Source of the DNA: Agroathelia rolfsii
Taxonomy: Eukaryota; Basidiomycota; Agaricomycetes; Amylocorticiales; Amylocorticiaceae
Direction of reading: 5' to 3'
Assembly (NCBI GenBank): GCA_018343915.1
Contig: JABRWF010000006.1
Location: forward strand, 3,658,001-3,722,000
Length of the DNA stretch: 64,000 bases
The position numbers and the translations under genes were made by a program. The notes below the pieces were generated by a model. That model had not been told where the DNA came from. It did no database searches and saw only the letters and a program-made list of their open reading frames with translations. This document shows positions 1-64,000 of the stretch, piece after piece (the first letter of the stretch is position 1; every line of letters starts with the position of its first letter).

Positions 1-1288
1 TAAGAGGATTCTATCGCACACCAGGCTCTAGAGAAGGTGGAGTACGTTCGCTTACATAATTATCGCCACAATGATTCTGAGTCCACCCGAACCTCCGCAA
101 TCTGTTGGCAGGTATCAAGTTCTTCAAGTTTCAAATATCTTGTCTCCCTCCTAATGCTGGTTCAAGAAAGGAGAATACAGCGGCAGATGAAAGCTTCATA
201 GTAAAAGTTCCGTTGGATGCACTCCCTGCTCTTCTTTGCCTCGCGCTTACACGGGATTTATATATGCGCATCGCTAGCTTAGCACAATCATCAGCTGCGG
301 ATGATGTACAGGTGTGATAGTGGTCCGGCAAGCGATATGAAGCGCTGGCAAGGGTCTAGTCATCCGGCTACCTGAGCATCTCGCCTCTTCATGCAGCTTC
401 TCACCCCTTCGATGATTATCTGCTCCAGCCTTATATCAATTCATTGCTACCTATCTTGCTGGCTACATGGATTCTAAACGTCAAAGTATTCATCCTGACC
501 TATTTGCCGCATGCAGAGACTAGCCATCAAATAACGGTGGCTATCTAACCGAACACTTTTTCTGCGGGCCCGTAATTGTGGGACCTTTCTTCATGGCGCC
601 ATACTGCTTCTCGGTCCAAGTACAGGTATTATTAGCGCACGAAGATGGTTATGGAGGGGCGGAAATAAGGAACTAATCCTCTTCAGGCAATTTGTGGTGG
701 TCTTCTTTGATATGGATATGCCTAATTATCGCAACGTTCTTTTCCTCTTAATGCCGTATGTCATGCTATTCCTGCTACTTGAATTGACTATACATTTATC
801 TGTTGTTTTATATTCTCAGGTTGGTTTATGATGGGAAATGTTTTGTGTTAGAAACAAAAATTCTTTTTACATCTTATGAGGTCCATCAGACTTAGTCCTC
901 TGGGATGGGGTACTTCATATAACTGGACCAAAAGACATTAACTGGACATGTTTGTACGCATTGTAACATGCAGTTTGAAGTGTGATGAAAGTATCATCTG
1001 ACCTGCTATAGACTCGTCGCTCCCGTGCCCATCCTCGCTTATGTTCTACCTTTCGGAGCCGAGGATGATCATGCTGTAGGTCGGTGCTTCCTTGGTGCTA
1101 AGCTTCTGTCTCTTCATTGCTAATGATAACACGCCAGCAGTGCTATCTTACTGCTGTCGTCTAGGTATCTATGCAGCATATCGCTGCTGTGCACTGCGAG
1201 TGCTGCTTTGTACGGCTATCTTGGGTTGCACATGCCACCTACTGCGGCATACGAAATAACGCACGCCATTGAGGAATGGTACATCATG
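1..1288. other. Upstream region of protease 1; left copy of a tandem duplication
   Basis: I see no gene here. The start resembles the sequence from about 5841 (both contain aggattctatcgca), and the similarity returns just upstream of the two protease start codons. So the left duplication unit begins at or before the window edge. It probably holds the promoter of the first protease gene. Confidence 0.6.
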
Positions 1289-1296
1289 TATAAAAG
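1289..1296 (+). promoter_or_regulatory. TATA box of protease 1
   Basis: The motif tataaaag lies 103 bp before the start codon. The same motif, also after catg, lies at the same distance from the paralogous gene at 7138. The shared leader between the TATA box and the ATG supports a common core promoter. Confidence 0.7.
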
Positions 1297-1391
1297 GACT
1301 ATTATGAAGACTGGTAAAGTCTCGTCACAGACCTCATCGGCTCTGAGCAAACATCCCCTACTTCCTCTCTAGCCCTTTCTGCTTACCTACC

Positions 1392-2721
1392 ATGGTCAAG
1401 ATCGCCATCTCAGCTGCCCTCCTTGTTGCGGCGTCCTTCGTGGCGGCCACCCCGGTCAAGAGGGAGAATGTCGTGTCTCTTCCTATCCAGAAGAAGGCTG
1501 CTGCGACGCCCTCAACTAAGAACATCCTTGCTGTCGATGCTGCTCGCCTCGCCAAGTTCAAGGGAACCGCGACCGCTTCCACCGGTGATGCGACTGCCAC
1601 CAACCTGGTCGACACCTACGTCGTCGCCCTCGAAATCGGCTCGCAGACCTTCTCCAACGTGATCGTTGACACTGGCTCGTCCAACACCTGGGTTGGTGCT
1701 GATACCAAGTTCTCCGCCGGATCGACTGGCGTGTCGACTGGAAAGAGTGTCGAGGTCAGCTATGGCTCTGGCGATTTCAGCGGCACAGAATACACCGATA
1801 CCGTGAGTGATTTATAGCGCGGACTGAATACATCAGCTAACCAAACTTTGCAATGCAAAAAGGTTACACTCGGCGGCCTGACTGTCACTGATCAGTCAAT
1901 TGGTGTTGCCAAGTCCAGCAGCGGCTTCACCGGCTTTGATGGTATCATCGGTTTCGGCCCCACCGACCTCACTGAGGACACTGTCTCTGGTTCAACCACT
2001 GTCCCGACCTTCTTGGACAACCTCTACAGCCAGGGCACCATCTCCACCGAGGTCCTTGGCGTCTACTTTGCCGATGAGTCTGGCAGCGATGACGACGACG
2101 CCAACGGTGTTCTGACACTCGGTGGCACCGACTCTTCGCTCTACTCGGGTTCTATCACCTACACGAGCCGTGTTGGCGACTACTGGGGTGTCGATGTTAC
2201 TGAGGTTGCGTACGGCGGTACCAACCTTGGCTCGATCTCCCAGGCCATCGTTGACACCGGAACCACCTTGGTATGTCCTGTAACTTCTGATTTATCATAA
2301 ATGACTTTTCTGAGAAGCTGTTGTAATAGATCTATCTTCCCACCTCCATCTACGACAAGTTCCTCTCCGACTCTGGAGGAAAGCTTGACGAGGACTCTGG
2401 CCTCGTCAAGTACACGAGCGAGCCCACCGGCAACCTGGCGTTCACCATTGGTGGTACCACCTTCACCTTGACACCATCAGACTACCTTGTTCCAAAGGAT
2501 CAGTATGACAACTTTGGCCTCAGCGGCTCTGACTACTACTCGTATGTCAACGACGGTGGTGATGAAGTCCCTGATGCCATCCTCGGCATGTTCTTCTTGA
2601 CCAACTTCTATTCCGTCTTTGATACGTGAGTTTTGTTTGTTCAGCATTCCCTCGTCGCATTGTGTATTGACTTTCTCCGTACAGAACAAACGATCGTGTC
2701 GGTCTCGCTGTCGCTGCATAA
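1392..2721 (+). CDS. Secreted aspartic protease, polyporopepsin-like (pepsin family A1), copy 1
   Basis: This is a secreted acid endopeptidase of family A1. Exons 1392-1802, 1863-2270, 2330-2625 and 2685-2721 give 383 residues, a normal length for a fungal pepsin with propeptide. Residues 1-20 form a signal peptide ending near AAT, followed by a basic propeptide. The two catalytic motifs are DTGSSNTW (Asp93) and DTGTTL (Asp268), so both lobes are intact. All introns are about 60 bp with GT-AG borders, and their positions match the paralog at 7242 exactly. The ATG was chosen because the signal peptide starts there and the paralog aligns from it. The mature enzyme should act outside the cell at low pH. 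Function is inferred from family; the catalytic residues are directly visible. Confidence 0.93.
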
Positions 2722-3505
2722 ATCAAAGTCACGTGCATTAATAGATAGTACCAGTGATTACCAAAAAAAAAAGGATGTAGTTACCTATGTACCATTTGTC
2801 GAAATAGCCAAAAGTTTGTTTCAGTAGCTGACTTGTGTGATGTTTGAATTTCGTGACCATTAAAATTTGCGGGCTGTTACGCCTTGGGTGGAAAATCACT
2901 CATTTTTCCGGCCGTATCAAACCACAATGCTCTGAACTCGCCGAGCATCATGTTGTAGCTTCTGTTCTCCGATCCACCTACTTCAAACTCCGCTTTTCCC
3001 GGAAGTCTCGCCTCAGCCACCGGCTTCACCAGCCAAAGTTGAGCCTGTATCAGCACAATGCTTATACTGCACCCGTTAGGCACAATCGTTTTATGTTTGT
3101 ATACTTAAATGCTCGACCTGACTCTGTTTGCACCCGAATAAAGTCAAACATAATTATTACCAAAAAAAAAATATCACGTAAAAAATAGAGTGTGAGTATC
3201 CATCAGCCATTTGTGTAACATGCTAATACTATTCAGAAATCCATTTATTTTTTTTATTGATAATGTCAAGCATGAAAGGTCTATGGTACCACCATAGCTT
3301 ATGTTTGGTTGCATTCTGTATCGCAATGGTGGGGGAATTAAGTTCAAAATGTGGGTGTTCGTAGGACAATTATGAGGCTTGAGTGCCCTGAGACGGGTTG
3401 AGTCCAAAAACGCGGAATTAGAAGGTAGATACGGTTTGCATTAAGGGGTAGGGATGGGAAGAAGTGAGTTTAGGGAGAAAGAGAGAGAGATTATGAGTAA
3501 GAAAT

Positions 3506-3510
<5 letters not shown>

Positions 3511-3542
<32 letters not shown>
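3511..3542. repeat. (GA)16 microsatellite
   Basis: Sixteen perfect GA units, preceded by shorter GA runs from about 3477. It creates an artificial Leu-Ser-rich reading frame on the minus strand. Confidence 0.95.
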
Positions 3543-3545
<3 letters not shown>

Positions 3546-5598
3546 AAAGGGGACAAAGGACACAAGAGAGATAGCCGTAGTGTGGGAAGCGTTTAGTTTC
3601 TTGCGCAAGCGTGAGCATTTTAGCAATTTTTGAGTTTTTTGAAAGAAGGTTAGAAAGGGAAGGGAGGCCTTTGATAGCCATACGCAGAGTATGCCTTACC
3701 ACTGTCACCAGATTGCATCTTTGACAGGTAAGTACGAAGTGGTCAACTGTCGCCGGGATTTAATATCTTGTGCAGAGGATGGATTGACAGCCTTGATGCG
3801 CGATAGGAAACTGCTAGTACTATTTGATGATACTGTACTAGGTGATTTTTTGGCTTCTCAGAGTTGGATGGATGAAAAGGTTATACATGTGTTTCTCATT
3901 CGACTTGTGCAATGGACAAATATGACTAAACTATAACAGGGCCCTCATACGAGTTTTTCTTTAAGATAAAATAAACAAAACCTACTCACGACTTCGCAAC
4001 ACCTTCATGGATTGTATCAACGTTGATAAGAGTAACCACAAATCAATTATTAAGATTTTGTTATATTATTTACAATAGTTCAAAAGACGAACCGCAGAAA
4101 AATGTTTGTAAACAAGGCTGTTGTAAAATGTTTTTCCGTTTTACTTGTGCTCTGGATCGATAGGGCAGTAGCTATTTGTGATTCAGGCCAGAGCCTGGAA
4201 TAGCATAAGTACATTGCTCCTATTGGCTCCTGTCATCGTGGCTTGAAGTTATGTTTTCCAAGTTACGATACTTAATTCTTGCACTTAATCACGAGCCTTC
4301 AATAGTACTTATCTCGCGGGCACACTTGATCAGGAGATAAGAGCGTGGGTGGTAACGGTGCCGATGCTATGCCAGCGGATACCAACCCACTAGGCCTTAG
4401 AAGCCCCGGTGGTATCGTGGCAGTACCAATGCTCCCTTGGGTTTTGTTCATCACCGACGTAACTTCTACAATGCAATCGTGATGTCTCTCTACAGTGACG
4501 TGAAGCCCATAAACCTGTCAGATCTGAAGTTCTCAAGTTCTGGTATTCTATAGATTTAAACCAATAATGATGTTATGCTTATCTGATGTATTTACAACTC
4601 GGGTACATCCCCTTCATTCATGGGAATTAGCTCAGATGGCGCATCTAACACCTCGCGTTCCGGTGGATAAAACAAAGCAGTGCGGACAATATATTCTATT
4701 GCACGCCTATCAATTTGAAAAACATATAATTAGAAATCATGAACTTGGCCGTCATTTGAACTTGACCTCGATCACGTTCCAATTTAGAGGCGACATGAAT
4801 GTCTGGAAATAACCGTAAAATTGGAAGTCGATAGTGTGACTATTTGCCCGCGCTATATCAGGGGATTTATCTCGATTCTTATGGTGATCCTATCCACCGA
4901 AGAATGGCTCCAATGACAGACTTGGGCTCCCCATGCGGCAGCGACCTCAGATTATATTTAACTTTCGGATAATTTAAGTAGACAATCCGATTACTGTCAA
5001 TGTTGGCTCGGTAATGCGTGGGGTTTCCTCAATCTGCATATTCAATATCGTTCCTGAAAGTAAACCGGCAGATTCAGTGGCTGATGTTGGCGAGCCATAC
5101 CCTGATAGCAAATATGATCGAAGTTCAAGTGAATAGACAAATGCGATTTAATGAACGCGACTTGCCGTGCAGATGCTTAATAGCTGTGCTCAGCTGAAGT
5201 ATTTCATTAGATGGTCACAAAGTAAGAATGAATCTGGATCCTTCCAGTTGTATATTGCAGAGTAGTTTGCGAACTATAACCAATCCGTTGTTGAGCTGAC
5301 GACAAAGAAAACTAGCTGTGCTACTTCTCTCCCAGGGCCAGACATCCTCAGCTTGAGGCTAACACTGTACACATAGTTCCGAGATCTTTGGAAGCTGAGA
5401 CGCGTTGCGGCGTTATGAAGAACTGCACCGATAGTAAAAATAACAATCTTTTCAGTCGACTCCAGATAGTAAGCATGGATTTTGTTTCTTTATGGCGCAA
5501 AAGCTTGCTGCAGTAGATGGGAGGATTCCATCCGTAGACAGAGGATCTCTGAGAGCGCAAAACTTAGGAGATAGCGCTCGTTGAAGAGGGTGAGAGAG

Positions 5599-5622
5599 TG
5601 TGTGTGTGTATGTGTGTGTATG
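5599..5622. repeat. GT-rich microsatellite
   Basis: Two runs of GT repeats separated by a single TA step. Confidence 0.85.
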
Positions 5623-5836
5623 AAAACTGGGTCGGAAGGGAAGTGGCTCAATCTGTTGTTGAGTCAAGTCGTGGTACGACCGCACAGACGTTGACACAGC
5701 CGCCTGAGACCGCATGGGATGCTGACGTGCTACATGATCAGTATGAACACATATGGTCCACACGTTGAGCCAACCAACATGGAGCCCCGCTGGCTTTACT
5801 GCCTATTTTTATGAGTGTCGTGATGGGAGCATGTGT

Positions 5837-7137
5837 GCAACAGGATTCTATCGCAGCTTGACCACATGCCCCATTGCCACAGGCGGGAGATTTCTGCTTA
5901 CGTAATGATCGCCACCATGGTCTGAGCCGCATACCGGGACTTCAAGTTGCCTTTGTTCCCTTCTCATGCCCGTTGGTGTGCAAAATTGGAGTCTACAGAT
6001 GCGAGATTCATGCTACAACTTCTCTTCTGGATGCCCTTCTCTACCTTTTTTTTTTTGCACGAGCGCTTATTATAATAGTCAAATGCGCATCACTAGCATC
6101 AGCTACAGATGATGCAACGATGGTTCATACATGTTTATGAAGGTCCGCTTAGCACGACGCGCTAGCAAGAGTCTAGTTGCCCGGCTACATGAAACCGTAG
6201 TCGCTCCAAGCAGTCACGGTTTCTTATCTCTTCACGGACCATCTGCTCGAGCCCTTGCATCAAATCTTTCCCACCTGCACACGGAGTATGCATCTTGCTG
6301 ACTAGGTGACTTCTCAACGACCTGAACGTCCGAACATTCATTTCGATCCATGTGCCGCACACAAAAGCCAGCCACGCGACAAGATGCCGGCGTTATCCAC
6401 CCGGATACATTCTATACCAGTCCGTAGCGTGGGACCTTTGTCCACAGCTTCTTACGCCCGCTTCTTACACTAGATATTATTAGTGCACGAGGACGACTCT
6501 CGAGAAGCGGAACGAAGAATCAATACTGATAGGCAAATCTGGGGCCGGACTAGCATGTTCTCGCAATTCTTCCGACTTTCTCCATGGTAGGGTTTTTCCC
6601 TACCTTGTGTGTTGTATATGGTTTATAGTCCTGGGTTTGAATAGGATATACACTTGTCCCTCGTTTTGCCTTCTTGGCTTGTCTCATAGGAGAAACCGTT
6701 TTGCATACTGGCAACGAGGATCACAATTCTTTCTGCGACTGATAAGGTTGGTCGCAGCTCCAGGATGGAGCATTTCGCACGACTCGATCAAAGAGAACGC
6801 GTGAAATTTGCCAAATATGGCCGCGTTGCGTGCTGCAACACTGAATTTGAATACTGACTATAACATCATCTGACCCGCTACTGACTCGTCGGTTGCATGC
6901 ATACCTTCGCTTACGTTCTCCCCGATGATCACGCCACTGCAGGTCATAGCATCCCGGAGTGCTGAGTCTCCTCGTTGCTCATGATAACGTGCTGCCTTAT
7001 GGTCGTCGTCTAGGCACCTGAGGAGCAGGTTTCTACTGTGTATGGCCACTGCTGCATCGTATGGACACCACAAGCAACACATGCGATCTCCCGTGCCGTG
7101 CGAAGGAACGCATGTTCCAGGGCAATGCTCTACCATG
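5837..7137. other. Upstream region of protease 2; right copy of the tandem duplication
   Basis: This is the diverged counterpart of positions 1-1288. Similarity is patchy, strongest around 5842 and in the leader from about 7170 to the ATG, where 'cagacctcatcggctctg' is shared. No gene is supported in it. Confidence 0.6.
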
Positions 7138-7145
7138 TATAAAAG
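7138..7145 (+). promoter_or_regulatory. TATA box of protease 2
   Basis: tataaaag, 104 bp before the start codon, in the same setting as in the first protease gene. Confidence 0.7.
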
Positions 7146-7241
7146 CTCTACTCCATCGACCGGCAGAGTCTCGTCGCAGACCTCATCGGCTCTGAGCAAA
7201 ACATCCCTTACCTCCTCTCGAGCCCTTTCCACTTGTCTACC

Positions 7242-8568
7242 ATGGTTAAGATCTCCATCTCAGCTGCTCTCCTCGTCGCGGCGTCCCTTGTGGCGGCCAC
7301 ACCAGTCCAGAGGGACAATGTCATCTCGGTCCCCCTGAAGAAGAAGGCTGCTGCTACCAGCCCCTCTTCTAACACTATCCTCGCTGTCGATGCTGCCCGC
7401 ATTGCCAACTTCAGGAGCACCGCGACCTCGAGCACTGGCGATGCCACCGCCACTAACCTCGTTGATCAATACGTTGTCGCCCTCAAGATCGGCTCGCAGA
7501 CCTTCTCCAACGTGATCGTTGACACTGGCTCGTCCAACACCTGGGTTGGTGCTGACACCAAGTTCTCCGCTGGCTCGACTGGAAAGTCGACTGGCAAGAG
7601 CGTTGAGGTCAGCTATGGCTCTGGCGACTTCAGCGGCACTGAATACACCGACACCGTGAGTGAAATTATAACCCAAACCAAACGTAGATCATAACTAACC
7701 TTGTAATGCAAAAAGGTTACTCTTGGAGGTTTGACCGTCACCAGCCAATCCATTGGTGTTGCATCGTCCAGCAGCGGCTTCACCGGCACTGATGGTATCA
7801 TTGGTTTCGGCCCCACCGACCTCACTGAGGACACCGTCTCTGGCTCGAACACTGTCCCGACCTTCTTGGACAACCTCTACAGCCAGGGCACCATCTCCAC
7901 CGAGGTCCTTGGCGTCTACTTTGCCGATGAGTCTGGCAGCGATGACGACGACGCCAACGGTGTTCTGACACTCGGTGGCACCGACTCTTCGCTCTACTCG
8001 GGTTCTATCACCTACACGAGCCGTGTTGGCGACTACTGGGGTGTCAAGGTCACTGAGGTTGCGTACGGCGGTACCAACCTTGGCTCGATCTCCCAGGCCA
8101 TCGTTGACACCGGAACCACCCTGGTATGTCCTATAATTTCTCAATTATATACAACTCTTCTAAGAAGCCACCACGATAGATCTACCTCCCCACTTCCATC
8201 TACGACAAGTTCCTCTCCGACTCTGGAGGAAAGCTTGACAACGAGTCCGGTCTCGTCAAGTACACGAGCAAGCCCACGGGTAACTTGGTCCTCACTATCG
8301 GTGGCACTGCGTTCACTCTGACGCCATCGGACTACCTCGTCCCGGAGGACCAGTACGACAACTTCGGCCTCAGCGGCTCTGACTACTACTCGTATGTCAA
8401 CGACGGTGGTGATGAAGTCCCTGATGCCATCCTCGGCATGTTCTTCTTGACCAACTTCTACTCCGTCTTCGACACGTGAGTCTAATTTCGCATTGCTTTG
8501 GTCGCAATTGATACTGACTATTCTTCTACAGAACCAACAGCCGTGTCGGTCTCGCCGTTGCCGCATAA
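7242..8568 (+). CDS. Secreted aspartic protease, polyporopepsin-like (pepsin family A1), copy 2
   Basis: Paralog of the gene at 1392 with the same four-exon structure: 7242-7655, 7716-8123, 8180-8475 and 8532-8568, giving 384 residues. The signal peptide (residues 1-20) and propeptide are more diverged than the catalytic body. The active-site motifs DTGSSNTW (Asp94) and DTGTTL (Asp269) are intact. An in-frame TTG nine bases upstream is not used as the start, because the paralog begins at the ATG. Parts of exons 2 and 3 are identical to copy 1 over long runs while introns and exon 1 differ, which suggests gene conversion. Both copies look functional, so a dosage or specificity role in external protein digestion is a reasonable inference. 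Confidence 0.93.
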
Positions 8569-9164
8569 ATTATCAATTCGTGTATTATTGGATATTTTGG
8601 AGCTAGAGGATTTAGCAAAAGCGATGTAGTTACCCTTGTATACCATTTGCCACGGAAATCTTGAAAAAAAAATTCCATCAAGTAACTTGTGTGATTGTGA
8701 CCATGGTATTTCTTTGTGATCATCGACATCTGCTTGGACTATATGCATCACATAGCAACTCACAGATGATATCGAGTCAAGGTTTTATATTGGTCTTCTA
8801 AAGTCTTGTCAGCTATGGCAGAGATGCAACTTGCTATTTTTTATATATTGGCTAGGTTGCTACAGAAGACGTACGGCTGATATGTTATTTGAAAACACGA
8901 TCATAACCGTTAAAAGTAAAGCATATCCTGCTACTACGTCCGTTATTGCTGGGACCGAGACCGGACCGGGATGCCGTGTCACACCAGTGACTGGACTGTC
9001 ACGCCTGCAGGATTATAAACTCGCTCTTGGACGTTGACTTGCGTCAGCCACGACCTTAGACGGTTGCACCAAGCACCAGTACACGAGGTCCAAGTGCGAG
9101 CCGATTTAAATACAATCTTAAACGCATTTTTCTACATCACTCTCTTGAGGAAAAAAAAAAGAAA
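8569..9164. other. Intergenic region between protease 2 and the HD hydrolase
   Basis: No gene seen. It holds the 3' flank of the protease and the promoter side of the HD-domain gene, with a poly-A tract at 9151-9160 just before that start codon. No clear TATA box. Confidence 0.5.
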
Positions 9165-11575
9165 ATGTCTGCATCAGAACGTGTAGCTTCGACATGGAAG
9201 CAGCTTAGAAGTATCAACGACTGCGGTGTTCATGATTTCAGTTCGTCATCTCTACGATGGCTGTTGATATAAAAAAAAAAACAATACTAGAGCTTTGATT
9301 TGCTTGCAGTTTCCTTTACACCCGAAATCTGGAAAATTATCGACACGTAAGTGGTATCTTTGCTATGCACATCAAGCAGCTTGAATGAATTTTTACACAA
9401 TACTTGCAATAGGCCTCATTTCCAACGTCTGCGGTACATTAAGCAATTGGGAACATCATATTATGTCTGGCCTGGCGCATCCCATAATCGCTTTGAGCAC
9501 TGCATCGGTTCGTGATACCGATGCCTACCACCAATACACTCTCATGAACACATCGTTTACTCTGCTCTAGGCGTCGCATACCTCGCTCGCAAGATGGTCC
9601 GTCATCTACAGCGACATCAACCCGAGCTGAATATCACCGAAGGAGAGGCCCTCTGCGTCGAGATTGCTGGTTTGTGCCACGACCTTGGCCACGGACCCTG
9701 GTCTCATGTTTGGGATGGGCTATTTATCCCCAAAGCGCTGTGAGTCGTTTCCGTTCTCGAATCATTCATAAAGTCTAATATGCGCTTGCAGACCGGGGAA
9801 GAAATGGCAGCACGAAGATGCCTCAGAAATGATGTTCGATGATTTGGTTGTCAAAAACGACGTTGGCCTCTCCGAGGACGACGTCGCGCTCGTTAAAGCC
9901 CTTATTGCCGGCGACAGAAGCAAGTGCAGGTACCTGTGACAATTTCAGTATATTAGCCTTCTTCGCGCGAGCTCATCTTCTGTCATGGAGCTTGCCCGAG
10001 AACAGAAACTTTCTTTTTGAGATTGTAGCCAACAAGAGGAACGGTATCGACGTTGACAAGTACGCGCGAGTTCATTACTTTGGTCCTTGAGTTACATCTT
10101 ACATCCGACAATTGGCAGATTCGACTACATCCTTCGAGACAGTCGTGCTATCGGCGACAAGGGCAGCCTGTCATTGCGCAAGTGCGTGTCAATATCTAAC
10201 TAGCCCACTTTTGTATTGACCAATATTCATCTGCGACATAGACTCATCAAATCTGCACGCGTCATTGACAATGAGATCTGCTACGACATCAAAGACGCTA
10301 ATCAGCTCCAAGAATTATGTCACACTCGCTTCAGCTTGCACAAGCGCATCTACAATCACAAGACAGGTTGGGTGCCCGGGAAATTGTCAATCGATATGTG
10401 CCGATTCCATCTTTTTAACTTTTTTTGTTTTTATTTTTAGCAAAAGCTATTGAGTATATGATCGTCGATGCCTTGATTTCAGCACAACCATACATGAAGA
10501 TAGCCGAGCAAGTTGAGATTCCAGAAAGATATGTCCGACTCAATGACAGCATCATGAACCGTGTTTTGGAGACCGAACAACCTGTAAGTTAGCATTTTGT
10601 TATAAGAAAAAGCCATTAACTGATTTTTGGGGGGTCCTGGCTCAAGGAGCTGGAAAAGGCACGCTCCATTCTGCAAAGGATAGAAGTGCGCGACCTGTAC
10701 AGATGCGTCGACTTTAAATCCTTCGGATGGGAGATGCGTCGGGAATGTGAAGCCCTATTTACACCGGAGAAGATCGTTAAGGCCGCCCAGGCGCTCCCCC
10801 TCATTTTAGAAGTGGAAGAATCCCTCGAAGTCGAAACAAATGGTGACGATGCAGAGGACACTGATCAGGATTTACCAAACCTCGTCCCAGGTACTGCCTC
10901 TGAGTTGAAGCCAGAGCACGTTATTGTCGATTTTTCGCATATGCACCATGGCATGAAGGATAAGAACCCACTTGACTTTATCAAGTTTTACTCTAAGCAA
11001 AACCCAGACGGTGAAACTCTTTCTGTTCCGTAATACAATTCGGATGGTTGATGTTTGCTCTCTAGTTTGTTCTAGCGCAGGTCAAGGAGATGTAACTCAT
11101 GCCATCCCAAACCAGTTTGCAGAGCTAACACTACGGATATACACCCGGGATATTCGGTGAGACTCTTATGAACTATGAATTCCCATCAACGACTCCAGAC
11201 TAACATCTTCTCGCCAGCTTCTTTGGAATCATACAAAAGGGCTACCGTGCTCTACTCGCGACTATGGAAGGCTTCGAGACGACAGATCAAGCCCCTACAG
11301 GAGCAGTGTCCACGCCCTCGACGACATCAGCTACGCTCTCGGTAATGGGCACCGTACCAAGCACACCGCCTCCCGGCAAGAAGAGTGGGCTTTCGCGCAC
11401 ATCAAGTGGCTCGTTTAGCAACAACGTATTTACGACCGTTCCGCCTACGTACATACCCGCCTCTCCGTCGAGGGTGCTCAAGAGAACGATGTCCCGTACA
11501 TCGAGCAAGCGGACATTGTTTGAAACGGACGAGAACGAGAATCATGCTGCGAAGCGGGTGAAGAATGGGAATTAA
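9165..11575 (+). CDS. SAMHD1-like HD-domain phosphohydrolase (predicted dNTP triphosphohydrolase)
   Basis: Predicted to cleave dNTPs to deoxynucleoside plus triphosphate, as SAMHD1 does. Twelve exons: 9165-9240, 9310-9346, 9413-9507, 9571-9739, 9792-9929, 9991-10059, 10119-10181, 10242-10366, 10441-10583, 10647-11010, 11081-11156, 11218-11575. The frame stays open and gives 570 residues. Metal ligands match the SAMHD1 pattern: His67 in NRFEH, His106-Asp107 in CHDLGHGP, and the Asp of the LRD motif after [10 protein letters not shown]. The N-terminal SAM domain of the animal enzyme is absent, as is usual in fungi. The C-terminal 110 residues or so are Ser/Thr-rich and low in complexity. The exon 5/6 border is the least certain; I used the acceptor at 9990 because a nearer acceptor would leave a 19-bp intron. 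The role in nucleotide-pool control is inferred from family. Confidence 0.88.
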
Positions 11576-12053
11576 TGACCAACTGCACTCGTCACCTAGA
11601 ATTTTTTAATAACACTTTAAGTAATTTTTTTCCCGCTGTGATTTCCCTCGATCCCTCTCTTTCTTGACCTATGCTCGTTATCCAAACTTTATAGATCAAC
11701 TCCCCATGACCAGACTTTTTTCTCCTAGATACTGAACACACGCATTTAATTAAGCTTCACATGTATATATATATGGTCAACAACATGGATTTGTCTCTTC
11801 AAGCTACAGTATAGTTTTCGTCAATTACAAGCCAGTGAACAACATAGCATGTCCCAAACATCTGCGAATGTATACACTGGTGAGAAAAAGTGCACAATAT
11901 GTATGAGTGTAAGATAGAAAGGTCGAACGATTAAGTAGTCGTTCCAAGAGGAAAGAAAGAATGAGCAAAGAAATAGAAGATCATCTACTTTCAGTGAGTG
12001 GTTGTGCATGGGGGATTTTTGAGGCTCAAACAGCTGTACAGTGAAGGGCTCGT
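11576..12053. other. Region between convergent gene ends
   Basis: About 480 bp between the stop codons of the HD hydrolase (+) and the RRM gene (-). No gene seen. It should carry both 3' untranslated regions and poly(A) signals; it is AT-rich with a short tatatata run near 11763. Confidence 0.6.
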
Positions 12054-12678
12054 CTACCGAGTATAAGGGTGATATCCATGCTGCCCTCGATGACCAGACC
12101 TCTGTGGGCCAACACCACCAGTCATACTCGCCGGGCCTGTAGGAGGCGTACCTCTTGGGCCACGAGGGATATTACCCATACCAGCCCCGCCCGATGGTCC
12201 TCCACCGCGACCCATATTGCCGCCCATGCCGCCCATACCACCAGGGCCGACACCAGGGCCACCCATGCCCATGTTAGCACCACCCATGCCCATGTTACCC
12301 GCACCCATGCCCATACCGCCCATACCGCGGCCCATACCGCCCATCATGCCCATCATCGCCGGATTCAGCGCACCACCGGCCATCTGGAACATGCGCGTGT
12401 ACAGCTGAGCGAGCGCTTGTGGGTCGAACGGTGTGTTGCCCGCCTGACCGGTGGGCATACCAGCACCAGCACCAGCACCACCAGCGGCGACTGCAGCGGC
12501 AGGATTGTTGGGGCTGGCGTTGTTGAAGCGACCTCCTCCCCCAGCAACGGCGGCGACGGGGTTGCCTCCCGAGCCGTCCTCGGCAAAGTTTTCGCGCTGA
12601 TGGCGTGGCTGGGCGAGTTTTACATCGATCTGTTGCGATCAGGGAAAGAAGGGGGGGGGGATGGTGTAAGCATAAACA

Positions 12679-12711
<33 letters not shown>

Positions 12712-14349
12712 ATGATTAAATAGACGCCCACCAATTTACCATCGATCTCAAGGTTACCAAAGCCAAGGAAGGACCGCACGTCGGTGTCCTCAAAGCTGAT
12801 GAACCCAAACCCTTTTGAGCGACCTGTCTCGCGATCGAGCATGACGGTCGAGTCGACGACCTTGCCGAATTGCGAGAAGTATTCGCGCATGGACTCAGAC
12901 GTGACTGAGCCGGGCAGACCGCCGATGAAGAGCTTCGTAGCGCGCTGATGTTCCATACGGGGGATAGCCCGTTTAGGATCGATCTGTCAAAATAAAGAAA
13001 TATGATTGGAGGTAAAAATTTAAAAAAAAACAAAGCCTCAGTGTTATCCAACCCTGCCATTGATACAACATGCAAGAATAGAAGTGACAATAAAATAGGG
13101 CGTACAATCTTGCCGTCAAGCACGTGCTCGCGCACCATCACGGCGTTCACACTCGCGGGGTCCTCAAACGTGAGGAAGGCGAAGCAGCGTGAGCGACCAG
13201 CGGCGTCGCGCATAATTGTACATGCGTCGACCTTGCCAAATTGCTCAAAGTATTTACGCAGGCCCTCTAATAGAGAAAGGAAATGTTACGATCCATGTCG
13301 GAGAAACAAATTGATAGGAGTAACATCTACCATCTGTGGTATCCCAGTTCAAGCCGCCGATGAACATCTTGCTGTAATGATATGATGGAATGATTAACAT
13401 GTGATCTTCCATGACGCACAGAGAAAGGACAATTGAAGGGTGAGAGTGTGTGGGGCACAAAATAAATAAAAATAAAAAGGTTGAATGGTTGTGTGCTATT
13501 AGCATCTTTTTGTTTACCCTAGAACACAGGAGAGGTTACGATAAAAGATACAAGCAGATTTGGGACGCTACTGTCGTGGGATGTCTGCCTAGCCTAGCTT
13601 AGCCAAGGTAGATTACGAAGAGGTAGTCGACGAGCAGTAGCTAGGGTATTAAGGAACCCGACTACAAGTAAATGTGTCTGCCTATCTTTTTCATCAACGC
13701 CATAAATGTGAACGCGTCACCCTGTGTACTACTTAGGGAAGCACACCACCGACAGTAAACGGCCTCTGCAGAGAGAGAAAAAGGTGTTTTAGGAGTATTA
13801 CATGACATCCAACTCACCCTTCGTCCTTCATTTCCGAAGGTCTTACGGCACGCTCAGGGGGCAGGTAGACACCACCTGGCCCACCCGTAGGTTGTTGATT
13901 GCCGTATGCTGGATTGGGCTCTTCATAGGTCGGTATTGATTGTGTTGTATATGTCGCAATTGGAGATGTCATCAGTTGGTTTAATGGGGTAGGTGTTGTC
14001 GTCACTGGTGTTGTAGCGGATGCAGGACTGTCAATTTTCGTAGTGGATGCTGGTGGAGTCGAAGATGTCGTTGCTACTGTTGTTGCAAGAGAAGATAATG
14101 ACCTCCGAGGGTCTGAAGATGAAGGAACGGCCGAGGGAGCGGTAGAGGTCGTAGTTGTCACAGAAGGAGCCTCCTCGGTCTCTTCTACCCTTGTTTCCTC
14201 TTCTGTACCGAAGTTGTCGTTGTCGCCATAAAGGTCTAGCACGCAGGAACAAAAGCGAGACTAGTGTAAGAGATGCCATTGCTGGCTCTTTGTTAATGTC
14301 AAGCATATGCTTACTCACCTCCGTAAAGCTCAGAGTCAATGTCCGTCAT
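12054..14349 (-). CDS. Hrp1/hnRNP-type RNA-binding protein with two RRM domains
   Basis: Nuclear RNA-binding protein like yeast Hrp1/Nab4, which acts in mRNA 3'-end processing and export. Six exons in transcript order: 14319-14349, 13818-14235, 13331-13371, 13106-13266, 12732-12983, 12054-12629, giving 492 residues. Residues 1-149 are acidic, then Ser/Thr/Pro-rich. RRM1 spans about 151-216 with RNP2 MFIGGL and RNP1 RCFAFLTF. RRM2 spans about 235-310 with LFIGGL and KGFGFISF. The tail from about 320 is rich in Gly, Met and Ala and ends RGQHGYHPYTR. The start codon gives a short first exon whose ELYG continues into DLYGDN across the junction. The 439-bp intron after exon 2 is unusually long for this window. 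An ATT-repeat lies in the last intron. Divergent from Pdx2. Confidence 0.88.
12681..12709. repeat. (ATA)n microsatellite in an intron
   Basis: Trinucleotide AT-rich repeat inside the last intron of the RRM gene, next to its 5' splice site. Confidence 0.9.
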
Positions 14350-14791
14350 GGTGTTCGTGGCGTGGTCGTGGTTCCAGGTCAAGGTGAAAGGAGCATGTGG
14401 AACCGCAACGAAGTCCGCCGGATCAATTTTGCAGCCAAATTCGAAACTCCGCTCGCCTCTCGTCATCACGGATGAGAAATGCAGCATGCAATCATCCTGA
14501 AATTACTCGCAAAAAATAATTGAAAGAAAAATACTGGATTACCCCGAAGGAGGGAGTATGCAACCATGGAAAATTTGTATAGCTGTAATATTCCTTAGAC
14601 CTGATGCTGACTAATAGGCGCAAATATAGCCCGTGCAGCTCGTGGGTCGAACGGAGCGCAGAGCCGGAGGAGCCGGAGGAGATGAATGAAAATTATTATC
14701 TGCTTTGGCTGCATACAGCCTCCAGCATTTATCTCTCTCAGGCTCTTTTCGTGCGTCAGATAGGTCTTGTTATCTTGTACAGTCGCTGTCT
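14350..14791. promoter_or_regulatory. Shared region between divergent RRM and Pdx2 genes
   Basis: 442 bp separate the two start codons, so both promoters must lie here or overlap the genes. No TATA box is evident for either gene, in contrast to the protease and carboxypeptidase genes. No other gene seen. Confidence 0.6.
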
Positions 14792-15823
14792 ATGGCAGAA
14801 TCGGTGACGATTGGTGTCTTGGGTGCTTGATCTTTGTTTCTCTCTCTATTCGCTTGCATGAGTCCAAAACTAAAGTGATAATGATCGTCTCTGCCCGTCA
14901 GCCTTGCAAGGTGCATTCCTCGAACATCTCGTCCGTCTGCGCAAGTTGTCTGTCGGTCGCACGATCGAGACGATTGAGGTGCGCACGCAAGATGACCTTG
15001 CCCTATGCGATGCCTTGATTATCCCCGGTGGTGGTAAGCATCCATGTTCTGTACTGCCAGCGCCTATCAGTCTCCTGAGGTTCGATGTGTGATAACTGAC
15101 GGGCCCTCTTGCTTTGGCCGTGAAAAGAATCAACCACTATGGCCGTCCTGGCCCGTGTCTCGGGTCTGCTGGAGCCCCTCCGGGCGTTTACGCGGGCGAA
15201 GCCTGTCTGGGGCACTTGTGCGGGCGCGATTCTACTCTCCCAGGCGGCAGAAGGCGTGAAGAAAGGAGGCCAGGATCTTTTGGGTGGTGTCGATGTCAAG
15301 GTGGCAAGAAACGGATGGGGCTCGCAGGTAAGTCGATTGATGGTCGTCACTCCGCCCACATTGCTTTGATGCACCAAGTTTTTTTTTAATCAACCTAACG
15401 GTCTTCATCACCGCCATCATTATCATTGTTAGCTCGAGTCATTTGAAGCGCCACTGGAGGTACAAGGCATGCGAGATCCCCAACGACCTTTTACGGGCGT
15501 TTTTATCCGAGCACCTGTGAGCATCAGTTATACTCAACAATGGGTTATATCTTGTATTGAGAACTGCTTCTTTGTTCATTTACCAGGTTGTTCTCGAGTT
15601 GCTGAAAAACCCATCATCGGAGCCGATAACCGTCTTGGCTCAACTACCGAAAGAGAGATTGCCAGCATTACTACCAGAGTTCTCAGCCGATGAAGCAACC
15701 CAAGCTATAGTCGCACTCAGACAGGGCAGATATCTATTCACAACCTTTCACCCGGAGCTAACCAAGGACGACCGGTTCCATGAGTACTTTGTACGCGAGT
15801 GTGTATTATTAGAGAATGCATAG
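14792..15823 (+). CDS. Pyridoxal 5'-phosphate synthase glutaminase subunit Pdx2 (SNO/PdxT family)
   Basis: Releases ammonia from glutamine and passes it to the Pdx1 synthase in vitamin B6 synthesis. Five exons: 14792-14822, 14902-15033, 15128-15327, 15433-15516 and 15587-15823, giving 227 residues, close to the usual length. The N-terminus GVLALQGAF and the loop PGGEST are signatures of the family. The nucleophile is Cys85 in GTCAGA. His204 and Glu206 in FHPEL complete the glutaminase triad. The start was chosen because [14 protein letters not shown] spans the first junction in the family's standard frame. The first donor (gtgctt) is weak but is the one that restores the motif. Pdx1 is not in this window. 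Confidence 0.92.
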
Positions 15824-16137
15824 ATTTTCTGCCACCCCATTGTACCGGCCAGCATGCGCCTTTCTTTTTCCCTTTTTCAAAATACGCCTCGCATGGACGA
15901 TATGGAAAGGCCGTAATAAGGCGCAGGGCCGGAGATTATGTGATGTCATCCAAGTTGGGCGGCATCGACTCCGCTTCTTCTTTTTCCTGTGCACCATATG
16001 CGCCCTTGGCCGGCTTGATCAATCATGTCTCTGTCCGGCGCATGGTATTCTTGCAACATCCGCGGCCACATGGAGCCTAGTATGGCACCTGCGATAAGCA
16101 ATTCACCATAACATAATAAGCGGATTGACCTGCACAA
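15824..16137. other. Intergenic region before the carboxypeptidase
   Basis: No gene seen. The short open frames lack motifs. It holds the Pdx2 3' end and the upstream part of the carboxypeptidase promoter. Confidence 0.5.
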
Positions 16138-16145
16138 TATATAAG
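16138..16145 (+). promoter_or_regulatory. TATA box of the carboxypeptidase gene
   Basis: tatataag, 83 bp upstream of the start codon. Confidence 0.6.
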
Positions 16146-16220
16146 AGCGACGACTAGAACACCTCACGAGATTCTTTCTTCCACTCTGTCAGCGACTGCT
16201 ACTGCTTAGTTCGAGTAGCC

Positions 16221-19008
16221 ATGCGTTTGCAGTCTCTGCTCCTGGGTGCCCTCGCGCTATGCACATCATCTTCCGCCGTCCTTGCGCGCCAGTTCTCAAA
16301 GTCTGAACTCCATGCTCGTCAGGTCGAGGCCGCCAAGCGGATGCACAAGTCCGCCTTTACTGGACGCGCCGATTTGAAGACAAACTCAACAGGCTCTGGG
16401 TGGCAGGGCAAGAACATTACATTCTCGAACCCCAAAGCATCTGGTTAGATCATACCTGCTTATATTCAAGTTAAAAAGTTGAGACGAGCTAATGCCTGCT
16501 CTTAATGTAGAGTTTTACGTTGATGGCACGGTGCGCTTGATGATTAGGATATCTCGGTTTGATTGGACACTGAAGCATACATCCATCCATAGGCTATTCC
16601 TGAGGTCGATTTCGACGTAGGACCGAGTGAGTCAAACTCTCAATATTATGTGGAATGTCAAATTAGGGAATTAAAGATATTTCATTATTCAGGCTGGTCT
16701 GGTCTCTTGCCTATCAGCAGCTCACCCGACGAGACAAGAAAGTTATTCTTCTGGTTCTTCCCGCCAGGCCCTGAAGGGTCTCTCGACGACCTTATTTTTT
16801 GTATGATGCTCAATAATAATAATAATATTGCTTTAATAGCATGCTGATCCTCTTCTAGGGACAAACGGTGGACCGGGTTGTTCTTCTCTTGAAGGTCTTT
16901 TGCAGGAGAACGGAGTATGTCGTTATTTTATCTCTGGCTACCAAGACTGACTATGGTGAAAATGAAAGCCATTCCAATGGAGCGTTGGTACAGCCAAGCC
17001 GATCCAAAACGAGTGGAGTTGGACCAATCTCTCCAGTATCTTGTACGTTGAGCAACCAGTTGGAACCGGATTCAGTCAAGGTACAGTTGTGAATTTCGTG
17101 ACCTTACTATTGATCTTGTACTTATATATGTACTTTAGGAAAACCAAACATTACCGTGCGTTTAGAGGACACACGATTCTGAGGTTTTGACTAAGCAATG
17201 CCTATGAACCCACAGAACGAGGACGAGCTTGCTGCTCAACTCTTTGGCTTCTTCCAACAGTTCTTCGATGTGTTTGGTGAGCTCAAGGGCAAGACCTTCT
17301 ACCTCACAGGCGAGAGCGTAAGTTTAAATTCCTGGACATTATACTGATATATCTGATGTGTACTTTTTTTTTTCCTCCAGTACGCAGGAACATACGTCCC
17401 ATGTGCGGCCCCGTTCGTATGTCTTATAATCCATATGCACTGACTTCTTCCCTATCCAGACATCGCCAACTACATCTACGACCACGAATCAGATTTCCCT
17501 GCTAACTTGACTGGATTCTGGGTCAGCGATCGTAAGTGATCGAATGCAATGCGATGTAACGCAATAATATTTATCTCATATAATTTTAAAACAGCGTCGC
17601 TGTCGTGGGATGTTGTCCAGGAACAGATCCCCGTACTGCAATTCGTGGAAAAATACAAGAATGTCTTCGCGCTCAAGTACGCAAATCCTCTTGTTTTCAT
17701 TATTTTAAATATTCAAACCTTCAATGCATACTTCAGCGAAACTTTCATGGCGCAGATTACGGAGAAATCCAAGAGATGCAACTACACAGACTATTTCGAC
17801 AAATATGTTACATACCCACCCAAAGGCATTTTGCCTCTCCCGGGCACGTCAATCGAGAACGATCCAGGCTGTGATATGTGGGATGACGTTTTCTATGCTG
17901 CGTTGCTGGTTAACCCTGCGTTCAACATATATCGGTCAGTTGTTTCTTTGTTAATTGAGCTCGGTCGAGGAAATCGGTTTCAATATGCTCATTCCATTTT
18001 TTTGTTCTTTTATTAGCATTTTCGACACCGTAAGTATTCAGTCACTGGATCGTTTTTATAATTGTTCACTCAATGCCTAATCATGTTTTGTGTCTGTAGT
18101 ATCCGATTCTGTGGGATGTGCTTGGATTCCCGTAAGTTTACCTGGTAAATCATTTGAGGAAAAAAAAAGACTGATCATATTCAAATGGTTCAGAGGATCG
18201 TTCCCCCAGACGCAACTTTCCCCACTCTACTTTGACCGTGAAGACGTTAAAAAGGCCATCCATGCACCCCTTGATGTCGACTGGGGTATGTGTTGTTACA
18301 CCCTCTTTTGCCTTATTGTAGCCCAAGCCTTCTGTTCTAATCAATGCGTCTACTACGTCCAGCCGAATGCTCTAACGAAAATGTGTTCGTCGGCCCGGAT
18401 GGCGACACGAGTCTTCCGCCTGCATTTACGGTTCTGCCAACTGTCATTGAGAAGAGCAAGCGCAGTGTTATAGTGCACGGCCTTGCGGATTACATTCTCA
18501 TTGCTGAAGGGTAATGTGACTTTTAACATGCGTATCAACTCGTACCATCTGACATTTGTATGGAAAAACAGAACACGTATTGTTATTCAAAAGTACGTCG
18601 TACCCTTTATCGGATCATATATTATGGGCGCTTTGTTAATCATGAAATAGCATGACATGGGGTGGTTTGCAAGGCTTCCAGACACCCATTCAGAACGATA
18701 GCTTCATTGTTGATGGCGTCGGCTCCATGGGCCAAACGCATACTGAGCGTGGTTTGACCTACTTTGAGGTCGTCCTCAGTGGACACATGTGGGTCTTTTA
18801 TTCTTTCAATCGCTTTCCATTCCTCTTCTCATCAAATTTAATCGATCAATACAGGGTCCCGCAATACTCCCCAGTGGTGCGTGAACATACGCATATTTGA
18901 TTGTTGATTAATCTTCTGATCTTTCTTTTTTGTTTTTTGTTTTAGGCTGCGTTCCAAATTATGCAATATCTCATGGGCTTTAGGTCTTCACCCTCAGGCA
19001 CTGCATAA
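16221..19008 (+). CDS. Secreted or vacuolar serine carboxypeptidase (family S10)
   Basis: Removes C-terminal residues from peptides at acid pH. Twenty exons: 16221-16443, 16511-16530, 16593-16626, 16693-16800, 16859-16914, 16969-17080, 17139-17155, 17216-17317, 17381-17402, 17460-17531, 17595-17676, 17737-17934, 18017-18029, 18100-18131, 18194-18285, 18363-18510, 18572-18592, 18651-18788, 18855-18876, 18946-19008. The joined frame is open for 524 residues. Residues 1-20 are a signal peptide. Family signatures are WTNGGPGCSSLEG (about 129-141) and GESYAGTYVP. The triad is Ser224, Asp437 (in GLADYILIAEG) and His496 (in LSGHMVPQYSP). Several exons are only 13-22 bp and were placed by frame and motif. 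It may complete digestion begun by the two aspartic proteases upstream. Confidence 0.9.
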
Positions 19009-19736
19009 GGGCAATATGATATGCTAGACTCACATGGAACAGCGCTAGTTGTTGTTCATGAGCTTTGAGTACTGGGCAGATGCACGATTTACATGCCTTG
19101 AATAGTAAAAAAAAAGAAAGAGAGAAACTACGAATGGAAAGAAAATGAACATTCTCAATAGGATCTTTACTTTGTTCTCAAATCTAATGATAACTTGAAA
19201 TGTAACCATTGAATACGACTGGCTCGAGGATCATGACAGCATGTATTACGCCAGGGTTTTCCAGAGAAAAGCGTCGCTTTTACCATTCACACTACCAAAC
19301 ATGAAGAGACGGTAAAAAAAAAAAAGCATTGCGTAATAATTTGTTGGGAGATAAAACCAATCGCGCGATCATTTTTTACTTTGTTTTACCAATTCTTTTA
19401 CTCAAAGGTAGTAGGATTGCTGGAAGAATAGGTAACAGTTGCGCTGTCCATTAAGAACCTCCGCTGTGCATGATCATATATCTTGGCTTGATCGAGATTC
19501 GGGATGTTATCACATCCACCAATTGGTGCAGAACATTAAATTGCCCGTGCAAGCAAATTAGTTACATATTTCACAGTGAAAGTAAATGCATTCTTAGAGA
19601 GATGTAGAGTTTAAAAGTATACTTATTGTTCGTTGGGATGAAGAGGGTGGATAAGACGAAGAAGCAGATGTTATAGCAAGTAGAGCGAGAAGTGATCCAA
19701 AATAGGCTCTTCGCAGCGCTGAAAGTGCTTGGCACT
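19009..19736. other. Flank between the carboxypeptidase gene and the outer Gypsy element
   Basis: No gene seen; AT-rich with poly-A tracts at 19108 and 19315. It is the left genomic flank of the nested transposon block, ending at its target duplication. Confidence 0.6.
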
Positions 19737-19741
19737 CAATC
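19737..19741. repeat. Target-site duplication CAATC, left copy (outer Gypsy)
   Basis: CAATC precedes the left LTR. The same five bases follow the right LTR at 38756, which ties the two LTRs 18.8 kb apart to one insertion event. Confidence 0.85.
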
Positions 19742-19981
19742 TGTAACGCTCCGTCACTTCGTGACCGCATGTCACCGCGCCGCCATCCCTCTGGCATCTT
19801 GTTGTTGGTACGAACGATCCCGGAGGGGACAAATAAATGATATAATACTGTATAGTTCCTATCCGTACACATATAAATACGCATGTATCGTAGGAGGCGT
19901 AGTAGCTAGGCTTGAACAGAATCTACCATCTACACCACTTCTTTCTCTCTCGTGTGTTATCTCTGTGACCTAATTGTCACA
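19742..19981 (+). repeat. Left LTR of Gypsy-O (240 bp)
   Basis: Begins TGTAACGC and ends TTGTCACA. It matches 38516-38755 over its whole length with differences that are mostly transitions. It contains AT-rich promoter-like sequence (gatataata, catataaata) near its middle. Confidence 0.85.
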
Positions 19982-21007
19982 TTTTTTGAAGTCGGTGCTT
20001 TAACCTACCTCCCCCTTGGCTACAGTGACTGTAAGGGCTTGATCACCCCCAACACCAACTATGCCAAGACAGGGAACTGTTGAAAGATATGTATATTTCA
20101 ATACATCCAATCTTTCTAAATATTCCAATGAACACTTCAATGAATCAGTTTATATCTCATCTATCACTATTATTTATTTCAAGAATTTACAACCATTAGT
20201 TGTGGAGATATAAAGCAATTATTCATTCACTTTATTCTGAATATTTCCGAAATATATTCATATTTCAATATTCATTTTAAATATCTTTTGTTTAAACAAT
20301 TTACTTTACTTACTAATACACGATTGTAATTATAAATCAGCTTATAAATCACACAAATAAATTAGTAATCACCTTCAAAGACATTAGTAATATTTGAGAT
20401 ATATTACTAATATCACTTTCATATTCATTCAAATATTCAATTTGCTTACAAATACTATACTTAGCTTACAGAGTGGATTTGTCAGCATAAACCTTATGCT
20501 CTTTGCTTACCAAGCAGATTACTTAAGCAAAGACATTGCTTACAAATCCTTCAGAAATTAGAATATTTTGTAGTATATAAACCCTAGCTAAATCAGCTGT
20601 AAAATATAAGTTATTTCACTTAAAAATAGTGAGTTAAATAGTCTACAAGACTAGCTCCAAGAGTACTAACTTCACCCTAGACTTACCAAGTCTACAAGAT
20701 AAGAGAATAAGCCTTTCCCAAGGGAAAACAAGTAGGTAGTCTCAAAGGGACACTGGCTACAGTCTTATCTACAGTATAGTATAGTTACTAATTGCTTCCT
20801 ATCCTAGGAAACCTTGCCTAATCTTAGAAACAAACACAAGCCTGTACTTTTCTTACAAGTAAGTGTTTGCTTTATAATAGGTAACTTGTAAGCTAGTATA
20901 TAGCCACACTATACAACTAAGAACTACCATAGTTCAATAGGAATACTAATAAAGCTGAGTAAAGCTACCCTCCTATACAAACTCACTATACTTGTTCTGT
21001 TATTGCA
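19982..21007 (+). other. Leader region of Gypsy-O, interrupted by LTR-P
   Basis: Sequence between the left LTR and the gag start. It is broken by the LTR-P copy at 20088-20939. I could not identify a convincing tRNA primer-binding site after the LTR. Confidence 0.5.
20088..20939 (+). mobile_element. Solo LTR, family LTR-P (852 bp)
   Basis: Begins TGTTGAAAG and ends AGTTCAATA, where the expected terminal CA has become TA. Flanked by GGAAC on the left and GGAAT on the right, a target duplication with one C-to-T change. Very AT-rich. It keeps the unbroken sequence gattacttaagc, the empty site of the insertion seen at 39325. No internal coding region of this family is present in the window. Confidence 0.8.
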
Positions 21008-21738
21008 ATGGCTCCTTCCTTGAGGAGTCAAACAAAAAATGGCATGCCAGAATCAATCACTGGCATAGCCACTAGGACAAGGACTTTGGGTTCTTGAGTA
21101 CCTGTGCCAAGCCGTCACTAGGTGACAATAGAAGGTGCCACTGCACTGAACACAGATAGCAAAGGCAGTAGGGCTGCATAAGCAGAACCCACTGTAAGTA
21201 ATCATAGCATTCCTAAAAATGAAAACAATACAATTGAAAATACAACTTTTATTGTAAATAAAGAAGATGAGGAATCAACCAGCAGTAAGTTGACTGCTTT
21301 GGCCAATGATGAACCGCACAAAGGGTGCACAAGAACCAGGGTCACCAAAAGGGGGACTGCTAGTGAGGCAATTCTAGTGAGCCGTAAGAAAAGGCATCAC
21401 AGCCTCAATGTATTCAGCACTCCCAGCAGCGGGAGGCATATACATTGTGATGAAGCAATTGGCCATGCCAAAGAGTTATTGACTCCTAAGCAAAGAGACC
21501 TTATTGGCCGCCAGCAGAAAATGATTGGAACAATGCATTTAGATGTTCCAGACCAATCAATGGAATATATATCAGCCAAGATGGCAGAAGTGCCGGCTGA
21601 GTCAATTAGCAACCAAAAAGAAAAGGGCATTGACCCTAAGAATTGAGGGGCGTTCAGTAATAACAACCCTAATATGAATGTTGAAAGTCAACACATAGCA
21701 TTGGACTCTTTTGCCTCACGGAGAGTAGGGGGTAAAAT

Positions 21739-22769
21739 TGTTGAACTATTGTAGTTCTTGGTTGTATAGTATGGCTATATGCTAGCTCACAAGTTACCTG
21801 TTATGAAGCAAACACTTACTTGTAAAGAAAAGTGCAGGCTTTGAGTTGTTCCTAAGATAAGGCAAGGTTTCCTAGGATAGGAAGCGATTAGTAACTTTAC
21901 TATACTGAAGATAAGACTATAGCCGGTGTTCCTTTGAGACTACCTACTTGTTTTCCCTTTAGGAAAGGCTTGTTGTCTTGTAGTAGACTTAGTAAGTCTG
22001 TTGATGAAGTTAGTACTCTAGGAGCTAGTCTTATAGACTATTTAACTCACTATTTTTGAGTGAAATAACTTGTCATTTCCAGCCGAATTTGCTGGTGCTT
22101 ATATAATACAAAATATTCTAATTTCTACAAGATTAGTAAGCCAATCCTGTGCTTATCTAATCCACTTAGTAAGAAGGGTTGCTTACAAATCAGCTTATAA
22201 ATCAGCTTAGTAATATTCCTATTTGCTGAATAATATGCTTGGTAAGCAATCTGTGTACTTAGTAAGTAATTTGTATAGTATTAGTAAGTAAAATATCTAT
22301 TGATCTCAATATCCTATTATTAGATCTGTATTAGTAATATTTTATAAATATTACTAATATTATGAATTTGCTTAGTAAATATTTTGGTGATTTATAAGCA
22401 AGGATCTAGGGTGTGAAAAATCAATTAGTAATATTCACAATGATTATTTAGAAATGAATATTTAAATGGAATTGTTTAATATTTATGAAAAGGTATTCAT
22501 AAATGATAAAGTCAAGTAACCTCAGATATGATAATCTTATCTCTGATAAGATTAGATATAATGAAATATTGAAAATATTAAATAAAAGAATATATGCATA
22601 TTATTTCAATAAATATATGCATGTAAAGAATTGTTAATATCTCAACAATGAACAGTTGTAAAATCATGAAATAAATAATCATGTATGATATGATGTTAGA
22701 TGATTATTTGAAGTATTTATTGGAATTATTGGAAAGATATGAAGCTTGTAAATATTCAATCTTTCAACA
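21739..22769 (-). mobile_element. Solo LTR, family LTR-P, reverse orientation (1031 bp)
   Basis: On the plus strand it begins TGTTGAACTATTG and ends CTTTCAACA. AAAAT flanks it on both sides. It is a longer subtype than the copy at 20088 and matches the copies at 31306 and 39325. Its ends form short inverted repeats. Confidence 0.8.
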
Positions 22770-23047
22770 AAAATTAAAAGGAAAATTAACCAGGAGAAAC
22801 TCCAAAATACTATTGCAGAGTATGAAATAGAGGACAATCATCTAATAGAAGAGCTTGCCCTCTGGGAAAGAAATTTAAAAGCTTGCTATATCCGGATAGA
22901 GAAACTCTGGGTGGAGGGCCAGCAGCTAGCCAAAGAAGAAGCTTGGCTTTGTGCAAACTATCAGGAAAGTGTCAAGAGCACACCTGACTCTTGTCACCAA
23001 AACTCAACTAAGGCCTACAAAAACCCCTCTAAAATACAGGGTAACTA

Positions 23048-23945
23048 GTAATGGTTGTTTTACTTCTCCCAAGGCTTAGGATGCAAGGGTGTACACTTTC
23101 CTGTGCACGGTCTTTGTTGTTACTCACACTAGAGCTCTTTAATCCCTAGGCTTTACTCTAAGTCTGTTAGACTTTCAAGCAAAGGATACTATCAAGACAC
23201 CAATGATCTTGTGTGTACAAATATATGTTGGGGTATCTTAACCTTGACAAGTGCAGGGCAGAGCCTTTACTTGCTTGAATGTACTGAGCACTATGTGGTT
23301 TGTGTTGTTGCGGATGCAAATGGTCACTACAAGGGCTGGACCTATCTTATGCACATACACAGGAGTAGCACTGAGCTGACTCCTACTATAAGCAGCACTA
23401 AGTACGCTTATAACCCCTAAGCACAGATTAAAGAGGATTTTTGGGAGGGATAGGAGGAGATAGGGACTCTGAAGACAAAGTTTTATTATGTTAGTTACTT
23501 ATTTACTACAAAGCACTACTGTACTTACCTGAAGACAAAGAGAATGAATCTGGGGTCTTCAGGTAAAAGCACTACAGGGTTATATACTAATTCTACCTAG
23601 TCTGTGCATCTGGTACATGGTCTGTGCACAGAGGTGCTAAGTGTGGTGTGATATTACACCATAATGAGTCTATAATGGTGTTATGTTCTAGATCTATGCT
23701 CTAGACTTGCTTTTATATAATAAGTCACATGACTAGTAGTTACATGATGGCCAGTCATATGATGACTAATCACATGACTTTGCTTAGTCATCAGGGTACT
23801 TATGTAATGTCTGCTTATGTAATATACATATTATAGATCAAAAATTAGAGAAAAATTGGAGAAAAATCAGAAAAATAATGAGAAATCTTAAATAAATTTA
23901 TAGTACAGTGATTATCTTATAATAGAAAGGGCAAGTCAAAATAAG
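23048..23945. other. Unassigned AT-rich insert-like stretch within Gypsy-O gag
   Basis: This stretch does not read as gag. It has repeated 'catgac/catgat' blocks around 23725-23790 and a repeated 'ctgaagacaaag' at 23469 and 23531. I looked for TG...CA ends with a 5-bp duplication and found none that was convincing. A solo LTR with eroded ends is the likeliest explanation. Confidence 0.35.
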
Positions 23946-24433
23946 TACTTGTGTATGCATTACAACTCAGCCTTGGTTGTAAAAAATATGATGTGTCCAG
24001 CATTAAATGCTCATATTAGAACTTACAATAAACCAAGCAAACAACTTTTATCTGTATCATTTATAAATGACAAATTGAATAAATTAAGAAAAACCCCAGA
24101 GTCAGGTGACTCTGAGGATAACTCATCCTCTTTCTCTTTGTCCTCGGACAACGGATTATTCCCTGAATCTGACCATGGCCGTAGGAAAGGGAGAAAGAAA
24201 CGGTCAAGGAATACCAAAAGGGTAGATTACCAGAAGTATTACAATCCGGTAAAACCAGATACGTACAATGGAATAGACAACCCGTCGCTATTATATAAGT
24301 TTGTCAGCTAATTGGTTGATTATGTGAGACACTGCGCAATTCCAAAAATAGAGCAGGTCACAAGTATTAGCAACTTTCTCAAGGGTAAGGCCCTAAAGTT
24401 TTATCAGCGGCATATTATGGCTTGCCGTCATGC

Positions 24434-24438
24434 CTAGT
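24434..24438. repeat. Target-site duplication CTAGT, left copy (Gypsy-G)
   Basis: CTAGT precedes the left LTR and is repeated at 29031-29035 after the right LTR. Joining the flanks restores continuous gag sequence of the host element. Confidence 0.9.
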
Positions 24439-25039
24439 TGTCACGACCCCCTCCGCGCACAAGTGGCTCCCACTCCGACATTTCCGACATGTCCCCACTC
24501 ACCCTCGCCCACTACCATCCAACAACCAAAGGCACCTCTCCGGCTCCCAACTTCCGCTCTCCGCCCTCCGCGATTCGGGCGTCGGAACCAGCGACCCCTT
24601 GCTCGGCGCCCGACCGGGGTCCCGGAGTCTTTTCCTCTTCTCACGTATCCTGTTTTCCCATCATTTTCCCCACACGTTCTGGTACCCTTGTTCACATAGA
24701 TAGTTTCGGCTCATTCGCGCCCCGTATTCCGTTTCCCACTCTCCGTCTCACTTCATTTCTATTCCTCTTGGTATCCTCCTGTTACTATAGTATTTATACC
24801 GACCTAGCATGTACCTAGCTACCTCAGTTCGGAAATCGACTTAGTTCCCCTTCTCCTGTCTGACTCCTGTCCTGGACCGCAACTAGGCAAGGGCCTGACA
24901 CATACGTCTTGGCCAAGTCCGGTCACCCCTCTCCTTTCCTATCCACTCTCCCATCTCTACTCCTGTTCACTCCGTCTCCGCTTCCGTTCCGCTCCGCCCC
25001 TTCCCTTTTCTGCTATCTCCGTCCGTCCGAGACTTAACA
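24439..25039 (+). repeat. 5' LTR of Gypsy-G (601 bp)
   Basis: TGTCACGACC...GACTTAACA; matches 28430-29030 at nearly every base. Several ORFs read through it in all frames but are not genes. Confidence 0.92.
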
Positions 25040-25074
25040 GTATTTCCGAACTCCAACTTGTCTAGTTGCACCAC

Positions 25075-26358
25075 ATGACGAGCCGACCCCGTGACGCCAA
25101 TGGGCGTTTCCTACCATCTGATACCAACCAACTCTTCACAGGGTTTGAAGGAACGGCGGGAGCGTTTTCCGCCGCCCCCTTGGCCACCACCCCTCTTGAC
25201 TCCGTCTCCACGGCCGCCATGGGCCGTCGCTCTTCCCAAGGACAACCTGTCCCCGAAGAATACCTTGACGACTTCCAGGATGCCAACGATATCGACCAAC
25301 ATCTAAGGGACCTCGAAAATGAGAATGGTGAAAACCCCCTGGAGCACGCCCCTATTGCCCAATCAGCCCCTGGCCTCTCCCAAGACAACGCATTCTTTGA
25401 CCGCCTTATGCAAACCTTTGCCTCCGCTATTAACAACGCCCATGCAGCCCTGCCAGCTGGGTCAGAATCCCGTGGGTCAAAAATGCCATCCCCAGAAAAA
25501 TTTGATGGGGAACACCCAGAGAAACTCCGTACATTCCTCCTGCAGGGACAACTCCACTTCCGCGATCGTCCCCGCGATTTTCCAAATGACATAAAGAAGG
25601 TTACATTCATGATTGCCCATCTAGAGGGTACTGCCCTAGACTAGTTTGAACCCCACCTCAGCAATCCCATTCCAGGTTATGAACCCGCCTGGCTCAACTC
25701 CTACCCCGCCTTCCAGCAGGAGCTCCGCTTAAACTTCGGTCCGCTCCGCCCTGCAGAGGAGGCGGAAGCAGCTCTCGAGGCCCTGGTAATGAAGAGCGAC
25801 CAGCGCATCCAACTCTACATGGTACAGTTCAACCGCTGGGCAGCACTAGCTCAGTGGGGGGATCGCGCCCTTACCCGCCGCTTCTATGCTGGACTCCCAA
25901 ATCGACTTAAAGACGCGTTGTACAGCCTCCCCAGTGGAAAACCCAATACCCTCGCCGAACTCCGACTACAAGCTATGATGCTAGACGCTCGCTACTGGGA
26001 ACGTAAAGCGGAACTCGCCCAATCCCCGACAGTCCCTGGCAATACACCTAGCTCCGCTGGGATAAAAGTCACATCCCCTCGCACTTCCGCCTCCGCTACC
26101 GGGAGCAACTCCGCCCGCTCCTTCGCCAAGCCCGTTGCCTCACCATCGCCTATCCCACGGTCAATCCCCGGGATTGGCCCAGACGGAAAGCTCACAGCGG
26201 ATGAGCGCCAACGGAGAATTTTAAACAACCTCTGCCTCTTTTGTGGTATTGCAGGTCATGCAGTCAGGGACTGCCGTAAACGTGCCTCTGTCATGAATGC
26301 ACGCGCTGCAAGGGTCGATGAGGCAAGTGATGATGGATCCGAACAAGCAAAACAGTGA
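25075..26358 (+). pseudogene. Gag of Gypsy-G with one in-frame stop
   Basis: Capsid/nucleocapsid protein of the element. It starts at MTSRPRDANG and ends at a TGA at 26356-26358, 427 codons. A single TAG at 25642-25644 follows TALD, at a spot where Gag proteins usually carry Trp, so a TGG-to-TAG change is likely. The conserved retrotransposon-gag core covers about residues 130-290. A CCHC zinc knuckle, CLFCGIAGHAVRDC, lies near the C-terminus. Apart from the stop the frame is clean, and it is GC-rich with frequent tccgc, quite unlike the surrounding AT-rich host element. Confidence 0.85.
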
Positions 26359-27093
26359 GCAGCCCTCAAGACCCCGTACAGGTTGAGGGCTGCGCAATTC
26401 CACCACGTACCCCCGTTATCATGAATTTACAGGCTTCCACCATAGAGCCGTCAAACTCCCTTGTCCTTTCATGTACTTCACCCGGAACGAGACATCACCT
26501 CCGTCCGCGCCCTCGAGTTCGCAGTCGACCTGGATAGCCTCCACCAGGAGCTCCGCACCCAGCTCTCCGCCGCTCAGCGCCGATACCAGGCTCCGGCAGA
26601 CAAGAAACGCCTCCCGGCCCCCGACTTCAAAGTTGGCCAGCAAGTATTCGTCCGCGCGAAGTTTTTCCGCACCACTCGTCCGTCCAAGAAGCTTTCCGAC
26701 AAGTACCTAGGGCCCTACGAGATCATAGCACAAGCCGGGTTGTCCTCCTTTACTCTCCGCCTCCCCGATTCCATGCGCTCGGTGCACCCAGTCTTTCACG
26801 TTTCCCAGCTCGAGCCTGCTCCACCAAACACCATCCCGAATCGCACACAACCTCCGCCACCTCCGGTGGAAGTCGACGGAGAGGTGGAGTACGAGATCTC
26901 CGAAATCCTGGACTCCAAGATCGACAAGCGCCGCCGTTGCAAGTTGATGTACCGAGTGCGATGGGCGGGTTATGAAGGAACTCCGGACGAAGAAGACTGG
27001 CTACCCGCAACTGAACTCGCACATGCACAGGAGCTCGTCTCCGACTTCCACTCTCAATACCCCGTCAAGCCGGGCCCCCTGGACAAGATCTAA
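26359..27093 (+). pseudogene. Pol remnant of Gypsy-G: integrase C-terminus and chromodomain
   Basis: A short overlap frame after gag looks like the N-terminus of pol, then at about 26460 the sequence jumps straight to the integrase C-terminal domain. The open frame 26461-27093 has the GPY/F-like core (KYLGPYEII, HPVFHVSQLEP) followed by a chromodomain (VEYEISEILDSK, YRVRWAGYE, DWLPATEL). Chromodomains of this kind steer insertion to marked chromatin. The region between, about 3 kb in complete relatives, is deleted. It cannot supply catalysis. Confidence 0.85.
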
Positions 27094-27272
27094 TTCCCCT
27101 CTCCGCTCCTTCCGGCTCCGCACTTTTGCACCCTTTTTCTGATTTCCATTTCTTTTACTTTTATTCATTCCTGCTTTCCATATTCTTTTACTTCTTTTCA
27201 TTCCGACTTTCAAAAAAGAAAAATAAAATAAAACAAAAAGAAAAAAATTATTATCAACTACTGTACATATAA
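27094..27272. other. A-rich spacer between convergent reading frames of Gypsy-G
   Basis: Ends of the sense pol remnant and the antisense gene converge here. It has a purine/A-rich run at about 27209-27249, a plausible 3' end for both transcripts. Confidence 0.5.
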
Positions 27273-28262
27273 TTAATCTTCCCCGTCCTCCGACTCCTCG
27301 GTTAGGTCCTCCGCCGCTCCGCCCTCAGTCGCGTCAATCTCCGCTGCCGCCTCGTCGTCGTCCACTGCTGCACCCACTTCGTCCCTTTTCTCTACTGCGG
27401 GTGTGGCCGCGTGACCCCCCCTCCGCTCCTCCGCGTCGACCAACCTCTCTAGCAACTGCACCAACAGCCCGGAGCAGTTCTCCAGAACCCTCCGGCTGGC
27501 TACGGCCTCCCTCAACAAGGCCTGCTGGACGGAGACAAGCTCCGCCAATCCCGGGACCTCCGCCCGCCTGCGCGTCTGATGGCGACTACTCCCCTCCGCA
27601 GCCTCCGCCACCTCCGACACCTCTGCCCTCGCCTTTTCCTTGGTTCGCGTGCCCGTGGTCCGCGATGACGCGTCGTCGTCCATCTGGCACACCTTATGCC
27701 TTTCGCGGCACGGCTGGCATGACCGCCGCGACCCCTCCACGTACCACATGCACGTGACACCCCTCCTCCGACAGGTCTGACACGTCCGCCCCTGTACAAC
27801 AACATTAGTCGCAAGTCACCAAGGGGAGGAGTAACGTACCGGCACCTCCCTGACTGCAGTACCCGCAGCCTCCGTGACCCCAACTACCCGACGACGCTTG
27901 GCGGAAGACGCCTCTGGCACCTCTACATCGGACCCCTCCGACGCCCCCTGCAGTCGTCGAACGCGTTCCTCGCGCTTGCGCTCGTACTGCTCCCTAGCCT
28001 CCGCATGCGCGCGCTGCTGACGCTCCTCCCACTCGCGCATCTCCCTCTCCTCACGCTCGAGCCGCTCGCGCTCCTCCCGCTGGCGCTGCTCGCGTGCTTC
28101 CTGCTCGCGTCTCTCCCTCTCTTCGCGCTCCTTCCGCTCCATCTCCTCGCGCTCCTTCCTCTCGCGCTCCTCACGTTCGCGCTGTTCTTTCCGCTGCCTT
28201 GCAGCCGCCAGTTGGGCCTCCAGGACCGCGATATCGGCATCAAGCTCACGAGGGGAAGACAT
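27273..28262 (-). CDS. Antisense gene inside Gypsy-G: coiled coil plus Zn(II)2Cys6 cluster
   Basis: Two exons, 27840-28262 and 27273-27791, joined by a 48-bp GT-AG intron (gtacgt...tgtacag), give 313 residues. Residues 1-95 or so are an Arg/Glu-rich helix, very likely a coiled coil. Splicing brings a full cluster into frame: Cys145, 148, 155, 166, 169 and 176, spaced C-X2-C-X6-C-X10-C-X2-C-X6-C, the rule for fungal binuclear zinc DNA-binding domains. A Lys-Arg patch (AKRRRVVGV) precedes it and could be a nuclear signal. The C-terminal 90 residues are acidic. I infer a DNA-binding regulator carried by the element; the usual middle-homology region is absent. It starts 168 bp from the 3' LTR, so that LTR may drive it in reverse. 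I do not recognise a named gene. Confidence 0.72.
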
Positions 28263-28416
28263 TGGCAAGCGAAGCTAGTAGGTGGTGGTAGTGGTGGTGT
28301 GGTAACAAGAGTTGGTTGTTGATGACCCTGCGCACGCGCGCAAATATGGACCCACACGAACTATTTTCGTACTCCGACACTAATACAGCCACTAGTCCTT
28401 CAAGGGCTCAGGACCT
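28263..28416. other. Region between antisense gene start and 3' LTR of Gypsy-G
   Basis: Short stretch with no sense ORF. It should hold the 5' leader of the antisense gene. Confidence 0.4.
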
Positions 28417-28429
28417 AAAGGGGGGACAC
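28417..28429 (+). promoter_or_regulatory. Polypurine tract of Gypsy-G
   Basis: The run aaaggggggaca directly abuts the 3' LTR, the standard place for plus-strand DNA priming. Confidence 0.75.
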
Positions 28430-29030
28430 TGTCACGACCCCCTCCGCGCACAAGTGGCTCCCACTCCGACATTTCCGACATGTCCCCACTCACCCTCGCC
28501 CACTACCATCCAACAACCAAAGGCACCTCTCCGGCTCCCAACTTCCGCTCTCCGCCCTCCGCGATTCGGGCGTCGGAACCAGCGACCCCTTGCTCGGCGC
28601 CCGACCGGGGTCCCGGAGTCTTTTCCTCTTCTCACGTATCCTGTTTTCCCATCATTTTCCCCACACGTTCTGGTACCCTTGTTCACATAGATAGTTTCGG
28701 CTCATTCGCGCCCCGTATTCCGTTTCCCACTCTCCGTCTCACTTCATTTCTATTCCTCTTGGTATCCTCCTGTTACTATAGTATTTATACCGACCTAGCA
28801 TGTACCTAGCTACCTCAGTTCGGAAATCGACTTAGTTCCCCTTCTCCTGTCTGACTCCTGTCCCGGACCGCAACTAGGCAAGGGCCTGACACATACGTCT
28901 TGGCCAAGTCCGGTCACCCCTCTCCTTTCCTATCCACTCTCCCATCTCTACTCCTGTTCACTCCGTCTCCGCTTCCGTTCCGCTCCGCCCCTTCCCTTTT
29001 CTGCTATCTCCGTCCGTCCGAGACTTAACA
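28430..29030 (+). repeat. 3' LTR of Gypsy-G (601 bp)
   Basis: Second LTR, same length and ends as 24439-25039, followed by the CTAGT duplication. Confidence 0.92.
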
Positions 29031-29035
29031 CTAGT

Positions 29036-30811
29036 CCCTCAAGGATTTTTTCAGGGCATTAATTGACCATTGTTTCCCATGTGATTTTAGGGATTCAATG
29101 TTACAAAAAATCATTGAAGCACACCAAGGCACGTATAATGTTAAGGAGTACACTGATTACATAGAAGAATTATACACAATTGTGGGCCCAAGGGCTATAG
29201 CCGTGAATATTACAACCATAGTTATACTATGCTATAGAAACTATAGCATTTATTTATGTTTAATAAGCATACATTCAGGTTTACCAAGTATACACTCATG
29301 ATCTTTCAGTATATACTCAGAATAACCATGGAATTACTCAGGTATTTAATATTATTATTATCAAGCTACAAATCATGATATAGAGGCTATGATATATAGT
29401 ATCTCATAGTATATTACTTATAAATCATAGCATATTACAGCAAACCATAGTTTATTATTTGATTATAGCTTAGTTCTAAGTCTAAGGCTTAAAAGAAGGT
29501 ATATCATTGTTTCCACTCCCTTTTACTGTTGCACTGGTTGTGATATGTTATGCATCACATCATACAAAAGAGCGTAACTTTACATTTTCTATCTTCTAGG
29601 CACTATCACAGTTACATAGGAACCATAACACATCATGATAATTACTGAAACAATTAAGGAGGATCCTAGGAGTTATATTGGAGTATTTAGTAAGGGTTAG
29701 AAGCTAGGAGAGCATAGCAATCTAGAGAACAATAGTATACCATTATGTATTTAAACCTTTAAGGTCTAAGAGATGTTCCCTATCTCATAGACCTCTTTTG
29801 TCAATTCTATTGTCTTTTCCCTTGTCTAAAGTCCCCTCACAAGCCACTACTAGCTCTAAGAATATTTCCTTGTCTCTGTATTATTTCCTGCAAACCCAAG
29901 TTATAGTCAAAGCTATTATAAGTTATAGTTCACCATTCCATAGTTAACCCCAGGGTTGGAAACCCTGAGAGCATCACCTCTAGCCTTGGATTAGGCTAGA
30001 GAAATCATAAAATTTTACTAACAATTCTATAGGAACTATTCATAGTATTCATAGTATTCATAGTATTATTCATAGTATTATTGTTTATTGCTATAGACCT
30101 ATGACAGTGAACAAGGAATTTAAATTCTTTAAGGGGTTAGACCCCAAGATACAGAGCATGCTCTTTGAGTATTGCTACACACTAGAAGACTGCAATTTTG
30201 ACAAACTAGTTGAAGCAGCCACGGCCATGCAAGTAGCAATTTCAATTTGCCAAAAAGGGAATAAATCTTGAAAATCAATTTCCTGGTCAGGCAATTATAG
30301 CCAAAACAGGAAGGATGGTAGAAGCAAAAAAGGCCACATGTCACATGGTTATGGAAATAACGATGGATATAAGGGCAGACCATCAAACTTACATAGCTAT
30401 AATGGGAATGGCCCCCAGCTAGATAGTCACGCAATTGGCACACACCACCCATATGGCAAGTCTAACTACTCAGGCCAGCATAGGTCTTACCCAAACTCCG
30501 GGAAGAGATGTGAGCTTGCCAAGAAGGGACTTTGCTATGTCTGTAAGAAGCCAGGGCATCTAGGCCAGAACTGCCTAAACTCTAATAGGGTACAGAGTAG
30601 TAGGTCTAAGCTACCTGGCAGTACAGGACCAAGCACGTCCCGGCATATAATGAATGCTAGCATTGGTATTAATTACAACACAATTGAGTGCCAGCAAAAA
30701 GCAGCTGAGGAGTCCACAATGGAACTCTATACCGTTGGGTTTGATTTATTAGAATCAGACCTAAATGAAAATAAAACAGAATTTTGCAAAGACACTACAA
30801 AAGAGCTATAA
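29036..30811 (+). pseudogene. Decayed gag C-terminal region of Gypsy-O with CCHC zinc knuckle
   Basis: Host gag resumes at 29036 (SLKDFF) and is interrupted by LTR-C at 29208-30106. It continues at 30112 to a glycine/asparagine-rich stretch and a CCHC knuckle, CYVCKKPGHLGQNC, at 30533-30574. Stops interrupt the frame, one of them at about 30270. The knuckle itself is intact. Confidence 0.75.
29208..30106 (+). mobile_element. Solo LTR, family LTR-C, long form (899 bp)
   Basis: Begins TATTACAACC, a decayed form of the TGTCACAACC start of the copy at 34412, and ends ATGACA. GTGAA flanks it on both sides. It is 243 bp longer than the other copy; the extra sequence is towards the 3' end and includes repeats of catagtatt. 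Confidence 0.78.
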
Positions 30812-31305
30812 CTAGAGCTCTGTGGTGTACAAATTAAGCAAGGGAATTATGCTACTATATAGCATAATGCGTTTAAGCCAAGTGACCCAACTAGATGCTT
30901 ACCTAAGCCGCTGGTCATTAAGACTGAAGTTAATGGCCATATATGCCAAGCCCTAATTGATTTGGGCTTGTTAGCCAATTTTATGTTGTTTACTCTAGCC
31001 AACCAGCTGAGAGTGAAACAGTAAATATTAGCTAAGCCACTGCCACTATAGTTGGCCATACAAGGGTTGTGCAGTTGCATTAACGCGGGCTATACTGTGT
31101 GTTTTAAATATCAAAATATTAATACTGAGAAATATTTTGATATTGCAAATCTGCAGTCCTATAACTTAATTCTAGGGACTCTGTTTTTATTCCAGCACTA
31201 TGTGTAGTTTAGCTTTCATCCAGCTGTAGTATACATTGGAAGTAAAAAACCCCTGCCACTTGAAGGTGACAATGTGACTATAGTTGAGTCACACATAGTA
31301 GAGCT
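30812..31305 (+). pseudogene. Decayed aspartic protease region of Gypsy-O
   Basis: Retroviral-type protease remnant, continuing from gag. The active-site motif reads ALIDLG where DSG or DTG is required, so the catalytic triplet is lost through a single base change. Several stops are present. It is cut by the LTR-P insertion at 31306. Confidence 0.65.
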
Positions 31306-32335
31306 TGTTGAAAGATTGAATATTTACAGGCTTCATATCTTTCCAATAATTCCAATGAATACTTCAAATAATCATCTAACATCATATCATATATGATTAT
31401 TTATTTCATGATTTTACAACTGTTCATTGTTGAGATATTAACAATTCTTTACATGTATATATTCATTGAAATAATATGCATATATTCTTTTATTTAATAT
31501 TTTCAATATTTCATTATATCTAATCTTATCAGAGATAAGATTATCATATCTGAAGTCACTTGACTTTATCATTTATGAATATCTTTTCATAAATATTAAA
31601 CAATTCCATTTAAATATTCATTTCTCAATAATCATTGTGAATATTACTAATTGATTTTTCACGCCCTAGATCCTTGCTTATAAATCACCAAAATATTTAC
31701 TAAGCAAATTCATAATATTAGTAATATTTATAAAATATTACTAATACAGATCTAATAATAGGATATTGAGATCAATAGACATTTTTACTTACTAATACTA
31801 TACAAATTACTTACTAAGCACACAGATTGCTTACCAAGCATATTATTCAGCAAATAGGAATATTACTAAGCTGATTTATAAGCTGATTTATAAGCAATCC
31901 TTCTTACTAAGTGGATTAGATAAGCACAGGATTGGCTTACTAATCTTGTAGAAATTAGAATATTTTGTATTATATAAGTACCAGCAAATTCGGCTGGAAA
32001 TGACAAGTTATTTCACTCAAAAATAGTGAGTTAAATAGTCTACAAGACTAGCTCCTAGAGTACTAACTTCACCAACAGACTTACTAAGTCTACTATAAGA
32101 CAACAAGCCTTTCCTAAAGGGAAAACAAGTAGGTAGTCTCAAAGGGACACTGGCTATAGTCTTAACTTAGGTATAACAGAGTTACTAATTGCTTTCACAA
32201 ATAGGTTTTATTGCCTTTAGATCTATAACACCACAGACCATTAACTTTTTAAACAAGTAAGTTAGTTGTCTTTTAAATAGGTAACTAGTAGATTACAAAT
32301 AGTCTATATTACACCATTACCACTAACTTTTAATA
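31306..32335 (+). mobile_element. Solo LTR, family LTR-P (1030 bp)
   Basis: Begins TGTTGAAAGATTG and ends CTTTTAATA (expected CA changed to TA). GAGCT flanks it on both sides. Same subtype as the reverse copies at 21739 and 39325. Confidence 0.82.
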
Positions 32336-32340
32336 GAGCT

Positions 32341-34411
32341 ATACCAGGAAGGTATAGAAAAGGTGTGGTAGGAGCTTATTGAGTACTGTAAACCCCTATG
32401 TGCTAAAGCGGAGGAAACCAAACTTCCTCTATTGCACAACATTAACCATATCATCCCACTGATTGATAAAAAGGCTATTTACCCTTGAAGGCCATTATGC
32501 TGCCCTGATGCATTTTGTGCTTAGTGGAATACTAAGCATAATGTTTACTTAAGATCTGGTCATTGGAAAGTCATGACCTTGGGCAATACTGTGTCTATGT
32601 TATTCATTTCCAAGCCTCACAAGAAGGGAGAACCCACAAGACTGCAAACAGTTGTAGACTTACGGACTAGAAATGCCAACACTCATAAATTGAGTGCACT
32701 ATTGCTAGATATAGAGGGCATATTTGTTAAGTCTCAAACGGACAGAGATAGCAGAAAAGGGAAGGGGCGGAGCAGAACAGAAGCGGAGACGGAGTGAACA
32801 GGAGTAGAGATGGGAGAGTGGATAGGAAAGGAGAGGGGTGACCAGACTTGGCCAAGACGTATATGTCAGGCCTTTGCCTAGTTGCGGTCCGGGACAGGAG
32901 TTAGACAGGAGAAGGGGAACTAAGTTGATTTCCAAACTGAGGTAGCTAGGTATATGCTAGGTCAGTATAAATACTATAGTAGCAGGAGGATACTAAGAGG
33001 AATAGAAATGAAGTGAGATAGAGAGTGGAAAACGGAATATGGGGCACGAATGGGCCAAAACTATCTATGTGAACAAGGATACCAGAACGTGTGGGGAAAA
33101 TAATGGGAAAACAGGATACGTGAGAAGAGGAAAAGACTCCAGGACTCCAGTTGGGCGTCGAGCAAGGGGTCGCTGGTTTCGACGCCTGAATTGTGGAGGG
33201 CGGAGAGTAGAAGTTGGGAGCTGGAGAGGTGTCTTTGGTTGTTGGATGGTAGTGGGCAAGGGTGAGTGGGGATATGTCGGAAATATTGGAGTGGGAGCCA
33301 CTTGTGCGTGGAGGGGGTCGTGACAATATTACAAAGGGCATCATGCACCTGCTATAGATCAATAATCAATGGGCAAGATGCTTATGAGTAAATCCGGATA
33401 ATTCCAGAACATGTAGATTGCTTGGCTATGATGACTCTAGATGGGAATATAGTTAGCTTAGTCATTCAGCAGGGTGACTGCAATGCACCTGCTACTTATC
33501 AAGTGTTGATGAATCACATATTTGGCCCTTACATTAGCAAATTTATTGCAGTGTATTTAGACAATATAATTATATATTCTAATACACTTGTAAAGTATAT
33601 TGAGCATGTTAAAATTATAATTGATATATTGAAGAGGGAATGGCTTTATTTGAGCCGTAATAAATTACATTTCTTAGAACCTAAATTAAGAATACTGGAT
33701 TATATTATTGACAATAATGGTATTAAAATAGATCCATATAAGGTGGATGCCATTGAAAAATGAAAAGTCCCAACTAACAGGGACTTATTGAGGGGCTTCT
33801 TAGGCTCAGTAGTATTTCTGGCTGGTAACCTAGCAAATGTTGTGTATAATATGGCAACGCTTAGTAAGCTGACCAATGATGCATCAGTATTTTACTAGGG
33901 TGCCACTGAGCAAAGAGCCTTTGAAAGTATTAAGTTTACAGTTGGGGTAATATGCGAACATTATTGCCAGCCTCTTGATTACTCCACAGAGGCATTGCCT
34001 ATTTAGGTTGCTATAGATGCCAGTGCAAAGGGCGTATCTAGCATGGTTTCCCAAGGTGCCAACTAGAAAACAGCTACAGTGGCTGCCTTTTTCTCTGCAA
34101 AAATAACATCTGCATAGGAAAATTATCCTGTGTATGAGCAAGAGCTTTTAGCTGGAGTCAAGACAATGTGGTGGTACTACGATATCTTGCGTGGTGTATT
34201 TTTTATATGGATCACAGACTATAAGGGTCTAATACATTTATTCACTCAATCAGACTTGTTAGGCTGACAGGCTAGGTAGATGGAAAAATTGAGTGAATTT
34301 AATTTTGAAATAAAATACATTCCAGGCAAGGAAAATATCTTTTTGGATGCCCTATCAAGAATATATACGGCAGATATACTGGATATGGTGTGTCACGCCT
34401 CAGAATATACC
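32341..34411 (+). pseudogene. Decayed reverse transcriptase and RNase H of Gypsy-O
   Basis: Host pol resumes at 32341 and reads as reverse transcriptase (RLQTVVDLRTRN). It is interrupted by a solo LTR-G and resumes at 33331 (DGNIVSLVIQQGDCNAPATY, then YLDN, then NKLHFL). The catalytic YLDD has become YLDN at 33554-33565. RNase H follows (ITDYKGLIHLF). Many stops sit where Trp, Gln or Arg is usual, for example TAG at 33896 and 34064. The enzyme is inactive. Confidence 0.82.
32725..33325 (-). mobile_element. Solo LTR of the Gypsy-G family, reverse orientation (601 bp)
   Basis: The reverse complement aligns base for base with the Gypsy-G LTRs at the same length. ATATT flanks it on both sides. 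It differs from them by many transitions, so it is an older insertion. It splits the reverse transcriptase remnant of Gypsy-O. Confidence 0.9.
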
Positions 34412-35067
34412 TGTCACAACCCTAGTTATATCATATTATAGACACAATAGTATTTACTCATATCTACCAAGTATATACTTAGAACAACCATGCAATTACT
34501 TAGGTATTTATTATTTATTATATCAAGCTATATATCATGCCATAGAAACTATAGTATAATTTATTTCACAGTATAATATTTATAAGTCATAGTATATTAT
34601 AGTAGGCTATAGTTTACCATTTAGCTATAGCTTAGTTCTAAGCTAAGGCTTAGAACTAGGCTACTCCCTTACTATCACTATTGCGCTGGTTGTGACATGT
34701 CACGCATCACGTCACACAAAAGAGTATAACTTTACAATCTCCTATCTTCAGGTACTATCACAGTTACACAGGAACTGTAGCATATGTTACTAGACCTTGA
34801 AACAATCAAGGAGGAACTTAGGATTATTACTGGATTATTTGGTAAGAGTTAGAAGTCAAGAGAACGTACCAAAGTAGATAACAATAGCATATAAGCATGT
34901 ATTTAAGCTACTAGAGTCTAAGAGATGTCCCCTATCTCACAGACCTCTTTCGTCAAATTATATCTTTATTTTCATAGTCTTTAATTACTCTGCTATACTA
35001 TTAGGGTCTGGATTGACCCTAGTTATCTTATCTCTCCATAGTGCACTCTGTCCATAGACCTGTGACA
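34412..35067 (+). mobile_element. Solo LTR, family LTR-C (656 bp)
   Basis: Begins TGTCACAACC and ends CTGTGACA, with ATACC on both sides. Shares most of its length with the copy at 29208. The ends are better kept than in that copy. Confidence 0.85.
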
Positions 35068-35072
35068 ATACC

Positions 35073-37100
35073 TACTCTGATTGGGAAGCTGTTGAACTAA
35101 CTACATTGGACCACACCCTTGTGACTATACCAGTCTTTGTGGGAGAAGAAGGACATTGGTCCTTCTTTTGGTTCTAAAATTAGTCAGTAGACACAAAACT
35201 GTTGGAAGTAAAAACCCCAACTCCCACCAGAAAGAAAAAGGGTTGCGCCAAGAAAGGGCATACCACCCAAATTAAAGAAGATCTGCCTCAAGCACATGAT
35301 CAGGCAGTTCAACTTAGGAGGAGAAAATCAATTCCCAGTATAGCAATTCCCCCTGCAGAGATAGGACGACCTAAGACAGGATGCAAATTTACAAAGTGAG
35401 TTTTAACTCATAGTAAGTTTGTTCTCTATGGCCCTTACAGGCCTAAAGAATAAACAAAGGGCAGGATAGAGAACATCAAGCCCCCAATTGTAAACACTGA
35501 TAATTAGGGTTCAACGGAGCCAGAGGTGATAAGAAGAAATATGGACAAGGTTCCATTTCAAGAAAATAAAATAAGTAAGCAAGAAGTTTGGCCTAATGCA
35601 AAAGCGCAAAAATTAACTAAGCAACTGTAGGAGGTCATTGTATCCAATAATCAGACAACTAAAGATGATAGGCAGCTACCCATCAAGTACCCAGAGAATG
35701 CACTTCTAATGAAGGGCATTCAGCATAGATACAAAAATGATCCCTTCTTTAGAGACATTGTAAAGAATTCTTTGAGTCACAGAAATTTCATTGTAAACAA
35801 CGGATATGTTTTATTAAAGAATGACAGAAAAAGATTACTATGCATTCCAAATGTACTCATTAATGGGAGAAGCATACACGAAATTGCAATTTCTCAAGTG
35901 CACTCTCTCCTTGCATACCTCAGGGGGAAGAAAACATTGGCCTTCCTCCGAGACTATGTCTGGTGGAAAACCATGTTATTAGATGTTAATTTGTTTGTGC
36001 AATTGTGTGAGATGTGCTGAAGGAGCAAACTCTCCAACTAGAAACCAGCGGAGTTACTCAACCCCCTTCAGATACTTTCCCTTCCATGGGAAGCTATAGA
36101 CATAGACTTTATTGGTCCATTACCTCTGTCCAGGAACAGAGATGGGGAGTTTGACTCTATTACAACCATAATAGATTTGCTAACAGGCATGGTGCATCTG
36201 GTACCTAGCCGCAATAACTACACAGCTAAAGATGTAGCTGAATTAATATTTGTAGAAGTATATAAATATTACGGCCTACCTAAGTCAATTGTTAGTAATC
36301 AAGATGTATTATTTATATCAGGATTTTGAACCCATTTAAATAAATTAATTGGCACTACATTAAGAATGTCTAGTACCTATCACCCTGAGAGTGATGGAAG
36401 TACTAAGTGCACTAATAGAACTATTGGCCAGATGCTGAGGTCTATTATTAGTACCAATCATAAGGATTGGGTAAGTAAATTACCAGCCATTAAGTTTGCA
36501 ATTAATCTGGCAAGGTTGGAGACAATGGGATATTCCCTATTTTTCTTGAACACTGGCCGCACCCCAAGAACCCTGGTATGGGACTTGATAACGCCTAATG
36601 AATTTAGAGGCATTAAAGCCTTTGCACAGAGAGTGAAAAGCAGTATAATGGCTGCCCATGACAGTATTATTGTTGCTTGAGTAAAGCAGACAAAGTACAC
36701 AAATAATAAAAGAACCAACACTCTATTTATAGATAGGGACTTAGTGTATATTTCTACTAAGAATATTTATTGGGAAAAGGGGACCACTAAAAAATTCATG
36801 CCAAAATTTATTGGCCCCTACAAAATAATATAGGACTATAGTAACATGTCCTACAAAATTGATTTGCCCACCAAGCTAAAAGCTTGTAGCATGCATCCTA
36901 TATTTCATGTATCCCTCCTCCAAGTATATGTCCTAAATAATAATAAACTATTCTCAGGACATACTTTCAAGCAGGTCACTGGTTTTACAACTGGATCAGT
37001 GCGTGAATAGGATATTGATCATATTGCGTCACATATTGGAAAGGGTGCAATGAGTATGATGCAAGTTTTCTAGAAAATAGGCAATTCCTCCTGGATAAAG
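35073..37100 (+). pseudogene. Decayed integrase region of Gypsy-O
   Basis: After the LTR-C insertion the frame covers the pol linker, the zinc-binding N-terminus (HSLLAYLRGKK, CEMC) and the DDE core. The first acidic residue is kept (IDIDFIGPLP). The second lies in SNQDVLF, where SDRD is the family norm, and the third in STKCTNRT, where the Glu is replaced by Lys. The GPY-like C-terminal part follows (PKFIGPYKII). All these are G-to-A or C-to-T changes. Dead enzyme. Confidence 0.8.
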
Positions 37101-38515
37101 GCTAAGCAGATCAAAAAAATGAACGCAATAATGCAGTACCTAACTGTGCAAGGCATTGAGAATATTCTGGATCTGCCTCAGGACACTGGCAAGGCGCCAG
37201 ACAATCTACAAATATATATTGGGATAATTAAAGTGGATTTTTCAACCACCCAACCTTGTAGAAAAATGCCTGTAGTTGCTCACTCACTCAATGACCCTCA
37301 GCCAGGACTGGCCAATGAACTCACACACATTAATGCTTACATCAATTGGCTTGTATTTGATGTATAACACTTTAGATACAAATTTATATATTCTAGTACA
37401 CTAGAGTACCGCCTAACTATCAAAGTCACCATATTGTGGACGTATATGCTCTTTGATAGTGAAGTGAGGAGCACCATCCTTAAGGGTGATGCCATGAAGA
37501 ATATTAAAAAATTAGAAAAAAACGCTAATATTATCTTGCACCTGAAGAACATTACAAGGCCTTTTGGCTACAATGATTTTGCGCAAATGTTTAATACGTT
37601 GGCATTCTCCAATGGTTACACCTTCATTTGTATAGTGCTCACTTGCCACCATATTTAAGACACCCGCGCTATTGTTACATACATGGGTGGGATTGGCCTT
37701 CATATTCCAGTCTACCCCGCTTGTCACCGTGTCACTAGGCGGGAGCACACACTATTTGTTACTAGCCCCTTGGGTCTTGGCTCTGCCACCGCATACATCT
37801 AGCAGCTGCCACCTAATCTATACGCATATACTTAGCTTGCTACTAATGGAGAGCCCGAGATCCCTACAAATACCTACCTAGTTGATGCCAGGGGCTTCTC
37901 TAGCATACGTAGCAACCTTAATGGCCAGGGCAGCTACTTGTACCACTAGCATCACCAACTGCATCAGGGCAAGCAATAGATTGTGTATTACACCAACTTA
38001 CCCCCACCTACCACTACCACTCACAGCCTTGTGAACAATATTTGTCACTAACTCAATGTGGTATCTGAGGACATCAACTGGCCTACTACCATCCTAACCA
38101 CCATGGACGTTATGCCAACCACCAGTGACTCAACCTGCCATAACCAAAAACACAAGAAGAAGGGCAAGGCGGTAAACCCCACTATCACCCCTAAGCAGAA
38201 ATAGACAACTGTTGCCGCTACTAATAAGCCCTAGAAAATCAAGTTTGAAAAGATTGCAAGACTATAGTTGCCGCAGGTAGAGGATGTTGACCGGATGAAG
38301 CAAGCTGAAGTTAGTTCAAAAACCAAGCCTTGCATCAGCACTACCCACTCCAAAGGCACAGCCATGGAGATTGACAAAGGGATAGTGCAGTCATTTGTTG
38401 AAGAAGATAGAGAGAGGATGCAGGACAACAACAATAAAGAACTAGTTGATTACAACAACCAGCCAACCCCCACTGCTTAGCGCTATAGCCCGCTTATGCA
38501 TGCTAGAAGGGCAGA
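37101..38515 (+). pseudogene. 3' accessory coding remnant of Gypsy-O
   Basis: About 1.4 kb between the integrase and the right LTR still looks like former coding DNA with a few long frames (for example 37434-37658 and 38268-38480), broken by stops. Some agaricomycete Gypsy elements carry extra sequence here. I cannot assign a function. Confidence 0.45.
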
Positions 38516-38755
38516 CATAATGCTCTGTCACTTTGTGACTGTATGTCACTGCACTGCCATTCCTCTGGCATCTTATTATTGGTACAAACAATTCCGGAGG
38601 GGACAAATAAATGATATAATACTGTATAGTTCCTATCTATATACATATAAATACGCATGTATTGTAGGAGGCATAGTAGCTAGGCTTGAACAGAATCTAC
38701 CACCTACACCACTTCTTTCTCTCTTGTATATTATCTCTGTGACCTAATTGTCACA
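38516..38755 (+). repeat. Right LTR of Gypsy-O (240 bp)
   Basis: Pairs with 19742-19981 and is followed by CAATC at 38756-38760. It differs from the left LTR at a number of sites, mainly transitions, so the insertion is old. Confidence 0.85.
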
Positions 38756-38850
38756 CAATCACTGTAGGCGTCTTTATGTACAGTCACTGCACAAAAAAAT
38801 GTCTAATTGAGGTGGTTTCATAGCTACATCTGCTTCCTCACAACACTTTC

Positions 38851-40703
38851 TGTTGAAAGATATACATATTTCAATATATCCAATCTTTCTAAATATTCCA
38901 ATGAACACTTCAATAAATCAGTTTATATCTCATCTATCACTGTTATTTAATTCAAGAATTTACAACTATTAGTTGTGAAGATATAAAGCAATTATTCATT
39001 CACTTTATTCTGAATATTTCCAAAATATATTCATATTTCAATATTCATTTCTTAAAAATCATTTAAATATTCATTTTAAATATCTTTTGTTTAAACAATT
39101 CACTTTACTTACTAATACACAATTGTGATTATAAATCAGCTTATAAATCACACAAATAAATTAGTAATCACCTTCAAAGACATTAGTAATATTTGAGATA
39201 TATTACTAATATCACTTTCATATTCATTCAAATATTCAATTTGCTTACAAATACTATACTTAGCTTATAGAGTGGATTTGTCAGCATAAACCTTACGCTC
39301 TTTGCTTACCAAGCAGATTACTTATGTTAAAAGTTAGTGGTAATGGTGTAATGTAGACTACTTGTAATCTACTAGTTACCTATTTAAAAGACAACTAACT
39401 TACTTATTTGAAAAGTTAATGGTCTGTGGTGTTATAGGTCTAAAGGCAATAAAACCTATTTGTGAAAGCAATTAGTAACTCTGTTACACCTAAGTTAAGA
39501 CTGTAGCCAGTGTCCCTTTGAGACTACCTACTTGTTTTCCCTTTAGGAAAGGCTTGTTGTCTTATGGTAGACTTAGTAAGTCTGTTAGTGAAGTTAGTAC
39601 TCTAGGAGCTAGTCTTGTAGACTATTTAACTCACTATTTTTGAGTGAAATAACTTATTATTTCCAGCTAAATTTGCTGGTGCTTATATAATACAAAATAT
39701 TCTAATTTCTACAAGATTAGTAAGCCAATCCTATGCTTATCTAATCCGCTTAGTAAGAAGGATTGCTTATAAATCAGCTTATAAATCAGCTTAGTAATAT
39801 TCCTATTTGCTGAATAATATGCTTGGTAAGCAATCTGTGTGCTTAGTAAGTAATTTATATAGTATTAGTAAGTGAAAGTATCCATTTATCTCAATATCCT
39901 ATTATTAGATCTGTATTAGTAATATTTTATAAACATTACTAATATTATGAGTTTGCTTAGTAAATATTTTGGTGATTTATAAGCAAGGATCTAGGGCGTG
40001 AAAAATCAATTAGTAATATTCACAATGATTATTGAGAAATGAATATTTAAATGGAATTGTTTAATATTTATGAAAAAGATATTCATAAATGATAAAGTCA
40101 AGTGACTTCAGATATGATAATCTTATCTCTGATAAGATTAGATATAATGAAATATTGAAAATATTAAATAAAAGAATATATGCATGTAAAGAATTGTTAA
40201 TATCTCAACAATGAACGGTTGTAAAATCATGAAATAAATAATCATGTATGACATAATGTTAGATGATTATTTGAAGTATTCATTGGAATTATTGGAAAGA
40301 TATGAAGCCTGTAAATATTCAATCTTTCAACAACTTAAGCAAAGACATTGCTTACAAATCCTTCAGAAATTAGAATATTTTGTAGTATATAAACCCTAGC
40401 TAAATCAGCTGTAAAATATAAGTTATTTCACTCAAAAATAGTGAGTTAAATAGTCTACAAGACAAGATCAGAAGCCTTTCCCAAGGGAAATTAAGTAGGT
40501 AGTCTTAAAGGGACACCGGCTATTATCTTATCTTAAGTATAGCAAAGTTACTAATTGCTTCCCACCTAGGAAACCTTGCCTATTCTTAGGAAACAACCCA
40601 AGCCTGCACTTTTCTCTACAAGTAAGTGTTTGCTTCATAATAGGTAACTTGTGAGCTAGCATATAGCCACACTATACAACCCAAGAACTACAATAGTTCA
40701 ATA
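38851..40703 (+). mobile_element. Solo LTR, family LTR-P, itself split by a second LTR-P
   Basis: Same subtype as 20088-20939; about 840 bp once the nested copy is removed. CTTTC flanks it on both sides. It interrupts the left arm of the MITE: joining the flanks restores 'caacactttcaaccc', the inverted match of which is intact in the right arm. Confidence 0.85.
39325..40332 (-). mobile_element. Solo LTR, family LTR-P, nested in another LTR-P (1008 bp)
   Basis: Begins TGTTAAAAG and ends CTTTCAACA on the plus strand, flanked by ACTTA on both sides. The related LTR at 20088 has the uninterrupted site 'gattacttaagc', which proves the insertion and its polarity. Confidence 0.88.
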
Positions 40704-41362
40704 CTTTCAACCCAAACAAAGTATACCGTGTCATAGTAGACCCCTGATAACCCCATGTACATACCCAAAATATTTTCTTACATCAAATAAACAATGTGTA
40801 AGCAAGTACACAAACACCCCCATCAAGACCTATCTCTATGATTATCTACTCTGAGGGAGAATGAGTTACATCCTCAAAAACTAGATGAAATGCAAATTAT
40901 TTTCCAATTTTTTCTTGTATGAAAAAACTATTTAGTTGTTGAGATATAAACCAGGTGAACCGGGGCAAAACTGTCTAACTCCGTGCTAAAAGCACAACAT
41001 ACTTCCGTAAAGTTAACAAAATCTCTAACCACCTCACTTTTGATAGCTCAACTCCTCAACAGTCACATAGTCTTTTTATATAAGAAAAAATCGGAAAATA
41101 ATTTGCATTTCATCTAGTTTTTAAGGATGTAACTCATTTTCTCCCAGAGTAGATAATCATAGAGATAGGTCTTGATGGGGGTGTTTGTGTACTTGCTTAC
41201 ACATTGTTTATTTGATGTAAGAAAATATTTTGGGTATGTACATGGGGTTATCAGGGGTCTACTATGACACGGTATACTTTGTTTGGGTTGAAAGTGTTGT
41301 GAGGAAGGAGATGTAGCCGTGAAACCACCTCAATCGGACATTTTTTTTGTGCAGTGACTGTA

Positions 41363-41875
41363 TGAGCCTCTCGTAAAGTAGCCGACATGTATGTGGAGTC
41401 AATGAGTACTATTAAAAAGTCAGGGTGACACGTTCAATTCTCATGTGTTTGCTATCATTTCACTGCATCCATTGCTTTTTTAGTTCTCCCCCTCTCTGCT
41501 ATTAATCTCTTTGTAACCCACCTTCGGTCTTATGATACACATGTTAGTACAACGCATATAAACCTTTATTCGTTGTTCATTTTACATAGAAGCGATGAAG
41601 GATTGATGAAGCAAATAATATTAAAAATAAGAGCTCATAGCAAAGCATGGTGTGTTTCCGCTGATACGGTCGACAAAAAAGTATTTGATGGCACCCAAAA
41701 TGGAAGGAAGAATGTAAAGAAAATGTTCTTATGTTAATAATGAGATTCAGGAAGCCACTGATCCGGAATTTTCAATGTCTCTGATTGTCATATTCGGACA
41801 TAGCTCGTTCAAGTTGTGGTTCTCGACGACCTGAGGCCATTTTTCCTTATCCGTGAGCATAGAGGATGCCAATCC
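41363..41875. other. Intergenic region right of the MITE
   Basis: No gene seen. About 510 bp of AT-rich sequence between the MITE and the 3' end of the minus-strand pseudogene. Confidence 0.5.
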
Positions 41876-44397
41876 TCATCGCAAAGCCTCTATCTTGGGA
41901 TAATTGCGATGGAAGACGTCTTCGGTAGCACTGGATCCATAGCCTGAAGCGTGCAACAGCTTTTTCCAAGAAGCTTCCTCTTCCTCCTTCACCGGTCCCC
42001 AGACTCGATGGTCAAGGCCAGAAAAGTAGAAGTCGTAAGCCGTATAGACATCGCGTATGTCATTTTCCGTAGCTGAAGTAGTCTTCGTGAGGTGTTCCTG
42101 GACGACAATGCTATCCTGCGCCTGATTTGAGTCACGATCCTTCAAGAGCTGCAGGGAATGAGACGACTCGGATATCGAATGACTTTGCTTGCTTTCCTCT
42201 ATTTTTATCGCATCTGGAACATTCTCAAGGTGACGCTCGTTGAGCTGAGGACAGTTAGCAGAGAAGTTGATGATGATGGATTGAGATAAAGCGGGGGCAA
42301 CGACGATTCGGATAATTGGCACACGTCCTACAGGGTGGTCTTCATCTTCAATGGTGAACATCCCAAGACGATAGGGGTTCATGACATCGAACAGATCTGC
42401 ATGTGTATTCAGATCCCAGTGATGCTGCGCGTCGCTCAGAATGCGAATCATTATCGCGCATACATTCCAGCGTCCCACAGGCTTGTCATAGTATGTGAAT
42501 AGGACGACAAGATTCGCGCCCCATTTGTCTTCTGGCAGCTCTGCGCCCGCGCAACGAACGATAAATCGCCAGAGATATCTTCGATTTAGGATAATGGGAG
42601 ATTCAACCTTTATGAAGTGATTAATGTTCATCTTGCAGCCTTTGAACGCTTGTTGGAATCGTGTATTCAAGGCAATTCCACTGTTGGGATGAACACAAGA
42701 CGGCAGGGCGTTCAAAATATCATAAACGTCGGGAGACGGGGGACCGCAAAGCTCCTGAATGAATGAAGTGATGTCCCAAAGTTCTGGCTCGTTTGCTCTG
42801 GGTACCATATCCGAGGCAAGGGTCAAAAGCAATTTCACGATTGCATGACCTTCTGGCCCTCTTTCGATTTGACGCCGTTGAAACTCATTAGCAAGGAATG
42901 ATGCAGCGTTTAGCTGGATCCCTTGCATCACCCATCTCGCTCCTAAAGCAAGAATAGGCTCCGAGGGCGGGATGCTATACATATTGTTGAACAAGGGATC
43001 AACTTGGACGCATATGCGCATGTGACCTTCGACATGTGCCATCTCACGTCTTTTGCCTTCCGGCGAACCCAAATCAAAGTCAAGACCCAACCGACACATG
43101 AGACAGGCAGCCAACGCTTCGTTATATCGAACAAATATAGGATCGATATCCCTCCAGTTTCATTCTTTCACTAGTTTCATGATCGCAAATCCAATGATAA
43201 ATTCCCTCGTGTCGTAATCTCCTACTCTATAATGCGCACCAAACCTATGATTGAGGAGCTGTGTTACTAGCAAATTCAAATATATGGAGATTCTGTAAGC
43301 GACATACAGTGGCCGACCCAATTGTATCAAGAAGCTCGTTCTGGTTATTCTTTCTATCTTTAGGCTATTCTCAGCGATGCGCGAGGTAAGAATGTCAAAT
43401 CCAAGATCAGAAAACGGTTGCATCAGCTACATGTCGCTAGGAGGCTTGAATTGAAAGGCGCGACCGGCGATTGACAGGAAAAAGGAAAAAATCCGACTAT
43501 GTCGTATTTTTTGGAGTAAATCGAGTAGGCAGGAGAAGTTAGTGGGGTTGGAGCTACAAGCACCATAACAGCTATCCGCATGCAACTGCTGATTAAGCGA
43601 AAGTGCTGCGTCAAACGACAGGATGACAAGCGGAGAAGAGCATTCGGGTTCCTGGTCTGGCACAAAGTCAAGGAGAGCCTGCGTCAACATTTCAGCAGCT
43701 CCGACAACAGTCATTTCTGATGGCAGCAGTTTGAGCGGCAAATAGCCTTTCCCTTTGGGATTGTTTTTCAATTCACCGTTTAAGAGCACAAGGACGTGTA
43801 CTCACCGGAATATGCCCATGTGATCAGACAATCGTGTGGTTCTGTCTCCGTAGACCGAGAACGGTGAATAGCATTATATTGTGATATCAGGTCTGGGGAA
43901 AATTCCAGGACACTTGAAAAGAAATCTTGTCGTTGTGCTCCATCATTGTCAAATGACATATCTTCGCTCATAAAAATTCGGAAAGCTGATGAGATCTGAC
44001 TGAAAGTGGTATCTTTTGAAGGAAAGTTGGTATCAATCCATTCTGTAGTTTGCACAAACAGTGACATTAAGCATGCTTGAGTGTCTTTATTGGCGTAGGC
44101 ATGACTGGATTTAGTCGCAAGATATGTCTGAACGCGGTTGTCTGCTGGGGGGAATCCTAGAATATATTCTGATCCATAGCGCTGCCCAACATCAGATCAG
44201 GCTGACATACCTGATAAATTATTTCGCAGGCAAAGTGGAATGGTGAAGTGGGACTTGCTCATTTCATCAACCATCCTTGATTTCCCCGTTCTGAATGATG
44301 GGGAAGTACTTGGTAAAATACTTGTTTGGATGTTAATCAAAGTCCTTGCAGTTGGTAAAAATCCGCCTCCAGAGGCATTCGTGAGCAGGGCCAACAT
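41876..44397 (-). pseudogene. Decayed P-loop protein of an agaricomycete-specific expanded family
   Basis: The upstream exon, ending at 44211, has a degenerate P-loop (FRTGKSRMVDEMSK). It joins 44156-43806 (GFPPADNR...), then 43752 down to 43318 or so, then an exon from about 43252 (FGAHYRVGD) to the stop at 41876. The stretch LVILSFDAAL sits where a Walker B motif would be but lacks the second acidic residue. A TAG at 43429-43427 and a TGA at 43162-43160 break an otherwise continuous frame. The conserved C-terminal part alone is open for about 410 codons. I recognise the general type (large hypothetical P-loop proteins in mushroom genomes) but know no function. The N-terminus before the P-loop seems missing. 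Confidence 0.6.
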
Positions 44398-45474
44398 ATT
44401 CAGTGTTCCAAGCTTCCAAAGTGACTATAGGGGCATTAGACACTTTGGATGCTCTCTGAAGAAACATGGTGTATATAACCTGCTTGGAAGACATCTAGAA
44501 GTACGTCATAAATATTTTGTTTGAGTATTATACGGATCCAACGTTCTTGAAGATAGAATTATTCTAGCTCAAAGATGATACTGAAGAAATACTAGCAGTA
44601 GTAGTAGTAGTATGTGACGTCCGACTAAGGATGTCACGAGAGAGAGAACTGGTATAAGCCTATAAGGTGTCGATTACTTGTCCTACTCGACTATATGGTA
44701 ACTACATCCTCTGTGGAATGGAAGTCTGTCGTACGCTAATACCAAGAAATGAAAGAAATAAGATATATTGAACGGGACGTGACAGGTGTCATCAGGGAGC
44801 TTTACTCCGAAGACTCTTTAACGCGACGATCCCCGATTTTTTTGCGGCGTAGCCCTAGTAGCCCAATAGCACACTCAAAAGACCCCTCTTTGCTACCTTT
44901 CTACGTGGCTAAATTTTATTAAAGAAAATCTCCGTGTGGATCAGGACGTCGACATATGATTATACGCACGTGGAGGACATTACAGGAGCAACAACTGAAG
45001 ACCGACACGGATAAATGAAAGATATCCGAGAAATGATATACTAAGATGATACAAATCCAAAAAGAATGAAGAGTAAAGAATGTGTAAAAGTGGTATTAAC
45101 TCAAACGGAGAATGTGTATACGATGGAAATTTGCCAGGCATTGTTGCCATTGTATGCCACGCAGAAGAGAGAGAGCGAAAAAGGGCGTGATGTCTTTGAT
45201 GACAGAAAAGTCCCAATAAAAATCAGTTCTTAAGCGCTAAGCGCTGAAGGTTTCCGGTAAGTGTAAATGTATTGACTATACCAAGAGAGATTGCACAATG
45301 TGGGTGGGACGAAAGCGCGCAACGCTTTTCGAGCCCTGCTGAGCAGCATATGGTGAGATTGAGGTAAGCAGCGATGGGCGGGTGCAACCATCACCGCCTT
45401 GTTTATTGTAGTCTGTTACCACGCCGGGCTAGATGTAAAGAGGAGAGGGGTTGTTGATGCACCACTGGCAATCA
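44398..45474. other. Intergenic region with a diverged repeat fragment
   Basis: No gene seen. About 44612-44830 resembles part of the Helitron-like element at 45897 (cacgagag..., 'gtcctactcgacta', 'atgccaagaaat' types), so it is a diverged fragment of the same repeat. A CAG/TAG trinucleotide run lies at 44595-44613. Confidence 0.5.
44595..44613. repeat. (AGT)n microsatellite
   Basis: Short perfect run of GTA/AGT units. Confidence 0.8.
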
Positions 45475-45896
45475 TCAATAATAAAAGGAGCCCTACACAC
45501 AAACGTCAAGAATTAGATTCCGTCATTTAAAATTTACTCAATCACTGTTTGTTTTGGTTCCGTAATTTAGAAATTTCGTATACCGTTCAAGTTTCAATGT
45601 GTCAAAAATCATGTATCTGCACCCACCGGGCTGTGCAAAGCACGGCCCATAGTTGGCGGAATATCGAGGTAAGCAACGGTAGACCTACAGGGAATTTATC
45701 ATTGTATTTATTTGGTTTTTATAATACAGTACAGTATCATGTTGCTGCAGGCCTGAGAAAGGTAGTTATTTCTGAAATCAGATCTTTATCACTTATAATA
45801 TTTCACATGCAGCTTTCTAGCTAGGCCCCGATTTCCTTATTGACAGTATTTGTTCCCCTCTTGCCCCTGTCTGTGCAAAGCACAGGTTGCTACTAG
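45475..45896 (+). mobile_element. Short non-autonomous Helitron-like element, H1
   Basis: Starts TCAATAATAAAAGG after an A and ends with the hairpin CTGTGCAAAGCACAG, then GTTGCTACTAG before a T. A 5' TC, a 3' hairpin about 10 bases before CTAG, and an A/T insertion point are the Helitron marks. There is no Rep/helicase gene. A related copy lies in reverse at 60024. Confidence 0.65.
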
Positions 45897-46815
45897 TCAA
45901 TAATAAAAGGAGGCCTACACATAAACGTCAAAAAATTAGATCCCGTAATATAAAATTTTACTTGCTATATTTGTAGTATCCTCATTTAGCTACCGCTGTA
46001 CACACAAACATCATAAATTTAGATCCCGTGATCTAATTTTTCACTTCTCCTGTTTGGATAGTCATTCAAAATATTAGTTGTTGAAAAATTAGATCCCGTA
46101 ACATAAATTTTCACATGCCCTGTTTTGTCTATCCTCATTTCGTTTTATTTCTGTATTCTTTTAGTCATGAAAAAATCAGTTGTCAAAAATTTGTCAATAT
46201 TTGAATATGAGTGTCTAAGCCGCTTTTGTGTAGCATCCAACCAGGGACGTCACGAGAGGCAAATCAAAAGAGAGAGAGAGACTTGGAGCTGGTATAGTGT
46301 TGATTACCTGTCCTACTCGACTACATACATAATCTATATTTATACCTATCCTAAGATAAAAATCACGAGTATGAAAATGTAAGAAAACCAACTGATGAAT
46401 GTAAACATATTCATTGCGGAATGGAAACCTATTGTAAGCTAATGCCAAGAAATTGAAGAAATAAGAAATATTGAAAACAACGTAACAGGCGTTATATCAC
46501 CAAACTGGTCAGCCTCACTCCGAAGGGTCTTAATCCGTTACACTTTGCAAGTGTTGTTGTTCAATCTGTATCTTGGGACCATACTCCGTTTCCTTTTCTC
46601 ATTGCGAAAACTTGAATTTTGCTATTTATTTGGTGTGTATAGAGGTAGATTGTATTTCTCTACCCTCACACACAGCAAATCAAGCGTTTTGATCATGTTA
46701 GGCTGTTTGCCAGTGCTATATGAAATTTTAACACAATGATTTGGATTCAAGGTAATTTGACCCGATAGAATTTGGTTTTTATTTTTTATTGCGTGCGGAG
46801 CACGAGTAATGCTAG
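45897..46815 (+). mobile_element. Short non-autonomous Helitron-like element, H2
   Basis: Begins at the base after H1 with the same TCAATAATAAAAGG start. Ends with hairpin CGTGCGGAGCACG followed by AGTAATGCTAG and a T. It is nearly the same as the reverse copy at 60391-61325. Cargo is AT-rich with repeated 'attagatcccgt' phrases; no gene is recognisable. Confidence 0.7.
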
Positions 46816-47966
46816 TAATCTAAATACGATGCGCATACACGTCTTGTGTGTCATGTCTTCAATGCCAGTAGGTGTTTTGGTACACGTCGTGAGCAGAGCA
46901 GTTACCTAGAATAGCATTTGAAAATTTATATACATTGGAAACAGATGAAAAAAAAAGCAGAAAAGGGAATTAATGTGTGCGGAGGTTGGAGGTGGAGAGG
47001 TGCTGCTGGTGTAGCTGGTAGGCTTGGCTCGGCTATCACCACTCGAGCTGTAGGCGAGAAGGTATCTCGACACCCCCTGACTAACTGCCTGCGCTAGTGT
47101 ACCCACTAGGGGAGGTGGGTGGGTCGAGCACAACTTCACGCTGATTGTATGCGCTATGCTCCTAGCTGTCAGAGAACAAGCCGCAAACTGTGCAACAGCT
47201 AAGCTGTGCGGGCAAACTCCACGGAGTGGAGTCAAAGCCTGATGCCTCCGGCCTGTCCTCCCAACACCGAATCCCTAACCTCCCAAGCTCGGAATTGGAT
47301 TCGGTGACAAGGTATGCAAAAAGATATGTCAGATGTTCTGAATTAATGATGGCGCTTGGGAATGTAGGATCGGAGTCCAGGAGATAAGGGAAAGATGAGA
47401 AGAAGGGTATGAGACAAGGGAGCTGACGGTTTCCGAGAGAGATGGTGCAATTGCCAATAGTACATGTATTTTAAGTGACTTGGGCTCTGCCACATTCAAC
47501 CACCGGAATCGTATGCAATTTAATTGCGGTGCTACCATTTTTGACCTACCAGTTGGAATCAATCACTTCTTTTGATTTTCATCAGAATCCCAGATTTCAG
47601 AACGTACGGGTCATTAGTGAGGTAGGTTTCGATGCGGTACTACCTCAGACTGCAATCCCAGTCGATATACATGTATACTGCCAAATACATTACTAGTAGC
47701 ACTTCTCTCACTCTTCTCAAGTTTCCTGGTGCTGTTGATATAGGATGAAGACGACTGGCATTTCCTGGTAACCCAGAGGAGACGACCTCAGCTCCTTTTA
47801 ATCATTGCCTCTTTCTGATTTCTCTAGAAGAATACCTGGCTTTGCGGTGCATGGAATCATAAATCAATATCTATCTTTCCACCACTGCCTTCCTGATTAA
47901 TTATCACATCATTGAAGCCGGGGCTATGCATTAGCATTGTTTCCCAGCATACACATATGCCTACGG
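46816..47966. other. Intergenic region before the NACHT-WD40 gene
   Basis: No gene seen; the short frames have no motif. The 3' part should hold the promoter of the NACHT-WD40 gene. Confidence 0.5.
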
Positions 47967-47973
47967 TATAAAT
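47967..47973 (+). promoter_or_regulatory. TATA box of the NACHT-WD40 gene
   Basis: tataaat, 60 bp before the start codon. Confidence 0.5.
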
Positions 47974-48026
47974 TGGTCCCTTCTGTGTATTCCTCATCGT
48001 CTCCTCGACATAAAACCTCGTCAATC

Positions 48027-51000
48027 ATGCCTCCAATACGTGTCCGTGACAAGAGAAGACGTGTTCTTACTGGGGGGCTGGGCAGAGCAGGCCGACCCCC
48101 AGGCCCGTCACCGAAATCTACACTGTATCGATTGAATACCAGGAAGCTCCCAGAACCTGGTGATAAGTCTTCGAGATTTTCTTGCACAAAAACAAAGATA
48201 TTTGTAACTCTTCCTCGTATATACCGTCGACTATTGGTCGCAATACGTACCCGAAGGAATCAAGAAGTTCCTCATTCGAAATCTTCTCCCATGCAACCAA
48301 CATTTGAACGAGCGATGCCCGTACCATTCCAGGACATCCTTCAAATGTTGTTACCACCGCGGCTAGCAAAATCAAAAACTACCTCTGATCCGCGTGTGGC
48401 AATAAAAAAACTGAAGCAAATAGGAAAAACAACCTGGGTTGTCTTCAAATTCGTACTCAAAGTGGTCAAGGACGTCTCGTCTACATGCCCTATCCTCCAG
48501 GACGCGCTCAAGGGCCTGTTTGATGTATTGGATCAATTGAAAGTTAGTCATTCATTCCTGATTCCTGCTCTGATCAGATCTTTACATTTGATTCAATAGA
48601 TGGCGGATGATGCTCAAGATGGGTTCTTTGAAGTTTCCTCTAAACTGGCTGCATTACAATTCATCCTTGCTCGGCATCGTAATTCGTCAGGTGACCACCA
48701 GCGGCTCGAAGGCCTAGCAAGGTTAGGCTTCATGAGCATAGAGATCAAATTTATGATTTTGCCTCAGCATATTTTTATAGTTGGGTGGAGTCGATAACAG
48801 TCTTTATTCGTACACAGACTGATCAGAATGCTGTGGCGAGCCTGAGATTCTTTCGTGCGCAAGAAGATTGCAAAACGGCAGCGGATTTGCTAAAGTCAAT
48901 AGAATCTGTTATTGACTTCTTGATGGTAAATGCATTGAAACTTGTACTTGTATAATTAGCAAGAAATGTTGATGATTCCGTAGCTCGACATAAACATGGA
49001 CGTTAAACGCCATTTAGAGCGACTTGAGATGGTATGCAAAAGTGTCTCTGACTCAGTTTGAAAGACTCATTCAAAATGCCTACTATAGAAAGTTGATGAC
49101 TTATGTAAGGCATTGCATGTAGATGTTTTCATCTAGAGCGAGTCGTATTAACTATGGATGTGTAGCTAACCGCGTCCAACTCAAGGAGTTGAACCACGTT
49201 GCTGTAGCCAGCTGGAGCGCTCAAAAGGAAGACAAATGCCTTGCCGGAACCCGTTGTATAGTCATGTCGAACCTCATCAAGTGGTGCAACGATCCCTCCC
49301 AGCCTCCTGTTTTCTGGCTCAGTGGTATGGCTGGGACAGGGAAGTCGGCCATCGCACGGACACTCTGCGATTACCTCCATCGAGCCCATCTTCTAGGTGG
49401 AAGCTTCTTCTGCTCTAGGCGTGGTCCTGCTGAGCAACGGGACGTGGGGCGCATCATACCCACCCTGTCGCGACATCTAGCACGACTCGATACGGAATAT
49501 ATGCGTAATGTGGTTAAGTGCCTCAAATTAGATGCAGATATCGGGTTCTCTGCGATTGACAGGCAGCTTGAAGAGCTGTTGACCAAGCCTCAGTCCAACG
49601 CTTTCCGTGCACTTGATACCCCATTGATTCTGGTAATCGATGGCCTTGACGAAGGTGCCGAAGCCGAAGACACTGCGCGCCTCCTCGAGGCTATTTTCCA
49701 GAGGGTGGACGACACGCCGTTTCGGTTTTTTCTCACGAGCCGACCCGAAAGTCACATCCGAGAAAAGTTCCTGCCGTCTTCGCCATCGAGACAAACGATC
49801 TTGCGGCTTCATGAAATAGAAGAAAGTATGGCGAAATCCGATATCGAACTCTATGTGAAACACCGCCTCAGGAAAATAAAAGAGGAGTCAGTCCACCGGC
49901 TGCCCAGGGATTGGCCACTTAATGACCAGGTACAAAAGCTGGCCGTTCGCGCCGATAAACTTTTCATCTACGCCTTCACCGCCTGCAACTACATTAGGCG
50001 TAACCCAGTCGAACGACTGAACAAGATCATTGAGACGACAATCGTGGATGAGCGCCCGTTGACTCAGAGATTAGACGAGATGTATACAGTTATTCTCGAT
50101 GAAGCAAAAAGCTCGGACAAAGTCGACGATGACATCATAATTGACATTCAAAAGTGTTTGACCGCTCTTATCTGCATCCCAGAGACGCTATCCGTAGTTA
50201 ATCTTGCGATGCTGGTCGATACAGACCCAGGACGGATTCGAGTTGTTATAGACGACCTTCACTCGCTGATTCTTGTGCCAGAATTGAACGACGATGGGCC
50301 GGTAACAACACTCCACGCATCATTAGGCGACTACCTCAAGGACGAATCTCGCTCAAAACGTCATGCCATCACGAAAGACACGGCTAACTTGATGATACTT
50401 CGTCGCTGTTTTCATGTATGGGAGTCGGAATTTTGCTTCAATGTTTCGGGAGCCTACACTTCATTTCTTAGCAACGAGGAGCAACAACTTAGGCTCCCCT
50501 ATTATCTGCTTTATTGTGCTGCTAATTGGACTACTCATTTGACACAAATTTCGCCGTCCATGAAGCCACTGAAAACTTTTATTGCATGGGCTCGTAATAC
50601 TATGATACCTAGGTTTCTCTTTTGGCTTGAAGTCATGAGCGTTGGCAAGATGGCCGATAAAGCTTCTGAGATGTTAGTTGAAATACTACCGCTTGTTAAG
50701 GTTAATTTCTTCCATCGCCATTTACATTCTTGAACTAGACTAACACGGCTTCCCTATGAATAGGCTGAACCAGACATTTTTGAATTCTTGAATGACGCAC
50801 TTTCCTTCATCAATGGATCAATAGACGCAATTCGACATAGTGCACCACATATATACCTTTCAGCCCTTGCCCTCTGTCCACAAGAATCACGGATCAAGCA
50901 AGAATTCGAGACGCAGTATCCTGGGCTACCAATCGCACACCGGGAAGGGATATGTAGGTCACATGCATGTGTATTATGCATAAGCGCCCTTGTGGCTGAC

Positions 51001-52458
51001 ACTTCTAACCCGGACGCTACGCCTACATTCGATGAAGGGCACATAGAATCTAACTTGAGACGAAGTACAGAGCATCTACGGAAAGCACGAGAATATGGAT
51101 CCGGTCCAAAACTATCGTCTGCACACACCAGTTGGGTCAATTCGGTTACATTCTCACCTGATGGCAAGTTTTTGGTCACCGCCTCACGAGACAAGACAGT
51201 GCGTATATGGGATGCGCAGACCGCCAGAGCAGTCCTTGAGCTGCTAGGACATACGAACCAAGTCAATTCTGTTGCATTTTCGCCGGATGGTAAAATAATT
51301 GCTTCTGGCTCCGGTGATAAAACAGTACTTCTATGGGATGCGAAGATAGGCAAACTTGTAACACAGCCATTACGAGGTCATACAGGCCCAGTGACCTCTT
51401 TCTCTTTCTCACCGGACGGAAAAAACATTGTTTCTGGCTCAGCTGACCACACGATCTGCATATGGAATGTACAAAAAATCAAAACAGCTATGGTGGCATC
51501 GGTGTATTACACTCATCCCATCAACGCCGTTTCCTTCTCGCCAGATGGAAGGTATATCGCGTCTGCGTTGGACGATAATACAGTGCGTCTCTGTGATGTA
51601 AGAACTCCACATGCGGCTCTACGGCCGTTACGTGCACATACTGCTCCCGTAACCTCCGTCGCATTTTCTCCAGACGGCAAGTACATTATCTCTGGCTCCA
51701 ATGACCATACTTTATGTTTGTGGATTGTGGCAAGTTGACGGCTGGCTATGAGTCGGTTGAGAGGACATCATGATTCAGTTTTTTCCGTCGCATTTTCACC
51801 AGACGGTAAATATATCGTCACCGGCTCATGCGACCAGACAGTGCGTCTATGGAATGTGACCACCGGAGAAGTGGCAGTAGCACCGATGATAGGGCACAGT
51901 GCGTGGGTCCTATGTGTCGTGTTTTCTCCGGATGGCAAACGGGTTATATCCAGCTCATATGATGGTACAGTACGCTTTTGGAACGTCCGCACTGAAAATA
52001 CAGAGCCACGGGCATCGCCTGCACAACTTAGTTGGCACAACATGATTAACGACGACCATCTTATCTCTTGCTCAAATGACAAAACATTGGGTATGTGGCA
52101 TGGCCATACTGGCTGGCTAGACTTTAAACCCTTAAGAGGACAGAACGATTCTATTCTGTCCGTTGCATTTGAGCTTGATTCTTCCCACTCCTCCCCCCGA
52201 CTTGCTTTTACTTTGCCCTCGCCCGTTGATGGGAATAATACCCAAGATGAATTCTTCTTTGATCTTGACACTGGATGGATTATCAGTACCTCAAACAAGC
52301 TTTTTCTGTGGATACCCGCAGATGTTCGATTCTCTCTTTGGTCCCCGAGCCCTTCAATAACCCGTGTTATCTCTAAAAGGTCATTCTATCTCGATCTATC
52401 TCGGCTTTCGTATGGATTAAATTGGATGGCTTGCCGACGTCCCTTAAACCCAGACTGA
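48027..52458 (+). pseudogene. NACHT-WD40 (NLR-like STAND) protein gene with disabling changes
   Basis: Fungal NLR-like proteins couple ligand sensing to NTP-driven oligomerisation. Exons: 48027-48542, 48600-48721, 48781-48925, 48984-49031, then one from 49089 (or 49123) to 50700, then 50764 onward. About 115 basic residues precede a helical N-domain. NACHT follows with P-loop GMAGTGKSAIA and Walker B LILVIDGLDE. At least seven WD40 units end the protein, each with a FSPDG core, and the C-terminal part (WIPADVR) is present. Defects: an exon starting at 49089 fits the family (KVDDLCKAL) but meets TAG at 49134-49136, just where one extra base shifts the frame. A TGA at 51736-51738 cuts the fifth WD unit. 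Splicing from 49031 to 49123 would bypass the first defect, not the second. A shorter protein with five WD units could still be made. Confidence 0.75.
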
Positions 52459-52990
52459 GAAATTTTGGACTTATCGGGATTGTAGAAGAAACTGGCTTTA
52501 AATGTAATTTTGGCTTGCATCTACTTCAAAGGATTTATCCAAAGAACACACAGGTGATGCACATAAAGATATTTAGAATAACAATTTTGTATTTTGTCGT
52601 TTGCTGAGCCTAAAGATTAATGGGATTAAGTCATTTATCACAAATTATAATCCTGTTTTTATATCTCGAAGCATAAACACGACAACATTTTTACGATATA
52701 CCGACAGTGATGATTTACAGATAGCCTGAGGAAAACTTTTCTATTTCGCGGAGACCTCTGACCTTCAATTGTGCGAAGCCTACGTAAAAATGCTCACGTG
52801 TGAGTCATACGCATATTACTCTGATAACTACATAAAAGCCTACAATCCTGGCATAGTATCGTTCTCTAACTGAGATTATAAATCAGCAAATATCGTAAGT
52901 AGGATACACATCAGTATATAGCTAATTAGCAGAAAGCTCAATAGACGTTGGATTGTAACCGATGTGCACATCATCATAACTATGTTTCTT
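52459..52990. other. Region between convergent gene ends
   Basis: No gene seen between the 3' ends of the NACHT-WD40 gene (+) and the aldo-keto reductase gene (-). AT-rich. Confidence 0.55.
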
Positions 52991-54208
52991 TTATGGCCAG
53001 TGAACGGGGTTCCAACTAATGGCTCCCTCTGCGCCACGATCAAGCTCATTTAGGGTGGACATATCGCTATTGTCTAATTCAAAATCGTACAGCTGAGCAT
53101 TCGAGGCTATGCGCGATGGATTTGCCGATTTTGGCAGAGGCGAGAACCTACAGGAAGAATACAGTTACAGGTTAATCCAATGAAATGGTTGCAAAGGGAA
53201 ATATGACAACTCGCCCGTTCTGTAAAGACCATCGGAGGAGGATCTGCGCTGGATCCCTTTGGTGCTGAGCGATGATGATCAGATTATGCTTATTGAAGAA
53301 GTTTCAACGTTGCTCACCTTTCTTGCTATAGCTTGTATGACTTCGTGATCCATCTGTCCGCGTATGATTGGACAATATGCTTGCACGATGATATTATTAT
53401 CACGACAATATGCAACAATCTGGCGTTGTTGGCAAAATGGATGTAGCTGTAAAGCGCAACAGGAGGATTTAAGTTATATTACGACCAAAGATGCATGTAA
53501 ATTGGTTTGAAATAACTAAAGCCTGTTGTGACCACTACGAACCTCGATTTGATTGACAGCAGGCATTTCAAAACCTGCAGTGCGAATCTCCTCTAAATGA
53601 TGGATTCCGCTTTATTGATGGTACTTGATAGCTATTCAGAGCAATAAAATAGAGATATCGCGCTTACTAGTTGGAAACGCCCACACTTCTGATCTTCCCT
53701 TCCCTTCGCGCATCCTGTAGCGCGCGATAAGTTGCCAATCGACGGTCTGTGCCGGACATAGGATCGTGTATGAGGAATAAATCAATATAACCTATAAATC
53801 TTCGGCATGAGGAACCGAATTCCATTCATTATAAAAGCTATGACTTACTTGTCCTAAATTTTTGGAGCGATTGATCTACACCCGCAAGCGTACTGTCGTA
53901 TCCGTGTGTCTTGTTTATACATTTAGTTGCTACAAAGTGCTTCATAAGACACATCCAACAAAGATCCAGAAAAAAATGCACAAGGACTTACTTATAAATA
54001 CTCCCTCTCTATTGATACTGCTGGCGGCCAAAGCCTCGCCGACATGAGCCTCGTTCCGGTATGCTTGAGCAGAGTCGATATGTCTATAACCAACACGAAA
54101 CGCTTCAAGAACTGAGTCTTTTGTTGTATAATTCTGGTACACTCCAAATCCGATTTGGGGCATTAGGTAGCCAGTTCTTAGCCTTAAAGTGGTTGATAAT
54201 GTCAGCAT
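52991..54208 (-). CDS. Aldo-keto reductase
   Basis: Reduces aldehydes or ketones with NADPH. Seven exons in transcript order: 53992-54208, 53849-53929, 53668-53791, 53543-53609, 53318-53446, 53215-53264 and 52991-53147, giving 274 residues, usual for the family. The tetrad is Asp45 (RHIDSAQAY), Tyr50, Lys75 (FITTK) and His108 (LFLIHDP). Further family motifs are GKIRSVGVSNY, QIELHPF and PLPKSA. The sixth intron uses a GC donor (GG|gcgagt), the only choice that joins QNG to FSPLPKS. An ATG at 54256 would add 16 residues in frame; I preferred 54208 because the following LSTTLRLRTG aligns with typical starts. Substrate unknown. Confidence 0.87.
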
Positions 54209-54256
54209 CTTATTGGATCCCGGATAGGCAGAGATTGCTATTGTGCTTGCAGACAT

Positions 54257-56825
54257 GCTATGGCGAAGTTCACGGAGGGACAAACACAACAAGCATCGTT
54301 AGACGCTTGTTTGCACAAAATCAAGGCTATAAATCTGTACCACAAATATTCTCCTGGAGTGCTGTTTTAATTCTTTTGTAGACTGCAATGGAAGTACTAC
54401 CATTAGCAGTGAATGACGCCAGCAGTAGTCGCCGGTCAAGATAACTGTGACATTCAAATCGAGTCACAGTCACGATGACTCCGTCACGTGACATACTGCC
54501 GTATGCTCGTGGCTTTCTACAGACCCGGAGATCGAACAATGGCTTTAAGTTCCTGGCTATTTGCAATAATGTGCTTGAAGCTAGCTCAACTGCGACCGAA
54601 GATAGCTTATTTCCTATAATCCAGTCGGCAATCAACAACCACTTCTATGCGCACACGCTAGCGTATGAATTGTCTGGTATCCTCTGTAACGGCTCAGGCC
54701 GCTACACTCTTCGATGACGGATTTAGTCTTGGGATTGGGCTCGGTAGCTTTTTTTCCCACAGGGTTTTTGACGCACCCGAGCCCGGCTTGATTTCAGCCG
54801 TTACATTACGTAATGTAGTTTTTAGCTGGTGGCTTCATGCCTTGTCGTTTCTTTTCTCTTTGTCAAACCAATGCCAGTAGCGGGCGTTCTTTGCTCTTGC
54901 TTATTTGCACATACTCTCTTGCTTAATCCAATCCTCTTGTCTATTGCCATGCCCATTACATCTTTGACTGCTTTGGCTCAGATTGGTGCAATTTGCCATA
55001 GGCTATGTTGGTATGTCATAACTTCAACTTACCGGAATCACTGAAGCGTGGGGTGTGTCGCTTAAGAACGCTCATTCAAAACCAGAGTTAAAAGACATAA
55101 TAGGCGAGGTCAGCGGGACAGAAAGATACGGCATTGTCATTTTCACCTTGTCTTGTCCAAATCCTCATTTAACTCTTTCAGGCTTCTGTTACTACCGTCA
55201 TCCTTATCTTCGAAATCATTATCAACATCCCGATCGTGACTGACGTCAAACTTGCTAAAAAGATCGTCCACGTGCGTACTGGAAATTTCACTCTAATACT
55301 CGCTTTCTCTCGTGCTAAAAATAATAACTTATCGTTTTCTCTTATCTTAGTCTGCCATGAGTGTCATCTGTGATGCGCTCAAAGACCACAACACCAAGCC
55401 CCATCGTGCCCGATACATAACTAAGAACAGAGATTTCAACCTGCTCGTCTCAATTACTCAATTTGACCCGAACTGCTACTGTACTGCGCGCTAGTAGGGA
55501 GGCTTCGGTAGCTTTATTCATTCCCTATCGCCTCACTGTGATGAAGACAATGTGATTTTAGCCTATCTTCGAAAGTAACCTTTGATCTGACGATACTAAA
55601 TATTACAATTTTGCTCTGGAAAGTATGTAATTGTATTCCGCATTACCAAAAACTGATGGGTTAACAGGCGGTTCGTGTTGGGCTTTATTATAGACCAACT
55701 CAGCTGGAAATCCTTCCGTCTCTGTCGTTGTCCAGTTCAAGTTGAAGCTTGTCATAGACATACGACGCATCGGTCTAGTCCGCTGACCAACTTGTAAGCC
55801 CATCCGAAATTCTTGATTGGATCTGAATAGGCTGGTCCTTGGGCTTAGACCCTATGTATGATTTAGTCCATCAAGTCTATTCGATCATAAAGTTCGATTA
55901 ATACACTAAATTAGTGATTAGAGGGCTGATAAGTTGGGTGATTAAGCCACGTAATCTATATGAGATACCAAAGTGGAGACTTAGCGCTTAATACTCGCCA
56001 GCATCAAAGAATGTGATGTATCATGTACTGGGATAGGTAAATCTCGTCTTCGTTGCAAATACCTTATCTTGGGCTTCCATCATGGTCGCAATCCACTGTA
56101 ATTTCAAGCATTAAGCCTATAAGGCCTCGGAACTTATTCAGTTTGGTCGCCCCCATAAGATGGCCAGACCTATCATCACCGGAATCCGATTCAATCGCAT
56201 TGTTTAATTCTTCAAGATATAATCCGATTACTCGGCAAAATGCTATCGCGACGATCCTCGAAGCTGATTTTGTCAATTTAGCTGTTGTCACTAGAAATAG
56301 ACACAACAGAGATAGAAATGCCCTTCGTTCCTTGTCGTTCAGTTACTCAATGACACGCGATCGGTCACTATTAATTCTGACTTTCCGGGCTGACATAGTG
56401 GATCAGGTTGTGATTACTCAGTACCACGCTCACCTCGGTACCGAAACGCAATGCAAATAATGACGTTACCTCGTGAAATATTTTCCCCAATTCACTCACT
56501 GTATGCGTAACGAAGCGCACTCAGATATGCTTGGATCTCACGGATAGGGAAGTCTATTGTTCCTTCACACTTGGCATTCGTCCAAGCTGACCTGGCACAT
56601 ATCACACGATCCACGGTTCTCGTTTCTGATATATATGAATTCCAGGAATATTATACATATAAATTGGGTACAAAATAATCATTTTTGTAACTTCAACCAA
56701 TATCTTTAACACCGCCGAAGCCCTTCCCTTATGTGGAAAGCAACTAAATAAGAGTCATGGAATCGCAACATGATTAATAAGGTTATAATGCGCTGAATTA
56801 ACCCAATTTCATGCCCACCTTGTCA
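54257..56825. other. Gene-poor stretch
   Basis: 2.6 kb with no supported gene. Reading frames such as 55603-55803 (-) and 56053-56460 (+) have no recognised motif or splice pattern. A short hydrophobic stretch near 55190-55250 (+) could be a decayed membrane-protein exon, but nothing around it confirms this. Confidence 0.4.
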
Positions 56826-57209
56826 TTATGAGCAGTCAGTTGGGAATGGCCCATAGTAGTTGGTATAGGTTATGTAGTTGGTATATGCGCCTGTCTCACC
56901 CTCGTATGTCCACGCTCCAGACTCGGTAGAGGTAGTTAGGGGGTAGCTGACATCGGTCAACGTTACTGTTGTTGTGTATGGGTATGTTTTTCCAGGTGCG
57001 ATGACCTCGCCTGTATATACTGAAGTCACTGTTGATGTAACGGGGCATTTAATTGCGGCAGATGCCTGAATTTTAGAGAGTCACGAGTTGAGCTATTCGG
57101 AAAATATTCTGAAAATGGACGGATGTACCGTTGCTGCTGGCGCCGCGTTTATCATAAGGGGTACTGAAAAGAAGAGGATGGCTGCAGCGTTCCTAGTTGT
57201 GGTGATCAT
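56826..57209 (-). CDS. Small secreted protein, function unknown
   Basis: Two exons, 57129-57209 and 56826-57065, with a 63-bp intron, give 106 residues. The first 22 or so form a signal peptide (hydrophobic AAAILFFSVPLMI, then NAAPA). The mature part is rich in Thr, Tyr and Ser with only two Cys (the second at the penultimate residue), and has a repeated 'YTNY' near its end. A TATA box lies 115 bp upstream. Such small secreted proteins are common in agaricomycetes and may act on the outside of the cell or in host or substrate contact; no family was recognised. Confidence 0.7.
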
Positions 57210-57323
57210 GGTGCTAAACGGACTGAACACTAGTTGAATTGATGGAGACGAGAGGGCTCTAAGGTTGGGAGTGGAAAGGGGTATCGCACTGGTTGACTCC
57301 CTACAGCGTAAACTCAGGAGTCC

Positions 57324-57329
57324 TTTATA
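57324..57329 (-). promoter_or_regulatory. TATA box of the small secreted protein gene
   Basis: TATAAA on the minus strand, 115 bp upstream of the start codon. Confidence 0.55.
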
Positions 57330-60023
57330 TGTTTTCTCGTAGGTTCATTGGCATGTTTATGTACTGGTAAAGAAGCCGGAGGAGAGCATCAGACCACTAG
57401 TGTGTAATTGCCCAATTCACCCAACCGTGGTTGGTTGTTGCTGAGTTTTTCCTGCACGACTTCCATTTCAGTCGAAATCCTCCCACAGAGCTTAACGGAT
57501 GGTCATCTAGGCTGGCCCACATGATGAAGGTCTCGGACCGCATGTGCAGGTGCGATGTAACGCTCTTCGATTATGGAAGGCAAATTGTCAGCGCTATGTC
57601 ATGATGGTGTGTTGATGCTGACGTGAATGCTTAGCGACTTGTCCTAAGCATTGCTTTCGTGGAATAATAGTGTGACGTATTTGGTTGATTCAGGCATCTA
57701 TACAAGATCTTGTGCTGAAATGCCGGTGCTAAAACATTGGAGTTTCTCCATGAAGTATCTTGGGCTGACCCCATGGCTGGCTACGGAAAAGCCACAAACC
57801 GATAACAATCCGGCACTGATGCGTCTTGATTATGAAGTAATAGACGTTGTTGCCCATGTTCTCATCCGTGATTTCATGCGGGAAAGAGAGTCTTAGAAAT
57901 CTGACTGTTGATAGCGTCAGAATGAGATCGTCAGCTTGTTACTAAGGGAGGGGGATGACAGAGAAAACAGGCACTATATTTTAAATGAACTAATTTCCGC
58001 ATGGATGTCGGTTATCTTAGCATGCAGTCCTCCTATAATAAGCCAGCAACCTTGTGAAACATGTCCTGGGTGATGTCGTCGTAAATGAGACGGATGACGA
58101 CGACACAAAAAAAATGCCTCAATAATGCCTTCTCGCATTTACGGTGGCTTTGACTCATGGTCATACAATTATCCTACCCCCTGTTGAAGTGAATGCACCT
58201 GGGTGTGGAGAAACAATGCCAAGGGCTCGCTAATTCCCGCACTCGAATGCATTCACTTTTATTGTGAGCGAAAGTGTCCGATGATTGTCAGTAAGAGCCA
58301 CCGCCGAGGTGTGTGGAAAAATTAACCACATAGCTTCTATTATCAAACTCCGCTGGCATCAGGGGCGCTTACCTTTCGGAGACAACACAAGCAAAAATTT
58401 GGAATGGGCAGGGTGACTGGCTGTACGTACCAATACGGCAATGCCAGCAGTATTTACCAGCCTAGAACACCGGCCGCGTAGTACAAAAAAGCAAGCGCTT
58501 TAATTTCTGTTCCTAGAAAGGTTGCAAAATTGAATATCCAAATGATCAGGCTAACTTGAACGGTAATGGTGAAAGAATGCACGATTTCACATGGTGGACA
58601 AAATCTTTTACCCGCCTCGGACGATCGCGGCTCGAGTAAGATAGCACTAGTGATCCTGAGGACCATGTGCTAATAAGATATGCGACTGACACATGGTTTA
58701 TGATAAGGAGGAGTTTTCACGAGCGGTGTTCACAGACGAAGATCATTCACGGCACTAACACTCCGCCCTAGTCGGCCTGAGGTATAAATGCGAGTAACGC
58801 ATAATTGGAATACCTAGCTCAAAAGTTCGGATAATCCACTGCAGAATGCCTTCAATTTGCTTGCCTATAAAGCATGAAGCGGCGAGTTATGAAACTAATG
58901 AAGCTCGGATGAGATGGGGAAATCAGTCTTGATCTAGATCCAACGTGCGTGTGAAGCCTGTTCAATTAATTTCAAACAGGCGGCCTCAAATTTGCGTTTC
59001 TATCTGTGGACTTCGTGAATGGAAAGAGCTAGCTCTAATTTATTGAAAAAGAGAAAATTATGTTGTAGCATTTGAAAGTGTTGAATCAGGTTAGAGCATT
59101 TGATCTGTGATCGCCGTGACCTTTCGCTCCCTACCGCCCACCAAACTTAGCCTCCCCAGGCAGGCGATAGTATACACGTGATGATAGTCGATGACATGTT
59201 CCAACACCAAACTTGCTCGGTTCCACTTTCAAGTTAGCGGTCATCAGAACATGCACACCCGAAGCATATGAAACATGAATTTAGAGATGACTGGTATACA
59301 AGCTTCGCCCCCTCCGAATCGATACCCTGTGCGACAATACCACCTTTCAAACACGCGATCACATCGTCAATAGTGCATCACTGACTACCCTCCTTTATGA
59401 TGTTCAACGACACTACATTGTCAAAGCCTCTAATGGACTTCATATTTCACTAGTCCTAGGCACGCGCAAAGGCCTCAGCGCTCGCAAATTTTGTTTCTAG
59501 CTCAAATACTTTGGCGAACCGGCTTGGTCCCTCTCGACCCTAACATTCCTTTATCATCATGCTGAAGTAATAGATACCATCTTTGTTCTCTCATTCTCTT
59601 TGACACCGCTTGCCTTGTTTTCTTTTCTTCTTTGTTACTTATATCAACATAACAAACTCATAAAATCACACTAGCTTGTAGGAAAGTTGTCGGATTTATA
59701 ATCAAATTAATTGTACCATGTTGTTAGCTTTGACGCTAGAAAAGTGGGAGAGGAGGGGGACCCAAAGGGCAACGTGTTAACACACCATTCCTGCGAAGCC
59801 TTTAATCAAAGCAACAGTTCTAGTGTCAATGGTCGCTTGCAAAAAGTTTCTTTTTCCCTTTTCCGAAAATCGCGGATCTTGGCACGACTCCCGTTCTCAA
59901 GTCACTGAATGAAAATGATTCATTGTGATTTCTATTGTTTGAATTACTGTAAAGTATATGATTTTAGAGTATGCCGAATCTGAAAATCGTTCGAGTCAAA
60001 CTGCTGGTGTATAATAGAATTCA
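57330..60023. other. Gene-poor stretch left of the reverse Helitron pair
   Basis: 2.7 kb with no supported gene. Short open frames (57651-57896 +, 58454-58666 -, 59711-59908 +) lack motifs. No rRNA or tRNA recognised. Confidence 0.4.
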
Positions 60024-60390
60024 CTAGAAGCGACCCGTGCTTCGCACAGACCAGGCGTGAGGATGGAATAAATACCGCCTAATAAAGATATGTTTTTCAC
60101 AGTAACCGGCGCCTTTTCCTGCAGTAGTATGTTATTGTATTATAAATGCTGCCATAAATTCTCTGCTCTACCACTGCTGACCTCAGCACCCTGGCAACTA
60201 TGGGCCGTGCGAAGCACGGCCCAGTGGGTGCTCACTGGTAGCGGATGCATGATTTTTAACATGAATTTGACATTTTATTGAAACTTGAACAGTATGCGCA
60301 ATTTCCAACTTGAAACCACGGAACCAAGTAAAATTTAAATGACGGTATCTAATTCTTGACGTTTGTGTATAGGCCTCCTTTTATTATTGA
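60024..60390 (-). mobile_element. Short Helitron-like element, H1-related, reverse orientation
   Basis: On the minus strand it starts TCAATAATAAAAGGAGG and ends TGTGCGAAGCACGGG, then TCGCTTCTAG. It has an internal second hairpin (CCGTGCGAAGCACGG) near 60207. It is more diverged from H1 than the paired H2 copies are from each other. Confidence 0.6.
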
Positions 60391-61325
60391 CTAGCATTAC
60401 TTGTGCTCCGCACGCAAAAAAATAAAAACCAAATTCTATTGGGTCAAATTACCTTGAATCCAAATCATTGCGTTAAAATTTCATATAGCACTGGCAAACA
60501 GCCTAACATGATTAAAATGCTTGATTGGCTGTGTGTGAGGGTAGAGAAATACCTAGCATGCATCAGGTAAAATCTACCTCTATACACACCAAATAAATAA
60601 CAAAATTCAAGTTTTCACAATGAGAAAAGGAAACAAAGTATGGTTCCAAGATACAGATTGAAAAACAACACTTGCAAAGTGTAATGGACCAAGACCCTTC
60701 GGAGTGAGGCTGACCAGTTTGGTGATATAACGCCTGTTACGTTGTTTTCAATATTTCTTATTTCTTCAATTTCTTGGCATTAGCTTACAATAGGTTTCCA
60801 TTCCGCAATGAATATGTTTACATTCATCAGTTGGTTTTCTTACATTTGCATACTCGTGATTTTTATCTTAGGATAGGTATAAATATGGATTATGTATGTA
60901 GTCGAGTAGGACAAGTAATCAACACTATACCAGCTCCAAGTCTCTCTCTCTCTTTTGATTTGTCTCTCGTGACGTCCCTGGTTGGATGCTACACAAAAGC
61001 GGCTTAGACACTCATATTCAAATATTGACAAATTTTTGACAACTGATTTTTTCATGACTAAAAGAATACAGAAATAAAACGAAATGAGGATAGACAAAAC
61101 AGGGCATGTGAAAATTTATGTTACGGGATCTAATTTTTCAACAACTAATATTTTGAATGACTATCCAAACAGGAGAAGTGAAAAATTAGATCACGGGATC
61201 TAAATTTATGATGTTTGTGTGTACAGCGGTAGCTAAATGAGGATACTACAAATATAGCAAGTAAAATTTTATATTACGGGATCTAATTTTTTGACGTTTG
61301 TGTGTAGGCCTCCTTTTATTATTGA
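60391..61325 (-). mobile_element. Short Helitron-like element, H2 copy, reverse orientation
   Basis: Near-identical reverse complement of 45897-46815, with the same TC...CTAG ends and the same abutting H1 partner. With that copy it makes an inverted repeat pair about 13.6 kb apart. Confidence 0.7.
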
Positions 61326-61564
61326 TTGTATGATACGGCTAGTCGTAATATTGCAATCGACGGCTGGGTTGCAATCCATTTACTTCATGAATGAGCTCTA
61401 GTTATTTTGCAACATTCTTCCCTTAATATACAATCGCTGCCAATTATAGCGACAACTTTCAACTTAAATGTTGCATATTGCAAAATCCATTCTCTACGTC
61501 AATATATGTTGGTACAGTACACATAAACGGAGTAATATACAAAAAAGTAAATGCAATAACTGCG
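61326..61564. other. Short 3' flank of the alcohol dehydrogenase gene
   Basis: About 240 bp holding the probable 3' end of the minus-strand dehydrogenase; nothing else seen. Confidence 0.5.
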
Positions 61565-62850
61565 TTACAAATGACTATTGCTCGGCGTAGTGGATTCATC
61601 CTCATGCAAATCGCACTGAAGCACTGTTCTATATCGCACCGAGCCAGATGAGAGAGCATGGAATGCCTCCTTTGCCTTCGACATAGGCAGGACATCGATC
61701 CATGATTTGACCCCTTTCTCAGCAGCAAGGCGCAACATCTCCTCTACTTCGGTTTTGCTACCCAAATGCGAGCTTGTTAGTGCCGAAGCATGATAAACCA
61801 TGTCGAGCGGATGAACGTCCTTCCACGGATCGTTGGCATGTGGCAAGCCAACAGAAACGAACTGTCCGCGTACAGCTAACGTTCTCAAAAACGTGGGAAT
61901 GGACAAATCGGCATCGCTTCGAGTGGAAATGATCACATCGAAATAGAAGCTGTACTCTTTTGCCCATTTCCCTTTGTGATCAGCAATGACAAAGTTGCTC
62001 GCGCCCATCTTTAGTGCATCTGCCTTTTTCTTGTCGTTATGCGAAATGGCTGTCACTTCTGCGCCCATCGCTGATGCAAACAGGATCCCAAAGTGTCCTA
62101 GGCCACCGATACCGACGACAGCAACGCGAGACCCTGGCTTCACTCCAGCATTCCTGAGTGGTGAGAACATGGTAATGCCGCCGCAAAGCATAGGGGCAGC
62201 GATAGCATCCTCGATCCCATCAGGAATATGGAACACGAATTGCTCATGCGCACGAATCCCGGTAGAATATCCACCATAAGCAACCTCGCCGTTGGGATAC
62301 TTCTCGTTGTAGGTGTGAACCATGGCTTTTGCACAATAATTCTCATTACCGCCTATGAAATGGAATAAATATTACACTTAATTCAGGGTTAAGAAATGAA
62401 CGCTCACTTTTGCAGACACGACATTCTAAACAAGCAAAGACTTGGGCACCAACTCCAGCGCGATCGCCAATTTTAAATGTCTGTACTTTTGATCCAACAC
62501 GAGTGACACGCCCGACAATCTCATGTCCAACTATGACGGGATAGATTGTGGGCCCCCATCCTAGAGGGAAAGTTAGCAAATTTATTTCTAGAAACATGGA
62601 CAAGCCGAAAGCAAAAAAGTACCGGATTGCGCTGTAGTGACGTCAGTCCCGCAGACACCGCAGTGAGATATTTTGATTTCAACGTCAAAATCTCCGAATT
62701 CCTTGGGTTTAAAATCCATGACCTCAAACTCATCCCATGTCTGGGCAGATTTAACTAAAAGGTTATAATGAATAGGCATAAGGTGCGATAGTAAGTGAAA
62801 ATAAATAGCATACCAGCATATCCTCTAAAATTGAGCGGCGAGCTAGACAT
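61565..62850 (-). CDS. Zinc-dependent NADP(H) alcohol dehydrogenase, cinnamyl alcohol dehydrogenase type
   Basis: Interconverts alcohols and aldehydes, with possible use in aromatic aldehyde metabolism. Four exons: 62814-62850, 62623-62754, 62408-62560 and 61565-62352, giving 369 residues. The catalytic zinc site is Cys44 (HCGVCGTD) with His69-Glu70 (GHE) and the Cys of APMLCGG. The structural zinc site is Cys100, 103, 106 and 114. The nucleotide-binding loop is GIGGLGH. The start ATG (MSSSPLNFRG) opens the first exon, and later introns fall in frame. A TATA box lies about 107 bp upstream. It resembles yeast Adh6-type enzymes. Intact. Confidence 0.92.
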
Positions 62851-62957
62851 GATTCAAAGGCCGAAGATAGTAATTCTTTCGCTGATTTAGATTTATGAGA
62901 AATTAATAGAAGAGCAGGAGGAATGGTGACCTGGATAGGACCAGGAAGCTTGTAGGC

Positions 62958-62963
62958 TTTATA
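62958..62963 (-). promoter_or_regulatory. TATA box of the alcohol dehydrogenase gene
   Basis: TATAAA on the minus strand, about 107 bp upstream of the start codon. Confidence 0.55.
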
Positions 62964-64000
62964 CCCACAGAGCCAAAGAGCTACTATGATGACAATATTC
63001 TTTTCGAGGGCTCAAGTAAGCATCTCCCATCGAGCTGTAAGCATTGAGAAGCACGGGCCAAAGAAGAGGCTGAGGCGTGTTTTGCCGAATTTGCCGAATG
63101 GTTCATTACATTCCTCATCGATACCGTTGAGACCGACTCTTCGCTAGATGAGCGAATTGGCGCAAAATAGAATTTTCCTGATTTATATAGGAATATAGGA
63201 TCATATGAGCAAAGGTTCTGGAGAAAATATCGTTCATCACTCAAAAAAAAAAAGACAATCTAGGAGCTGCCATAGATAGAGCAGATAAAGGCTCATGTAG
63301 AAATGCATTGTTGTAGAGGCCGATCGAGTTTCGGCATTTATTATTGCCGGTAATGCTGACTGTGGACGAAGCACCACTGCGGCCATTACAAAGCGTTACA
63401 ATGTTTGGCGGGTAGCGCGCCCAAATAGTAGAGATGAGTAATGTCTCCGAATTGATGACAAGAAGACCAGCCATAGGCTACACTTGGATTCACAAACAAA
63501 TCTCAAGTATGGCTACCATCAAAATCAAATAATGCTAGTGTGCACACTGAGTACTGAATACGTGCCGGACGTTGTTTACATCAACAATGATAATTCAGTT
63601 ACCACCGCCGGCGGACCAGACAAAGAGACGCGTTGAGCTGAGGAGCTTCGAGGGGCCCGATTCATATTGCAAGTATGGGCACAACAAATTTGTCCATTGA
63701 AGAGTCAGTTTCTCCACGTTTGTGTCGATAGCTAGTAGCTGAGGCCTGAGGTTCGCGTTGTTGATCATGTCAATTGTTCAGTGTGCTCAGACCTCCGAGT
63801 CAGAGTGCACAATCCTTGGTTACGATTCAATTGCCATACAGCCCCTGTCTTCTACTAATTCACTCGGGCCGCGTTCTCCGCCGCCGGCATGTTGGATCGG
63901 CTATGTGACCATTGGGCGTGTGACTCGTTATTTTTATATTATCTCTACTTGTAGCTGCCCAAGTGTGAACTAGTATAAACCCGACGACCCTTGTACAACT
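62964..64000. other. Right end of window, no gene recognised
   Basis: About 1 kb upstream of the alcohol dehydrogenase gene. Short open frames on both strands have no motif. A gene could begin beyond the window edge. Confidence 0.4.

Follow-up and report, generated by a model that had tools for sequence, protein, structure and literature searches.

Why would a Gypsy retrotransposon carry, on the strand opposite to its own genes, a spliced gene whose product has the cysteine spacing of a fungal transcription factor? In LTR retrotransposons, antisense accessory genes have long been on record as genes with unknown functions (PMC7264820). The case considered here lies in a 64,000-nucleotide stretch of the Agroathelia rolfsii genome, which was analysed as a whole and is called the window below. 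A first-pass annotation had placed the gene between the chromodomain and the 3' LTR of a young Gypsy element and had proposed that it might regulate LTR activity, help copies that lack pol or act on host genes. We followed up these proposals computationally, asking what the element and the gene are, how the gene is maintained among copies, and what its product could recognise.

The element and its antisense gene

The host element (24439-29030) is bordered by CTAGT, a target duplication of 5 bp (24434-24438 and 29031-29035), and its description as young is borne out by an LTR pair that mismatches at one of 601 positions (Table 1). A sister copy of 7654 bp with identical LTRs (C6:3220462-3228115) provides the reference for the interior. 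Compared with it, the window copy has lost most of pol through the deletion of about 3.06 kb, and its gag frame contains a stop at codon 193. Since most of pol is deleted and gag is interrupted, the window copy was probably copied with proteins supplied from elsewhere; its antisense gene is open despite both lesions. What is left of pol scores 64.8 bits for Pfam SH3_Tf2-1 and 33.1 bits for Chromo, both above cut-off. In the sister copy the long pol frame is split by one stop, and reverse transcriptase (RT) is found above the Pfam cut-off at C6:3224664-3225146. The integrase side comes from a metagenome relative, a pol protein 79% identical to that of the sister copy for which PF17921 is listed. 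Together with Gag, RT, the chromodomain, the LTRs, the target duplication and the polypurine tract, this makes the element a chromodomain Gypsy element (chromovirus). Among the 120 matches listed for the sister-copy pol, named fungi include Trametes, Armillaria and Pleurotus, in keeping with a basidiomycete genome, and two higher-ranked rows are frog records. The window also holds an LTR of the same family on the opposite strand (32725-33325, minus), 93% alike and 3.7 kb from the element, for which no partner LTR of its own was found among the matches listed.

Table 1. Features of the Gypsy element and its antisense gene, in window positions
Feature	Position	Strand	Basis or remark
CTCCG array (CGGAG on the other strand), nearly one orientation, in LTRs and interior	24439-29030	+	Window counts
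5' LTR	24439-25039	+	601-bp direct repeat; 1 difference from 3' LTR
gag, 431 codons including stop	25066-26358	+	Pfam Retrotrans_gag, 27.1 bits (cut-off 24.1), second piece
3' remnant of pol, SH3-like (Tf2-1) and chromodomain	26446-27093	+	Open frame crosses the deletion junction
Deletion junction, about 3.06 kb internal, 5-bp overlap	26477-26481	+	Aligned with C6:3220462-3228115
Exon 2, 172 codons and stop: Cys6 domain, helical region, acidic tail	27273-27791	-	Homologous exon in family B
Acidic C-terminal tail, residues 265-313	27276-27422	-	37% D/E, 6% K/R; low pLDDT
Long C-terminal helix, residues 223-264	27423-27548	-	Block pLDDT 90-98, both models
Cys6 domain, residues 145-176	27687-27782	-	Spacing and structure matches
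Intron, 48 nt	27792-27839	-	Begins GTACGT, contains CTAAT, ends ACAG
Exon 1, 141 codons: N-terminal stretch, charged Glu/Arg helix, basic patch	27840-28262	-	Translation
KRRR basic patch, residues 122-125, possible nuclear localisation signal	27888-27899	-	K122 to R124 invariant
Presumed 5' leader of the antisense gene, 167 bp	28263-28429	-	Sequence; promoter position inferred
Purine-rich tract adjoining the 3' LTR (polypurine tract by eye)	28417-28429	+	Sequence
3' LTR	28430-29030	+	CTCCG: 10 on + strand, 11 on both strands combined

The two exons and the short intron were confirmed exactly as annotated, and the spliced product is 313 amino acids long. Its gene starts 167 bp away from the 3' LTR, in agreement with the earlier figure of about 170 bp, and the window copy, L009, L010 and L015 all have an open exon 2. 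The basic patch before the cysteines and the acidic tail after them are both present, and K122, R123 and R124 of the patch are invariant in a three-sequence alignment. One element of the original description does not hold, namely the long coiled coil. Residues 22-103 consist to 77% of E, R or K and to 6% of L, I, V, M, F or W, and their i/i+4 charge pairs are of opposite sign in 45 cases and of the same sign in 3; because of these pairings and the scarcity of hydrophobic residues, the segment is better read as a charged single Glu/Arg helix. After the cysteines, the best conserved stretch is the predicted helix at residues 223-264, possibly an oligomerisation helix.

The reported cysteine spacing, C-X2-C-X6-C-X10-C-X2-C-X6-C, is exact (cysteines 145, 148, 155, 166, 169 and 176), with a seventh cysteine at 247 outside the domain. 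A six-frame scan of the window that allowed a central spacer of 5-14 found this pattern at a single place, the antisense gene, and none of 20 dinucleotide-shuffled windows contained it. Zn2Cys6 domains are spaced C-X2-C-X6-C-X(5-12)-C-X2-C-X(6-8)-C, and the antisense protein falls within this range (PF00172). The claim of a fungal-type transcription factor domain thus stands as far as the spacing is concerned, but not by the Pfam Zn_clus model, a test that the first-pass annotation had itself named: at a cut-off of 21 bits, exon 2 scored 13.1, the spliced protein 11.4 and the family-B protein 12.4. The weak match is moreover out of register, the first half of the domain being aligned to the second half of the profile, and on account of both the score and the register we call the domain Zn2Cys6-like rather than a member of Zn_clus.

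Structure comparison pointed, if weakly, in the same direction as the spacing. When two predicted models were searched against the PDB with Foldseek, the best 5 of 13 matches and the best 9 of 14 were Zn2Cys6 DNA-binding domains, all of them weak (E 0.08 at best). VIA-align superposed the two models on PPR1 with an rmsd of 1.9 and 1.6 Å over 38 residues and with low scores; for one model the three top rows by Z (up to 5.2) were unrelated proteins aligned on the long helix. A Foldseek search against viral models gave no match under E 0.7, a PDB sequence search with the antisense protein returned nothing relevant, and neither a protein search with the full-length protein as query nor a search of viral contigs with one query protein gave any matches.

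Copies, selection and decay

The genome searched comprises 37.7 Mb in 8 contigs. A DNA search with the antisense gene gave 13 matches at 11 places, and in the window and the ten other loci its orientation relative to the 3' end of pol and the 3' LTR is constant wherever these are visible. An independent starting point, the 3' end of pol (18 matches, with 17 of 17 candidates scored), led to 11 places of the window element's family (family A) and five of a second family (family B). The gene adjoins all 11 family-A chromodomain places in the same orientation. The same count leads us to reject a gene confined to copies without pol, since every family-A chromodomain found has the gene alongside. 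The suggested role on pol-less copies accordingly survives only in a broader form: pol-bearing copies have the gene too, and what is plausible is a role on the element itself.

In family B, protein searches found the gene at four places (on contigs C4, C8, C4 and C7); the chromodomain on C7 lies about 9.5 kb from its gene, and the two were counted as one interrupted element. The gene of copy B1 occupies the same place and strand as in family A, its intron lies at the same position (GTAAGT...TGTAG), and its exon 2 is 37-38% identical to that of the window copy. At the fifth family-B place, L051 (C1:423900-427700), whose LTR pieces have diverged by 4.5% across 247 bp, the whole antisense gene has been cleanly lost between two 8-bp direct repeats (GGGAGAGA), so that its absence looks derived. 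Three further places with paired LTRs of the same family (L048-L050) showed no Gypsy interior in the stretches read near their ends; they come from a small sample, an LTR search with 48 matches listed and 40 of 136 candidates scored. DNA and protein searches of this genome found no homologue beyond families A and B, and hence no sign of a parent gene in the host. In metagenomes, four proteins show homology to the post-cysteine part (E 2.1e-28 to 5.5e-25); they keep the helix at residues 223-264, and their listed starts lie downstream of the Cys domain. We conclude that this lineage of chromodomain Gypsy elements carries the antisense gene as a standing accessory, placed between pol and the 3' LTR.

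The contigs themselves look like two homeologous sets, C1/C4/C7/C8 and C2/C3/C5/C6, and among 34 rows of Zn_clus genes we counted, by reading, 9 near-equal-scoring pairs across the two. Among the matches listed, family A lies on C2/C3/C5/C6 with one copy on C7, and family B lies on C1/C4/C7/C8, as does a third LTR family that is described below. Is this a hybrid or a two-nucleus assembly?

Several comparisons bear on whether the reading frames are maintained. Between the window copy and L015, dS is 0.62 and dN 0.15 (ratio 0.25); against B1 the ratio is 0.39 at a dS of 1.65, which is near saturation, and against L009 it is 0.94 from 8 base differences (2 synonymous, 6 not), too few to judge. 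By codon position (1/2/3), window and L015 differ at 9.8/13.5/26.3% of sites in exon 1 and 15.0/20.8/34.7% in exon 2, while 14 of the 48 intron sites differ, evenly spread and at a level like that of third codon positions. This codon-position pattern and the even divergence of the intron therefore support both the reading frames and the intron. The splice signals GT, CTAAT and AG are likewise kept in all nine readable family-A copies, a count in which L016 was set aside and to which L018, without the region, does not contribute. Purifying selection and conservation in two families lead us to reject a chance open reading frame, and from the sequence comparisons we regard it as almost certain that this is a real gene under selection.

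The cysteines have fared less well. All six are present in two of the nine readable family-A copies (the window and L009) and L015 lacks one; in family B they are intact in three of four copies (B1, B2 and B4), B3 lacking the last. Scrambled cysteines together with dN/dS near 1 had been named in advance as an outcome that would speak against a functional gene: cysteines are indeed lost in most family-A copies, but selection is still seen in the codon positions and the intron. The losses do not overturn it because they occur in copies that are strongly C-to-T decayed or, in L015, amount to a single cysteine. Such decay, mostly at CpG, marks the older family-A copies L010-L014 and L018. In L014, 209 of 220 differences are C>T or G>A, 149 of these at CpG; L015 is less one-sided, with 107 of 202. 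We take C-to-T decay at CpG to be the likely mark of methylated, silenced copies.

A word array in LTRs and coding sequence

If the protein does bind DNA, what could it read? The most enriched 5-letter word on the Gypsy strand is the same in families A and B, namely CTCCG. Detailed counts were taken on the sister copy and on B1, with expectations from dinucleotide shuffles. Without its 3' LTR, the sister copy has 94 CTCCG on the Gypsy strand vs 18.0 expected (z 17.7), whereas the opposite word, CGGAG, occurs 7 times vs 6.1; in B1 the figures are 91 vs 20.5 (z 15.0) and 8 vs 6.2. The excess extends over all main parts of the element. In the sister copy, observed and expected counts are 10/2.1 in each LTR, 9/2.3 in gag, 57/9.5 in pol and 15/5.7 in the antisense gene, where the words keep their Gypsy-strand orientation; in family B they are 11/1.6 in the 3' LTR, 56/11.8 in gag-pol and 12/5.3 in the antisense gene. 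With about one word per 75-80 bp and median gaps of 40 and 38 bp, the array is dispersed and includes coding sequence. Around TCCG there is little base preference except for the preceding C.

Codon usage could in principle generate such a pattern, and for pol this explanation was rejected. The words of the family-A pol fall almost evenly on the three frames (17, 19 and 21), and in shuffles that preserve the codons CTCCG remains in excess in pol (z 7.5 and 6.8 for A, 7.9 for B), compared with z of at most 0.2 in four control pols (L055 left out). In gag the same treatment leaves a weak or absent excess (A, 9 vs 5.3, z 2.1; a B frame, z 1.4). Window exon 1 has 3 words vs 1.4, and exon 2 has 13 vs 6.7 (z 3.5), with 2 vs 0.3 for the opposite word; the B antisense exons gave no significant excess (4 vs 3.7 and 8 vs 7.0; z 0.2 and 0.6). 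The words also persist between families: in an A/B pol alignment of 3219 columns (77.6% identical), 26 of the 49 CTCCG words of A are CTCCG in B too, vs 43 of 154 for 19 composition-matched words (Fisher p 0.0018).

Outside the element, 20 kb of the window contain CTCCG at chance level (27 vs 24.9, both strands). Five other RT-bearing elements, Gypsy-like by eye, contain 2, 3, 2, 1 and 4 words vs 0.5, 1.8, 1.2, 3.0 and 3.4 expected, and the stretches read of them held no Cys6 pattern with matching spacing. These controls were hand-picked for long open frames from an RT list (150 rows of 358 candidates) and are not random; 4.5-5 kb of each was read, their GC content is 0.39-0.46 vs about 0.57, and they may be related to one another. 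Being absent from all five of the others read, the array was rejected as a general feature of RT elements.

The link between the gene and the array also has its limits. The genome contains 457 instances of three CTCCG within 25-base gaps, vs 177 for the reversed pattern, and the first places listed, all on C1, include many outside recognised A and B copies. One of them led to the third LTR family, represented by C1:662949-663909 and its kin: in L058 (1141-2118, C1:662940-663917), an insertion of about 978 bp that interrupts the pol frame of another RT element is LTR-like by copy number (568 candidates), shows no clear target duplication at its ends, and carries 10 CGGAG and 4 CTCCG vs about 0.9 and 0.7 expected (one copy, both strands). 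Protein searches found no homologue of the antisense gene outside families A and B, this third family included. The array is therefore not confined to families in which the gene can be detected; in the third family the protein may be used in trans, the gene may be too diverged to recognise, or a host factor may read the word. Word enrichment alone is not unique either, because control elements have enriched words too. Gypsy-like control L053 (C6:340600-345600) has strand-biased words (CACAG, 31 vs 7.4, z 8.3; CATAG, 28 vs 9.0), and another control pol has a mild CGGAG excess (7 vs 3.2, z 2.5). Element-specific word arrays may thus be more general.

Possible roles and known systems

We give an even chance to the reading that the antisense protein is a DNA-binding regulator of its own element, a reading based on sequence and predicted models, in which the binding itself is inferred. 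Transcription would start from an antisense promoter in the 167-bp interval adjoining the 3' LTR, or in the LTR itself, and yield a spliced mRNA. The protein would enter the nucleus and form dimers or higher forms through its long helix, and its Cys6 domain, if it binds zinc as its predicted fold suggests, would read the CGGAG/CTCCG words. Zn2Cys6 proteins typically recognise CGG triplets, and the sites of Pho7 are described as containing a single one (PMC5559640). Selectivity for its own family could come from the density and single orientation of the array, as for VANC21, an anti-silencing protein described as binding motifs that are densely arrayed, in one orientation, in the transposon that encodes it (PMC5735166). 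Acting in trans on its family, the antisense protein would most likely raise transcription or keep off CpG methylation, and it could also repress. Copies without pol could remain in this circuit because they retain gene and array. That the effect is anti-silencing rather than plain activation or repression is a tentative suggestion, with a modest chance of being right. Equally tentative is the full picture, a fungal system of LTR-retrotransposon self-recognition in which an antisense Zn2Cys6-like protein and a one-orientation CGGAG array, placed in the LTRs and, by constrained codon choice, in pol, open the element's own copies against CpG methylation; it would be a retrotransposon parallel to VANC, retained in each half of the genome.

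Other explanations account for part of these observations. The product could be a real nuclear protein that serves a different step, for example importing the pre-integration complex, tethering to chromatin or choosing the integration site, the array being unrelated. A basic patch and long helices would suit many nuclear roles, the antisense protein of Grande is described as nuclear with no known role (PMC7264820), and in the third LTR family the words occur although no gene could be detected. We nevertheless think this rather unlikely, given that both gene-bearing families, although found for the most part in different genome halves, have in common a word that the five other elements read lack, and that CGG is the half-site expected for the predicted fold. 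Alternatively, the protein could resemble HBZ in being a negative or balancing regulator, one that keeps the element tolerable by repressing LTR-driven sense transcription or by acting on host genes. Its layout is like that of HTLV-type antisense genes, a comparison also made for Retand (PMC11963269), and an acidic tail could serve either direction; a repressor would, however, seem to gain little from an array that covers the whole element including its coding sequence, which makes this reading distinctly unlikely in our view.

An array that acts at the RNA level, in packaging by Gag or in the stability of the sense RNA, would fit the strong strand bias (94 vs 7) and the coverage of the whole element, hence of the genomic RNA, and would leave the antisense transcript or protein as a separate regulator. 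Yet a single orientation is also possible for DNA motifs read by a transposon-encoded protein, as VANC21 shows, and the bases around TCCG show little preference beyond the preceding C; we hold this explanation to be quite improbable. As a last alternative, the gene could be a passenger, acquired by the element in a single capture of a host transcription-factor gene and now in decay, its cysteine spacing a relic; this could explain the stops or lost cysteines of many copies and the family-B copy without the gene. Purifying selection between lineages, an intron and a position conserved in two families, the relatives in metagenomes, and the failure to find a host homologue in this genome all speak against it and leave it only a slight residual probability.

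How does the preferred reading, a regulator of its own element, compare with systems already described? Zhao et al. reportedly described in 2011 Boty-like Gypsy retrotransposons of Botrytis with an antisense gene, brtn. Later accounts list brtn among antisense ORFs between pol and the 3' LTR (PMC7264820), and the likeness extends to a fungal chromodomain Gypsy-type element with an extra antisense gene (PMC8365987, PMC4227169), whereas Botrytis as a host is an ascomycete. In the plant elements Retand, Grande and RIRE2, an antisense accessory gene between pol and the 3' LTR is described as conserved in most copies, with possible DNA binding and, in Grande, a nuclear protein (PMC7264820, PMC11963269). 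Retand differs in its domain (TRP28) and in a pol-to-LTR region of 2.9-6.6 kb vs about 1.3 kb here (PMC11963269); it is described as a non-chromovirus, in contrast to the chromodomain Gypsy element studied here, and the descriptions used for Retand, Grande and RIRE2 do not mention an array of an own motif. With HTLV-type genes such as HBZ the likeness is one of layout only, an antisense gene for what is there a nuclear protein and here would be one (PMC11963269); elements and hosts are different, and no relation between the proteins is claimed.

Antisense accessory genes are therefore already known, but the content of this one and its array look new: in the open-licence literature we found no Zn2Cys6-type antisense gene in a retrotransposon, with the proviso that brtn was compared through citing descriptions and could be a homologue. 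The antisense protein shares with Zn2Cys6 factors (Gal4, Ppr1, Put3, Leu3, Hap1, Pho7) the cysteine spacing, the predicted fold, a downstream helix that could dimerise and a candidate target containing CGG; it differs in being missed by the Pfam model, in the long charged N-terminal helix that precedes its domain and in lying antisense in a retrotransposon. With a recognisable Zn2Cys6-like domain and a candidate target throughout the element, the role of such an accessory gene becomes directly testable.

The closest parallel in logic is VANC, with no similarity between the proteins being claimed. As far as the VANC description used goes, both systems would combine a transposon-encoded protein with a short motif that stands in one orientation and at high density in its own family. 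The VANC-bearing VANDAL elements of Arabidopsis are Mutator-like DNA transposons, not LTR retrotransposons. The VANC motif is described as lying mainly in noncoding sequence and in tandem repeats, whereas the CTCCG words are dispersed and occur in coding sequence too, which is why we say that the antisense system would work like VANC, not that it is VANC. If the protein does bind these words and open its own copies, a fungal retroelement would have evolved sequence-specific anti-silencing independently.
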